Both the position numbers and the translations under genes were made by a program. Below the pieces are notes generated by a model. It was not told the DNA's origin. It saw only the letters and a list, made by a program, of their open reading frames with translations, and searched no databases. DNA of 49,732 bases. Source: Nitrospinota bacterium (GTDB lineage: Bacteria > Nitrospirota > Nitrospiria > Nitrospirales > UBA8639). Where the stretch lies: the NCBI GenBank assembly GCA_022572725.1, contig JACZVJ010000007.1:1-49732 (forward strand), read 5' to 3'. Shown here piece by piece: positions 1 to 49,732 of the stretch. The number at the start of each line of letters is the position of its first letter. Within the stretch, counting starts at the first letter, position 1.

Positions 1-1638
1 GCGAGGCACGTGGTAACTATTCAGTTCCGTCCAGAAGGTCAGGCGATCCGGCAGGGTGAAGTCGTAGACTTTGACGGACACCGGCAGGCTGATGTCATTG
101 GACCCTTCCACAGAAACCGTGATGGCACCCTGGTACAGGCCGGGCGAGGCAGTTTTCGGGATATAGATGTCCACGTAGACGGTCTGGTTATTTTGCGTGG
201 CGATGCCTCGTTGGGTGTCCGGAATGGTAAAAGCTTCCCCAGCTTGTATGGGGATGGCGTAGGCGGGCTGCCACTTGCCGCTTTTGTTCCGTGCATACCA
301 GTTTTTGTACAGCTCGATGTCGGATAGTTGAATCGTCGTCTTGTCGGGCCCTTTGAGTGCCTGCGGGACGATTATAATGTTGTGCAGGCTACCGTCGGTG
401 ATTTTTTCCACGCATAGTTGAAAGGAGACATATTCCCCGCGTGCACCAAACAGGCGGATGTGTTTTCCATTAAACACCGCGTTGGATTGTTTGTAATGGT
501 TGCCCGTGCCAATGTCCGCGAACATGGGTTTGGCCTGCTCAGGGCTGATCTTGATGAGGCCTGGCAGCGCCCATACGCGGAACAGATTATCCTGCTGCGA
601 GGGAGGCTGCCCCGGACCCGGTGCGTGCAACGCCGGAAGTTTTGGCTGACGCGCAAGTTTTGGCGAAGTGGTCACTTCGATGTTGGCCGGTGGGGATGTC
701 TGGCCGCTGCGGGCTACAGCGATGACTTGAAGGGCCCCTTTCTCAGACGGCGGCATATCTTCGAGGTAGAAGACGGTTGGGCCCTGCGCGGAGGGATGTT
801 TCACTCGCCAGCGGTCGATCGGTGTGCCGTTCCATTGCAGTCGCCAGCAGAAGACGTTGGGGTCAGGCTGAATGGTGACCTTGAGCGCGCCGCTGTGAAT
901 GTGTGCGCGTTCAATGGCCGGTTCGACCTTGATGGTGGGAGCGGCGGGTTTCGTGTCCAGAATACCGCCCAGTTCCACTTGCACATAGGGTGCCCGGCCC
1001 CTAGATTCGCGGCTGTAAATGAAGTTGTTGTGATAGGAAAGATTGCCACCATCAACGACTGCAAGGCCATCGGTGTCCCGGGCTATCAGCGCGTAGACCA
1101 GGTCGGGTGGGAGGTTGATTGAAATCCAGCCGTCTTGTTCTTCCTTCAGCGCCCCCCACGTGGCGAGAGTGTTCCCGGAAGTCATAATTACATCGGCGAA
1201 ATGTGAGCCTTTCCAGGCCCAGTGTTTTTGGGGGTTTGAGGAGGCATACCACCACGTGGCACCGTCAGCTTTCAGAAAGAATGGGGTGGCGTGGCCTTCC
1301 CTCCAGTCCTGGTTGACGGTGGAGACACGGAGATGGCGCATCCGGTGGGCACCAGCGGGCTTCAGGAACAGCTTGGCTTTTGTTACTTCACGTCCCTGGA
1401 TGCGTGACGCATCGAAGCGGATGGCGGCCATTTCCTGGATGGATTTGAGTTTGAACCGGCGGCGGTTACCTAGGCTGATATTGCGTTCATCTTCATTGGC
1501 ATCCGACAGCCAGATGTCAGCGGTGGCGGGCAGTTTGACGACATTGCCAACCTGTGCGGACACCACCTCCACTGGCGCAGTTAACAGCAGGGCGGCGGCG
1601 AGGCATAGATGCCAGGGTATCATCGGGGGATTCGGCAC
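1..1638 (-). CDS. Large secreted GH123/DUF4091-like protein, C-terminus beyond the left edge
   Basis: The minus strand is open without a stop from about 1647 to base 1, so the gene is cut by the window edge after about 546 codons. The N-terminus is a signal peptide: a hydrophobic stretch LCLAAALLLTAP followed by VVSA and QVG. Next comes a DNRLRE/disaggregatase-like beta-sandwich (roughly residues 33-215; motifs TADIWLSD, AAIRFDAS, AKLFLKPAG). A fibronectin-like segment follows, then a second sandwich (GEYVSFQLCVE, ASPGLYQGAITV, YDFTLPDRLTFW) like the domain before the catalytic barrel of GH123/DUF4091 proteins. The barrel would lie outside the window, so catalytic residues cannot be judged. 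The start is uncertain: AGAAGGA lies 9 bases before a GTG at 1638, while the ATG at 1647 directly abuts it. A role in extracellular or periplasmic polysaccharide degradation is inferred from architecture only. Confidence 0.72.
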   Translation of the reverse strand, partial: MPNPPMIPWHLCLAAALLLTAPVEVVSAQVGNVVKLPATADIWLSDANEDERNISLGNRRRFKLKSIQEMAAIRFDASRIQGREVTKAKLFLKPAGAHRMRHLRVSTVNQDWREGHATPFFLKADGATWWYASSNPQKHWAWKGSHFADVIMTSGNTLATWGALKEEQDGWISINLPPDLVYALIARDTDGLAVVDGGNLSYHNNFIYSRESRGRAPYVQVELGGILDTKPAAPTIKVEPAIERAHIHSGALKVTIQPDPNVFCWRLQWNGTPIDRWRVKHPSAQGPTVFYLEDMPPSEKGALQVIAVARSGQTSPPANIEVTTSPKLARQPKLPALHAPGPGQPPSQQDNLFRVWALPGLIKISPEQAKPMFADIGTGNHYKQSNAVFNGKHIRLFGARGEYVSFQLCVEKITDGSLHNIIIVPQALKGPDKTTIQLSDIELYKNWYARNKSGKWQPAYAIPIQAGEAFTIPDTQRGIATQNNQTVYVDIYIPKTASPGLYQGAITVSVEGSNDISLPVSVKVYDFTLPDRLTFWTELNSYHVPR

Positions 1639-1705
1639 AGAAGCCATTCCTTCTTATAAAAGCCGCGATGAAGCGCACGGTAGTGGCCCGGCAATACGAT
1701 TTGAT

Positions 1706-1930
1706 TTATTTCCCACTCTGGGATTTTCCCGGGCCCTGGTCCCGGTTCTTTTTGATCCGCTGAACTCTTTCTTTCAATTCCCGCATATACGTCTCAATGT
1801 CTTTGGGCCTCATGCCCTTTTCTTTGAAATATTTTAACGTGGCCTCGGTGAGCTGCCGGACGGGGTCCTTTCCCCCTTTCCCCCGATGACTACTTTTTTT
1901 CGCCAAGGTCAAGGGACGTGTTGTTTTCAT
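1706..1930 (-). CDS. Small basic hypothetical protein (74 aa)
   Basis: Not recognised. The product is short, rich in lysine and arginine and probably largely helical (motif YFKEKGMRPKDIETYMREL). It has no signal peptide or membrane segment. A good ribosome binding site, GAGGG, lies 7 bases before the ATG, which supports a real gene. It is the first gene on the minus strand before the large secreted protein, with about 60 bases between them, so they may share a transcript. The basic ends and central helix suggest a nucleic-acid or protein-binding role, but this is a guess. Confidence 0.55.
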   Translation of the reverse strand: MKTTRPLTLAKKSSHRGKGGKDPVRQLTEATLKYFKEKGMRPKDIETYMRELKERVQRIKKNRDQGPGKSQSGK

Positions 1931-2071
1931 GAATGAACCCTCAAAGCTGGAAATGATGCGTTTTTCAAGCTTGACAATATATTCGGATCAAGCAGTGTGG
2001 CACTGAAGGGAAATGGCATACAGGAATGGGGGATTAGTGCAACGGGGAGCTGGCCCAGGGAAACACAAGAA

Positions 2072-2099
2072 GAGCCCCACACCCGAAGGTGTGAGGCTC
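2072..2099 (-). terminator. Rho-independent terminator downstream of PEP-CTERM tail A
   Basis: GAGCC at 2072-2076 pairs with GGCTC at 2095-2099, extended inward by ACACC/GGTGT around a CGAA/TTCG loop. On the minus strand it is followed by a T-rich stretch (TTCTTGTGTTT). It lies about 70 bases after the stop codon of the PEP-CTERM remnant. A near-copy is at 47853-47879 in the same position relative to the second PEP-CTERM tail. Confidence 0.6.
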
Positions 2100-2168
2100 G
2101 CTCATCTGGATGAGACGGGAGGATGGTCGCTCATCGAGATGGTGACGGTGAAACTAAAGGTGATGGCC

Positions 2169-2264
2169 TTAGGCTCGACCCTTTCGCATCCGCCATGCCA
2201 GTAGACCCGCCACGCCTGAGCCTAAGCGCAGGATGATGCTGGGTTCAGGGATTGGAGATGTGCG
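2169..2264 (-). pseudogene. Orphan PEP-CTERM sorting-signal tail (copy A)
   Basis: The frame reads as a classic PEP-CTERM tail: the motif IPEPSIIL, a hydrophobic segment GSGVAGLLAW and a basic end RMRKGRA before TAA. These tails direct exported proteins to an exosortase for cleavage and surface anchoring. Only 31 codons are open. An in-frame TAA precedes them and no start codon is present, so the body of the protein is missing. Of the last 17 residues 15 match copy B at 47920-48111, and the flanking terminator is shared. This is best read as the surviving 3' end of a deleted or decayed PEP-CTERM gene. Confidence 0.7.
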
Positions 2265-2335
2265 TTAAAAAACATCCCGTCCCATGGCGTGCTGCGACCT
2301 TGTGAAAGGCATAACCGGGACACCTTTCATCATCA

Positions 2336-2401
2336 TTACACAAAAAGCCAGTACACATAACCGGCCAATAACAACAATCCTTTGGTAAGGATGTCGTACA
2401 T
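2336..2401 (-). CDS. Putative 21-aa single-pass membrane miniprotein
   Basis: A 21-codon frame starts MYDILTKG and continues as a hydrophobic, aromatic segment (LLLLAGYVYWLFV) to TAA. GGAGG stands about 8 bases before the ATG, one of the best ribosome binding sites in this gene-poor region. The composition fits a small bitopic membrane protein. The family is not recognised. It lies upstream of the orphan PEP-CTERM tail on the same strand, where the body of the lost gene might have been. A chance ORF with a good SD cannot be excluded. Confidence 0.4.
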   Translation of the reverse strand: MYDILTKGLLLLAGYVYWLFV

Positions 2402-2715
2402 GTCTTTGCCCTCCACATGAGGTTAAGAGTTAATGACACCAGGGTATGGGGAGACGACGTCTCCAGCTCCTATCCCTGTGGGTTTAGAAAGTTTTTCCTG
2501 AGCTAAACTTTGCGAAATCCATGCCACCCGACCTGGCACTGGCCAATCATGGATGCGTACCTCCGTAAGTTCTTGAACGATTTGAAGAAAAAATTTTCCT
2601 GGCGGGCACATTCCTTTCCATTCAAAGAATATCCCTCACCAAAAACTGGAAAAAAATCGAACGGGGAGTGAGATTGCAAGACGACGAAAGGATCAGGAAC
2701 GAAAAAATAACCGGG

Positions 2716-2797
2716 GGAAGGACAACCAATCGGGGCCTAGTAACAGGCCCAAAAACTGTCAAGGTTTCTGACAGGGGATTGTAGGAGAATTTCCGGG
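2716..2797. repeat. Diverged intergenic repeat, copy A
   Basis: About 80 bases align by eye with 49030-49108 (shared blocks include GTCAAGGTTTCTGACAG-like and GGGGATT). Both copies contain a small inverted repeat: here GGGCCT (2733-2738) with AGGCCC (2745-2750), in the other copy GGCC with GGCC. In this copy CTGTCA...TGACAG also forms an inverted repeat. Each copy lies upstream (minus sense) of a PEP-CTERM tail. The rest of 2402-3059 shows no convincing gene. Confidence 0.45.
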
Positions 2798-3059
2798 AAG
2801 TTGATTGAAGAAGGTGAAAGGCACAGGAGGGTGACCGAAGGTGGAGAAATCGTTCTCAAAGGTGTCAACGCTTCAGATAGGCAGGGGGCCCTGTGGTGAA
2901 AAAGAAGGGAAAGGGCTTAATTTAGATGGTTCTTACGGAATTAGCGTGTGTAAAAAATGATGGGTGAACGTCCGTGAGTCCCCCTCCTCCACAGGTTTGC
3001 GCAAACCCACGGAAATTCTACCACGGCAAACTATCCGAAGACCCTCCGCCCTGCGGGGC

Positions 3060-3089
3060 TTGCATTTTACGCAATTTTTCGGGTATCTG
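3060..3089 (+). promoter_or_regulatory. Candidate sigma70-type promoter of the zinc-ribbon-like gene
   Basis: TTGCAT (3060-3065) and TATCTG (3084-3089) are separated by 18 bases, about 80 bases before the next gene. Just upstream, GGTTTGCGCAAACC (2994-3007) is a perfect 14-base palindrome that could be an operator. CTGAGGCCCTCAG overlaps the -10 region. The consensus match is only moderate. Confidence 0.3.
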
Positions 3090-3165
3090 AGGCCCTCAGA
3101 AAATCCGGATACTATCAGCGTTCCACTTCGTTGGGGCACGTCGCTCCGAATGGAGGTTATTCTGC

Positions 3166-3579
3166 ATGGCAGCAGCTACGACATATGAGGCAGGTCAGGA
3201 TTGCGACTCTTATTGCACCAAGTGCAAGCTCGTTCTGGCCCATGTGATCATTGCGATGCGCGGTACCCATCCGGCAATGGTCGAATGCAAAACCTGCCAC
3301 GCAGTCCACGCGTACAAAAAAGAAGCGCCATCGGCCAAGAAAACCGGCACCAAGCGTAGTCCCACCAAAGCCAAGGCCAGGCAGGCTAAGTACCAAAACC
3401 TACTGGCGGGGCGGGATATATCTGGCGCCGAGTACTACAAAACCACGACGCTGTTTGCGGAGGCGGACGTTGTTGACCACAAAATCTTTGGGCTCGGCGT
3501 CGTGACCCAAATCCTGAGCGACAATACGATCGAAGTCATGTTCCAGGCATCCACCAAGATCTTGGTTCATGGGCGTTAA
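3166..3579 (+). CDS. Conserved-looking hypothetical protein with zinc-ribbon motif
   Basis: A soluble 137-residue protein. The N-terminal half has CxxC pairs (CTKCK near residue 17 and CKTCH near residue 41) that could bind zinc. A lysine/alanine/serine-rich linker follows (roughly residues 50-75). The C-terminal half (ADVVDHKIFGLGVVTQI ... IEVMFQ) resembles the small SH3/Tudor-like module seen at the end of UvrD-type helicases, where D-V-V-x-H-x-x-F-G-x-G is typical. This suggests nucleic-acid or protein binding. GGAGG lies 9 bases before the ATG. It stands alone between gaps, with a candidate promoter at 3060. Confidence 0.75.
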   Translation: MAAATTYEAGQDCDSYCTKCKLVLAHVIIAMRGTHPAMVECKTCHAVHAYKKEAPSAKKTGTKRSPTKAKARQAKYQNLLAGRDISGAEYYKTTTLFAEADVVDHKIFGLGVVTQILSDNTIEVMFQASTKILVHGR

Positions 3580-3882
3580 CATTTCCCACCGATGCAAGCA
3601 CATCGTCTGTCAGGAGGGGTGAAGGGGAGGGACCATGAGCCGGCTTCCCAAAGCAAAAAGTCAGTGGAACAAAGTTTTCCATGAAAGACCCACGGCAAAC
3701 TCGGAAGGATCATTTAGATAAAAGAAAACCGGAGGAGCAACGAAATGAAAGAGGACTCCTGGGCAGCAACAGGAGTCGAGAAACGGACTTGAGAATTGTA
3801 CAATCCTTCCCCGGCATTACGGCCTCCTTGACCTGGGGAAGAAACCTGTTATCGCGGGCACAAAGAGGGGAATGAGGGTCCC
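3580..3882 (+). other. Intergenic stretch with possible leader peptides
   Basis: No convincing gene. Two very short frames have plausible ribosome sites. One is 28 codons at 3635-3721 (GGAGG 4 bases before the ATG). The other is 15 codons at 3745-3792 (GGAGG 9 bases before the ATG; MKEDSWAATG...). The second contains a hairpin, GACTCCT with AGGAGTC, and could be a leader upstream of the exported protein. Both may be chance. Confidence 0.3.
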
Positions 3883-4473
3883 ATGACTATAATGGGGAGA
3901 ACCTGCTGGATTCTCTTCCTAGTATTATGCGGCTCAGGATCTGCTTGGGCTATTGAACTTTCTCCGACTCGGGATCAAATTGAGCACGCCCTGCAAGAAG
4001 GTCGCGTGGCGGCCCAAGCCCGCGTCCTGCCCAACGAGTTGTATGCCTGGTTCGGGTCTGTTGAGGAATTTGAACCCAAAGGCTTTCTGATGACTAAGAT
4101 GAATGGCTTGACCGTCCTGGCCGCCCATTTTGCCCTGCGGGGTGAGGAACCTTCACAGGGGGAGGTAGCGCGCATTCTTGATGAAGAATCGATGCTGGTG
4201 AGTGTGATCCTGTTTGGGACGACGCCTACCTTTGCCAAGGATAGTTATCTGGTGTTGAAACAGAGTGAGAAACTGGTGAAGCCGGTCAAGGTGCGGTTCG
4301 ATGGAGTGGCGAATCGAACGTCCATGTGGCCTCATTCCCCACGCTATACAGCCAAAGTGATTGCGAATTTTCGGTATGAGGATTTTGATCCTCAGGCTCC
4401 CACGACGGTGATTGTGTTCCCCAGCGAAGGGGGAGAGCGCTCGTTTGAGTTGGATTTTTCACAAGTACCTTAG
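3883..4473 (+). CDS. Exported hypothetical protein (196 aa)
   Basis: The family is not recognised. The N-terminus is a clear signal peptide: TCWILFLVLCGSGSAWA with probable cleavage before IELSP. The mature part (about 170 residues) is mixed alpha/beta without repeats, transmembrane segments or cysteines. Recognisable stretches are FEPKGFLMTKMNGL and SMLVSVILFGTTPTFAKDSYLVL. It is likely periplasmic. GAGGG precedes the first ATG; a second ATG three codons later is also possible. The stop codon TAG lies exactly at the left junction of a palindromic element. Removing that element would leave the same reading frame and stop, so the insertion looks neutral. Confidence 0.75.
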   Translation: MTIMGRTCWILFLVLCGSGSAWAIELSPTRDQIEHALQEGRVAAQARVLPNELYAWFGSVEEFEPKGFLMTKMNGLTVLAAHFALRGEEPSQGEVARILDEESMLVSVILFGTTPTFAKDSYLVLKQSEKLVKPVKVRFDGVANRTSMWPHSPRYTAKVIANFRYEDFDPQAPTTVIVFPSEGGERSFELDFSQVP

Positions 4474-4635
4474 GAGCCTGTCCAAGATTAGACTGATCTA
4501 CTGCGGTTGCGCAGGATTTGGCCAGATTTTCCGATCCTTTTCGTTCAATAGGCCCCACTATTCGCCTCAAACGATCGAAAAATCTGACTCAAACCAGCCC
4601 AACCTCGTGACGATCGCTAATCTCGGACAGGCTCC
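4473..4635. mobile_element. MITE-like palindromic element with TA target duplication
   Basis: The element has 19-base terminal inverted repeats with one mismatch (GGAGCCTGTCCAAGATTAG at 4473-4491; reverse complement at 4617-4635). It is flanked on both sides by TA (4471-4472, 4636-4637). Much of the interior is also self-complementary, for example CAGATTTTCCGATC on the left against GATCGAAAAATCTG on the right. The whole 163-base element could fold as one long hairpin. It has no coding capacity. TA duplications are typical of IS630/Tc1-mariner-type transposases, so it is probably mobilised in trans. Confidence 0.7.
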
Positions 4636-4707
4636 TAGAAAGCTTAAAGGACCTTCTCCCCAAACTCGAAGTTCCTGGTTTCCCACTGCCTTGGCTGTTG
4701 ACCTTCC

Positions 4708-6006
4708 ATGTGGTCCAGTGACTTGAAAGTCGCCGAAATCATTGCGGTTGGCTCTGAACTCCTGCTGGGAGGACGGACCGACACCAACTCGGTGTTTCTT
4801 GCCGACCTTCTTGCCCAGCAAGGGATTGAAGTCCGCTTTAAATCCGTGGTCGGCGATTCCGTTGAAGACATCGGGGTGGTTGTGAAGCAGGCTGCTTGCC
4901 GAGCCGATCTCGTTCTGTTGACCGGGGGGTTAGGGCCCACTGTGGATGATCTCACTCGGGAAGCCGTGGCTCGGGTGACGGGCCGTCCCTTGCGCCAACG
5001 GGTCCAGGCTCTACGGGCCATCAAAGCCTCCTTGGCCTCGCGAGGAGGAACTCCTACCTCTTTCCAGTTACGCCAAGCAGCGATTCCCGCTGGGGCCCGG
5101 GTTCTCCCCAATCCTGCTGGCATCGCCCCTGGGTTTGCTCTTGAGTGGCGGGGCTGTCTGGTGATTGTGCTTCCTGGGGTCCCCCACGAAGCGAAACAGC
5201 TCTTTACCGAGGTTGTTCTACCCATGCTGGCGGAGAAGGTCGGGTTGAGAGAGCCGGCCGATCGGCGGATATTGCATACCTTTGGGTTAACCGAGTCGGC
5301 TGTGGATCAACGGCTTCGGTCACTCTTTACGCAAGGGAAACATATTCGCCTTGGGGTGTTGGCCTCTCCTTTAGGCGTCACCATTTCCCTGACTTCTTGG
5401 GGTCAATCCTTAGGAGGTTCTGGCAGCTCCGGTCCGAGGAAGGCGGCGACTGGCCAGGATCGCTTAGTCGAAAAAATTCGGAGGAGATTACACGGTTATA
5501 TTTTTGCCGAGGGCCAGGATAGCATGGAGGAGGTCATTGGCCGGACCTTGACTGCACGTGGTTTGACCCTTTCCCTGGCGGAATCCTGCACCGGTGGGCT
5601 TATCGTTCACCGGCTGACCCAAGTCCCAGGGAGCTCTGCCTACGTGGAGCGGGGAGTGGTTTGTTATAGTAACCGTGCCAAAATGGAGCTGTTGGGAGTG
5701 AAGGAGAAAGACCTCATGAACTATGGTGCGGTGAGTTCGCAGGTTGCAGGGGCGATGGCCCGAGGCATCCGCAGCCGGAGCCGGACCGATCTTGGATTAA
5801 GCGTCACCGGAATCGCCGGCCCTAGCGGAGGGTCTCCCCAAAAGCCTGTGGGGTTGGTGTATGTCGGCCTTGCGACGGGACGTGGATGCTTCACTCAGGA
5901 ATACCGGTTTCATGGCGATCGGTCGTTCATTAAGCTTCGGGCCTCGCAGGGTGCCCTGGATGTCGTTCGACGGTGGCTCCCGGTGGGGATCGCAAAAGGA
6001 AAGTAG
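4708..6006 (+). CDS. cinA: CinA-like protein (COG1058 + NMN amidohydrolase domain)
   Basis: Two-domain CinA of usual length (432 aa). The N-terminal COG1058 (MoaB/MogA-like) domain has VGSELLLGG, TGGLGPTVDDLTREA and LPGVPHEA. The C-terminal PncC-type nicotinamide-nucleotide amidohydrolase domain (from about residue 270) has LAESCTGG, YSNRAKMELLGV and SVTGIAGPSGG. The family hydrolyses ADP-ribose-type nucleotides and deamidates NMN in the pyridine-nucleotide salvage cycle. The product is cytosolic. The start is uncertain because no strong SD precedes the ATG; a TTG five codons later is possible. It is followed directly by thpR and then recA, a common order for these genes. Confidence 0.93.
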   Translation: MWSSDLKVAEIIAVGSELLLGGRTDTNSVFLADLLAQQGIEVRFKSVVGDSVEDIGVVVKQAACRADLVLLTGGLGPTVDDLTREAVARVTGRPLRQRVQALRAIKASLASRGGTPTSFQLRQAAIPAGARVLPNPAGIAPGFALEWRGCLVIVLPGVPHEAKQLFTEVVLPMLAEKVGLREPADRRILHTFGLTESAVDQRLRSLFTQGKHIRLGVLASPLGVTISLTSWGQSLGGSGSSGPRKAATGQDRLVEKIRRRLHGYIFAEGQDSMEEVIGRTLTARGLTLSLAESCTGGLIVHRLTQVPGSSAYVERGVVCYSNRAKMELLGVKEKDLMNYGAVSSQVAGAMARGIRSRSRTDLGLSVTGIAGPSGGSPQKPVGLVYVGLATGRGCFTQEYRFHGDRSFIKLRASQGALDVVRRWLPVGIAKGK

Positions 6007-6603
6007 ATGGAATCTGTGAGTATCAGAACCTTTTTGGCGGTCAATCTCACCTCCGCTGTGCGGCAGGCCCTGGGCGCTAAGCAGCGCCAATTTCGGGCTG
6101 AGTTCCCGCCCATGGCGTGGGTTCGACCGGAATCGATCCACCTGACGTTAAAATTTTTGGGGAACACCGATGAAGCCCACGTGGAACCCCTCCGGCAGTC
6201 TGTTGGCCAAGCCATCAAGGATCTTTCGGGCTTTTCAGTTGAAGTCCAAGGGTTCGGCGTTTTCCCTCACCTTCGAATGCCACGCATTTTTTGGGTGGGA
6301 ATGACCGGCGAGACAGAACGATTGATTGGTTTGGTGGAACGTCTCGAAGACGCCGTGAGCCCTTTAGGGTTCCCCAGAGAACCCAAATCCTACCACCCTC
6401 ATTTGACTCTGGCTCGGATAAAGGGGCATCAGCGAGAGGTAGGCCAAGCCATTGGCGAATCAGGGGTCTTGTCTGAGTCGTTCACCTTTGGACTCCTTCC
6501 AGTTAAGCAAGTCTGCCTTTTCAAAAGCGATTTACAACCAACAGGTTCGGTGTATACGCAATTATGGGTACTTCCGCTTGTTGAGGGATGCCCAAACTCC
6601 TGA
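6007..6603 (+). CDS. thpR: RNA 2',3'-cyclic phosphodiesterase (2H family)
   Basis: Member of the 2H phosphoesterase superfamily of usual length (198 aa). The two catalytic HxT motifs are present: IHLTLKFLG near residue 40 and YHPHLTLARIKG near residue 130. ThpR/LigT enzymes open 2',3'-cyclic phosphates at RNA ends to 2'-phosphates. The ATG follows the cinA stop without a gap, and an AAGGAAAG stretch at the end of cinA can act as its ribosome site, so the two are translationally coupled. The product has no signal peptide and is cytosolic. Confidence 0.92.
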   Translation: MESVSIRTFLAVNLTSAVRQALGAKQRQFRAEFPPMAWVRPESIHLTLKFLGNTDEAHVEPLRQSVGQAIKDLSGFSVEVQGFGVFPHLRMPRIFWVGMTGETERLIGLVERLEDAVSPLGFPREPKSYHPHLTLARIKGHQREVGQAIGESGVLSESFTFGLLPVKQVCLFKSDLQPTGSVYTQLWVLPLVEGCPNS

Positions 6604-6622
6604 CATAGTGGTGAAGGGATTG

Positions 6623-6651
6623 TTGGCCTGACTCCCTTTATCCAGTATGAT
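6623..6651 (+). promoter_or_regulatory. Candidate recA promoter
   Basis: TTGGCC (6623-6628) and TATGAT (6646-6651) are separated by 17 bases, about 40 bases before the recA start. No LexA box of the CTGT-N8-ACAG or GAAC-N4-GTTC type was seen, so SOS control through these classical sites is not supported here. Confidence 0.35.
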
Positions 6652-6689
6652 AGGGTTTCTATTTTGAATTCATTCCTTCAGGAGGTTTT

Positions 6690-7772
6690 ATGAGTGAACG
6701 AGCCAGTGACAAGGATGGGAAAAAGCGGGCGTTGGAGTTGGCCCTGACCCAAATTGAAAAACAATACGGCAAAGGGGCAATCATGAAGCTAGGGGCGGCA
6801 GATGTGCAGACGGAGATCCCGGTTACCTCCACAGGGTCCTTGTCGCTGGATCTGGCCTTGGGAGTAGGAGGCCTTCCTCGTGGTCGTGTGGTTGAAATAT
6901 ATGGACCTGAGTCCTCTGGCAAAACCACCTTGTGTCTTCATGTGATTGCCGAGGCGCAAAAGAATGGAGGCGCGGCTGCCTTTATTGACGCAGAGCATGC
7001 CTTGGATACGACTTACGCCAAAAAATTAGGCGTTTCGACGGATGATTTGCTTGTGGCCCAGCCCGACACAGGGGAGCAGGCCCTGGAAATTGCCGAAACC
7101 CTGATTCGGAGCGGGGCCGTAGACGTCATTGTCGTGGATTCGGTTGCGGCCTTGGTTCCCCGAGCGGAAATTGAGGGAGAAATGGGTGATGCCCATATGG
7201 GTCTCCAAGCCCGGCTTATGTCCCAAGCTCTTCGGAAACTCACTGGCGCCATCTCGAAATCTCAAACCACCTTGATTTTCATTAACCAAATCCGGATGAA
7301 AATCGGGGTCGTGTTTGGAAACCCTGAGACCACGACTGGAGGTAACGCCTTAAAATTTTATGCCTCGGTTCGATTGGACATTCGTCGAATTGAGGCTATT
7401 AAAGATGGACAGGAGGTCACCGGCAGTCGGGTGCGAGTGAAGGTGGTCAAGAACAAGACCGCGCCCCCCTTTAAACAAGCTGAATTCGACATTATGTTTG
7501 CTGAAGGCATTTCAAAGGTTGGTGAGCTTGTGGATTTAGGCGTGGAAAAGAAAATCATCGAAAAGGCCGGAGCGTGGTATTCTTATAACGAAGAACGATT
7601 GGGACAAGGCCGTGAGGCCGTGAAGTCGTTTCTCAAGACCAACCCGGACATTGCTCAAGACATTGAACGCCAAATCCGGGAAAAGGCGGGATATGGCGTT
7701 CGAACCCCTGAGAAAAAATCTGAGGAACGGACGGAGGGGAGAAAGTCTCCGTCAGCCCGAAGCCCTGTGTGA
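6690..7772 (+). CDS. recA: Recombinase A
   Basis: RecA catalyses ATP-dependent strand exchange in homologous recombination and promotes LexA-type autoproteolysis. The 360-aa product has the typical order: N-terminal helix ([18 protein letters not shown]), Walker [16 protein letters not shown], Walker [13 protein letters not shown], the DNA-binding loop region around [22 protein letters not shown] (only positions given, about residues 155-175) and [19 protein letters not shown]. The C-terminus is longer and richer in charged residues (KKSEERTEG) than the core. GGAGG lies 6 bases before the ATG. It probably has its own promoter within the cinA-thpR-recA run. No recX follows. Confidence 0.98.
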
Positions 7773-7860
7773 CGTTCGTCCGCCTCTTTGGCAAACTGGT
7801 CAAACGCTGGGAGGGGGATCATCACACCTGGGTTGAGCCATGGGCCTGTTTTGAGAAGTA

Positions 7861-7899
7861 GGGCCGAGCGTAGAACATGGAGGCACCAGACTTCGGCCC
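7861..7899 (+). promoter_or_regulatory. Inverted repeat upstream of alaS
   Basis: GGGCCGA (7861-7867) pairs with TCGGCCC (7893-7899), leaving a 25-base loop, just before the alaS start. It could be an mRNA hairpin or a dyad operator. No tRNA-like T-box features were found. Function is unknown. Confidence 0.25.
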
Positions 7900-7926
7900 C
7901 TCGTGGAGAGGAACTTTTCTTCCACT

Positions 7927-10572
7927 ATGGCGTTGAGTGCAAATGACCTTCGAGAGTCTTTTTTGGACTATTTTGGGCGGAACGGTCACACCACAGTTCC
8001 CAGCGCTCCGTTGATTCCTCAGGCTGATCCCACCCTCCTGTTCACCAATGCGGGCATGAATCAGTTCAAACGGGTTTTCCTTGGGGAGGATACCTTCTCA
8101 TACACGCGCGCGGTGTCCGTGCAAAAGTGTATGCGGGCGGGGGGTAAGCATAATGATTTGGAAAATGTGGGATACACCCGGCGGCACCATACGTTTTTTG
8201 AGATGTTGGGGAACTTCTCTTTCGGAGATTACTTTAAGGAGGAAGCCATTCGGTTTGGGTGGGAATATTTGACTAAAACCTTGAAGCTGCCCGCAGACCG
8301 ACTGTGGATCACAGTCTATCGAGAGGATGATGAAGCGCATCGTCTTTGGGAACACGGGATGGGGGTTCCAGCCTCACGAATCGTGCGAATGGGTGAAAAA
8401 GATAATTTTTGGCAAATGGGGGATACCGGTCCCTGTGGTCCCTGCTCGGAAATCCTGATCGACCAAGGTCAGGAATTGTCTTGTGGCAAGCCGTCCTGCG
8501 CGGTGGGGTGTGATTGTGACCGGTACCTCGAAATCTGGAACCTCGTCTTTATGCAATATGATCGTGATGCGGCAGGGACACTACACCCTCTTCCCAAACC
8601 CAGTATCGACACCGGAATGGGCTTGGAACGGCTGGCCGCTCTGGTTCAAGGGGTGTCGAATAATTACGACAGTGACCTGTTTCTCCCCATTTTGTCCGTG
8701 ATTGGGGACCGGACCGGCCATCAATATGGAAATGAATCGCATACAGATCGCTCCATGCGAGTTATTGCCGACCACCTCCGTGCTATGACCTTCTTAATTG
8801 CCGATGGAATTTTGCCATCCAACGAAGGGCGGGGGTATGTGGTGCGACGAATTCTTCGCCGAGCTTCCCGGCACGGCCGGTTGCTAGGCACCCACGACCC
8901 CTTTTTGTATGAATTGACCGGCTCTGTCGTCAGCCAAATGGGAAACGTGTACCCCGAGTTACGGGAGGCTTCCTCTGTGATTGGGGAAGCGGTTCAGGGG
9001 GAAGAGGAGCGATTCATTGGTACTTTGGATCAGGGGCTTCCCATTTTGAACTCGATGGTGTCGGAGGCTAAGACCGAGGGTCGTGCCTCCCTGGATGGGG
9101 AAAGCGTGTTCAAGCTGTATGATACGTATGGGTTTCCACTTGATCTCATCGAAGAGGCTGCCAGGGAACAGGGACTCCTCACTGATCTGGAAGGTTTTCA
9201 ACGGGCGCTTGAAACCCAGCGGGAGCGAGCAAGGAGGTCTGCCTCGTTTGGATTGACGCCGGACGATCCGGTTATTTCAGGAATGACCAAGGAAGTCGGA
9301 GCGACGCGGTTCATTGGGTACCAGACGCTTGAAGGGGAAAGCCTTGTCCAGGCCATTCTGAAAGGGAAGCGGTTGGTCCAGGAAGCTGTTGAGGGCGAGG
9401 AGGTCGAGTTGGTCCTTGAGGCCACTCCGTTTTACCCGGAAGGAGGGGGCCAGGTTGGGGATCAAGGGGTGATGGTTGGCCCCAGAGGGCGATTTCAAGT
9501 TCGGGCTACCAGCAAAGCCGGTGGTGACGTCGTGTTTCATAAAGGGGTCGTCCTGTCCGGGGGGGTGCGCAAAGGTGACCACTTGAAGGTGGCCGTGAAT
9601 TCAACAACTCGGCAGGATGCTGCTCGAAATCATACCGCCACTCATCTGGCTCATGCTGCCCTTCGGGAAATTTTGGGGCCGCATGTCAAACAATATGGGT
9701 CCTTGGTGGCGCCCAACCGACTGCGGTTTGATTTTGCTCATTTCAAGCCTCTCTCTTCGGGGGAGGTTGAAGAGATTGAATCACTGGTGAATTCCCAAGT
9801 TCGCGAGAATACAGCTGTTCAAACAGAGGTGATGGAGCTTCAAGCGGCGATGAATTCCGGAGCCCTCGCTTTTTTTGATGATAAATACGAGAGCCAGGTC
9901 AGGGTCGTTGAAATTGGCACCTTCAGCAAGGAGTTGTGTGGCGGGACCCATTGTCGGCAAACGGGGCAAATTGGCCTGTTTCGGATTGTTTCGGAAGGAG
10001 GGGTTGCGGCTGGAGTCAGGCGAATTGAAGCTCTCACGGGGGTTGGGGCGTTGGACCAAGGCCGGAAAGTGGAATCCGAGATTCGGGAATTAGCTGAGCT
10101 TTTGAAAACCAGTCCTGCGGAATTGGTCCCAAAAACACGGAAATTATTGTCCTTGTTAAAGGAAAAAGAGCGCGAGCTTGAACAGCTGAAGTTGAAGATG
10201 GTTGATCGGGATTCGGAGGAGGGCCAAACGCAGATTCGCGCGATTAATGAAATCCAGGTACATGCTCAGCGAGTGGAAGGCTTTACGATGCAGGAGCTGA
10301 GGTTGCTATCGGATAAGGTGCGACCCAAAATCCCTCAGGGTGTCATTGCGCTGGGATCCGCTAAAGATGGAAAAGTCTCGATATTGGTCATTGTGACCAA
10401 GGATTTGACTCAACGGATCAAAGCCGGTGATCTCGCGAAAGAAATGGCCTTGGAAGTTGGAGGTTCGGGTGGGGGGCGAGCAGATATGGCACAGGCGGGG
10501 GGGAAGTTCCCGGAGCGACTTGAATCGGCATTGGAAAAGGTTTTTTCTTTAGTTGAATCGCGCCTGACCTGA
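7927..10572 (+). CDS. alaS: Alanine--tRNA ligase
   Basis: Class II synthetase that charges tRNA-Ala and edits Ser/Gly mischarging. The catalytic N-terminal domain has FLDYFGRNGHT, LLFTNAGMNQFK, RRHHTFFEMLGNFSFGDYF and DTGMGLERLAAL. The editing domain carries RNHTATHLAHAALR (HxxxH) and the CGGTH zinc motif in FSKELCGGTHCRQTG. The C-terminal coiled coil and DHHA1 domain end in GGGRADMAQAGGKFPERL. Length (about 881 aa) is normal. The ATG at 7927 is chosen because MALSANDLRESFLDYF matches the usual family start; a GTG at 7903 would add eight unrelated residues. GGAGAGGA lies upstream, but at a rather long spacing. Confidence 0.97.
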   Translation: MALSANDLRESFLDYFGRNGHTTVPSAPLIPQADPTLLFTNAGMNQFKRVFLGEDTFSYTRAVSVQKCMRAGGKHNDLENVGYTRRHHTFFEMLGNFSFGDYFKEEAIRFGWEYLTKTLKLPADRLWITVYREDDEAHRLWEHGMGVPASRIVRMGEKDNFWQMGDTGPCGPCSEILIDQGQELSCGKPSCAVGCDCDRYLEIWNLVFMQYDRDAAGTLHPLPKPSIDTGMGLERLAALVQGVSNNYDSDLFLPILSVIGDRTGHQYGNESHTDRSMRVIADHLRAMTFLIADGILPSNEGRGYVVRRILRRASRHGRLLGTHDPFLYELTGSVVSQMGNVYPELREASSVIGEAVQGEEERFIGTLDQGLPILNSMVSEAKTEGRASLDGESVFKLYDTYGFPLDLIEEAAREQGLLTDLEGFQRALETQRERARRSASFGLTPDDPVISGMTKEVGATRFIGYQTLEGESLVQAILKGKRLVQEAVEGEEVELVLEATPFYPEGGGQVGDQGVMVGPRGRFQVRATSKAGGDVVFHKGVVLSGGVRKGDHLKVAVNSTTRQDAARNHTATHLAHAALREILGPHVKQYGSLVAPNRLRFDFAHFKPLSSGEVEEIESLVNSQVRENTAVQTEVMELQAAMNSGALAFFDDKYESQVRVVEIGTFSKELCGGTHCRQTGQIGLFRIVSEGGVAAGVRRIEALTGVGALDQGRKVESEIRELAELLKTSPAELVPKTRKLLSLLKEKERELEQLKLKMVDRDSEEGQTQIRAINEIQVHAQRVEGFTMQELRLLSDKVRPKIPQGVIALGSAKDGKVSILVIVTKDLTQRIKAGDLAKEMALEVGGSGGGRADMAQAGGKFPERLESALEKVFSLVESRLT

Positions 10573-10792
10573 ATAACCTTTTTCCGCAAAAGATAGACAA
10601 GACTCTTGGAATTCACCAGAACCTCCCCTTCTTTCACCTTCTAGAGAAGCCTGTGGTCCACTTTCGTCAAGCGATTCTTCAGCCATCAGTTTACGGGCGT
10701 TGCGTCCGAACATTTAACTTACAATGCACGGAGTCCCGAATGGCCCTATACGTAAAGCAGGTTTTTGGGGCCACGCTTTTGGGAGAGGGTGA

Positions 10793-11797
10793 ATGAAAAA
10801 AGGACTTATTATTTTCATTGTTTGTGCAGTGGTAGGTGGAGTCATAGGCTATACATCTCTGTCCCTGCTTGAGCCTACTGGAAATCCACAGGTCCGTCAG
10901 ATCCTTGATATCCCTGAAGGGGCCTCTTTTTCTGAGGTGGCTCAAACCCTCCACGAACACCATCTTATTAGAAGCATGGAGGCCTTTTTGTGGCTGGGGC
11001 GCCTGACTGGTGCGGAGAGGAAAATTATCCCTGGGGAGTATGAATTCCGTGGGGGAATGAAGCCCTCGGACATCTTGGCCAAAATCGTCAATGGCGAGGT
11101 GGTGCAATACGTTGTGATGATTCCCGAGGGATTTTCTGTCGTTCAGATTGCGGACCTCCTTCACCACAAAGGATTAGCTGACCGGGAGGAATTTCTCCGG
11201 GTGGTCCAGAATCCCGAGGTGATTCGTGGATTTAATCTTCAGGTTCCCCACCTGGAGGGGTACCTGTTTCCCGACACGTACCATTTTCCCAGGAACCTGA
11301 AGACTGAAACGATCGTCCGTACTATGGTTGACCGATTGAGGCAGGCCTTAACCCCACGGCTCCTCTCCCGAGCCGCAGAGCTAGGACTGTCGGTTCACGA
11401 GGTGCTGACGCTGGCCTCGGTGGTTGAAAAGGAGACGGGACAGCCAGAAGAGCGGGGGCTCATTTCCGGTGTGTTCCATAATCGACTGAAAAGAAAAATC
11501 CCCCTTCAGAGTGATCCTACTGTGATCTACGCGTTAAAAGTCTTTGATGGAAATTTGAGAAAGAAGGATTTAGGTGTTGACAGCCCATACAATACCTACC
11601 GGGTTCGGGGACTTCCCCCCGGGCCAATTGCGAATCCAGGTGCAGAGGCTATAGAAGCGGCCTTATACCCTGTCCACACGCACTTTCTGTATTTTGTGGC
11701 TCGAAATGATGGAAGCCATAAGTTCTCCGCCACTTTGAGGGAGCATAATCACGCTGTCCGGAAGTACCAGCTCTCTCGGGCCCGTCGTTCCTCGTAA
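10793..11797 (+). CDS. mltG: Endolytic murein transglycosylase MltG (YceG-like)
   Basis: Membrane-anchored lytic transglycosylase that cuts nascent glycan strands and may end their elongation. It has one N-terminal membrane segment (GLIIFIVCAVVGGVIGYT, residues 4-21), a LysM-like module (ILDIPEGASFSEVAQTL, then MIPEGFSVVQIADLLHHKG) and the catalytic YceG domain: HLEGYLFPDTYHF, ASVVEKETG with the catalytic Glu, FHNRL, LQSDPTVIYAL and SPYNTYRVRGLPPGPIANPG. Length 334 aa is normal. AGAGGGTGA precedes the ATG. The 220 bases between alaS and this gene hold no gene; ruvX, often found here, is absent. Confidence 0.95.
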   Translation: MKKGLIIFIVCAVVGGVIGYTSLSLLEPTGNPQVRQILDIPEGASFSEVAQTLHEHHLIRSMEAFLWLGRLTGAERKIIPGEYEFRGGMKPSDILAKIVNGEVVQYVVMIPEGFSVVQIADLLHHKGLADREEFLRVVQNPEVIRGFNLQVPHLEGYLFPDTYHFPRNLKTETIVRTMVDRLRQALTPRLLSRAAELGLSVHEVLTLASVVEKETGQPEERGLISGVFHNRLKRKIPLQSDPTVIYALKVFDGNLRKKDLGVDSPYNTYRVRGLPPGPIANPGAEAIEAALYPVHTHFLYFVARNDGSHKFSATLREHNHAVRKYQLSRARRSS

Positions 11798-11802
11798 ACC
11801 CC

Positions 11803-12279
11803 ATGTCGATGTCTTTTGAGGAAAAGCTGACCGCACTTGGGATAGTTTTGCCCTCGCCTCCAAAACCCGTGGCCACCTATATTCCTGCTTCACAGGCCGG
11901 GGATCTCTTGTTTGTCAGCGGGGTTCTTCCGATTCGAGATGGACAGTTGGTGGTCAGCGGAAAACTTGGTGAGGAATTGACCGTGGAAAACGGGTATGAA
12001 GCAGCTAAATTGACCTTGCTGAACGCTTTGGCCATCGTCCGGCAAGAGTTAGGGTCCTTGAACCGGGTTAAAAAAATCGTCCGTATGACGGGGCATGTGG
12101 CCTCGGGAGTTGGTTTTGCGGACCAACCGGCTGTGTTAAACGGGGCATCGGATTTGTTGGTCGAGCTCTTTGGTGAGGCCGGTCGACATGCTCGGCTCGC
12201 GCTTGGTGCTGCAGAGTTACCGCTCCATGCTCCTATTGAAATTGAGCTCATTGTCCAGGTGCAGCAAGAAGATTCTTAA
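11803..12279 (+). CDS. RidA/YjgF-family protein
   Basis: Small trimeric chorismate-mutase-fold protein of the Rid superfamily. The longer subgroup (158 aa) is recognisable by YIPASQAGDLLFVSGVLP in the first third, VRMTGHVAS in the middle and the C-terminal signature HARLALGAAELPLHAPIEIE. The Arg in HAR matches the substrate-binding arginine of RidA, which hydrolyses reactive enamine/imine intermediates of PLP enzymes. Whether this subgroup has that activity is unclear. It begins 5 bases after mltG and is followed at 5 bases by the next gene, so it is in the same operon. The product is cytosolic. Confidence 0.88.
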   Translation: MSMSFEEKLTALGIVLPSPPKPVATYIPASQAGDLLFVSGVLPIRDGQLVVSGKLGEELTVENGYEAAKLTLLNALAIVRQELGSLNRVKKIVRMTGHVASGVGFADQPAVLNGASDLLVELFGEAGRHARLALGAAELPLHAPIEIELIVQVQQEDS

Positions 12280-12283
12280 CACA

Positions 12284-13192
12284 ATGGGAAGAAGGAATTT
12301 CATTCTTGGCATTCTTGCCACCCTCGTCATGTGCTGGGGGCAGGTGACTTGGGCCGAAGTTCGGCTTTTGAAGGGCCGGGAAGCCCGAGCCCTTCGTAGT
12401 GCCAAAACCATTTATGTGGACGTCACTGCCTCTACCTGGAAAACCCGGGGGAGACTCCTGTACGACATTGAAGGATCGGTTCGTGTGAAATTGGCCTCCG
12501 TTGGACTTACAGTGGTTCGCACGAGCCAGGAACCTCATTCGTTGACGCTTTTCGTCAATTATCGGGAGGAGCGTGGAGAACCATACGGGGCTAATCAATT
12601 CGGAACGGTGATGACGGGTGATTTTCGGGTTGACCACCACACGGCTGGTCCCGTTTTTGAAGTCACTGTTCAAGAAACCTCCCATCCCACTATTTCGGGA
12701 ACACCACCTTATTTGGATGCGTTACAGAATTTTCAGACAAACCCCTATTATTATTTCTTGGGTGACCTTATTTGGTGGCGGATGCAGAAGAATCATGAGG
12801 CCCATACGGTTTTCATTGAGGCCTTAAAGGAAAAAGTGGCCGCTGGCCAGGCCGATCGGATGGCCGACCCGTCCTTAGCCCGTTTTAAGAAGCCGGATCA
12901 TTACATGATACCTTCCCAGGAACTCTATATCCCGATTGCCATTAGGCGAACCGTTGCGGAGTTGGTGCACGCTAAGGATCCGCGCCTCGTGCCGGTCCTT
13001 TTTGATCTTGTGGAGTACCCTGATGTGTACGTTCGGGTTCAGGCTGTCAAAGCTTTGGGATCCTTTCAAGCTGTTGAGTCCCTCGCTCTCCTTCAAAATC
13101 TAATTTCTAACGATCCAGATATTGAGGTCCGTCAAGCCGCCGAGGCCGTTTTGGAGGCCTTCACGACCACCCCTTCTCCGAGCCCCCCGTAG
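12284..13192 (+). CDS. Exported HEAT-repeat protein
   Basis: The start at 12284 gives a typical signal peptide (RRNFILGILATLVMCWGQVTWA, cleavage before EVRLL; a Tat-like RR is present but no full Tat motif). A longer upstream frame only overlaps the previous gene. The middle (residues about 30-190) is a mixed domain with a conserved-looking block SAKTIYVDVTAS and a region rich in Tyr (NPYYYFLGDLIWW). The C-terminal third consists of two HEAT-type helical repeats (AIRRTVAELVHAKDPRLVPVL; VRVQAVKALGSFQAVESL; VRQAAEAVLEAF) that usually mediate protein contacts. It ends in a Pro/Ser tail. The family is not otherwise recognised. Confidence 0.78.
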   Translation: MGRRNFILGILATLVMCWGQVTWAEVRLLKGREARALRSAKTIYVDVTASTWKTRGRLLYDIEGSVRVKLASVGLTVVRTSQEPHSLTLFVNYREERGEPYGANQFGTVMTGDFRVDHHTAGPVFEVTVQETSHPTISGTPPYLDALQNFQTNPYYYFLGDLIWWRMQKNHEAHTVFIEALKEKVAAGQADRMADPSLARFKKPDHYMIPSQELYIPIAIRRTVAELVHAKDPRLVPVLFDLVEYPDVYVRVQAVKALGSFQAVESLALLQNLISNDPDIEVRQAAEAVLEAFTTTPSPSPP

Positions 13193-13200
13193 TCCTTTGG

Positions 13201-13230
13201 TTGACAAAAAAAAAGATGCCTTGTTACAGT
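13201..13230 (+). promoter_or_regulatory. Strong sigma70-type promoter for the IPT/TIG gene
   Basis: A perfect -35 TTGACA (13201-13206), an A-rich 18-base spacer and -10 TACAGT (13225-13230). It lies just after the HEAT-protein stop and implies an untranslated leader of about 140 bases before the start at 13380. Confidence 0.6.
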
Positions 13231-13379
13231 GCATGAAGGGGAGGTGGACTACGTTGCCGTGAGTGGTTCACCCGTTGTGCCACCCGCTAGCCAGCCGTGA
13301 GTTCCTCGGTTCCTCCTCCACGAATTACTCCCGTTACGTCCGGTATTTTTGTATGACAACACGGAAAGGTATTCCCTCT

Positions 13380-15053
13380 ATGCATGGGACTCATTGGTTC
13401 TCTTTCGCACTTTTTGTCTTAAGCCTTGGCTGGTCAACGCCTGCTTGGCCGGAGCTGTTTCCCGAAGCCGGTCCCCCTGGAATGACGGTCACGGTGGGGG
13501 GAGCGGATTTTGGGGAGTTCGAATCCACCGAGGTCAATCGAGTGGAGTTTGATGGGGTTCCTGCACTCATCCAATTATGGGAACCCGATATGGTCATGGT
13601 GAAAGTCCCCCTTGCCGCCAAAACAGGGAAAGTCCTGGTGATTAGTGGTGGGAAAAGGGTTGAAGTTGGGGAATTTTCCCTAAGGAAGGTTCAGATTACT
13701 AGACTCGTGCCTCCCAAGGCTGAGCCTGGGTCTGTGCTTGTGATTGAGGGGGAGAACTTTGGCAATACTGCGGGATCCCGAGATCCGAATACCATGTTTG
13801 GGGTGAATCAGGTGTTGGTGAATGGAATTCTCGCCCAAGTTCAGAGGTGGCGTCCAACCAAAATTGAAGTTCTGATTCCAGCCAATGCTACTTCGGGGGA
13901 GGTGGTGGTGCAACTTGCATCCTCAGACCCCTTGCCCGATGGCTCCTGTTGCGCCCCTGTCGATTATGCGGTGAGTAATCCCTTGAGACTAGAACTCATC
14001 CCCCATATTGACTTTCAACCCACCCACGGACCGATAGGGAGCAAGGTAGTCCTGAGCGGGCAGGATTTCGGAAAGGAAAAACCCGCCGGTCATGCGGTTT
14101 TTTTTAATGGGCACCCGGCGACAATCGGGGAGTGGTCTCAGCGCATCATTGTGGTCCATGTGCCTTTGAGTGCAACAAGCGGTCCGCTGACTTTGCTGCA
14201 GAATGGCCGTGAGCGTGATCTCGGCCGGTTTACAGTGGTGGAAAGCCAGGTGAAGGACGTGTTTCCTCTCCAGGGTCCTATCGGAACCATGATTCGCATC
14301 AAAGGGAAACATTTCGGCGTCTATTCGGAGAGCGGGTCTACAGCGTACTTTGCGGACTTTAACACCGGGGAAAATGCGGTGGAAATTGGGGGCGTTCCTG
14401 GTGTGATTCACCGGTGGCAAGATGACGAAATCAACGTTTGGGTTCCTTTTAGCGCCAAAAGCGGGCCTATTGTGCTTAAGCGGGGTGCCACTATTCCCAA
14501 ATCAGATGGGACTTGCTGCGCCCGCCAAGGTGTGGTGAGCGTGGAAGTGGGCTCCTTTACGGTCCAAACCCTAAAAGTGACCTCCTATTCCCCAACCTCT
14601 GCGGGGTTGGACGAAATCGTGACCATCAAGGGGTCCGGCTTTGGAGATTTTCTTAAAACCGCCGAGCCTACACGGTTTAGCTTGGTTCAAAAGGCCCATG
14701 TTTGGAAGAATTATCGTCTAGGTGCTGATGTTTCACGGAGCGAGGTGTTAATCAACGGATCTGCGGTTCAAGTGGTTTCCTGGACGGATACAGAAATCCA
14801 GGTTCGGGTTCCGAGAAGGCATGTATTTGGATTTGGGTTCCCGGGTGGATTTGCTTTGGATCCAACCATCGGGGAACTCGTCGTCCGGCGTGGTTCCTGG
14901 GATTTGTTGGAGAATGGAAAATGCTGTGCGCCCAAGCAGTGGGTCAGCGCGGTGGCCGGTCCGTTTACCATTTTGCGTCGAGGGTTACCGGACCCTGACT
15001 ATTTTAATGATCCTAACCCTCGAGAGCCTGGACACTATCCATTCGGTGATTAA
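13380..15053 (+). CDS. Exported IPT/TIG-domain protein with repeated GxCCA motifs
   Basis: The start at 13380 is chosen for its signal peptide (THWFSFALFVLSLGWSTPAWP) and the GGAAAGG about 10 bases upstream. The mature protein is a string of five immunoglobulin-like IPT/TIG domains. Each begins with a P-x-x-G-P/A-x-G-x-x-V-x-I-x-G-x-x-F-G pattern (for example AEPGSVLVIEGENFG, GPIGSKVVLSGQDFG, GPIGTMIRIKGKHFG, GLDEIVTIKGSGFG) and ends in a W-x-x-x-x-I-x-V-x-V-P strand. Three domains insert an Asp/Asn-Gly-x-Cys-Cys-Ala motif (DGSCCAP, DGTCCAR, NGKCCAP). Vicinal cysteines like these are unusual and might form a strained disulfide or bind metal. A cell-surface or periplasmic adhesion/scaffold role is inferred. 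Confidence 0.85.
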   Translation: MHGTHWFSFALFVLSLGWSTPAWPELFPEAGPPGMTVTVGGADFGEFESTEVNRVEFDGVPALIQLWEPDMVMVKVPLAAKTGKVLVISGGKRVEVGEFSLRKVQITRLVPPKAEPGSVLVIEGENFGNTAGSRDPNTMFGVNQVLVNGILAQVQRWRPTKIEVLIPANATSGEVVVQLASSDPLPDGSCCAPVDYAVSNPLRLELIPHIDFQPTHGPIGSKVVLSGQDFGKEKPAGHAVFFNGHPATIGEWSQRIIVVHVPLSATSGPLTLLQNGRERDLGRFTVVESQVKDVFPLQGPIGTMIRIKGKHFGVYSESGSTAYFADFNTGENAVEIGGVPGVIHRWQDDEINVWVPFSAKSGPIVLKRGATIPKSDGTCCARQGVVSVEVGSFTVQTLKVTSYSPTSAGLDEIVTIKGSGFGDFLKTAEPTRFSLVQKAHVWKNYRLGADVSRSEVLINGSAVQVVSWTDTEIQVRVPRRHVFGFGFPGGFALDPTIGELVVRRGSWDLLENGKCCAPKQWVSAVAGPFTILRRGLPDPDYFNDPNPREPGHYPFGD

Positions 15054-15059
15054 ACAGCA

Positions 15060-16058
15060 TTGACAGTGAATTCCTCTCCACTTGGCTCCCTCGGGATTGC
15101 GGCCTGGGTGCTCGGGCTATCCTTAGCGGGATGGCTTTCCCTTCCGGAAACCCTCCAGGCCACTGATTTCATCCTGACATCTTCTGAGCAGCAGAGCGGC
15201 ACAAAAGTGACGCTTTTGGACACCTTTTTCCTCAATTCAGAAAGAGGTTGGACGGTAGGGGCCGGGGGAACGATCCTTCATACACAAGATGGAGGAAAAA
15301 CCTGGAAGTCTGTTCCCCGTCGAACTAATGCCTTACTGACTGGCGTCTTCTTTGCGAGTAACGATCAAGGATGGGTGGTGGGGCAAAACGGAACCATTCT
15401 GCATTCCCAGGATGGGGGAAGGAAGTGGAGGCCTCAGGTGAGTGGAACGGCCTCGGCTCTGTTCGGTCTCTTTTTTTTCGATCCGTCCCATGGCTGGACT
15501 GTTGGTACTCGAGGAACCATTCTGCGAACCGTAGATGGTGGGCGCATCTGGGAAGACCAACACAGTGGAACGAGTGCGGATCTCTTCGGAATCCAATTTC
15601 TTGACCAACAGCAGGGCTGGGCCGTTGGTGCGCTTGGTGTCATTCTGGCAACTCGGGATGGTGGAGTACACTGGTCTCAGCAAAAAACGGACAGTTTCGC
15701 CACTTTTTTGGACGTGTTCTTAACGGATGGGCAGACCGGATGGGTCGTGGGGACCCAAGGAGCTATGTTTCACACGATTACCGGCGGTGAAAAATGGATT
15801 GATCGGACTCGTCCATGTGGATCACCTTGCATCAGGCCTGCCGATTTACTCAGAGTGCGTTTTACCAATCAGCAGTCGGGATGGGTTGTCGGAGAGCGGG
15901 GAGCCTTTCTCTACACATCTGATGCTGGGTTTACCTGGCTTGAGCCGGAATTGCCCAATCCTATTTCTCTTTATGGACTTGCCTTCCCCACTTCCCGTGA
16001 GGGATGGGCGGTTGGTGAGCAGGGTACCATCATCAAAATTATCGGGCCGCCTTCTTGA
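15060..16058 (+). CDS. YCF48-like seven-bladed propeller, exported
   Basis: A signal peptide (AAWVLGLSLAGWLSLPETLQA) is followed by seven copies of a GW-x-VG-x-x-G-T-I-L-x-T-x-D-G-G-x-x-W repeat (GWTVGAGGTILHTQDGG, GWVVGQNGTILHSQDGG, GWTVGTRGTILRTVDGG and four more). This is the signature of the YCF48/HCF136 photosystem II assembly-factor family and of BNR-type propellers. In non-photosynthetic bacteria these are exported scaffolds of unknown partner. It starts 6 bases after the IPT/TIG gene, probably as the second gene of that operon. The start codon is TTG at 15060 or GTG at 15066. Neither has a strong ribosome site, so coupling to the upstream gene is likely. Confidence 0.85.
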   Translation: MTVNSSPLGSLGIAAWVLGLSLAGWLSLPETLQATDFILTSSEQQSGTKVTLLDTFFLNSERGWTVGAGGTILHTQDGGKTWKSVPRRTNALLTGVFFASNDQGWVVGQNGTILHSQDGGRKWRPQVSGTASALFGLFFFDPSHGWTVGTRGTILRTVDGGRIWEDQHSGTSADLFGIQFLDQQQGWAVGALGVILATRDGGVHWSQQKTDSFATFLDVFLTDGQTGWVVGTQGAMFHTITGGEKWIDRTRPCGSPCIRPADLLRVRFTNQQSGWVVGERGAFLYTSDAGFTWLEPELPNPISLYGLAFPTSREGWAVGEQGTIIKIIGPPS

Positions 16059-16074
16059 AGGACTCTAACCGCGT

Positions 16075-16815
16075 TTATCTCAAGTATCCCAAACGGCTCT
16101 GTAAAATGCTGAGGGCGGCTAAAGCGGCGGTTTCTCCTCGCAATATATGGGGACCCAACGTGATGGGTTGAAAATTATTGTTCTGGGCTTCATCCAATTC
16201 TTCCTGAGTCCAGCCTCCCTCCGGTCCAACAGTCAAGACGATCCTCCCTAATGGATCGTTGGGGAGCCGAAGGGATGTAATCCCTTCCTTGTCCTCCCGT
16301 TCAATCAAAATGCTACTCAAGCAGGAAACCCGGTATTCTTTCCAAAACTCCGTCGTCGTGCGCGGCAAGACCACCTTGGGAATTTCCCACCGTTCGGACT
16401 GTTGGGCAGCCTCTTCCGCAATGTGTTGCCACCGCTCCTGATAGGCGAGTAGGTGGTTCATTTTTGGACGAACCACCACGCGAGCGGAAATCAACGGCAC
16501 AATAACTGACACACCAAGCTCTGTGGCTTTTTGAATGACCCAACTCATTCGCTGGCCCTTGAGAATGGCTTGCCCCAATACCAGGTTGTGTGCCAAGGGT
16601 GGGGGGCCGGTTTGTCTCTCGAGAATGGTGCCTACAAGGTGTCGGTCGCCGATTCGAGCAATTCGGATCACATAGCGTTGCCTCCGTTCATCCCCCACTC
16701 GAAGGATGTGTCCTTGTCGAATTCGCAAGCTCTTGTGCAAATGGCTAAACAGGGGTTCGTGAATGGAGAGAGTGTTATCCTGAATGGCGCTTGATTGGAT
16801 AAAGAAAACAGGCAT
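16075..16815 (-). CDS. rsmE: 16S rRNA (uracil-1498-N3)-methyltransferase
   Basis: SPOUT methyltransferase of normal length (246 aa). The N-terminal PUA-like domain contains HLHKSLRIRQGH and VGDERRQRY. The trefoil-knot domain has QKATELGVSVIVPL, AEEAAQQSER, LTVGPEGGWTQEE and LGPHILRGETAALAAL, the SAM-binding knot. It methylates U1498 in helix 44 of 16S rRNA. It lies 36 bases after dnaJ, a frequent neighbour. The bases before the ATG are pyrimidine-rich (CCTCC) with no SD, so translation may depend on coupling. The 3' end faces the YCF48 gene with only 16 bases between the two stops. Confidence 0.95.
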   Translation of the reverse strand: MPVFFIQSSAIQDNTLSIHEPLFSHLHKSLRIRQGHILRVGDERRQRYVIRIARIGDRHLVGTILERQTGPPPLAHNLVLGQAILKGQRMSWVIQKATELGVSVIVPLISARVVVRPKMNHLLAYQERWQHIAEEAAQQSERWEIPKVVLPRTTTEFWKEYRVSCLSSILIEREDKEGITSLRLPNDPLGRIVLTVGPEGGWTQEELDEAQNNNFQPITLGPHILRGETAALAALSILQSRLGYLR

Positions 16816-16851
16816 GGAGGACGGGAGGGGAGGTACGAAGAAAGGGGAAGG

Positions 16852-17970
16852 TTATTCAAACATATTTTTCACTTTGTCGAACAAGCCCTCCCCGCTGCCT
16901 TCACTTGGAACACCACTTTCTTTTGCAAAAGCGGTCAGCAGCTCTCTTTGTCGACTCGTGAGCTCCGTGGGGATGTTAATCTTGATGCGAACCAGTTGAT
17001 CCCCTGTGTGGTGGCCTTTGATTGCCAGTGCCCCCAGGCCTTTTAACCGAAGAACCCGGTCGGGTTGGGTGCCCTCAGGAATCTTCACGGTGGTGGTCCC
17101 TTTTAGAGTCGGCAACTCAACTTTTCCTCCAAGTGTGGCGGTGACGAACTGGACCGGGAGATCCATCAGGATGTCATTACCTTTTCTGGTAAAGATGGGG
17201 TGGGGTCTGACGCTAATGGCGACAAAAAGATCTCCAGGAGGTCCCCCGTTTACCCCGTGCTCTCCCTCATGGGCTAGGCGCAAACGCATACCGGTTTCGA
17301 TGCCGGCGGGAATTGTCACAGAGAGAGTCCGTTCCTTGTACAGGCGCTTCTGTCCACGACAGGTGGTGCAAAGCTCTGAAATAATTTGCCCTGCCCCCTG
17401 GCACTGCATACAGGCCCGCTTGATCGTAAAAAATCCCTGTTGCAATCGAATTTGCCCTGTTCCTCGGCAACTGGAACAGGTCTTAACCGCGTTGGAGGAC
17501 CGGGCACCTGTGCCATGGCAGCTACCACACACTTCCCAACGGGGAATTTTTAATTTGGCCTCTTTCCCGGAGATAGCTTCTTCAAAGGACAATTCCAGAT
17601 TGTATTGGAGGTCTGACCCCTCTTCAGCTCTTGTCCTTCCACGTCCACCTCCAAAAAAATCCTCAAAGATGTCCCCAAAAACGTCCCCAAATCCCCCACC
17701 AAAGCCCTCAGGGCCACTGAACCCCTGAGGTCCCCCGGCATGGCCAAACATGTCGTATTTTTTCCGGTGATCACCATTGCTCAGAACCTCGTAAGCTTCA
17801 TTGGCCTCTTTGAATTTTTCTTCAGATTTTTTCTTTTGCTGGGGATCACTTTGAAGATCAGGATGGTGCTGTCGGGCCAGCTTTCTGAAGGCTTTTTTGA
17901 TTTCGTCGTCGGAGGCGTTACGGTCAACGCCAAGGATTTCGTAATAGTCTCGTTTGGCCACTGTAGCCAT
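16852..17970 (-). CDS. dnaJ: Chaperone protein DnaJ
   Basis: Type I Hsp40, cochaperone that delivers clients to DnaK and stimulates its ATPase. J domain RDYYEILGVDR ... HHPD; a Gly/Phe-rich linker (GGPQGFSGPEGFGGGFGDVFG); four zinc-binding repeats CGSCHGTG, CSSCRGTG, CMQCQGAG, CTTCRGQK (the last lacks the final Gly); then the substrate-binding beta domains and dimerisation end. The start at 17970 (MATVAKRDYYEIL) is preferred because eight extra upstream residues are not typical; a GTG three codons further in is also possible. It is the third gene of grpE-dnaK-dnaJ. Confidence 0.96.
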   Translation of the reverse strand: MATVAKRDYYEILGVDRNASDDEIKKAFRKLARQHHPDLQSDPQQKKKSEEKFKEANEAYEVLSNGDHRKKYDMFGHAGGPQGFSGPEGFGGGFGDVFGDIFEDFFGGGRGRTRAEEGSDLQYNLELSFEEAISGKEAKLKIPRWEVCGSCHGTGARSSNAVKTCSSCRGTGQIRLQQGFFTIKRACMQCQGAGQIISELCTTCRGQKRLYKERTLSVTIPAGIETGMRLRLAHEGEHGVNGGPPGDLFVAISVRPHPIFTRKGNDILMDLPVQFVTATLGGKVELPTLKGTTTVKIPEGTQPDRVLRLKGLGALAIKGHHTGDQLVRIKINIPTELTSRQRELLTAFAKESGVPSEGSGEGLFDKVKNMFE

Positions 17971-18019
17971 CTTTAGATACGGGTTACTGGTCAAGCCAAA
18001 TCAAACCAACCTGAAAACG

Positions 18020-18035
18020 GTCAAGTAGCCTTGAC
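18020..18035 (-). promoter_or_regulatory. Hairpin between dnaK and dnaJ
   Basis: GTCAAG (18020-18025) and CTTGAC (18030-18035) form a 6-bp stem with a 4-base loop. On the minus strand it is followed by CGTTTTC. It may act as a partial terminator or mRNA-processing site that lowers dnaJ expression relative to dnaK. Confidence 0.3.
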
Positions 18036-18050
18036 TGGTGCCCCCTGGGG

Positions 18051-19985
18051 TTATTTTTTATCCTTATCCACTTCCTCGAACTCGGCATCCACAACTTTTT
18101 CCTCTTCTGTTCCGGAGGGGCTAGCTCCACCGTCAGTAGAACTACCCGCTTCTGTGGCTGCTCCGGTCGCAGCTTCCGCCGAGGCATTTTTGTACATTTC
18201 TTCAGCCAACTTATGGGAAGCCGTGGTCAAGGTCTGCATAGCCGACTTCATGGCTTCTGGATCATCGCCTTCCATGGCTTTTCGCATGGTGGCAATAGCC
18301 TCGGTGATCTTTGTTTTATCCTCCTCGGGAATCTTATCGCCGTTCTCCTTGAGATTCTTTTCGGTGCCATAGATGAGGTTGTCGGCCTGGTTCCGGACCT
18401 CCACAACCTCCCTACGCTTCTTATCCTCTTCGGAATGTGCTTGCGCCTCCTTAACCAGACTCTCGACTTCATCCTTGTTCAGTCCGCTTGACGCGGTGAT
18501 TTTTATGGACTGCTCTTTTTGGGTAGCCATGTCTTTGGCCGAGACATGGACAATCCCGTTGGCATCAATGTCAAAACTGACCTCAATCTGTGGCATCCCC
18601 CTGGGTGCAGGTGGCAGCCCGATGAGGTCGAATTGGCCAAGCAGTTTGTTGTCATTGACCATTTCGCGTTCACCTTGAAGCACGCGAATGGTGACGGCTG
18701 TTTGATTGTCGGCCGCAGTTGAGAAAATCTGACTTTTTTTCGTGGGGATAGTGGTATTCCGATCAATGAGCCGGGAAAACACTCCCCCGAGGGTTTCAAT
18801 GCCCAGCGACAAAGGGGTCACATCCAAAAGAAGGACGTCCTTCACGTCGCCTTTGAGAACACCGCCTTGAATGGCAGCCCCGATGGCCACCACTTCGTCG
18901 GGATTGACTCCCCGGTGGGGCTCCTTCCCAAAAAAATCTTTGACCCGTTGAATGACCTTGGGCATTCTGGTCATACCGCCGACCAGAACGATTTCGTTCA
19001 CCTCACTGGCGGAAACACCTGCATCGGCCAGAGCTTTTTTGCAGGGCTCCATCGTTCGTTCAACCAGGTCGTCGATCAACTGTTCCAATTTGGATCGGCT
19101 CAGTTTGATGACCATGTGCTTCGGGCCACTGGCATCCGCCGTAATGAAGGGGAGATTAATTTCAGTTTCTTGGGAGGAGGACAGTTCGATTTTCGCTCGT
19201 TCGGCGGCTTCCTTAAGCCGTTGCAAGGCCATGCGGTCTTTCTTGAGGTCGATGCCTTGATCTTTTTTGAATTCGTCGACCAGCCAGTCCATGACTCGAA
19301 GGTCAAAGTCATCACCACCTAGGAAGGTGTTTCCATTTGTGGCCTTTACCTCAAAGACCCCTTCGCCGATTTCAAGAATGGAAATGTCGAAGGTTCCACC
19401 ACCTAAATCATAGACGGCGATTCGCTCCTCCTTCTTCTTCTCAAGTCCATACGCGAGGGAGGCGGCTGTGGGTTCGTTAATGATCCGGAGAACGTTCAAC
19501 CCGGCAATTTGCCCAGCGTCCTTTGTGGCTTGCCGTTGGCTGTCGTCGAAATAGGCCGGAACGGTAATCACCGCATCCGTGACCTTTTCTCCCAAGTAAT
19601 CTTCTGCCGTCTGCCTGATTTTTTGGAGGATCATGGCCGAGACTTCAGGCGGGCTATATCCTTTCCCCCGAATCTCAACATGCGCATCACCATTTGCCGC
19701 CTCTAGGATTTTGTAAGGCAAGTGTGTGATCGCATCTTTCACCTCTTGGGCTGAAAATCTCCGGCCCATAAGCCGCTTAACGGAGTAAATCGTGTTGACG
19801 GGGTTGGTGATGGCCTGCCGTTTTGCAATCTGGCCAACAAGGCGCTCATCCTTATCGGTCAGGGCCACAACGGAAGGGGTGGTACGCCCTCCCTCTGAAT
19901 TGGCAATGACTTCGGGGTCCCCCCCACTCATAATGGCTACGCAAGAATTGGTCGTTCCAAGATCAATACCTATGATTTTACTCAT
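18051..19985 (-). CDS. dnaK: Chaperone protein DnaK (Hsp70)
   Basis: Full-length Hsp70 (644 aa). The ATPase domain starts [18 protein letters not shown] and has [43 protein letters not shown] and [10 protein letters not shown]. The hydrophobic linker is [16 protein letters not shown]. The substrate-binding domain and lid end in an acidic tail [18 protein letters not shown], the normal DnaK C-terminus. Start and grpE stop overlap in ATGA, so the two are translationally coupled. No CIRCE element (TTAGCACTC-N9-GAGTGCTAA) or hrcA gene was found in the surrounding run. Confidence 0.98.
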
Positions 19986-20647
19986 GAGTTTTCTCCTCCC
20001 TCCTCACGGGTGTCTTCGCCATCGCAGGCCGCCTTGCTCTCAGACTCCGGCTTTGCAACAAGGACCATCGCCGGTCGCAAGATTCGGTCGTGGAGAAAAT
20101 ACCCTTTCTGAAGCTCGTCAACAACAGAATTGGGCGGGACAGTCCCTGACTCCACTTGGCCAATGGCTTGGTGCTTTGATGGGTCGAAGGGCTCACCCAC
20201 GCTTGAGATTTTGTTCACGCCCATTTTAGTCAGGGTGTCAAGGAGCTGCTTAAGAGTCAGCTCAACCCCCTGAAGGAGACCATCGCTGCCTGATGGTTCC
20301 TGACCGCATTGAATAGCTCGTTCAAGACTATCAAGCGTCGGTAGTAGGTCCTGTGCTAGCTTCTGGGTAGCAAAACGCACCGTATCATTTTGGTCCCTCT
20401 GTGCTCGACGCTTGTAGTTCTCAAATTCGGCTGCTACCCGCAAATATTTATCATTCACTTTCTGAACTTCGTCGGTTTTGCTCTCTAGTTCACCTCGTAA
20501 CCGTTCAACCTCATCGACGGGTTGAGAAGGTTCCTCGGGATGGTCTACGGGATCCTCCCTATCAGGTTCAGGAGTTTTGTCATCCTGAGTGCCCGAAATG
20601 GGCTCAGATGCTATCGCTTTGTTTGCTTGCTTGTCGTTTTTGCCCAT
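19982..20647 (-). CDS. grpE: Nucleotide exchange factor GrpE
   Basis: DnaK nucleotide-exchange factor (221 aa). An acidic, Pro/Glu-rich disordered N-terminus (about residues 1-45) is followed by a long helical coiled coil ([19 protein letters not shown] ... [16 protein letters not shown]). The C-terminal beta domain contains [18 protein letters not shown] and [23 protein letters not shown], the family signature. It is first of the grpE-dnaK-dnaJ block and lies 132 bases after coaX. In that gap TTGACT and TATCTG, 17 bases apart, could be a promoter, and GACTATCTGG occurs twice in tandem. Confidence 0.96.
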
Positions 20648-20779
20648 ACGGATCCCGGGTTTACCCTAACCAGATAGTCCCAGATAGTCATGGAGAGGAG
20701 TGAAGTCAACCCAGACTTCAAAATTTGTGGTAAAAAATGGCTGGCGGCCTGAGTGGGTGAGGATCCTTCAGGAAGGCAA

Positions 20780-21550
20780 CTAGGAACCCTTGACTCGACG
20801 GTACAACAACTCCAAGCCTTCAAGGGTTAAAAATGGTCTAACTTCTTGGATTGTTCGAGAAATGGGAGCAATGACAGAGGCCAAGCCCCCGGTAGCAATG
20901 ACGGTAGCAGGTTGTGCAATTTCTCGTTGGATCCGGGTCACCAGTTCGTCAACCAGACCGGTAAACCCAAAAATTAAACCGGATTGGATACTGCTGACAG
21001 TATCCGTGCCGATTACCCCTTTGGGCCGGACTAATTCCACATTGGGAAGCTTAGCGGTCTGGAAATGGAGAGTATTTGCGGAACTTTTGAGCCCTGGAGC
21101 AATCGCACCCCCTAAATATTCACCTTGTCGAGTCACGGTACAAAAAGTAGTTGCAGTACCAAAATCCACGATGATCAAGGAGGTTTTATACCGATGATAC
21201 GCGGCAGCGGCGTTAACCAAACGGTCGGTCCCGATTTCTTGGGGGTTATCATAGCGCAAGGTGAGGCCCAAGGGAAATTCTGAAGTGACGAGAAGTGGAC
21301 AGTGGTGGAAGAAGGTTTCAGCAACTTGTTCTAAAATTGGGGTGGCGGGTGGCACAACACTCGAGATGATGCTCCCTTCAATGTCCTCTGGATGAATGCC
21401 GGTGCTTCCCAAAAGGGAGACAAATAAAATGCCATACTCATCAGAAGTCTTTGTGGTCTCGGTAGCCAAGCGCCAAGACCCCCGGAGTGTCTGGTGGTCA
21501 AAAACCCCCCAAGCTATGTGAGAATTCCCGATATCAATCGTAAGAAGCAT
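20780..21550 (-). CDS. coaX: Type III pantothenate kinase
   Basis: First enzyme of coenzyme A synthesis, phosphorylating pantothenate. The ASKHA fold is shown by LLTIDIGNSHIAWGVF (phosphate loop), VDFGTATTFC with the catalytic Asp, GGAIAPGLKSSANTL, GTDTVSSIQSGLIFGF and the adenosine motif VIATGGLASVIAP. Length 256 aa is typical; this class is insensitive to CoA feedback and needs a monovalent cation. It follows birA (95-base gap), a common pairing since both belong to cofactor metabolism. Confidence 0.95.
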   Translation of the reverse strand: MLLTIDIGNSHIAWGVFDHQTLRGSWRLATETTKTSDEYGILFVSLLGSTGIHPEDIEGSIISSVVPPATPILEQVAETFFHHCPLLVTSEFPLGLTLRYDNPQEIGTDRLVNAAAAYHRYKTSLIIVDFGTATTFCTVTRQGEYLGGAIAPGLKSSANTLHFQTAKLPNVELVRPKGVIGTDTVSSIQSGLIFGFTGLVDELVTRIQREIAQPATVIATGGLASVIAPISRTIQEVRPFLTLEGLELLYRRVKGS

Positions 21551-21645
21551 CGTGTCACCTGTTGGATGGGTAGTCCGGCTTCACGCGGGAGAATTATAAA
21601 GCCATCTTCTAGGTCGGTCTAGGGTTGGTCTAGTGAAAAGATTAG

Positions 21646-22485
21646 TTATCGAACATGAACCACCTCACCGGATCGAATCTCCATGACCTCTTTGCTTGAT
21701 TTTTGGGCATGAGGGAATTCAATGGACGGAGCCAGTCGCAATGCCCCATCACGCCCAATATCCAAAGCGAGCCCCTTGATGTCTTCCCCATTCACCAGAC
21801 GGATGCAAATCTGTCGGCCAATTGTTGAACAAGAAGCGAGATAGGGGCCCCTCACTTCTTGTAAGCTCTGTGACCGCAGACGTTCATAGTGAACCTCAAG
21901 GTTTGAGAGAATTCTCGCAGCCAAATGGTTACGGTCATAGAGTCTTCCAGTTTCAGCGGCGAGAGTAGTGGAAGATAGGTGAAGATCCTCGGGAAATTCT
22001 TCTATTCTGGAATTCACGTTGATCCCGAATCCTACTACGATAGCCCGTCGCCGAGTTCCCTGGGGAGTGCTTTCGCAAAGCACGCCACCTAGCTTTCGAT
22101 CCCCAACGAGGATATCATTGGGCCACTTAAGCGAGGGGCGAAGATTGGCGAGCTCCTCAATGGCTTGGGTAATGGCCAGACCGGTGATAAGGGGAATCCA
22201 GGATAGGCGGTCTTTAGGATAGACCTCTTTCAGAATGACTGAACAATAAAGGTTTTTCTTGGGGGGTGAGAACCAGGAACGCCCCCACCGTCCACGGCCT
22301 GCCGTTTGCTGCTCGGCCAGAACTATTGTGCCATGGTTCGCGCCCGAGTCAACCAGAGCGAGGGCCATGGTATTGGTCGAGAGCACCTCGTCGTGGATAT
22401 GCATGTCCCTTCCCAAAGAACAAAGCCCAAGAGCAGATTGAATCGCTGAAACTGAAAGGGGAGACGGATCAGCGCAGAACTTCAT
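21646..22485 (-). CDS. birA: Biotin--[acetyl-CoA-carboxylase] ligase
   Basis: Monofunctional (class I) biotin protein ligase that activates biotin as biotinyl-AMP and attaches it to the carboxyl carrier protein. HDEVLSTNTMAL, the biotinyl-AMP loop AGRGRWGRSWFSPP, LSWIPLITGLAITQAIE, LKWPNDILVGDRKLGGVL and VVGFGINVN are present. The C-terminal SH3-like domain contains VNGEDIKGLALDIGRDGAL. There is no N-terminal winged helix, so it should not repress biotin genes. The ATG overlaps the nadC stop (TAATG), showing translational coupling. The first 27 residues are less conserved, and an internal ATG (MHIHDEV) is an alternative start. Confidence 0.94.
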   Translation of the reverse strand: MKFCADPSPLSVSAIQSALGLCSLGRDMHIHDEVLSTNTMALALVDSGANHGTIVLAEQQTAGRGRWGRSWFSPPKKNLYCSVILKEVYPKDRLSWIPLITGLAITQAIEELANLRPSLKWPNDILVGDRKLGGVLCESTPQGTRRRAIVVGFGINVNSRIEEFPEDLHLSSTTLAAETGRLYDRNHLAARILSNLEVHYERLRSQSLQEVRGPYLASCSTIGRQICIRLVNGEDIKGLALDIGRDGALRLAPSIEFPHAQKSSKEVMEIRSGEVVHVR

Positions 22486-23384
22486 TAGGCGGCTCGTGGC
22501 GGGGTTTTCTGTTTTGGGTTGGGAGGAATGAAAAATTCCATGTTGATGTCCACAGCCGGTGCGGAATGAGTCAAAGCCCCGATGGAGATAAAATCGGCAC
22601 CGGCGCTGGCCATCTCTCGGACATTTTCCAGAGTGACCCCTCCAGAAACCTCAAGAACTGCGTGACCTTTAACCATAGCGGCGGCTTGACGGACAAGGAG
22701 TGGGCCCATGTTGTCTAGTAAAATCACATCAGCTTTTCCTTCCAAGGCCTGGCGGACCTGATCGAGGGACCGAATCTCTACGCAGACCCGCAGGCCGTGA
22801 GGGCCCTGCTCTCTCGCCGTTCGACAGGCTTGTGTAAGGGTTATCCCACGAGATTGAAGGAGGTCGAGGTGGTTGTCTTTGATTAAAATTCCATCACCCA
22901 AGGAGGAGCGATGGTTCAATCCCCCTCCAAGTCGAACAGCCCATTTCTCGAGCATTCGGAGACCAGGGGTAGTCTTCCGGGTATCGAGGATTTTAGTGGT
23001 GTATCCTCCCACAGCTTGGCAAAAGCGGGTGGTCAAGGTGGCGATACCCGAGAGATGCTGGAGAAAATTTAGAGCAACCCGTTCGCCCATGAGGAGGGAC
23101 CGGGCGCTGCCCTTCAGGATGAGCAGCACACTACCAGTCTGGACAACATCGCTGTCGGTGTAGCGGGGGTTGAAAGAGATGGAGGAGTCAATTTCAGTAA
23201 AAACACACCGAGCCACCTCCATTCCTGCAACCGTAAGGTCCTCTTGAGCCAGGATTCTGGCATGGGCGGGAAAGTCTTGAGGGAAAAGAGCTGCGGTCGT
23301 CACATCGCCGGCATAGAGGTCCTCGCGTAGAGCAGCTTTGACGGCAGACCGAAGGTGGGAATAGGGTACCGGAATGGCTGACAT
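22485..23384 (-). CDS. nadC: Nicotinate-nucleotide pyrophosphorylase (carboxylating)
   Basis: Quinolinate phosphoribosyltransferase of de novo NAD synthesis (299 aa): quinolinate + PRPP to NaMN + CO2. Diagnostic stretches are ALREDLYAGDVTTAALFP, NFLQHLSGIATLT, ILDTRKTTPGLRMLEKWAVRLGG (given in part), NHRSSLGDGILIKDNHL, VCVEIRSLDQVRQAL, DVILLDNMG and EVSGGVTLENV. All key Arg/Lys/Asp residues of the family appear to be kept. It lies 9 bases after valS and overlaps birA, so the three are probably one transcript. Confidence 0.96.
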   Translation of the reverse strand: MSAIPVPYSHLRSAVKAALREDLYAGDVTTAALFPQDFPAHARILAQEDLTVAGMEVARCVFTEIDSSISFNPRYTDSDVVQTGSVLLILKGSARSLLMGERVALNFLQHLSGIATLTTRFCQAVGGYTTKILDTRKTTPGLRMLEKWAVRLGGGLNHRSSLGDGILIKDNHLDLLQSRGITLTQACRTAREQGPHGLRVCVEIRSLDQVRQALEGKADVILLDNMGPLLVRQAAAMVKGHAVLEVSGGVTLENVREMASAGADFISIGALTHSAPAVDINMEFFIPPNPKQKTPPRAA

Positions 23385-23393
23385 GGGGTAAAC

Positions 23394-26165
23394 TTAAACC
23401 ATCCCTTGAAGTTGATATTCGCTGCTGGACAATAGCGAAAGTTCTTGGGATAGAGAGCGGAGCCGGGTTTCTGATTCTTGAATGACGTCTGGGGAAGCTT
23501 TCGCGGTGAAGTCGGAGGATGAAAGACGACTCTCCAGGCGGGAGGCTTCCTTTTGTTTTGCCTGTATTTGTTTCTGAAGTCGACCTAGGGCTTTCTTAAG
23601 ATCCACCTCGCCCTCAACCTGGAGACCCACGGTGGTCTTCCCCACGACCAGACGAAGAATGTGGTTAACGGGCCACTCATCTTGGTCAGTGAGGGTGATA
23701 GTCCCTCTACTCAAATGCTCCAGGTGGTCGTGGAGCTTCCGAAGGGTTTCTCGTTCCATGGGCTCCGTGGTGCTCCCATATAGCGTTAGATTCTTTGAGG
23801 GTGGGTACTCCAGGAGAGAACGGCCGGTACGGGCTGTGGTCACGAATTGCTCCAATGTATTAAAGGCATCCTCGGCATCTTTTGCATGCCATTTTTCACA
23901 AGGAGTAGGGAAAGGTTGGATCACCAAGCTTTCCCCTTGGTGGGGAAGAGACTGCCAAATTTCCTCGGTCACAAATGGCATAAACGGATGTAAAAGACGC
24001 AGGAGAGTCTCAAAGGAAAGCAACATGATGTGCCGCGTGCCATGGCTTTTATCCCCATCCTCAGATTGCAAAACCGGTTTAATCAATTCCAAATACCAAT
24101 CGCAGTATGCATGCCAGGTAAAGTGGTACAACTGATTGGCAGCCTGATCAAACCGATACTCTTCCAGTGACTTATTCACCAGTCGGATGACTCGATTGAG
24201 TCGGCTTAAAATCCAGCGGTCTCCCAATGGACGATCCTTGATGGCGGTGTCTTCGGTTCGCCCATCCGCGTGCATCAAAATGAAACGAGCGGCATTCCAG
24301 ATCTTGTTCGTAAAATTACGGTAACCCTCGATCCGTTCCTCAGCTAATTTAATGTCTCGCCCAGGTGAGGCCATCGAAGCCAGGGTAAAGCGCAAGGCGT
24401 CAGTTCCGTATTGGGACATTTTTGTCAAGGGATCAATCACATTTCCCTTGGATTTACTCATCTTCTGGCCTTCGGCATCACGCACCATGGCGTGGATGTA
24501 AACATCTCGGAAGGGAACCTCGCCCGTAAATTTGAGGCCCATCATGATCATGCGGGCAACCCAGAAGAAGAGAATGTCCCCTCCCGTGACCAGGGTGGAA
24601 GTAGGGTAAAACGTTTTGAAATCCTGAGTTTGCTCGGGCCACCCCAGGGTTGAAAAAGGCCACAATGCAGAGGAAAACCAGGTGTCGAGCACGTCCGGAT
24701 CCTGAATGATGTCCCCACTGCTACACTTAGGACACTTTCCGGGTGAGGTTCGGGCAACGATGGGGTTAGCCTGATGGGAAATGAGTCCAATACGATCGGG
24801 TTTTACCGTGGGAAACACGTCTGGTTGGCAAGAACGGCAGTACCAGGCAGGAATACGATGACCCCACCATATTTGGCGAGAAATGCACCAGTCTTTGATC
24901 CCTCGCATCCAACCTAAATAATTATTAGCCCAACCTTCTGGAATGATTCGAATCCGTCCGGTTTCTACCGCCTCGATGGCAGGGTCGGCAAGCGGTTGAA
25001 TCTTGACGAACCACTGAGGGGACAAATAAGGCTCGACCACGGTTTTGCACCGATAGCATTTACCTAGGGCCATTTTGTGATCTTCGGTTTTCACCAAAAA
25101 ATTCCTGGCCTTTAGCTCCTCAACAACGATGGTCCTTGCTTTGGGAGCAGAAACCCCTGATAGATTGGCAAGGAGTGAATTTTCAACCTGGGACTTAAAT
25201 TTAAGAGCAAAGGGATCAAGGTGAGCCCGATGATCCAGGATTGGAATTCGAAGCAGGTGATGTCGTTCGCCTGCTTCAAAATCGTTAAAGTCATGGGCAG
25301 GGGTAATCTTAACGGCACCAGTTCCGAATTCACGATCGACGAGTATTGAATCACCCACAATTTGGATAGAACGAGTTGTAAGTGGAAGCTGAACTCGTTT
25401 TCCGATCAGGTGATTGTGGCGAGGGTCTTCCGGATGGACGGCTACCGCGGTGTCCCCAAGCATAGTTTCTGGACGGGTAGTTGCGACAATGAGAGAGGTG
25501 TGGGGATCATCAACCAAAGGATAGCGAACATGATACAGCTTTCCGTTAAATTGCTCATGTTCGACTTCGATGTCGGAGAGGGCAGTCAGGCATCGAGGGC
25601 ACCAGTTGATCAGTCGCTCACCTCGGTAAATCAGGCCTTCCTCATACAAACGGACGAACACCTCTTGCACGGCTGTGGACAAACCCTCGTCCATGGTGAA
25701 CCGGAGCCGGGTCCAGTCACAGGAGGCGCCCAATCGTTTGAGTTGTTCGATGATCGTGTTCCCCGATTGCTGCTTCCAGGCCCATACTCGATCGATAAAG
25801 GCCTCTCGGCCTAACTGCTCCCGTGAGGTCCCTTCATCTACCAGTTGTCGCTCGACCACGTTTTGGGTGGCAATTCCAGCATGATCGGTTCCCGGAATCC
25901 AGAGTGTGTTTTGGCCTTGCATACGCCGCCAGCGTATGAGGATGTCTTGCAGGGTGTTGTTAAGGGCATGACCGATGTGGAGGGAGCCGGTCACGTTGGG
26001 GGGCGGAATGACTATGGTATAGGTTTGCGCGGAGGGATCAACCTTGGCTCTGAAATAGCCCTGATCAATCCAGAACTGCCCCCACCGTGCTTCCACTTGA
26101 TGAGGCGCGTAGATTTTTTCCAGTTTGCGAGTGGGCATCCGTAGGAACTTGGCGAGTTGAACCAT
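23394..26165 (-). CDS. valS: Valine--tRNA ligase
   Basis: Class I synthetase (923 aa). PPPNVTGSLHIGHALN carries the HIGH motif; GQKMSKSKGNVIDPL carries KMSKS. The CP1 editing domain contains TTRPETMLGDTAVAVHPED; the zinc-like CPKCSSGD and CRSCQP pairs are present. The C-terminal anticodon domain is followed by the typical ValRS coiled-coil arm (LGRLQKQIQAKQKEASRLESRL). First gene of the valS-nadC-birA run and divergent from the small gene at 26309. The start is uncertain: ATG at 26165 or 26138, neither with a strong SD. Confidence 0.97.
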   Translation of the reverse strand: MVQLAKFLRMPTRKLEKIYAPHQVEARWGQFWIDQGYFRAKVDPSAQTYTIVIPPPNVTGSLHIGHALNNTLQDILIRWRRMQGQNTLWIPGTDHAGIATQNVVERQLVDEGTSREQLGREAFIDRVWAWKQQSGNTIIEQLKRLGASCDWTRLRFTMDEGLSTAVQEVFVRLYEEGLIYRGERLINWCPRCLTALSDIEVEHEQFNGKLYHVRYPLVDDPHTSLIVATTRPETMLGDTAVAVHPEDPRHNHLIGKRVQLPLTTRSIQIVGDSILVDREFGTGAVKITPAHDFNDFEAGERHHLLRIPILDHRAHLDPFALKFKSQVENSLLANLSGVSAPKARTIVVEELKARNFLVKTEDHKMALGKCYRCKTVVEPYLSPQWFVKIQPLADPAIEAVETGRIRIIPEGWANNYLGWMRGIKDWCISRQIWWGHRIPAWYCRSCQPDVFPTVKPDRIGLISHQANPIVARTSPGKCPKCSSGDIIQDPDVLDTWFSSALWPFSTLGWPEQTQDFKTFYPTSTLVTGGDILFFWVARMIMMGLKFTGEVPFRDVYIHAMVRDAEGQKMSKSKGNVIDPLTKMSQYGTDALRFTLASMASPGRDIKLAEERIEGYRNFTNKIWNAARFILMHADGRTEDTAIKDRPLGDRWILSRLNRVIRLVNKSLEEYRFDQAANQLYHFTWHAYCDWYLELIKPVLQSEDGDKSHGTRHIMLLSFETLLRLLHPFMPFVTEEIWQSLPHQGESLVIQPFPTPCEKWHAKDAEDAFNTLEQFVTTARTGRSLLEYPPSKNLTLYGSTTEPMERETLRKLHDHLEHLSRGTITLTDQDEWPVNHILRLVVGKTTVGLQVEGEVDLKKALGRLQKQIQAKQKEASRLESRLSSSDFTAKASPDVIQESETRLRSLSQELSLLSSSEYQLQGMV

Positions 26166-26308
26166 GGGATCTTAGCATGCACCTCACACCCTCGCAACCG
26201 CCAAAGCCCTTGTGTTTCAAGGAAAAAATGTGCTAGAAACGCTCATCTTGTTTGGCATGAACACAAACAATTTCCATTGGACAAAAGAGATCCAGTACAA
26301 GGAATGTG

Positions 26309-26419
26309 ATGCCCAAAGGACGAGAGAAAAATCGGGAACTTCGGCGGAAGCACCGGAAAAACCAGCGACGGATGAAAGCTCTAGAGGGTGCTCGACGGGC
26401 GGCGAAGACTAAAAAGTAA
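26309..26419 (+). CDS. 36-aa highly basic small protein
   Basis: The frame MPKGREKNRELRRKHRKN...AAKTKK consists almost entirely of Lys, Arg and small polar residues. AAGGA lies 5 bases before the ATG, and a classical terminator directly follows the stop. Both support a real, independently transcribed gene. The composition and length resemble tiny ribosome-associated proteins (compare bTHX or AURKAIP1/COX24-type peptides), but no family assignment is certain from sequence alone. It is divergent from valS. Confidence 0.68.
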   Translation: MPKGREKNRELRRKHRKNQRRMKALEGARRAAKTKK

Positions 26420-26422
26420 ACT

Positions 26423-26462
26423 AGCCTTCAACCATCCCCCCGAAGGCTGCTCCTCGGTTTTT
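26423..26462 (+). terminator. Rho-independent terminator after the 36-aa gene
   Basis: AGCCTTC (26423-26429) pairs with GAAGGCT (26442-26448), followed by GCTCCTCGG and a run of five T. It begins 3 bases after the small gene's stop codon. Confidence 0.65.
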
Positions 26463-26677
26463 AACACCCTATTCCATTTTTGCTTTCCATCCTGTCCAGT
26501 TTTTTGGCGGATATTGACCTTTCCCTGCGATTCCTTCCTCCCAATTTGTGATCCACCACCGTGGGCTCTAGGGGGCTCTCAGAATCCCAAGGGGTCATGG
26601 TTGTTGGCCGCTGAGTTCCCTCTCTAACATTCTTGTACGTGCAGCTTCTTGGGCATGGCAACTGTAATGACTCTTCG

Positions 26678-27400
26678 ATGAAAAGTTCATCCATCACAGT
26701 CGTATTCTTTGATGCTGTAGGGACCCTTTTTCATGTTAAGGGATCTGTCGGTGAAACATACCTGCGATATGCTGAAAAGTATGGAGTCAAATCGACGGCC
26801 GATCAAAGGAGGGCTGTCAATCAGGCTTTTCGAGTGGCTTTCGCCGAAGCGCCGCCACCCATATTTGCGGTGGAACAGCCGGAAAAACTCAAGCAATGTG
26901 AGCGGCTGTGGTGGTTTGATATTGTCCATGCCGTCTTCTACCGGGTAGGGATGTTTGAGGGATTCGATGATTATTTTGAGGAGGTGTATGAAGCCTTCGG
27001 CGGTCCGGAGCCCTGGCAGGTTTACCCAGACGTACCAGGGGCCCTTGAACAACTCCGGAGTGAGGGCTATGAATTAGGGATCATTTCCAATTTCGACACC
27101 CGCTTTTTTGGCATTCTTCAAGCCCTTGGCCTCAAGCGTTATTTTGATTCCATCACTATCTCTAGCCTAGCGGGTTCTGCGAAACCTTCACAAAAAATTT
27201 TTCAATATGCCCTCGATCACCACGCCGTTGACCCAGGAGAAGCCGTTCATGTGGGGGATAGTCTTCGCGAGGATGTAGAAGGGTCGAGCAATGCAAAGCT
27301 TATCGGGGTCCTTCTTGATCGGGAGGGAGAAACAGCGGGTGATCCTGAGTCGACGATCCGCAGCCTACACGATCTCCCTAAGCTCCTCTCGTCATTTTAA
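26678..27400 (+). CDS. HAD-superfamily hydrolase (REG-2/HDHD3-like)
   Basis: Haloacid-dehalogenase-type phosphatase of 240 residues with a cap between motifs I and II. Motif I FFDAVGTLFHVKGSVGETY has the nucleophile Asp. Its second acidic position reads Val, as in other REG-2-like members, so the usual DxD acid/base is altered. Motif II GIISNFD, motif III Lys in SAKPSQKIFQ and motif IV HVGDSLREDVEG are intact. The start MKSSSITVVFFDAVG at 26678 is chosen over an upstream in-frame ATG because the family begins just before motif I. The substrate cannot be told. The product is cytosolic. Confidence 0.88.
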   Translation: MKSSSITVVFFDAVGTLFHVKGSVGETYLRYAEKYGVKSTADQRRAVNQAFRVAFAEAPPPIFAVEQPEKLKQCERLWWFDIVHAVFYRVGMFEGFDDYFEEVYEAFGGPEPWQVYPDVPGALEQLRSEGYELGIISNFDTRFFGILQALGLKRYFDSITISSLAGSAKPSQKIFQYALDHHAVDPGEAVHVGDSLREDVEGSSNAKLIGVLLDREGETAGDPESTIRSLHDLPKLLSSF

Positions 27401-27756
27401 TAAAAGGGGCCAAAGCTTCCAGGGAGCAAGGAACCGGCAGAAGAGCGTGGTCGTTTTCTTGTGTTTCGAGTAATAAGACTTTCCTGGAATAAAAACGTTA
27501 CCTAATGGGGAAACCTTTAGGAGGAGGGGTTCTAAGGCTTTCGTAATTTTGCGTAGGCCCGGTTGGTCAATTGCGCGTTTTTCTTCTGCTCACAGGGCTC
27601 GTGAACCTTGACTTCAGAAAATTCCGCTTGATAGACTTTCATACCTAAGTATCTGGTTTTATTTGATAATCTTACCATCACGCCGTCAAAATTTGGTCGG
27701 GAATTTCGTGGCAATGTCTTATCTGTAAGAAAATTTAGAATGTGGTAAGGAGGTTT
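27401..27756 (+). other. Gap upstream of the NHL gene with a candidate promoter
   Basis: No convincing gene is seen. TTGACT (27608-27613) and TAGACT (27632-27637), spaced by 18, may be a promoter for the NHL protein about 120 bases downstream. An open frame of 92 codons on the minus strand overlaps the NHL start and has no ribosome site. Confidence 0.3.
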
Positions 27757-30720
27757 ATGAAGGACTTTATGCGCATAGATGGCGATCTCGTGTCTGATTG
27801 GCTCAGCCACCGCTGCACCGCTTCTGGCTCGGAGGAGGAGTGGGGTGCAGGTGAAGGGGCTGGAGAAGAAAAACTACCCCCCGCGCCTATGAGTGTAAGG
27901 GCTGTTCCTGGGAATGGGTTTATCACAGTCTCGTGGAACGCTGTTCCGGATGTCTTGTACTACAACCTATACTTTTTAACCACCAAAGGCGTGGTGATCA
28001 AACCCTCCGAACTAACCCGTCCCTCTGCCGGTCCCGAAGATTTTATCCCGGTTATTGGTGTGACCAAGGAAAAGGGCAATTGTATCGAGGGTGCTTCCTG
28101 CCCATATGTGCATAATGACCTCGCTAACGGAACGTGTTACCACTATGTGGTCACGGCCGTGACGGCTGACGGGGAGAGCCCTGAATCTGAAGAGGCCATG
28201 ACGATTCCCTCGCCCTACCTTCCCATCATGGAGTTTGGGGTCGAGGGGGTTGATGACGGGGAATTCAAATCCCCGACTGGAATCGCCCTGGATGCAGAGG
28301 GGAATATTTACGTGGCTGACACGGATAACCACTCCATTCAAAAGTTTGATAAGGATGGAAAGTTTCTTGCCCGTTGGGGCGGGGATCCTGATTCTGAAGA
28401 AGGCACATTCTACTATCCCCGTGGGCTGGCGATTTCTCCAGAGGGCCATGTGTATGTGGCTGATAGTGGCAACAATCGGGTGCAAAAATTCGATCCCGAT
28501 GGGAACTTTATCCATGCCTGGGGGAAATTTGGTTTTGCCTGGCGAGGAGCGGAGGCCGGAAAGTTCGATGTGCCCTGGGGAGTAACCACGGATCAGCAGG
28601 GAAATCTCTACGTTTCGGATACCAGCAATGCGCGAGTGCAAAAATTCCAGCCGGATGGGACCCCACTCATAAAATGGGGTCGGGATGGGAGCTTTGACGG
28701 GGCATTCTTTTACCCCCGTGGCCTGGCCGTGGATTTTGTCGGGAATATTTACGTTGCGGATGAGGGAAACCATCGCATTCAGAAGTTCGATTCCCGGGGT
28801 AATTTTTTGATCAAGTGGGGGAAAGAAGGCACTGGGCCTGGGCAATTTAAATCTCCTTGGGGGGTGGCCTGTGATCCGCTCGGGAATGTGTATATCGTCG
28901 ATAGCGGGAATCACCGAATTCAAAAGTTTGATTCCAATGGAACGTATCTCTGTTCATGGGGGAATCGTGGGCTGACCGAAGGGCAGGTGAACTTCCCATC
29001 CGGCATTGCCATCGACAAAGAAGGCCGAGTCTATGTGGTCGATAGTGGTAACTATCGCGTGGTGAAGTATGTTCCAACAGAAGAAGAACTCGCTCGGGGA
29101 AGGGAGCAGCAAAAGAAAGCCGAAGAAAGCGCGACAGGCCCCATCGCAGCAACTCTTGCAGTGAAACCGGGTGATACTGAAGCCATACTCAGTTGGCTAG
29201 AGATCCCTGGAGCTGTTGCCTACAATTTATACTTTAGCACGAGTCCCGAACTCACGACTCAAACGTCAACGAAAATGGAAGGGGTTACGAGCCCCTATAC
29301 GCACACAGGGCTGACCAATAACACGCCCTATTATTATGCGTTGACCAGTGTCGATGAGAATGCAGAGGAAGGCCCGCTTTCTGCGGAACAAGTTGTCACT
29401 CCAATTCTTATCGATTTGGCCGCTCCCCAAAATCCCGATCTTGTCGTGAATCACGGGGCGTTCATGACCAATTCACTGGATGTCGTAGCCACCATTTCAG
29501 CCAAGGACCTGGATACCGGGGTAGCGGGCTACTTTATTTCGGAAAACCCCTTGACTCCCAGTGCCACCCTGCCAGGTTGGATTGAAGTGGAGCCTGAATA
29601 CAAATTTGGAGCGACTATTCCCTTTACGGTCTCTCCGGGTGATGGCACCAAGACCATTTATGTGTGGTTTAAAGATGTCGGAAACAATGTTTCGGTTCCG
29701 GCCAGTGCGAATATCCTTCTTAATACTTCGGGGTATGTCTTTACCGGCACATGGGGAAAACCCGGAAGGGGAGCCTCCCTTCTTCACGGGGGGGAATTTA
29801 TAAGTCCCCTGTACGGAGTTGCCATTGACCGTCAAGGCTCTGTTTTCGTCGTGGATAATGGGAATAACCGCATTCAGAAGTTTGAGAATACTGGGAATTT
29901 CATCCTTCTTTGGGGGAATTTCGGTGCAGGCAACGGCAATTTCCACAACCCCTCCGGAATCGCGTGTGATGCGAAGGGTGATGTGTACGTGGCAGATTCG
30001 AACAACCACCGTATCCAAAAATTTGACGGCAAACTTGGCCATTACCTTTTGAAGATGGGCGGACGGGGGAATGGGGAGGGGCAATTTAACTCGCCTTGGG
30101 GAGTTGCAGTGGACCGTGTACGCGGGTATATCTACGTCGTGGACAGCGGGAATTTCCGTATTCAAAAATTCGAGGAAGATGGCGAGTTTATCATGCAGTG
30201 GGGGAGTTTTGGAAACAATGACGGCCAGTTTTATTTTGCTCGTGGGATTGCCGTCGACCAGGCCGATGGGTCGGTCTATGTTGTGGACATGGGCAACCAC
30301 CGGGTCCAGAAATTCGACACCAGTACCAATGTGCTCCCGCAGTTACTTGCCAAGTGGGGTGGAGGAATCGGCCCAGGGCATGCCAGTAGTGTCCAAGCCC
30401 AGGAACCCGGCCAGTTTCGATCACCCTGGGGGATTGCTGTTGATGGAAACAGTGACGTGTTTGTCACGGATACGGCCAATCAGCGGGTCCAAAAATTTGA
30501 CCGAGAGGGCAATTTTATCACTCAGTGGGGAGGCTTTGGGAACAGCGGGGGACATTTCAATTTTCCCTATGGTGTTGCTGTTGACGTCCGAGGAAAGGTT
30601 TTTATTGTGGATAGCGGAAATATGCGCCTTCAGCAATTCGTCGCGGCCGAGGAAGCTGAAGAACACCTCCTGGAGGGCACGGAGACCTTAACTGCTCTTC
30701 CAGAAAGCCTGCAAAAGTAA
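27757..30720 (+). CDS. Large NHL-repeat protein with fibronectin-type domains
   Basis: About 987 residues. GGAGG stands 3 bases before the ATG at 27757; the ATG at 27769 has AAGGA and is an alternative. Order of parts: a short acidic N-terminus; a fibronectin-III-like domain (APMSVRAVPGNGFITVSW); six NHL repeats (pattern F-x-x-P-x-G-I-A-x-D-x-x-G-N-x-Y-V-A-D-x-x-N-x-R-I-Q-K-F) forming one six-bladed propeller; a second FN3 domain (AILSWLEIPGAVAYNLYFS); an Ig-like domain (NSLDVVATISAKDLDTGV); then six more NHL repeats. NHL propellers bind proteins or ligands and are often surface proteins, but no signal peptide or membrane segment can be seen here. Export, if any, would be non-classical or from an unseen start. 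Confidence 0.88.
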   Translation: MKDFMRIDGDLVSDWLSHRCTASGSEEEWGAGEGAGEEKLPPAPMSVRAVPGNGFITVSWNAVPDVLYYNLYFLTTKGVVIKPSELTRPSAGPEDFIPVIGVTKEKGNCIEGASCPYVHNDLANGTCYHYVVTAVTADGESPESEEAMTIPSPYLPIMEFGVEGVDDGEFKSPTGIALDAEGNIYVADTDNHSIQKFDKDGKFLARWGGDPDSEEGTFYYPRGLAISPEGHVYVADSGNNRVQKFDPDGNFIHAWGKFGFAWRGAEAGKFDVPWGVTTDQQGNLYVSDTSNARVQKFQPDGTPLIKWGRDGSFDGAFFYPRGLAVDFVGNIYVADEGNHRIQKFDSRGNFLIKWGKEGTGPGQFKSPWGVACDPLGNVYIVDSGNHRIQKFDSNGTYLCSWGNRGLTEGQVNFPSGIAIDKEGRVYVVDSGNYRVVKYVPTEEELARGREQQKKAEESATGPIAATLAVKPGDTEAILSWLEIPGAVAYNLYFSTSPELTTQTSTKMEGVTSPYTHTGLTNNTPYYYALTSVDENAEEGPLSAEQVVTPILIDLAAPQNPDLVVNHGAFMTNSLDVVATISAKDLDTGVAGYFISENPLTPSATLPGWIEVEPEYKFGATIPFTVSPGDGTKTIYVWFKDVGNNVSVPASANILLNTSGYVFTGTWGKPGRGASLLHGGEFISPLYGVAIDRQGSVFVVDNGNNRIQKFENTGNFILLWGNFGAGNGNFHNPSGIACDAKGDVYVADSNNHRIQKFDGKLGHYLLKMGGRGNGEGQFNSPWGVAVDRVRGYIYVVDSGNFRIQKFEEDGEFIMQWGSFGNNDGQFYFARGIAVDQADGSVYVVDMGNHRVQKFDTSTNVLPQLLAKWGGGIGPGHASSVQAQEPGQFRSPWGIAVDGNSDVFVTDTANQRVQKFDREGNFITQWGGFGNSGGHFNFPYGVAVDVRGKVFIVDSGNMRLQQFVAAEEAEEHLLEGTETLTALPESLQK

Positions 30721-30896
30721 CCATCGACCACACACCATCATGAGATGTGTGGGCGCAGGGGGTGAAAGGGGATGGCGCCTGGAGTCTTTCTCCTCCATTG
30801 GACACCTCACTTCTTTGGCCCCATCGATTTTTTCTTGAAAAATTGATAAGGTGAGCGCCTGTAAATCACCTTTTGCTCCAAATGGTCGTCCCCCAG

Positions 30897-30910
30897 CGAG
30901 CAATTGCTCG
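30897..30910. promoter_or_regulatory. Perfect 14-bp palindrome upstream of guaB
   Basis: CGAGCAATTGCTCG is fully self-complementary and lies about 95 bases before the guaB start, in a 283-base gap otherwise without a gene. It may be an operator. A second dyad (CCACACA with TGTGTGG, near 30728) follows the NHL gene without a T-run. Confidence 0.35.
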
Positions 30911-31003
30911 GGATACCTTGTGAACAGTTGAGTTCTTGAATTGTGTAGTCACTGGAGATTGGTGCATCAGAAAAAAAGAATGATTCTCCTAAGGTAGGGC
31001 TTC

Positions 31004-32470
31004 GTGGTGTTGGATTCTACCCGCATTGGATTGACCTTTGATGATGTGGTGTTGGTACCGGCGAAGTCTGAGGTCATGCCATCAGAAGTCGATACCCAAA
31101 CGCTCCTCACCCGCAATATCAAAGTCAATGTTCCCCTTCTCAGCGCTGCGATGGACACGGTGACTGAAGGGCGGTTGGCCATCGCCTTGGCCCGTGAAGG
31201 TGGAATGGGTGTCATTCACCGGGCCATTTCCCCAGAAGCGCAAGCTCTGGAAGTGGACAAGGTGAAAAAGTCCGAAAGTGGGATGATTTTGGATCCCATC
31301 ACCATATCCCCTCATCAGACGATTCGAGAAGCCCATCACATTATGTCCACCTATCGAATCTCCGGCATCCCAGTGACTCAAGGCAAGAAGCTTGTGGGAA
31401 TCCTCACGAACCGGGATCTTCGCTTCGAGACCCGGATGGATCTCCCTGTCTCGCAGGCCATGACGACGGGAAAATTGGTCACTGTTCCCGAAGGAACCAG
31501 TTTAGCGAAGGCGCGTGAAATTTTGCATGAACACCGCATTGAGAAACTCCCCGTCGTGAATGAGGAATTTGAACTTAAGGGGTTGATCACTATTAAAGAC
31601 ATTCAAAAGCAAATTCAATATCCGATCGCTTGCAAGGACGTGCATGGTCGCTTGCGGGTAGGGGCCGCGGTTGGAGTCGGCCCTGATGTGGAAGAACGCG
31701 TCAGCCGGTTAGTGAAGGCTGGCGTGGATATCATTGTTGTGGACACGGCTCATGGTCATTCCCAGGCCGTGCTTGACGTCGTGAAGACGATTAAACGGCA
31801 GTACCCTTCCTTGGATGTTGTGGCTGGCAATATTGGGACGGCGGAAGCGGCCAAAGATTTAGCGGATTGCGGGGCCGATGCAGTAAAAGTCGGCGTGGGC
31901 CCGGGGTCTATTTGTACGACGCGGGTGGTGTCCGGAGCCGGGGTGCCCCAACTCACGGCGATTGGGGACTGTGCAGGGGCCCTTGCGGGTAGTGGCATTC
32001 CCGTGATTGCCGATGGAGGCATTAAGTATTCAGGAGACATCAGTAAAGCCGTGGCTATGGGCGCTTCGGCGGTCATGATCGGGTCCTTATTTGCCGGCAC
32101 GGAAGAGTCGCCAGGAGATACCGTTTTGTACCAGGGGCGTACGTATAAGGAATATCGTGGAATGGGTTCGCTTGGGGCGTTGGAGCGGGGTGGTAAAGAC
32201 CGGTACCAACAAGAAGGGCGCTTCGGTCCCAAACTGGTTCCCGAAGGCATCGAAGCCCGTGTTCCCTATAAGGGTTCTCTGTCAGGAATTGTGTATCAGT
32301 TAGTAGGAGGATTGAAAGCAGGGATGGGGTATTGTGGATGCCGGTCGATTCCTGAATTCCAGAAAAAAGCGAAGTTCCTTCGACTGACGCAGGCTGGTCT
32401 TAGAGAAAGCCATGTCCACGATGTGGTCATTACCAAGGAGGCTCCCAACTACAGGGCTGAGGTGGACTAG
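31004..32470 (+). CDS. guaB: Inosine-5'-monophosphate dehydrogenase
   Basis: Oxidises IMP to XMP, the committed step to GMP (488 aa). [15 protein letters not shown] at the start; tandem CBS pair ([36 protein letters not shown]) at about residues 90-205; catalytic loop [18 protein letters not shown] with the nucleophilic Cys; [16 protein letters not shown] flap and [25 protein letters not shown]. The start is GTG (31004 or 31007) after TAGGG. It is followed by guaA at 53 bases, giving a complete IMP-to-GMP operon. Confidence 0.97.
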
Positions 32471-32523
32471 CAGTAGATCCTCAGGCACAGGACGCCACGT
32501 GAATCCTCAAAATCCAACCGAAG

Positions 32524-34080
32524 ATGGAGTCCTGCCACGATAGCATCATCATTCTCGATTTTGGCTCTCAGTACACACAACTCATTGCCCGTCGAATCCG
32601 TGAGAGTCACGTCCATTCAATTATCCTTCCCGCTTCCGCTACCCTAGAAACTATTCGGGCCTGCCAGCCAAAGGGTATTGTTTTCTCTGGTGGACCTGCC
32701 AGTGTAACTGAGACTGTGACCCCATCTTGGTCGAGCGAAGTGCTGACCGAGGGCGTCCCGGTTTTAGGGATTTGTTATGGCATGCAACTGGTGGCTCACC
32801 ATATGGGGGGGCAGGTGGGGAAAGCGGCCCGAAGAGAATTTGGGCGCGCTGAGTTGACGGTGCTGGACCCTTCAGACCTGTTTCAGGGAATTGCTGTTGA
32901 AAGGCCGTTTCCGGTGTGGATGTCGCATGGGGACCGAATTGAGACCCTTCCGCCTGGATTTACGATTATTGCCCAAACAGCCAACTCTCCAATTGCCGCG
33001 ATGAAGCTTGTGAATGGCTCCAAACGGTTTTACTGTCTGCAGTTTCATCCCGAGGTGGTCCATACGACGAATGGGACCAGGATTCTCAAAAATTTCGTGT
33101 ATGACATTTGTGGATGTCAGCCTACGTGGACTATGGGCTCGTTCCTCAAGGCGACTGTGGAGGACATTCAAAAAAGAGTTGGAACCGGCCGAGTTCTTTG
33201 TGCCTTGAGTGGAGGGGTGGATTCAGCAGTGGCGGCGGCGATGACCTACAGAGCCGTCGGAAAGCAGCTCACGTGTGTGTGTATTGACAACGGACTCCTG
33301 AGGAAAGAGGAAGCTGCACAGCTCCAAAAAGCGTTTGCTTCCTACGACGGCCTGAATTTTCGAATGGTGGATGCCTCGTCGGAATTCCTTACCGCCTTGG
33401 CGCGTGTGGTGGACCCGGAAAGAAAACGAAAGATTATCGGGCGCCAATTCATCAAACTCTTTGAAGCCGAAGCCAAAAGGATGGGCGATGTCTCGTTTTT
33501 AGTTCAAGGGACCCTCTACCCGGACGTCATAGAAAGTGTGAGTTTCAAAGGTCCCTCCGCCACCATTAAAACTCATCACAATGTCGGTGGGCTTCCGTCT
33601 CGAATGAAACTCAAATTGATTGAGCCCCTTCGCGAGCTGTTTAAGGATGAGGTACGGGCCTTGGGGAAAGAACTCAGCCTCCCGGACGACCTGTTGTTCC
33701 GGCATCCCTTTCCGGGGCCTGGTTTGGCAATTCGAATTCTTGGCGCAGTCACTCCTGAGCGGTTGGCCATGCTTCGTGAGGCTGATGCGATTGTTCTCCA
33801 GGAGATCAGGCAGTTTGGGCTGTATCGAGATTTATGGCAGGCCTTTGCGGTACTCTTGCCCATTCGTACTGTCGGGGTGATGGGGGATCAGCGGACCTAT
33901 GAACATGTCGTGGCTGTCCGAGCCGTAAAGAGTGTGGACGGCATGACGGCAGATTGGGCGAAGCTTCCTCATGAACTCCTGGAGACCTTGGCGAATCGGA
34001 TCATTAACGAAGTGAATGGAGTGAATCGCGTCGTCTACGACATCAGTTCGAAACCACCTGGCACGATCGAATGGGAATAA
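32524..34080 (+). CDS. guaA: GMP synthase (glutamine-hydrolysing)
   Basis: XMP + glutamine + ATP to GMP (518 aa). The class I glutamine amidotransferase domain has ILDFGSQYTQLIARRIRE, GICYGMQL with the Cys, and LQFHPEVVHT with the His/Glu. The ATP-pyrophosphatase domain has LSGGVDSAVAA, and the dimerisation part has RHPFPGPGLAIRILG. It ends in IDYDISSKPPGTIEWE-like residues (here VVYDISSKPPGTIEWE), the usual XMP-binding C-terminus. Second gene of guaBA and closely followed (16 bases) by the pseudouridine synthase. Confidence 0.97.
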   Translation: MESCHDSIIILDFGSQYTQLIARRIRESHVHSIILPASATLETIRACQPKGIVFSGGPASVTETVTPSWSSEVLTEGVPVLGICYGMQLVAHHMGGQVGKAARREFGRAELTVLDPSDLFQGIAVERPFPVWMSHGDRIETLPPGFTIIAQTANSPIAAMKLVNGSKRFYCLQFHPEVVHTTNGTRILKNFVYDICGCQPTWTMGSFLKATVEDIQKRVGTGRVLCALSGGVDSAVAAAMTYRAVGKQLTCVCIDNGLLRKEEAAQLQKAFASYDGLNFRMVDASSEFLTALARVVDPERKRKIIGRQFIKLFEAEAKRMGDVSFLVQGTLYPDVIESVSFKGPSATIKTHHNVGGLPSRMKLKLIEPLRELFKDEVRALGKELSLPDDLLFRHPFPGPGLAIRILGAVTPERLAMLREADAIVLQEIRQFGLYRDLWQAFAVLLPIRTVGVMGDQRTYEHVVAVRAVKSVDGMTADWAKLPHELLETLANRIINEVNGVNRVVYDISSKPPGTIEWE

Positions 34081-34096
34081 AGGGAAAAGGCCATCC

Positions 34097-35011
34097 ATGA
34101 ACGTTCGGCTTCACAAGGTGATCGCGGCGAGTGGCCTGACTTCCAGGCGCCAGGCGGAATCTCTCATTAAAGCAGGGCAGGTGACGGTCAATGGCCGGGT
34201 GGTGCAGACCCTGGGGTCCAACGTTGATCCGGCTTCCGATCATGTGAAAGTCAACGGCCGGCATCTCAAACCGGCAGCACCTGAAGTGTTTCTTCTCCTT
34301 CATAAACCGCCTGGTTATGTCACGACAATGAAGGATCCCCTCGGTCGACCGACAATAGCCAGCTTGCTGGAGCAAGTCAGTCTCCGAGTTTTTCCTGTTG
34401 GACGGTTGGACTACGACGCCGAAGGCCTTCTGCTTCTGACCAACAACGGTCAGGTCGCGCAGGCCTGTTTGCATCCGCGCTACCATGTTCCCAAGACCTA
34501 TCTGGTGAAGGTTTCAGGGGTACTGAGTGGGGAAGAGATCCACGCGTTGCGACGGGGTATACAGCTTGAGGATGGGCCGACGGCTCCCGCGATGGTGAAG
34601 AAAGCTGGAATAGCCCGAGTGAACTCATGGATCGAAATCACGATTTACGAAGGTCGAAAGCATCAAATAAAGCGAATGGTAGAAGCTCTTGGCCACCGCG
34701 TCGTCCGGTTGAAACGCACGCGGTTTGGTCCCCTCTCACTCGGTGATTTGCGCGCAGGGTCGTATCGCTATTTGACGGATTCGGAAGCGAATGCGCTTCG
34801 GGAGGTTTTTCATCGGCATTCCCCGCCACCATCAAAGGACAAAATTTTGCTCAGGAACGACTTGAAAAATCCTATGAGAGGTGTGGATACTCGCCGTTTC
34901 TTTAAGAAAGGGTCCATCCCATTTAAGGGACAGGCTCGGCCCCAAGCATTGCAGCCAAATCGAAAGGGTCGTCGTACCCGAGCTTATCGAGGTAGCCAAA
35001 CCCGCGTGTGA
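34097..35011 (+). CDS. RsuA/RluB-family rRNA pseudouridine synthase
   Basis: S4 domain at the N-terminus (LHKVIAASGLTSRRQAESLI, GQVTVNG), then the catalytic domain with LHKPPGYVTTMKDP, VGRLDYDAEGLLLLTNNG (catalytic Asp) and YEGRKHQIKRMVEALGH. Family members convert specific uridines of 23S (RluB/E/F) or 16S (RsuA) rRNA. The length and S4 domain favour RluB, but the exact target cannot be fixed. The last about 55 residues form a basic, Lys/Arg/Pro-rich tail (PNRKGRRTRAYRG), longer than the minimal enzyme and likely RNA-binding. Confidence 0.92.
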   Translation: MNVRLHKVIAASGLTSRRQAESLIKAGQVTVNGRVVQTLGSNVDPASDHVKVNGRHLKPAAPEVFLLLHKPPGYVTTMKDPLGRPTIASLLEQVSLRVFPVGRLDYDAEGLLLLTNNGQVAQACLHPRYHVPKTYLVKVSGVLSGEEIHALRRGIQLEDGPTAPAMVKKAGIARVNSWIEITIYEGRKHQIKRMVEALGHRVVRLKRTRFGPLSLGDLRAGSYRYLTDSEANALREVFHRHSPPPSKDKILLRNDLKNPMRGVDTRRFFKKGSIPFKGQARPQALQPNRKGRRTRAYRGSQTRV

Positions 35012-35193
35012 AACCAATAGGGGAAAAAAACTCTTTCCTCAGTTGGTGAGGCGAGGTGCTCACTTTCAAAATGGGGGGGAAGAAGATTTTGCTTGATTTC
35101 TGGCCTAAAGGGAGTTGTCCTCATTGATCGCCTTTTGTTGAACGTGGTCTGATATTCTGAATTTGACTCACCTTCGCAAAAGCCAAAGTTGCC

Positions 35194-35222
35194 ATCCTCT
35201 GCCGTAGCCTGCTGCGGAGGAT
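35194..35222 (+). promoter_or_regulatory. Hairpin upstream of aspS
   Basis: ATCCTCTGC (35194-35202) pairs with GCGGAGGAT (35214-35222; one G-T pair) around an 11-base loop. It lies in the 266-base gap before aspS. No T-run follows, so a regulatory mRNA hairpin or operator is more likely than a terminator. Confidence 0.35.
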
Positions 35223-35277
35223 AGATAAAGCTGCGGGGCTCAACTTTTACCCTTCTGAAAAGGAGTCAGAGGTACAC

Positions 35278-37038
35278 GTGACGAGAAGCCACCAATGTGG
35301 AGAGCTGACTCGGGGTCATGTCGGACAAACCGTCACCCTCATGGGCTGGGTCCATGGGCGTCGCGACCATGGAGGGGTGCTCTTTGTGGATTTGCGTGAC
35401 CGTTATGGTATCACTCAAATACTCTTTGACTCTGAACGAAATCCTTCCGCTCAGGAGCAAGCTTGGGAGCTCAGAAACGAGTTTGTCGTCGCGGTGACTG
35501 GCGTGGTCCGGTTGAGGCCAGAAGACTCCATCAACCCTCTCCTCCCCACTGGAGAAATTGAGCTGGAGGTCTCAACCCTTGAAGTTCTCAACCAAGCAAA
35601 AACCTCTCCGTTTGTGATTGAGGATCAAGTTCAGGCCACCGAAGCCCTTCGTCTGAAGCATCGATATTTAGATCTCCGGCGACCGAAAATGCAGCAACTG
35701 CTGCGTCTCCGCCATGAGGTCGTCCATCAAATACGCCAGTTCCTTCACCGGCAGGGGTTTCTTGAGATTGAGACCCCGATCTTGACCAGGAGCACGCCCG
35801 AGGGGGCCCGGGATTATTTAGTTCCCAGTCGGGTCAACCCAGGCGAGTTTTTCGCGCTTCCTCAATCGCCACAACTGTTTAAACAGATTCTCATGATCGG
35901 GGGAACCGACCGTTACTATCAGATTGCCAGATGCTTCCGGGACGAGGATCTTCGCCTTGACCGACAACCGGAGTTTACGCAGATCGATCTGGAGATGTCA
36001 TTTGTCGAGAGGGACTCGGTATTGACCCTTGTGGAAAACCTGCTGGCCACGGTCTTTAAAGAAGCGGCAGGCATAACGCTCCCAACTCCCTTCCCTCGGA
36101 TGAGTTTTGAGCAAGCCCAGTCCCAATATGGAACCGATAAGCCTGACCGTCGATTTGGATTGCAGCTTCACGACCTGAGTGACGTTGCCAGGCGGGTCAA
36201 TTTCCAGGTATTTCGAGAAGCCGTGGAGGCAGGAGGCTTGGTGATGGCTCTGGTGGTGAAAGACGGAGCGAGGCTCTCTCGAAGTAAAGTGGATGGGCTG
36301 ATTGAGGTCGCCAAGGGATTTGGGGCCAAAGGGTTAGCCTGGGTCAAAGTCATCAAAGATTGGAAACTCGATTCCGTCATAGCCAAGTACCTTGATCCAG
36401 CCTTGTTGCAACAGGCCTTGCCGGAGGCGGGACCGGGTGACTTACTTCTGTTCGTCGCCGACCAAGCCAAGGTCGTGTATAGCGTGCTTGGACGGTTACG
36501 TGTTCATCTAGCCGGAGAATTGAACTTAATTGACCGGGAACGGTGGGAACCCCTATGGGTGCTCGACTTCCCCCTCCTCGAATATGACCAGGACGCCCGG
36601 CGTTATGTGGCCATTCACCATCCGTTTACCGCCCCTCGTGGAGAGGATCTTCCTCTCCTCGACTCCAACCCCTTACAGGTTCAGGCCCAAGCCTATGACC
36701 TTGTGTTGAATGGATTTGAGTTGGGGGGAGGGAGCATTCGAATTCATCGCAGTGATGTTCAACAGCAGGTTTTTGATTTATTGGGAATCAAGAAGGATGC
36801 AGCCCAGGAGAAATTTGGGTTTCTTCTCGAAGCCTTGGAATATGGGGCCCCACCGCATGGAGGAATTGCGTTAGGGCTTGACCGGTTGGTGATGCTACTG
36901 GGAGCCACGGAATCAATTCGGGACGTGATTGCCTTCCCCAAAACGCAAAGGGCGCAATGCCTGATGACCGAAGCCCCTTCTCAAGTCAATCAAGATCAAC
37001 TCAAAGAACTCCGGATTAAATTGGATGTGGAGAGTTGA
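35278..37038 (+). CDS. aspS: Aspartate--tRNA ligase (bacterial type)
   Basis: Class IIb synthetase of bacterial length (586 aa) with the GAD insertion. The anticodon-binding OB fold is TLMGWVHGRRDHGGVLFVDLRD (in part). Motif 1 region FLEIETPILTRSTPEGARDY; motif 2 YQIARCFRDEDLR ... PEFTQIDLEMSF; motif 3 GAPPHGGIALGLDRLVMLL. The GTG start is supported by AGAGG 5 bases upstream. Whether it also charges tRNA-Asn depends on gatCAB elsewhere. It ends 15 bases from the convergent molybdoenzyme gene. Confidence 0.97.
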   Translation: MTRSHQCGELTRGHVGQTVTLMGWVHGRRDHGGVLFVDLRDRYGITQILFDSERNPSAQEQAWELRNEFVVAVTGVVRLRPEDSINPLLPTGEIELEVSTLEVLNQAKTSPFVIEDQVQATEALRLKHRYLDLRRPKMQQLLRLRHEVVHQIRQFLHRQGFLEIETPILTRSTPEGARDYLVPSRVNPGEFFALPQSPQLFKQILMIGGTDRYYQIARCFRDEDLRLDRQPEFTQIDLEMSFVERDSVLTLVENLLATVFKEAAGITLPTPFPRMSFEQAQSQYGTDKPDRRFGLQLHDLSDVARRVNFQVFREAVEAGGLVMALVVKDGARLSRSKVDGLIEVAKGFGAKGLAWVKVIKDWKLDSVIAKYLDPALLQQALPEAGPGDLLLFVADQAKVVYSVLGRLRVHLAGELNLIDRERWEPLWVLDFPLLEYDQDARRYVAIHHPFTAPRGEDLPLLDSNPLQVQAQAYDLVLNGFELGGGSIRIHRSDVQQQVFDLLGIKKDAAQEKFGFLLEALEYGAPPHGGIALGLDRLVMLLGATESIRDVIAFPKTQRAQCLMTEAPSQVNQDQLKELRIKLDVES

Positions 37039-37053
37039 GCAGGCCTCAGAGGG

Positions 37054-38064
37054 CTAGATCTGCTTGATTTCTACCACGATATTATGAAGCCCCGTGGCGC
37101 CGGATGGTTGTGGGCGGGTGATGTTCGAGGTTTGGATTTTCCCGGTCGCATCGACCGCCCGAACAGCGACCATAGCCTTTCCCGGCTGAGGTGGTTTCCA
37201 GGGGTAATTCCAAACGACCCATGAATAGGGGGACTGGGGGGGCTCAATCTCGGCATCCTGCCAGCTTTTTTCTCCATCAAAACTGAGTTGGACCTGACGA
37301 ATGGTATGAGGACCCCCAAAGGCGATTCCCCGAAAGTGGACGTTCGGCCCGGGGACTAATTGATGATGGCCAGGACTATCCATTCTGGAGAAAATGTGAA
37401 TGGTTCCGTCGTCCGTCCATCCTTTCCGCTGCCAATACCCGTGGTAGTCACCATTGTACACTTCAATTTCTGTGATCCATTTCACATTCTTGATTCCGTA
37501 GAGGCCTGGAACGATGAGACGCAAGGGAAAGCCGTGCTCCTTAGGTAGTTTTTCACCATTCATCAAATAGGCCAGCATGACATCATCTTGCATAGCCCTG
37601 GTGAATGGAATGCTATCGTCGTATCCATCGGTTCCTCGGAAAATGACGTCACGGGCGGTGTCCTCATCAGCACCAACCTCTTTCAGGAGGGTTTTTAGGG
37701 AAATACCTCGCCAAATGGCATTGCCCAGGCTTGTTCCACCAGGAAGGGTGTCGATGCACATGAGCGTGGAAACCTGGTCGAAGGGTTTGCGATTTAAAAT
37801 GTCGCGCCACCCAAGAGAAGTGGGATGGGCCACTTCCCCTTTAATGAGCAGGCGCCATTGTTCTTGATCCACGTCCCGAGTCAGGTTGTAGGGAGAGTCC
37901 ATATAATTCACGACATAGAATTTGGCATTCGGTGTAAAATACATCGTCTCCCTCGGTGGCACGGCAAACATGCTGCCAAGGTCACAGCCCATTTGAAGGC
38001 CGCTGAGACCGGTGAGGGCCCCCAAGCCACTGAGTGTTAAGAATTTGCGACGGGTTAATTCCAT
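37054..38064 (-). CDS. Tat-exported sulfite-oxidase-like molybdopterin oxidoreductase
   Basis: The start at 38064 (MELTRRKFLTLSG) gives a twin-arginine signal and has AGGGCGG just upstream; a longer start adds six residues. The catalytic Oxidored_molyb domain contains the probable molybdenum-ligand Cys in STLMCIDTLPGG, WRGISLKTLLKEVG, GYDDSIPFTRAM and LRLIVPGLYGIKNVKWITEIEV. The C-terminal Mo-co dimerisation domain (PNVHFRGIAFGGPHTIRQVQLSFDG, SYVVWNYPW-like) is typical of periplasmic sulfite dehydrogenases of the SorA/SorT type. The residues after the Cys (IDTLPGG) differ from the common CAGNRR pattern, so the substrate may not be sulfite. No cytochrome subunit is next to it. Confidence 0.86.
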   Translation of the reverse strand: MELTRRKFLTLSGLGALTGLSGLQMGCDLGSMFAVPPRETMYFTPNAKFYVVNYMDSPYNLTRDVDQEQWRLLIKGEVAHPTSLGWRDILNRKPFDQVSTLMCIDTLPGGTSLGNAIWRGISLKTLLKEVGADEDTARDVIFRGTDGYDDSIPFTRAMQDDVMLAYLMNGEKLPKEHGFPLRLIVPGLYGIKNVKWITEIEVYNGDYHGYWQRKGWTDDGTIHIFSRMDSPGHHQLVPGPNVHFRGIAFGGPHTIRQVQLSFDGEKSWQDAEIEPPQSPYSWVVWNYPWKPPQPGKAMVAVRAVDATGKIQTSNITRPQPSGATGLHNIVVEIKQI

Positions 38065-38183
38065 AACCGCCCTTGCAGGCAACCTAAAGGTAGACTTTCA
38101 AGACGGGTAAGAAGGGAAAACAACAATCCTCATTCATTATCTTATAGTAGCATGTGTTCTGCAAGAATGGTGAGTGGAAACGA

Positions 38184-38204
38184 CATTCTCAGGGCGAGAG
38201 AATG
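38184..38204. promoter_or_regulatory. Inverted repeat in the divergent molybdoenzyme/UXS promoter region
   Basis: CATTCTC (38184-38190) and GAGAATG (38198-38204) flank 7 bases, in the 172-base gap between the two divergent starts. It is a candidate operator; no -35/-10 pair is clear. Confidence 0.3.
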
Positions 38205-38236
38205 ATTCTTGAAGGCCTCGTGAACAAAGGCATCTC

Positions 38237-39241
38237 ATGAGAGTGCTCATTACGGGAGGAGCAGGGTTTTTAGGCAGCCACCTTTGCGAGGCATTAGTGG
38301 GTGAGGGCCATGAAGTTGTCTGCATGGATAACTTTGTCACGGGGCGCCCAGAGAACATTGCCCATCTCCTGGGCCATGAGCGGTTCACTCTCATAAAATA
38401 CAATGTGTGTGATTACCTCCATGTCGATGGAACACTCGATGCGGTGATGCACTTTGCCTCTCCGGCCAGCCCGCAAGACTATCTCGAGTTGCCCATTGCC
38501 ACCCTGAAAGTTGGAGCGATAGGAACTCATAAGGCCTTAGGGCTGGCGAAGGGGAAACGGGCCAGGTTTTTTCTGGCCAGCACCTCTGAAGTCTACGGGG
38601 ACCCATTGGTGAATCCCCAAGACGAGTCTTATTGGGGGAATGTCAACCCATTAAGCCCCCGTGGGGTCTATGATGAAGCCAAGCGATTTGGGGAGGCGAT
38701 CACCATGGCCTACCACCGGTTTCACGGGTTGGATACCCGGATCGCCAGAATTTTTAATACCTTTGGCCCTCGCATGCGAGTCAACGATGGACGGGTGGTA
38801 TCTAACTTCATTGTCCAGGCCTTAAAGAAGAAACCCCTAACGGTGTACGGTGATGGTTCCCAAACACGGAGTTTCTGTTATGTTGACGACCTTGTCCGAG
38901 GCATTGTGAGCTTGCTCACCACACCCTCCGATTCGAAGGCGATGGACCCTCAATATCTTGCCGATGTCCGATTTGGTCGGCGCGAAGGAGATTCAGGGAA
39001 TATTCATTACCCCGTGAATCTTGGAAATCCTCGTGAGACCACGGTATTAGAGATTGCCAAGCTGGTTTTACGCATTACCAATTCACCGAGTGGTATCCAA
39101 TACCAACCTCTGCCGGTGGATGATCCAAAAGTTCGGCGTCCCGATATTACTCGAGCCAAAAGGGTAATTAGGTGGGAACCGTCTGTGGACCTTGAGGCGG
39201 GGCTAGAGAAAGCGACTGAGTACTTCAGGAAAATTATTTAA
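38237..39241 (+). CDS. UDP-glucuronate decarboxylase (UDP-xylose synthase)
   Basis: Extended short-chain dehydrogenase/reductase of 334 aa. NAD-binding [30 protein letters not shown], which is the UXS signature; catalytic Ser in [11 protein letters not shown]; YxxxK in [19 protein letters not shown] and [15 protein letters not shown]. It converts UDP-glucuronate to UDP-xylose with NAD+ kept in the site, supplying xylose for cell-envelope or exopolysaccharide. A short block [12 protein letters not shown] around residue 250 looks like an insertion relative to typical UXS. AAAGG precedes the ATG. Single gene, divergent from the molybdoenzyme. Confidence 0.9.
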
Positions 39242-39548
39242 ACAACCCTATCTTTATAGATGAGACCAGAGCGGCTGTAGTCTGGTCGACCACTCGACTC
39301 GCTCCTCCGGGGTGATCATGACACACGCGCTACTGGTTTCATCCCGTGGTTCTTCCTTTAAAACTCAATCAGCCATCCGTTTGGCAAAATGGAAAGATGA
39401 GGGACCTTTCCGTGATGCTTCAACGCACTTCGCACCTTGCGGTGCGTGGCACGTTTTCACACAAAGGAAAATATTCCGGTAAATGGAATTAGCCTTGAAG
39501 GCCGAATCTGACCTCCTTTTTTTGTGTTGGTTGAGGGACAGGATCCGG
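39242..39548. other. Convergent intergenic region with two hairpins
   Basis: No gene. GACCAGA (39264-39270) with TCTGGTC (39281-39287) sits just after the decarboxylase gene and may serve as its terminator, though no T-run follows. CGCACC-TTGC-GGTGCG near 39430-39447 is a second perfect stem resembling REP-type palindromes. Confidence 0.4.
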
Positions 39549-39860
39549 TCAAAGATTCAAGGCAAAACGTAAAGCCCGAGAAACATCCTGCATCTTTTGG
39601 GGAGGTAGTGAAGTGAGGAGGGCACCGATTTTTCTTTTTGATACGGTTTGAATGTGATCGCAGTTAACGGCACATTCGCGGGTCATCCCGTCCTGCTTGG
39701 ACAGGGAGACTTCACTGGGGATGTCCCGTACGGTGCTCGTGATTGGTGCGATTGTGACGTCGCCCAGAAATTCGAGAATGGAATCCCGGGTCAAGATCAG
39801 AACGGGACGTTTTTTGTCTGGTTGGGTGAATTGGTACCATCGCACCTCCCCCCGGTTCAT
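39549..39860 (-). CDS. MazF/PemK-family mRNA interferase toxin
   Basis: A 103-residue CcdB/MazF-fold toxin. MNRGEVRWYQF at the start; KKRPVLILTRDSILEF with the conserved Arg-Pro; IAPITSTVRDIPSEV with the catalytic Thr/Ser region; and CDHIQTVSKRKIGALL. MazF enzymes cut mRNA at short motifs. The ATG at 39860 overlaps the antitoxin stop in ATGA, giving coupled translation. A start four codons earlier would lie inside the antitoxin gene. It is the second gene of the pair and converges on the decarboxylase gene. Confidence 0.92.
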   Translation of the reverse strand: MNRGEVRWYQFTQPDKKRPVLILTRDSILEFLGDVTIAPITSTVRDIPSEVSLSKQDGMTRECAVNCDHIQTVSKRKIGALLTSLPPQKMQDVSRALRFALNL

Positions 39861-40090
39861 TGACCACCCCAAGCCTGCTCGTTTTCCCAGACATTAAACT
39901 CAGTCTCTTCAACAGGTCTTTTAGCGTATCCAGCGCGGTGTCTCTGTTCGAGGCGAGCGATGGTGTGCCTGCTCAGTGCATCCCGCAACGCGTCTCGTGT
40001 AAATGCGGATCGTGTGGTTCGCAGACGCTTGACCATCCGGTCCACGGCCTTGACGAGGTTTTCATCAAGTGTCATTTGAATGGTCCTCAT
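39857..40090 (-). CDS. Ribbon-helix-helix antitoxin (MazE-like)
   Basis: A 77-residue protein whose first 45 residues fit a MetJ/Arc RHH DNA-binding domain (MRTIQMTLDENLVKAVDRMV, RSAFTRDALRDAL). The C-terminal acidic and aromatic tail (EETEFNVWENEQAWGG) is the likely toxin-neutralising segment. AGGA lies 5 bases before the ATG. Its promoter carries a palindrome over the -10 box, as expected for autoregulation by the antitoxin or toxin-antitoxin complex. Confidence 0.9.
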   Translation of the reverse strand: MRTIQMTLDENLVKAVDRMVKRLRTTRSAFTRDALRDALSRHTIARLEQRHRAGYAKRPVEETEFNVWENEQAWGGQ

Positions 40091-40116
40091 GGGTATCCTC
40101 CAACCATGTTGATTAT

Positions 40117-40152
40117 TATAGCTATACTATTCCACATAGGGTGTGCCGTCAA
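40117..40152 (-). promoter_or_regulatory. Toxin-antitoxin promoter and operator
   Basis: On the minus strand TTGACG (40147-40152) and TAGTAT (40124-40129) are 17 bases apart, about 35 bases from the antitoxin start. The palindrome TATAGCTATA (40117-40126) overlaps the -10 box and is the likely RHH binding site. Confidence 0.55.
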
Positions 40153-40596
40153 TCGGGAGTTTGCCAACCCCAAAATGGGGATAAAGGGGACATTCTGGTT
40201 TTTTGAATGGGGACAAATGAAAAGATAAAAGGGGTGGGGAGTTTTTTTACCTCACCATCAACCAGATGATTTCCCAAGCTGGAGGAGCCGAACAGAGAAG
40301 TTTCACACGCATTGCTCTTGGAACTGTCACCTTTAAGGAGGCCGGTCCCCCCGGCAGTACCGCACCCAAGCCGAAAGAGGTCGATCTTTTTCATGTGTTC
40401 CCTCACGGAGGACCTCATTCGCCTGCCAGATTTCGCAAACCCCGACTTCTGCATCCAACCAGTCTGAGGTGCGATTATTCTTTTTTTTCGTCTCCCGCTT
40501 TACGCCTCCCGTCTGACGATTCCTTCGCTTGTTCGGTTCCGGCTCGCCCGGGTTAGGGGATATGCTCGAACAGACAATATGTTGCGTAGGCGGGGG
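40153..40596. other. Intergenic region between the antitoxin promoter and pafA
   Basis: No gene can be supported. A stretch near 40180-40230 (GGGGACATTCTGG, then GGGGACAAATG) resembles ends of transposon-derived sequence. GCCGG-TCCCC-CCGGC lies near 40340. TCGTC with GACGA around 40488-40520 forms a weak dyad containing a repeated CTCCCG. A minus-strand frame at 40149-40454 has GAGGG before an internal ATG but no recognisable protein. Confidence 0.35.
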
Positions 40597-42105
40597 TCAG
40601 GGATTCAAGGCACCCTGATTTTGCTGTGCGGTCAGGTGCGAACGCACTTGCTGGACGTACGTCTTGAAGGGATCGGGCATCGGGAATGGCGGGTAGCCTC
40701 GAAGCTGAAAAATGGACCAGTTGATCACGTAGTGGGGAAACCGCCGGTCCTTGGAGGAGTCAAGAGGAGGATCCTTTGACCAGTCTTTACCTATCAGGTG
40801 CCGCACGAGTTCCCCACGGCCAAAGGCTCGAGTATTGCGTGGTGGGTTCTGAATGGCCAGCTCGACTGCTGTTTCAGTGGTGAGTCGAGGGGCACGGCCT
40901 TCTTCCTCCAAACCATAAAATAAACCGCGTTGTGGATGGACGTTGTGATACTCCAAGTCGAGGCTTCTCAACCACGGATCTTCCCAAGTCAGGTGTTCCT
41001 CTTCGCGGAAGGACTCCAGGAGCCAAAGCTTGGAGGCCCAATCAACACGGCCGATAAGCTTGTCATAGGGCCCATGTAAATCAGTTAATACCGCTTCCCA
41101 CTCTTCCAACACCCAATCGGTTTCTTCATCTTGACCGCGGCAGTGCTTTTGTGCGGCCTTAAGGAACTGTTCTTGGATATCGAAAGCCGAGGCTCTTGCG
41201 CCAGAGGCCAGCCGAACGATCCACTTGCGGTCGGGGTCCCGGGAAATCTCTTTCAGGGCGAGGACGGGATCATCCAAATCAAGTCCCGTTGGCATATGGC
41301 CCTCTTCAATGAGCTGTAGCACCAGACCCGTGGTGCCCATTTTGAGAGCCGTGGCTGTTTCCGCCATGTTGGAGTCTCCCAGGAGGAGGTGAATCCGGCG
41401 GTATTGATTGGGATCCGCCAAGGGCTCATCGCGGGTATTCACAATCGACCGGTTGTGTTGCACCCATTCAAAAAAATCATTCACGATGTGGTCAGCCCTC
41501 TGGGAGATTTGATAGGGAATCGTCAATCGGCCTGAGGCGTCGTGGGATCCCGGGATTTTGCTGTCACCCTGGTGCAATGGGATCCAGCTTTCTGAGTTTT
41601 CCGCCGCACCGATCCGGCCAGAGCCCGTGAAAATCTGCCGGGTGACAAGGAAAGGGATCAAATAATTCAGTCCCTTAAGGTTGAAGGGAAAGCGTCGGGT
41701 AACCAAATAGTTTTCGTGTGACCCGAAGGTGGCATCAGTTCCGTGATCGATGTTGTTTTTGATGAACGAGACCTTCTCGCCCAAACCCAACTCTTCCAAC
41801 GCCTGTTGAATTAACCGGTCACCGGCTCGATCCGAGGCGACAAGATCAAAAAGGGTGTTGCATTCGGGAGAGGCGAACTCCACATGACCCATGTCCACAT
41901 AGAGACGGCCGGCGTTGAGGAGAAATCCTCCATTCCCAGGTGGCTCATCGTAACCGCGGTAATGCTGGTCGAGCACCCCTTGGTGTTGGGTACGGAATAG
42001 GTGGTCGATGACCCGGTGGGCCAGCCAGGATGGGGAGTGATCAGGATCGTCGCTGTTAATCAGGAGACCGTATTCTGTCTCAAGACCGAAAATGCGGTTT
42101 AACAT
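40597..42105 (-). CDS. pafA: Pup/UBact--protein ligase PafA
   Basis: Glutamine-synthetase-like ligase (502 aa) that activates the modifier's C-terminal Glu with ATP and joins it to target lysines. RIFGLETEYG contains the metal/ATP-binding glutamates; NAGRLYVDMGHVEFASPEC contains the catalytic Asp. KNNIDHG, SHENYLVTRRF, ISQRADHIVND, NTRDEPLADPNQYRRIHLLLGDSNMAE and LDLEYHNVHPQRGLFYGLEEEG follow in family order. It lacks the long Dop loop, which favours the ligase over the deamidase. Compared with actinobacterial PafA it has extra residues near 30-60 and 170-195. Last gene of the locus, 36 bases after prcA. Confidence 0.92.
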   Translation of the reverse strand: MLNRIFGLETEYGLLINSDDPDHSPSWLAHRVIDHLFRTQHQGVLDQHYRGYDEPPGNGGFLLNAGRLYVDMGHVEFASPECNTLFDLVASDRAGDRLIQQALEELGLGEKVSFIKNNIDHGTDATFGSHENYLVTRRFPFNLKGLNYLIPFLVTRQIFTGSGRIGAAENSESWIPLHQGDSKIPGSHDASGRLTIPYQISQRADHIVNDFFEWVQHNRSIVNTRDEPLADPNQYRRIHLLLGDSNMAETATALKMGTTGLVLQLIEEGHMPTGLDLDDPVLALKEISRDPDRKWIVRLASGARASAFDIQEQFLKAAQKHCRGQDEETDWVLEEWEAVLTDLHGPYDKLIGRVDWASKLWLLESFREEEHLTWEDPWLRSLDLEYHNVHPQRGLFYGLEEEGRAPRLTTETAVELAIQNPPRNTRAFGRGELVRHLIGKDWSKDPPLDSSKDRRFPHYVINWSIFQLRGYPPFPMPDPFKTYVQQVRSHLTAQQNQGALNP

Positions 42106-42141
42106 GGGTAGGAAGGCGATACACCCTGAGGCCGTTTAAAA

Positions 42142-42966
42142 CTACCTAACCTCCTGAAGCACTGTCGGAAGCAGCGACCGGGTTTCCTCTGGTGAAAGGG
42201 ATCGGTATTTGGAGCTACCAGGAGCATTCCGTTCCAAGACCGCACATTCCAGGGTTTTCTCGGAAAGGGTGTCCCGAAGGTGGTCCAGGATTTTCGTTTC
42301 GTCAAAGGCGGGGTCATTTTGCACAGTTGTCGCCGGGCCGGACTTGTTTGGCTCGTCCGGCTTGAGCTCCTCTTGGGTTTGGTGCAGGGAGCCTATGGCC
42401 CAGGTCTGTAAGGCCGTTTCCACAGAAACCTGGAGGGTAGGGGGCGGCTGTGGGATTTGACTTTTTACGTAGGCCATCATGTGGCGCTGAATCTCCGGGG
42501 TTGCGCCGAGAACGGCCCACCCAGGGGTCTCTTCAAAGGCTCCGTCGTAGTCAACCGTGAGGAAATGGTCTTGCTCCGGTTTAGCTCCCAATTCAGCCAG
42601 GAGAATTTTTATGATAAATGGAGCCCGGAAAATTTCTTCAAAGGCCTGCTTGATGACAGGGGCCAGCCCATACTTCACCAACCGCGAGCCGGTTACGTCG
42701 CCGGGAGAACGCTGAAACCCTTCCATGTGGGCCATATCCAAGAGGGTAAAGCGGAGCTTTTCCAAATCGGCCGGATGTCCCATTCCAGCTAATCCGATGC
42801 GGTCATAGATTTCATAGAGTTTGGGCGTGCCTTTGCTAAAGGTCAGAAGCACCGTGCCCTCGGCGTAGGAAAGGGCGACAACGGGGCTTCCCTGGCGTAA
42901 TTGGTCATCAAGGTACTGGCGGCGGTTGCCCACCGCCTCAACCCATCGATAGGGTTCCTCATACAT
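42142..42966 (-). CDS. prcA: Proteasome subunit alpha
   Basis: Outer-ring, non-catalytic subunit of the 20S core. It has the alpha-type pattern SPVVALSYAEGTVLLTF, KLYEIYDRIGLAGMGH, RFTLLDMAHMEG, DVTGSRLV and TVDYDGAFEE, and no N-terminal catalytic Thr. It is longer (274 aa) than typical actinobacterial PrcA because of a charged Pro/Glu-rich insertion (about residues 200-235; EELKPDEPNKSGP). The N-terminal residues before Arg-Gln-Gly would form the gate. The start overlaps the prcB stop by 8 bases, so 1:1 coupled synthesis with beta is likely. Confidence 0.92.
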   Translation of the reverse strand: MYEEPYRWVEAVGNRRQYLDDQLRQGSPVVALSYAEGTVLLTFSKGTPKLYEIYDRIGLAGMGHPADLEKLRFTLLDMAHMEGFQRSPGDVTGSRLVKYGLAPVIKQAFEEIFRAPFIIKILLAELGAKPEQDHFLTVDYDGAFEETPGWAVLGATPEIQRHMMAYVKSQIPQPPPTLQVSVETALQTWAIGSLHQTQEELKPDEPNKSGPATTVQNDPAFDETKILDHLRDTLSEKTLECAVLERNAPGSSKYRSLSPEETRSLLPTVLQEVR

Positions 42967-43750
42967 AGTGAGCGACCTGTGTGGCGAACAAGTCCTTTAA
43001 TTGTTCCGAGGAGATATTTTGGACTCCTTTGTCCGTGATTCGCTTGACGATGGGATAGAGATTGGCCTCGTAATTCACCCCACCCGTGGCCGAATCAAAT
43101 TCGGCGGCGCTGGTGAGCAGCCTCAGGACGATGATGATAGCCTGTTCTTCATCAAGGGTGGCCAAGGGTCGATCCCCCCAGCGGTTGAGATAGTGCAGAA
43201 TCCCGCGAATCGTGGGGGATCCCGATCCGGAAACAGCATGCTCAACCCCTTCAAACTCAGCCCCGAGAATGTCGTAAAAATAAATCTTTCCACATCCTTG
43301 CTGGGGATCAAACCCTGCAAAGACGGGAGCCACCGCGCCCGTGCCTGCTAGGGCAGCAGGGACGTTTTCTTTCAGGAGGTTCGAAAGGGCGCGGAGTTTC
43401 CCCTCAAAGCTCAAATCCTGGAGCTGGCTTCGCCGGAAATATTTAAAGGAGTGTTCGAGAATTCGCGCCATTTCAAACGCGGTGGCCGGGACACCCGCAA
43501 TGGCCATCACGCAATAGCGGTCGAGTTCCAGCACCTTATCGGTGCGATCGTACATCACGGTGTTTCCTGCCGTGGCGCGTCGGTCCCCCGCCACCAAGAC
43601 TCCATCGCCATATTTCATCGCCAGAACAGTGGTTCCCCGGGTGATCAAGGAGAGATTCGGATCAGTCACCCCCGAGGCATGAGAGGGGAAGAAATCCAGT
43701 TTATACCCATGCTCATGAAGAAGTTGGAGGAAATCACCTTGTGCGCCCAT
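42959..43750 (-). CDS. prcB: Proteasome subunit beta (catalytic)
   Basis: Catalytic inner-ring subunit of the 20S core (263 aa). A 39-residue propeptide ends in ITRG, and autocleavage would expose Thr40. Counting Thr40 as 1, the mature chain has Asp17 (AGDRRAT) and Lys33 (RTDKVLEL), exactly the catalytic set of N-terminal nucleophile proteasome subunits. FAGFDPQQGCGKIYFYD, SGSGSPTIRGILHYLNR and TSAAEFDSATGGVNYEANLYPIV complete the beta fold and match actinobacterial PrcB. It lies 5 bases after the modifier gene. Confidence 0.95.
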   Translation of the reverse strand: MGAQGDFLQLLHEHGYKLDFFPSHASGVTDPNLSLITRGTTVLAMKYGDGVLVAGDRRATAGNTVMYDRTDKVLELDRYCVMAIAGVPATAFEMARILEHSFKYFRRSQLQDLSFEGKLRALSNLLKENVPAALAGTGAVAPVFAGFDPQQGCGKIYFYDILGAEFEGVEHAVSGSGSPTIRGILHYLNRWGDRPLATLDEEQAIIIVLRLLTSAAEFDSATGGVNYEANLYPIVKRITDKGVQNISSEQLKDLFATQVAHYV

Positions 43751-43755
43751 GCTGT

Positions 43756-43995
43756 TTATTCCCCTGTGCGTTGACGGTATCGCTCAGCCTGCTTAGGATC
43801 GACCTTGCGCATCCGCTTGAGGAGATTATCTTTCTCGGGTGATCCCGGATCAGGCCGTCTTGGGCCGCCCCCTTCTTCAGTTGGGGAGGGTGGCTTAGGG
43901 AGTGGATCCAGAGGCCGCTCGCGCCTTTGGAGGGTGACCATATCAGGTTTCCAGAGCGGGTGGTCGTTTGGGATGGGGGGACAACTCATAGTCAT
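43756..43995 (-). CDS. ubact: UBact / Pup-like protein modifier
   Basis: Small (79 aa) Pro- and charge-rich protein without hydrophobic core, expected to be disordered like Pup. It contains RRERPLDPLPKPPSPTEEGG, then DNLLKRMRKVDPKQAERY, and ends RQRTGE. The final Gly-Glu is the conjugation end: Pup family members end GGE or GGQ, and UBact proteins of Gram-negative bacteria end in similar Glu/Gln tails. A terminal Glu means that PafA can use it without deamidation. Its place between dop and prcB is the same as that of pup in actinobacteria. The start overlaps the dop stop in ATGA; an ATG two codons later is an alternative. The sequence itself is far from actinobacterial Pup, so position and C-terminus carry much of the call. 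Confidence 0.9.
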   Translation of the reverse strand: MTMSCPPIPNDHPLWKPDMVTLQRRERPLDPLPKPPSPTEEGGGPRRPDPGSPEKDNLLKRMRKVDPKQAERYRQRTGE

Positions 43996-45536
43996 AACCC
44001 AGGCTCCTTTTTCTGCAGCGTATCCTGCGACAAACCCAAAATTTGGGAAAGTGTTCGGCCCTCTTCAATGTTTTGCCAAAGCTGGTGGATGCGGTTGGGT
44101 TCAAACATATCATTCATATCAAGAAACCGCGGTTTCAGCCAACCCTTAAATTGAATGTGTTCCCATTGTACCGACTTGATCTGGTCGCGAAAATGCTTGA
44201 CGCATAACCCTCGAATGCCACCACGGGTATCGCGGGGTCCGGATGTCATCGCCGCTTCAATGGCGGCCTCGGTACACAAACGTTCCACCCGTCCCTCGGC
44301 TTCCAACCCGAGGTATAACCCCCGGTCGGGGTTCAGGTTATGATACTCCAGATCCAAGCTGGCTAGCCATGGGTCGCTCCACTCCAGACACTCCTCTTGA
44401 ACAAAGGATTCCAAGAGCCAATACTTCGTCACCCAATCAACCCGGCCAACCAAAGCACTCCGATCACGCTGTAGCAGGTCCAAGGTTTTTTCCCATTGTC
44501 GCAAAACCCAGTCTGTTTCTTCATCTTGCCCAGAGAGGTGCTTTTGGGCGGCGAGGAGATATTCGGCTTGAATATCTATGCCGGAAAGGGTCCCACCCGT
44601 TTTGAGGGACACCACCGCCTTGAGGTCAGGATCCCGGGAAAGAGTTTTTATTGCTGAAACCGGATGGTGGAGTTCGAGGTCAGGGGCCGCCCCCAGGCCG
44701 ATCAGATCGAAAACAACCCTGGTGGTCCCCACCTTCAGCGCAGTCGCATACTCGCACATATTGGCGTCCCCGACGATTAAATGGAGGCGACGGTACTTCA
44801 CTCGATCGGCATGCGGCTCATCCCGCGTGTTGAGGATGGGACGATTATGCATGGTGTCTACGCTCATGTCGGTTTCCATAAAATCCGCCCGCTGGGAAAT
44901 TTGGAACCGGCCGTGTTGACAGGGGCTGTCTTGACCCTCAATCCCCACTTTGCCGGAGCCGGCAAAAAGCTGCCGACTGACAAGAAACGGCAGCAACCCT
45001 TTGGCAATCTGCTCAAAGGGAAGAGCCCGAGGGATCAGATAATTATCATGACACCCGTAGCTATGGCCGTGGAGGTCGGTGTTGTTTTTATACACTTGGA
45101 CGGCCGAGGTGCCCAGCGCCCGGTTGCGCCGGTTGGTCGCGTGTTGAACGATGCGCTCACCGGCTCGGTCATGGGCCACGAGGTCCTGAAGAGACCGGCA
45201 TTCCGGAGTTGAGTATTCGGGATGAGTATGGTCATTGTAAAAGCGAGCCCCATTTTCCAGGACCAAGTCGCTTTTCAATTCGTAAAACGAAAGGGGCCGC
45301 TTGGCATCGAGTTTGGAGAACGCTTCCTCCTCACGATCTTGTTGAAGTCCGGTCACGCGAAATCCTCGCTGGTCCTCGTGTGGATCCTCCCCTTTGTAAT
45401 CCCAGGCCTGTTCAAACTTCCCGGACAGATGAGCGCGAACCAATTCCATGGATTCCACCACCGGGTCTAGGTCCTGGATATCCTCACGGGTGATCCCGTA
45501 TTCGGTTTCGATTCCAAAAAGGCGGGGGGTATTCAT
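43992..45536 (-). CDS. dop: Dop-like depupylase/deamidase homologue
   Basis: Paralogue of PafA (514 aa) acting as the de-conjugating enzyme. RLFGIETEYG at the start; a long stretch between residues about 42 and 85 (DYKGEDPHEDQRGFRVTG ... SFYELKSDLVLENGARFYNDHTHPEYSTPEC) matches the Dop loop and the catalytic Asp region (DHxHPEYS) of Dop rather than PafA. KNNTDLHGHSYGCHDNYLIPR, ISQRADFMETD, NTRDEPHADRVKYRRLHLIVGDANMCE and LDLEYHNLNPDRGLYLGLEAEG follow. It should cleave the isopeptide bond between modifier and target. Deamidation seems unnecessary here because the modifier ends in Glu. Translationally coupled to the modifier gene. Confidence 0.9.
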   Translation of the reverse strand: MNTPRLFGIETEYGITREDIQDLDPVVESMELVRAHLSGKFEQAWDYKGEDPHEDQRGFRVTGLQQDREEEAFSKLDAKRPLSFYELKSDLVLENGARFYNDHTHPEYSTPECRSLQDLVAHDRAGERIVQHATNRRNRALGTSAVQVYKNNTDLHGHSYGCHDNYLIPRALPFEQIAKGLLPFLVSRQLFAGSGKVGIEGQDSPCQHGRFQISQRADFMETDMSVDTMHNRPILNTRDEPHADRVKYRRLHLIVGDANMCEYATALKVGTTRVVFDLIGLGAAPDLELHHPVSAIKTLSRDPDLKAVVSLKTGGTLSGIDIQAEYLLAAQKHLSGQDEETDWVLRQWEKTLDLLQRDRSALVGRVDWVTKYWLLESFVQEECLEWSDPWLASLDLEYHNLNPDRGLYLGLEAEGRVERLCTEAAIEAAMTSGPRDTRGGIRGLCVKHFRDQIKSVQWEHIQFKGWLKPRFLDMNDMFEPNRIHQLWQNIEEGRTLSQILGLSQDTLQKKEPGL

Positions 45537-45707
45537 TAGGATTCACCCGTCAAATAAGGTAGTCTTCTAATTGTTTACGAGTTTTGGCAGCGGTTTGGGT
45601 GACCCGGAAATGAGGATTAGACGAATAAATGTTACCCGAAGCGGAAAGGTAAAGAAATCAGCTTTACCACACCCAAAACCCGTGAGGGTTTAAAACAGAA
45701 TGTACTA

Positions 45708-45820
45708 CCCCGCCGCAAGCAGTGGGGTTTCTCAGTCGTCATTCCCGCGTAGGCTGGAATCCAGACATGAGAACTGGATACCCGCTTTCGCGGGTATGAC
45801 AAACGGAGCAAGCTGCGGGG
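45708..45820. repeat. Nested palindromic repeat between arc and dop
   Basis: Outer arms CCCCGCCGCAAGC (from 45708) and GCAAGCTGCGGGG (to 45820) enclose an inner inverted repeat from 45738 (GTCATTCCCGCG ... GGAATCCAG) to 45800 (CTGGAT ... CGCGGGTATGAC). Such GTCATTCCCGCG/CTGGAT palindromes occur as dispersed REP- or MITE-like sequences in many bacteria. The 330-base gap holds no gene. AAACCC-TCAC-GGGTTTT (near 45675) after arc could weakly terminate transcription. Confidence 0.65.
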
Positions 45821-45866
45821 AATCTAATCCCAAGAGATTGAAGAACACGGAATACTCACACGTCCG

Positions 45867-47621
45867 TTAAATAATAGCGGTGATGAGGCGTTCTTCCTCG
45901 GTGCGCCCTTTTCTCAAGGAGGAGATGCCGATTACTTGATCCGGGTGGTGATCGAGAAGTTTCAGCCATTCCTCGGCGGAGTCATCCGGTGGTAAAATTT
46001 CCCCTTCTCGGAATTCATCTTGAGTGGAGGTCAAAAGATCATCCATGGTCAGGCCCGCTCCGGTACCCTGGATGGTCCGTTCAATCGCCCGTTCTTTCGC
46101 CCGTTGGACGATGGAGGACAGAATCGCACCGCTGAGCATGTCGCTTTGATACAGGGTGACTCGTTTGCCGTTCCGAAGGCGAATTCCTAACACACGGGTG
46201 TCCTCGGTGCGACGAAAGAGGTTGCCGATGGTTTCCCCAATCAAAGCGTCACATGCCGAATGCCGGTCCCCCTTATGCTGGGCCAGAAACGCTTCATCAA
46301 AGGGAAGATCCGCATGCAAATAAATCCGCAAAATGTCCATGGCCTCATCTCGGCCAGGTCGGGTGACTTTGATTTTGCGGTCGATTCGTCCTGGCCGTAA
46401 CACAGCCGGGTCAATCAAGTCCGGGCGGTTTGAGGCCAGGATGACGACCACGTCCTGAAGAGACTCAATCCCGTCCAGTTCAGCACAAAACATCGGAACC
46501 AGCGTGTTGGAAATATTGTACGAGCGCAAGGCCCGTCGGGTCCCTAACACCGACTCAGCCTCGTCGATGAACAGAAAGGGGAGGAACCCGGCCTTCCGAC
46601 GCTCTTTGGCTTGGGCAAACAGCTCCCGGATAATGCGTTCTGATTCGCCCACCCACATATTTAAAATTTCCGGTCCTTTGACGTGGAGAAACGTTCCCCC
46701 TGAAATCGGGGGCAGGTCACGGCCCTGTTCAGGGGTCGCCGGTGATCCAGAGGGTGTCGTTCCCTGCTCACTGACCAGTCTGGCCAAACTTGCGGCGGTC
46801 GCCTGCCCAATGAGGGTCTTTCCGCAGCCGGGTGGGCCATGCAGGAGGAAACCCTTGGGCTGGGTGAATTGGTAATCTTTGAACGTCTTTGCGTGGAGGA
46901 GGGGATATTCAATCGCCCGGCGTATGGAATCAATGGCAGGCTTTTGCCCCCCGATTTGCTCCCAGGTCACCGTGGGAATGCGATCAAGGTCATGCCGTGT
47001 GGCGTGATCGGGTTCAAGGCGTTCGAGAGCCAGCCGGTGGTGTGGATCGAGCCGAACCTCATCACCCGATTTGAGTTCGATATCCTGGAGATCACTCCCA
47101 CGATCAAGGAGCATCCCCGGCCGGCCAGGCTCGGAATCCAGGCGAATGCGGCCATCCTTGAGAACTTCTTTGACTTTAATGATGGGGCCGTTACGGTCGT
47201 AGCCAAGCGTGTTGATGACCACATACGCTTCGTTGACGAGGATTTGCGTCCCGAGCTTGAGGTCGTCCTTCTGAAGGCGGGGATCGATGTTGGCGTAAAA
47301 CTCACTCCCACCGACCGCGATGCGGGCGATGCCTTCTTCAGGGAGATCCAGAAGCGTCCCAATCCGGTTGGCAGGGGCCGTGAGTTTTTCTACGGCCGTG
47401 GCCAGCTTTTTCAGCTCAGCCTCGCGTTGTTGGCGCGTAGCCCCTTCTTGCAGCAGGAGATGGCGGATCTTGTAGAGAAGCTTGTGCTCCGGGGTTTCTT
47501 GGGGAAGGGAAGCCAGGCATTGGTCAACCAACACCAGCGGATCCTTGTCTCCATGCGGAGCGGAATCGTTCGGCGTCTCCGACGGGGATTCCGGTTCTTG
47601 ATCGAGTCGGTGATCGCTCAT
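45867..47621 (-). CDS. arc: Proteasomal AAA ATPase ARC/Mpa
   Basis: Hexameric unfoldase that recognises the modifier and feeds substrates to the 20S core. A disordered acidic N-terminus, then a coiled coil (about residues 40-85, LLYKIRHLLLQEGATRQQREAELKKL in part), tandem OB folds (GSEFYANIDPRL to DPHHRLALERLEP) and one AAA domain: Walker A HGPPGCGKT, Walker B FLFIDEAES, Arg fingers RPGRIDRKIKVTRP. An insertion rich in Gly/Ser/Pro (SEQGTTPSGSPATPEQGRD) follows the Walker A helix. The C-terminus reads EERLITAII without the penultimate Tyr (QYL) that docks Mpa on actinobacterial proteasomes. The start at 47621 is preferred: a promoter at 47662-47690 would leave almost no leader for the ATG-like start at 47648. 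Confidence 0.92.
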   Translation of the reverse strand: MSDHRLDQEPESPSETPNDSAPHGDKDPLVLVDQCLASLPQETPEHKLLYKIRHLLLQEGATRQQREAELKKLATAVEKLTAPANRIGTLLDLPEEGIARIAVGGSEFYANIDPRLQKDDLKLGTQILVNEAYVVINTLGYDRNGPIIKVKEVLKDGRIRLDSEPGRPGMLLDRGSDLQDIELKSGDEVRLDPHHRLALERLEPDHATRHDLDRIPTVTWEQIGGQKPAIDSIRRAIEYPLLHAKTFKDYQFTQPKGFLLHGPPGCGKTLIGQATAASLARLVSEQGTTPSGSPATPEQGRDLPPISGGTFLHVKGPEILNMWVGESERIIRELFAQAKERRKAGFLPFLFIDEAESVLGTRRALRSYNISNTLVPMFCAELDGIESLQDVVVILASNRPDLIDPAVLRPGRIDRKIKVTRPGRDEAMDILRIYLHADLPFDEAFLAQHKGDRHSACDALIGETIGNLFRRTEDTRVLGIRLRNGKRVTLYQSDMLSGAILSSIVQRAKERAIERTIQGTGAGLTMDDLLTSTQDEFREGEILPPDDSAEEWLKLLDHHPDQVIGISSLRKGRTEEERLITAII

Positions 47622-47661
47622 GGAAGCACCATCATAGCACAGAGCCAAAGCTCAATTTTTC

Positions 47662-47690
47662 ATTATCTAAGGTCTGCTTACTAGGTGCAA
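47662..47690 (-). promoter_or_regulatory. Candidate promoter of the proteasome locus
   Basis: On the minus strand TTGCAC (47685-47690) and GATAAT (47662-47667) are 17 bases apart, placing transcription start about 35 bases before the arc start at 47621. GAGC-TTTG-GCTC just downstream could form a small leader hairpin. Confidence 0.45.
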
Positions 47691-47852
47691 GGATACCATT
47701 GTTCACAAGCTAGGGATACCCCGTAAAGCGTGATGAAGAACAGAGTAATCCTGACCCTTGGATTTTCCAAAAAGTTCAACTCGACGTTTCTCCCTAGCTT
47801 GCGACGGGGTGTCATTGTATTTGATCCACCAGTTCAACTCCAAAAACACCAC

Positions 47853-47879
47853 GAGCCCCACACCCGAAGGTAGGGGCTC
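47853..47879 (-). terminator. Rho-independent terminator downstream of PEP-CTERM tail B
   Basis: GAGCCCC (47853-47859) pairs with GGGGCTC (47873-47879) around a CGAA/TTCG loop. On the minus strand it is followed by GTGGTGTTTTTGG. It closely matches the terminator at 2072-2099. Confidence 0.65.
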
Positions 47880-47919
47880 GTTCATCGAGCTGGCAATGAT
47901 GGAACTGAAGGTGATGGCC

Positions 47920-48111
47920 TTAGGCTCGACCCTTTCGCATCCGCCAGGCCACTAAGCCTGCCAGACCAGAACCCAAGAGGAGTATCGTGCTGGGTTCTGG
48001 GTTCATAATCGTGTCGGGGGAATATCTCAGGGTGTCCAGTGTGAAACTAAGTCCACCCAGTGCAGAGATGGTGACCGATGGAAGAGCGGGGATGTGCGAC
48101 CTGACCGACAC
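47920..48111 (-). pseudogene. PEP-CTERM protein 3' fragment (copy B)
   Basis: The open frame of 63 codons ends GLSFTLDTLRYSPD..NPEPSTILLLG, then GSGLAGLVAWRMRKGRA. This is the typical last strand of a PEP-CTERM protein, the Pro-Glu-Pro motif, one membrane segment and a basic tail. Upstream an in-frame TGA stops the frame, only a GTG could start it, and no signal peptide is present. The exported body has therefore been lost. It lies 57 bases after the Sel1-repeat gene, which may have replaced that body. Confidence 0.65.
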
Positions 48112-48168
48112 CGATCTCGATCCGGTTCACTCCCTGAGCCGACACTCCCCCCGAATCAGCAACCTCCC

Positions 48169-48741
48169 TCACTCCCCCTTCGGCTTCCACTCCCTGGCCA
48201 ACCGTTGGGCTTCAGCCAATTTGCCTGGAGTAAATGATTCCTCCAAGTAGTTCTGTTTGGTAGCCGCGTCCTCAATTCCCTGCCACGCGGCAAGGGTTAC
48301 CCACAGATACGCTTTAATAGAGTCTTGCGGTACCCCATCCCCGTTGTAAAGCATCGCACCCAGGTTGTATTGGGCCTGGGCAAGTCCCTGGTCCGCGGCG
48401 AGGACATACCACCGGACGGCTTCCCCATAATCCTGAGCCACCCCACTGCCGTTGTCATATAAAACCCCCAGGTTGTGTTGAGCTTGTGCGAGGCCCTGCT
48501 TGGCAGCAAGGCGATACCATTGTGCTGCCTTTCCATAATCTTGGGACACTCCCAGGCCCTCCTCGTAAAGGACCCCCAAGTTATACTGGCTTGTGGCAAG
48601 TCCCTGTTCCGCAGCTTGGACATACCCCCGGGCTATGTGTTCGTAATCCTGCGGCACCCCTACGCCAGCCCCGTCCCTCTTACCTAAATTCACTTGGACC
48701 CCCGTCTGCCCATGAGAAAATTGTTGATTTGTGCTGTCCAT
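48169..48741 (-). CDS. Sel1-repeat protein
   Basis: 190 residues with four tandem Sel1 (TPR-like) repeats of 36 residues in the middle. The pattern is A-x-Q-G-L-A-x-x-Q-Y-N-L-G-V-L-Y-x-x-G-x-G-V-x-Q-D-Y-x-x-A, for example ATSQYNLGVLYEEGLGVSQDY and AQAQHNLGVLYDNGSGVAQDY (in part). Helical solenoids of this type act as adaptors in protein complexes. AGGAGG stands 7 bases before the ATG. No signal peptide is seen, so a cytosolic location is likely, unlike many Sel1 proteins that are exported. The third and fourth repeats are well kept; the C-terminus (SFTPGKLAEAQRLAREW) is the usual half-repeat ending. Confidence 0.9.
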   Translation of the reverse strand: MDSTNQQFSHGQTGVQVNLGKRDGAGVGVPQDYEHIARGYVQAAEQGLATSQYNLGVLYEEGLGVSQDYGKAAQWYRLAAKQGLAQAQHNLGVLYDNGSGVAQDYGEAVRWYVLAADQGLAQAQYNLGAMLYNGDGVPQDSIKAYLWVTLAAWQGIEDAATKQNYLEESFTPGKLAEAQRLAREWKPKGE

Positions 48742-48785
48742 GGCTCGACCTCCTGTGTTGTTAAGGTTAATGGTTGAAATAGTTC

Positions 48786-48825
48786 GTACGCTACATTACG
48801 AATCGTACGTACGCCACTTTACGAA
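48786..48825. repeat. Two 17-base direct repeats upstream of the Sel1 gene
   Basis: GTACGCTACATTACGAA (48786-48802) and GTACGCCACTTTACGAA (48809-48825) match at 15 of 17 positions with a period of 23 bases, about two helical turns. They lie 45-85 bases before the Sel1 start, a position suited to an activator or repressor binding cooperatively. Confidence 0.5.
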
Positions 48826-49029
48826 GCACGATCCAGGCCAGTGGGAGGATCCACAAGAGAAACGCCCACGATAGTGACAGAACGGAATGAATAATCAGGA
48901 AATCTATTCGGTTTTTGAGGTGGAAGAGTCAGGGGTTCCTGTCAACCCCTCGCTCGCAGGTGGAAAAAATTCAGACAGGGGATCGAAGTGCCAATTGACG
49001 AAAGTTACAAAACCCCAAAAATTGTTGTT

Positions 49030-49108
49030 GGAAGGGAGAACAAACCGGGCCAAGTGACAGGGCCGAAAAGTGGCAAATTTGCTGACGGGGATTATGGCGG
49101 ATTTTCAA
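49030..49108. repeat. Diverged intergenic repeat, copy B
   Basis: This is the counterpart of 2716-2797, with the same order of blocks and a GGCC...GGCC inverted repeat (CGGGCCAAGTGACAGGGCC). Downstream, TGTCAAAGTTTTTGACG (about 49179-49195) is a further dyad. The surrounding 48826-49288 holds no convincing gene. Confidence 0.45.
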
Positions 49109-49288
49109 ATAACTTGTACTCCAGATTCTAAGGGCACAAGACGGCGACGAAAAAGGAGAGACCACTCGTGGTCACAGATGTCAAAGTTTTTGACGGGAGG
49201 GCCGTGGAGGAACGTGAGGGCAGAAAGATCGAAAAAGGGTCTTAATGAAACAGGCTCATTTCCCTTGCAGGAACAGTGTTTGGGGTTA

Positions 49289-49600
49289 CTATTTGCTGAG
49301 GGATGAATCGGGAGGAGTTTTCTGGGATAACAATTTGGATAGACTGGAAAGAGTGACGATATCTTCTACCGGGCCTAACCCGGTGAAGGATATTGGGTCA
49401 AGCTGTTTGGGCTGGGTCTGCTCCACAGAGTTCGATTGGTTCTTGGGGCCTTGGGTCTGTTCCACAGAGCTTGGTGGGTTCTTGCGGCCTTGGGCCTGCT
49501 CCACAGGGTTCGGTTGGTTCTTGCGGTCATGGAATGCGGTGGCAGCAATTTGAGTGGTCACGGTTATAGAAACATTTGGGGCTATTCCTGACAAGCTCAT
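49289..49600 (-). CDS. Small hydrophilic protein with 13-residue tandem repeats
   Basis: 103 residues. AAGG lies 6 bases before the ATG. The N-terminus (MSLSGIAPNVSITVTTQIA) is mildly hydrophobic but not a signal peptide. Three repeats follow: RKNQPNPVEQAQG, RKNPPSSVEQTQG, PKNQSNSVEQTQ. They are rich in Asn, Pro and Gln and probably disordered. The tail (LGPVEDIVTLSSLSKLLSQ) may be helical. The family is not recognised. Opposite-strand frames over the same bases are also open because of the repeat, but only this one has a ribosome site. Confidence 0.55.
   Translation of the reverse strand: MSLSGIAPNVSITVTTQIAATAFHDRKNQPNPVEQAQGRKNPPSSVEQTQGPKNQSNSVEQTQPKQLDPISFTGLGPVEDIVTLSSLSKLLSQKTPPDSSLSK
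49411..49527. repeat. 39-bp tandem repeat, three copies
   Basis: Units begin near 49411, 49450 and 49489 (core GGGTCTGCTCCACAGAG). The period of 39 is a multiple of three, so copy-number change would keep the reading frame of the protein at 49289-49600. Confidence 0.7.
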
Positions 49601-49732
49601 CCGTGGCCTTCCTGTTGGTCAAAAGCAGGACCAGGGAAAAGTGGGGCTTGCGATCTCTATCGGCTAATCCTAAGAAAACTGTAGAGAAAAAGGAGGATGG
49701 GCACCGCCCGACTCCATGTTCCACCCAATTAC

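Follow-up and report, generated by a model that had tools for sequence, protein, structure and literature searches.

Proteins built from TIG (IPT) domains, PF01833, are represented by CGTase, through its domain D, and by plexin and Met, through their IPT domains. The exported protein described here resembles these systems by its five TIG stretches and by structure matches, and differs from them by a lengthened last hairpin carrying Cys-Cys in domains 2, 4 and 5. The product of the next gene resembles Ycf48/HCF136, the photosystem II assembly factor. The propellers are alike, with TM values of about 0.78-0.80 to Ycf48 structures (Foldseek), whereas identity to these structures is about 20-24%, the propeller studied here carries a C-x3-C motif, and its lineage is not known to be photosynthetic. 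A third comparison, restricted to the way of working, is with vicinal-disulfide proteins such as the arabinofuranosidase 1wd4, in which adjacent loop cysteines are conserved (described in PMC12102755). The same paper indicates that vicinal disulfides can bind ligands, stabilise structure or switch conformation, and that what they bind is in many cases a sugar ring, through its plain face. The protein studied here differs in having three repeated sites per chain, with a disulfide that is a predicted one. The literature searched, with most subscription journals outside the search, yielded no paper on Nitrospira with an IPT/TIG domain or a vicinal disulfide, and none joining any two of vicinal disulfide, TIG domain and Ycf48; for Nitrospira together with Ycf48, the passage of the one paper found concerns other bacteria.

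The window, that is, the whole stretch of DNA that was analysed, is 49,732 nucleotides long. The TIG gene, its parts and its partner gene are as follows:

13380 to 15053, plus strand: exported five-TIG-domain protein, 557 amino acids from the ATG at 13380
13380 to 13448, plus strand: signal-peptide-like N-terminus, residues 1-23 (by eye from the sequence)
13449 to 13691, plus strand: TIG domain 1, without cysteine (Pfam, AlphaFold2 model, domain profiles)
13692 to 14003, plus strand: TIG domain 2, CC 190/191 (13947-13952) in block PLPDGSCCAPV (alignment, model, profiles)
14004 to 14249, plus strand: TIG domain 3, without cysteine (AlphaFold2 model, domain profiles)
14250 to 14573, plus strand: TIG domain 4, CC 379/380 (14514-14519) in block SDGTCCAR (alignment, model, profiles)
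14574 to 14984, plus strand: TIG domain 5, CC 515/516 (14922-14927) in block ENGKCCAPK (alignment, model, profiles)
15060 to 16058, plus strand: partner gene, Ycf48-like beta-propeller (PF14870, 166 bits; AlphaFold2 pLDDT 94.2; Foldseek)

The TIG domain boundaries were set by us. Upstream in-frame starts are present for the TIG gene, the ORF being open from 13263. Pfam finds PF01833 in five stretches of the protein (E 3.3e-35, 120.4 bits against a gathering score of 20.9). With NCBIfam, the domain model TIGR03437 scores 58.8 against a cut-off of 29.05, and one equivalog stays far below its cut-off. Neither Pfam (TIG only) nor NCBIfam holds a model that names the protein, and no second PF01833 gene was found in the window's genome. 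The AlphaFold2 model, built with 55 sequences, is all-beta, with a mean pLDDT of 85.7 and a pTM of 0.66. Together with structure matches to domain D of CGTase and to the IPT domains of Met and plexin, it indicates an Ig-like beta-sandwich fold; these matches cover domain 5 little. For residues 79-186 of the model, the CGTase matches reach Z 12-14 over about 81-88 residues. A profile of the whole protein matched CGTase and other TIG domains weakly among solved structures (best E 5.5e-7). The gene product is best read as a rod-like exported protein made up of five TIG (Ig-like) domains and conserved in the order Nitrospirales. It is a protein of ordinary TIG fold with unusual, strictly kept cysteine hairpins. 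A sigma-70-like site before the gene (13201-13230) was set aside, two such sites being found in all as compared to 2.3 expected in shuffles. Elsewhere in the window, a 992-residue NHL-repeat protein (27742-30720) shows a possible fibronectin type III stretch.

The ORF translation bears out the original prediction that three of the five domains carry the motifs DGSCCAP, DGTCCAR and NGKCCAP. These three pairs account for all cysteines of the mature part. For six cysteines scattered by chance over 534 residues, the probability of obtaining three separate adjacent pairs is 8e-7. Strict conservation is a stronger argument than this estimate for the reality of the pattern. We aligned 85 family sequences, including that of the window, after removal of identical duplicates and of the non-family TIG ORFs L103-L105. 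The sequences come from part of the matching genomes, two of them (L055 and L079) are cut by contig ends, and the lowest pairwise identity is 39.5%. All six cysteines are present in every one of the 85, and no sequence has a seventh from residue 24 on. Loss of the motif in orthologues, which was to have spoken against its significance, is therefore not what is seen: in each of the three pairs, the adjacent cysteines are conserved together in 85/85 sequences. Both cysteine codons, TGT and TGC, are in use at all six positions (each 35 to 50 of 85), showing that the DNA has drifted and the residue has not. The block as first described, Asp/Asn-Gly-x-Cys-Cys-Ala, holds in part. The cysteine pair is constant, whereas flanking residues vary and the invariant core is only G-x-C-C, its glycine being found in 85, 85 and 80 of the 85 sequences at the three sites. 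The distance from an invariant glycine to the first cysteine is exactly 17 residues at all three sites in 85/85.

The suggestion that the repeated block is functional is well supported by its conservation at equivalent positions. The same cannot be said of the lipid or heme attachment proposed with it, as there is no recognised signature. A covalent lipid or heme on the cysteines was brought up by the original prediction alone and is highly improbable: the pairs lie in internal loops, the blocks contain no CxxCH, and an N-terminal lipobox role does not apply. To our knowledge, an internal CC has no lipobox role and matches no recognised lipid or heme attachment signature.

Other proteins hold soft metals through vicinal thiols, for instance MerA through its C-terminal pair. 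On that precedent, the CC tips could be binding sites for Cu(I), Zn, Hg or another soft metal, with a role in trafficking or protection. Aspartates are indeed kept near two of the sites (D183 and D187 in 84/85 each, D508 in 85/85). However, in the 85 sequences the three loops lack any invariant His or Met and any additional Cys, and no metal-handling gene occurs among the identified neighbours, which makes metal binding unlikely.

The AlphaFold2 model places every CC pair within the loop that joins the final two predicted strands of its domain (TIG domain 2, 4 or 5), or where that loop ends. In model numbering, CC 167/168 falls between strands 150-158 and 172-175, CC 356/357 between strands 339-349 and 359-372, and CC 492/493 between strands 474-483 and 497-508. 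The loop placement that structure prediction was to examine is thus supported, the CC blocks being less certain parts of the model (pLDDT block means of 78, 84 and 83). With the ordinary Ig topology, which we take to apply, the CC loop would be at the domain end facing the preceding domain. Pairwise alignment of the profiles of the three domains keeps the CC in register (D2/D4 E 1.5e-26, D2/D5 2.7e-23, D4/D5 5.9e-21). As judged from this alignment, domains 2, 4 and 5 most likely arose from a single CC-bearing domain through intragenic duplication. The register also suggests that each site acts inside its own domain.

This last point bears on the idea that the CC pairs are cross-linked to one another, within or between chains, so that the rod is stapled or copies are joined in a fibre or lattice. 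Six is an even number and none of the cysteines is spare in the 85 sequences; moreover, TIG rods such as the plexin IPT domains are strung together end to end. Still, sites that align as repeats fit use within each domain better, and the steric limits of adjacent cysteines speak against links between pairs. We consider such cross-links rather unlikely.

The reading that we put first, and only tentatively, is a TIG scaffold of the envelope in which vicinal disulfides lock three hairpins and which cooperates with the Ycf48-like propeller. Domains 2, 4 and 5 would each present a lengthened hairpin between their last two strands, with G-x-Cys-Cys at its tip. Each CC pair would close on itself as a vicinal disulfide in the cell envelope. 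Such closure is suggested by the adjacency of the cysteines, their repetition within single domains, and the finding that no cysteine is left over and that no other conserved metal ligands are present. The closed pair would give a stiff exposed tip contacting a partner, which may be a glycan, a protein or the neighbouring domain. That the CC tips contact a glycan is a reasonable guess and no more, prompted by the carbohydrate-handling proteins among the TIG structures matched (CGTase, Bacova_02650). The TIG rod would form a scaffold, and the propeller would work alongside it in the assembly or docking of an envelope complex. Some observations make vicinal-disulfide closure less certain: no match to VKOR or DsbB was found in the window's genome, although it has four matches to Thioredoxin_4 (DsbA-like), and the CC blocks are less certain parts of a model whose pTM is 0.66. 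A search with the 36-residue stretch around the first CC matched no PDB chain.

The propeller gene begins 7 bases after the TIG gene. Its product is a seven-bladed BNR propeller of the Ycf48 kind, PF14870 being over its cut-off and the top Foldseek rows being Ycf48. The NCBIfam Ycf48 equivalog NF010237 gives 148.1 bits against a cut-off of 326; the protein is therefore called Ycf48-like and not Ycf48. It is the only Ycf48-like gene of the window's genome. The propeller gene is next on the same strand in 78/85 TIG copies. A propeller at E<1e-100 accompanies the TIG gene in 51 of 52 relatives, G025 having fragments of both, as compared to 0/7 relatives without the TIG gene. Among these seven, three have no propeller and four, of family f4, have a distant form at 2e-52 or weaker. 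Both the linkage and the co-occurrence count for a scaffold working with the propeller. Other neighbours of the pair are RsmE, DnaJ and DnaK downstream, YjgF upstream and, in some relatives, a HEAT-repeat gene upstream. In the window, this HEAT-repeat protein, with a signal-like start, is encoded just upstream of the TIG gene (12284-13192); it is recognisable in some relatives only.

The C-x3-C of the propeller (residues 253/257, 15816-15830) is located in the loop before the sixth blade. It is kept in 70 of 78 rows, and raises the question of redox chemistry. The CC pairs could be redox switches, or form an electron or thiol relay with this motif; vicinal disulfides can serve as switches, as stated in PMC12102755. 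Of the eight rows without C-x3-C, one (L048) is truncated where its contig stops; the other seven are propellers of family f2 that truly lack the motif, yet their TIG partners keep all CC pairs. A redox role is, in our estimation, distinctly unlikely.

Going one step further than the scaffold reading, the propeller and the TIG rod with its three vicinal-disulfide hairpins could constitute an order-specific Nitrospirales envelope module. It would serve to assemble or dock a complex in the membrane or on the outer surface, much as Ycf48 assists the assembly of photosystem II. We regard this extension as speculative and rather unlikely. The two genes occur in almost every member sampled, their thiol pattern is rare and completely conserved, and none of the models names their function. 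They are a good candidate for an undescribed envelope part, and the fixed pattern of three CC pairs makes the question of function amenable to experiment.

Seven second copies of the TIG gene (L023, L066, L093, L094, L096, L099 and L102) were found in genomes that also carry the main copy. They are 58.5 to 85.0% identical to it and keep all three CC pairs. No propeller gene is present downstream of them within 1.1 to 6.3 kb of sequence. Therefore, the function of the CC pairs is a property of the TIG protein itself, independent of this neighbour, which counts against a strict two-protein mechanism. Comparison of the neighbours with one another and by eye revealed no constant partner gene of the second copies. 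A large protein that looks by eye like DabA/DUF2309 lies beside three of them, a frame that looks Sua5/YciO-like beside five (L066, L093, L094, L099 and L102), and a related exported protein of 620-845 amino acids near four.

Nitrospirales include nitrite-oxidising and comammox Nitrospira. Members of the TIG family were detected in 52 of 59 related genomes. At the scale of the class, 127/146 genomes match at E<=0.001, 16 of them outside the order and weakly. A profile search reaching over the phylum Nitrospirota retrieved 107/295 genomes at E<=1e-20; of these, 104 belong to the order and three do not (G074, G076 and G080, 1e-22 to 1e-32). Among the 20 unmatched genomes listed, order members are G100, G135, G159 and G038; since these 20 already extend to genomes graded 'same phylum' (168 more lie beyond), the order is taken as 104/108.

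The comparison set consisted of 24 other TIG-bearing ORFs (23 loci), comprising other TIG proteins inside the order and ORFs outside it. It covers all three out-of-order phylum matches and 11 of the 16 out-of-order class genomes, leaving out G061, G065, G067, G071 and G081. None of the 59 merged TIG-like segments of these ORFs contains a cysteine; a CC occurs elsewhere in the chain, outside the TIG segments, in 8/24. The CC block is no general trait of TIG domains nearby and, at the scale of the phylum, Nitrospirales was the only order in which the CC-bearing TIG family was found. Six short peptide patterns taken out of the window, which reach close relatives only, gave 27 loci in a scan of genome contigs, all labelled Nitrospirae, Nitrospirota, Nitrospirales or Nitrospira. 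In a plasmid collection, nine records match the TIG protein at 24-30% identity, all from other organisms.

A link to nitrite oxidation was considered and not used. TIGR03479 matches all 59 relatives at E<=0.001 and none above the curated cut-off. Many relatives have long NxrA-like frames among the matches listed (~1150 amino acids, E near 1e-55 or better); the four f4 genomes do not, nor do some carriers of the TIG gene (for example G037 and G055). Multi-copy nxr genes are often missing from draft assemblies. The f4 genomes G038, G041, G044 and G047 are order members without the TIG gene and the close propeller, and have the distant Ycf48-like form only. Finally, an F-C-C-G stretch outside the TIG segments is common to the large comparison ORFs L124, L125, L129, L132, L134, L135 and L137.
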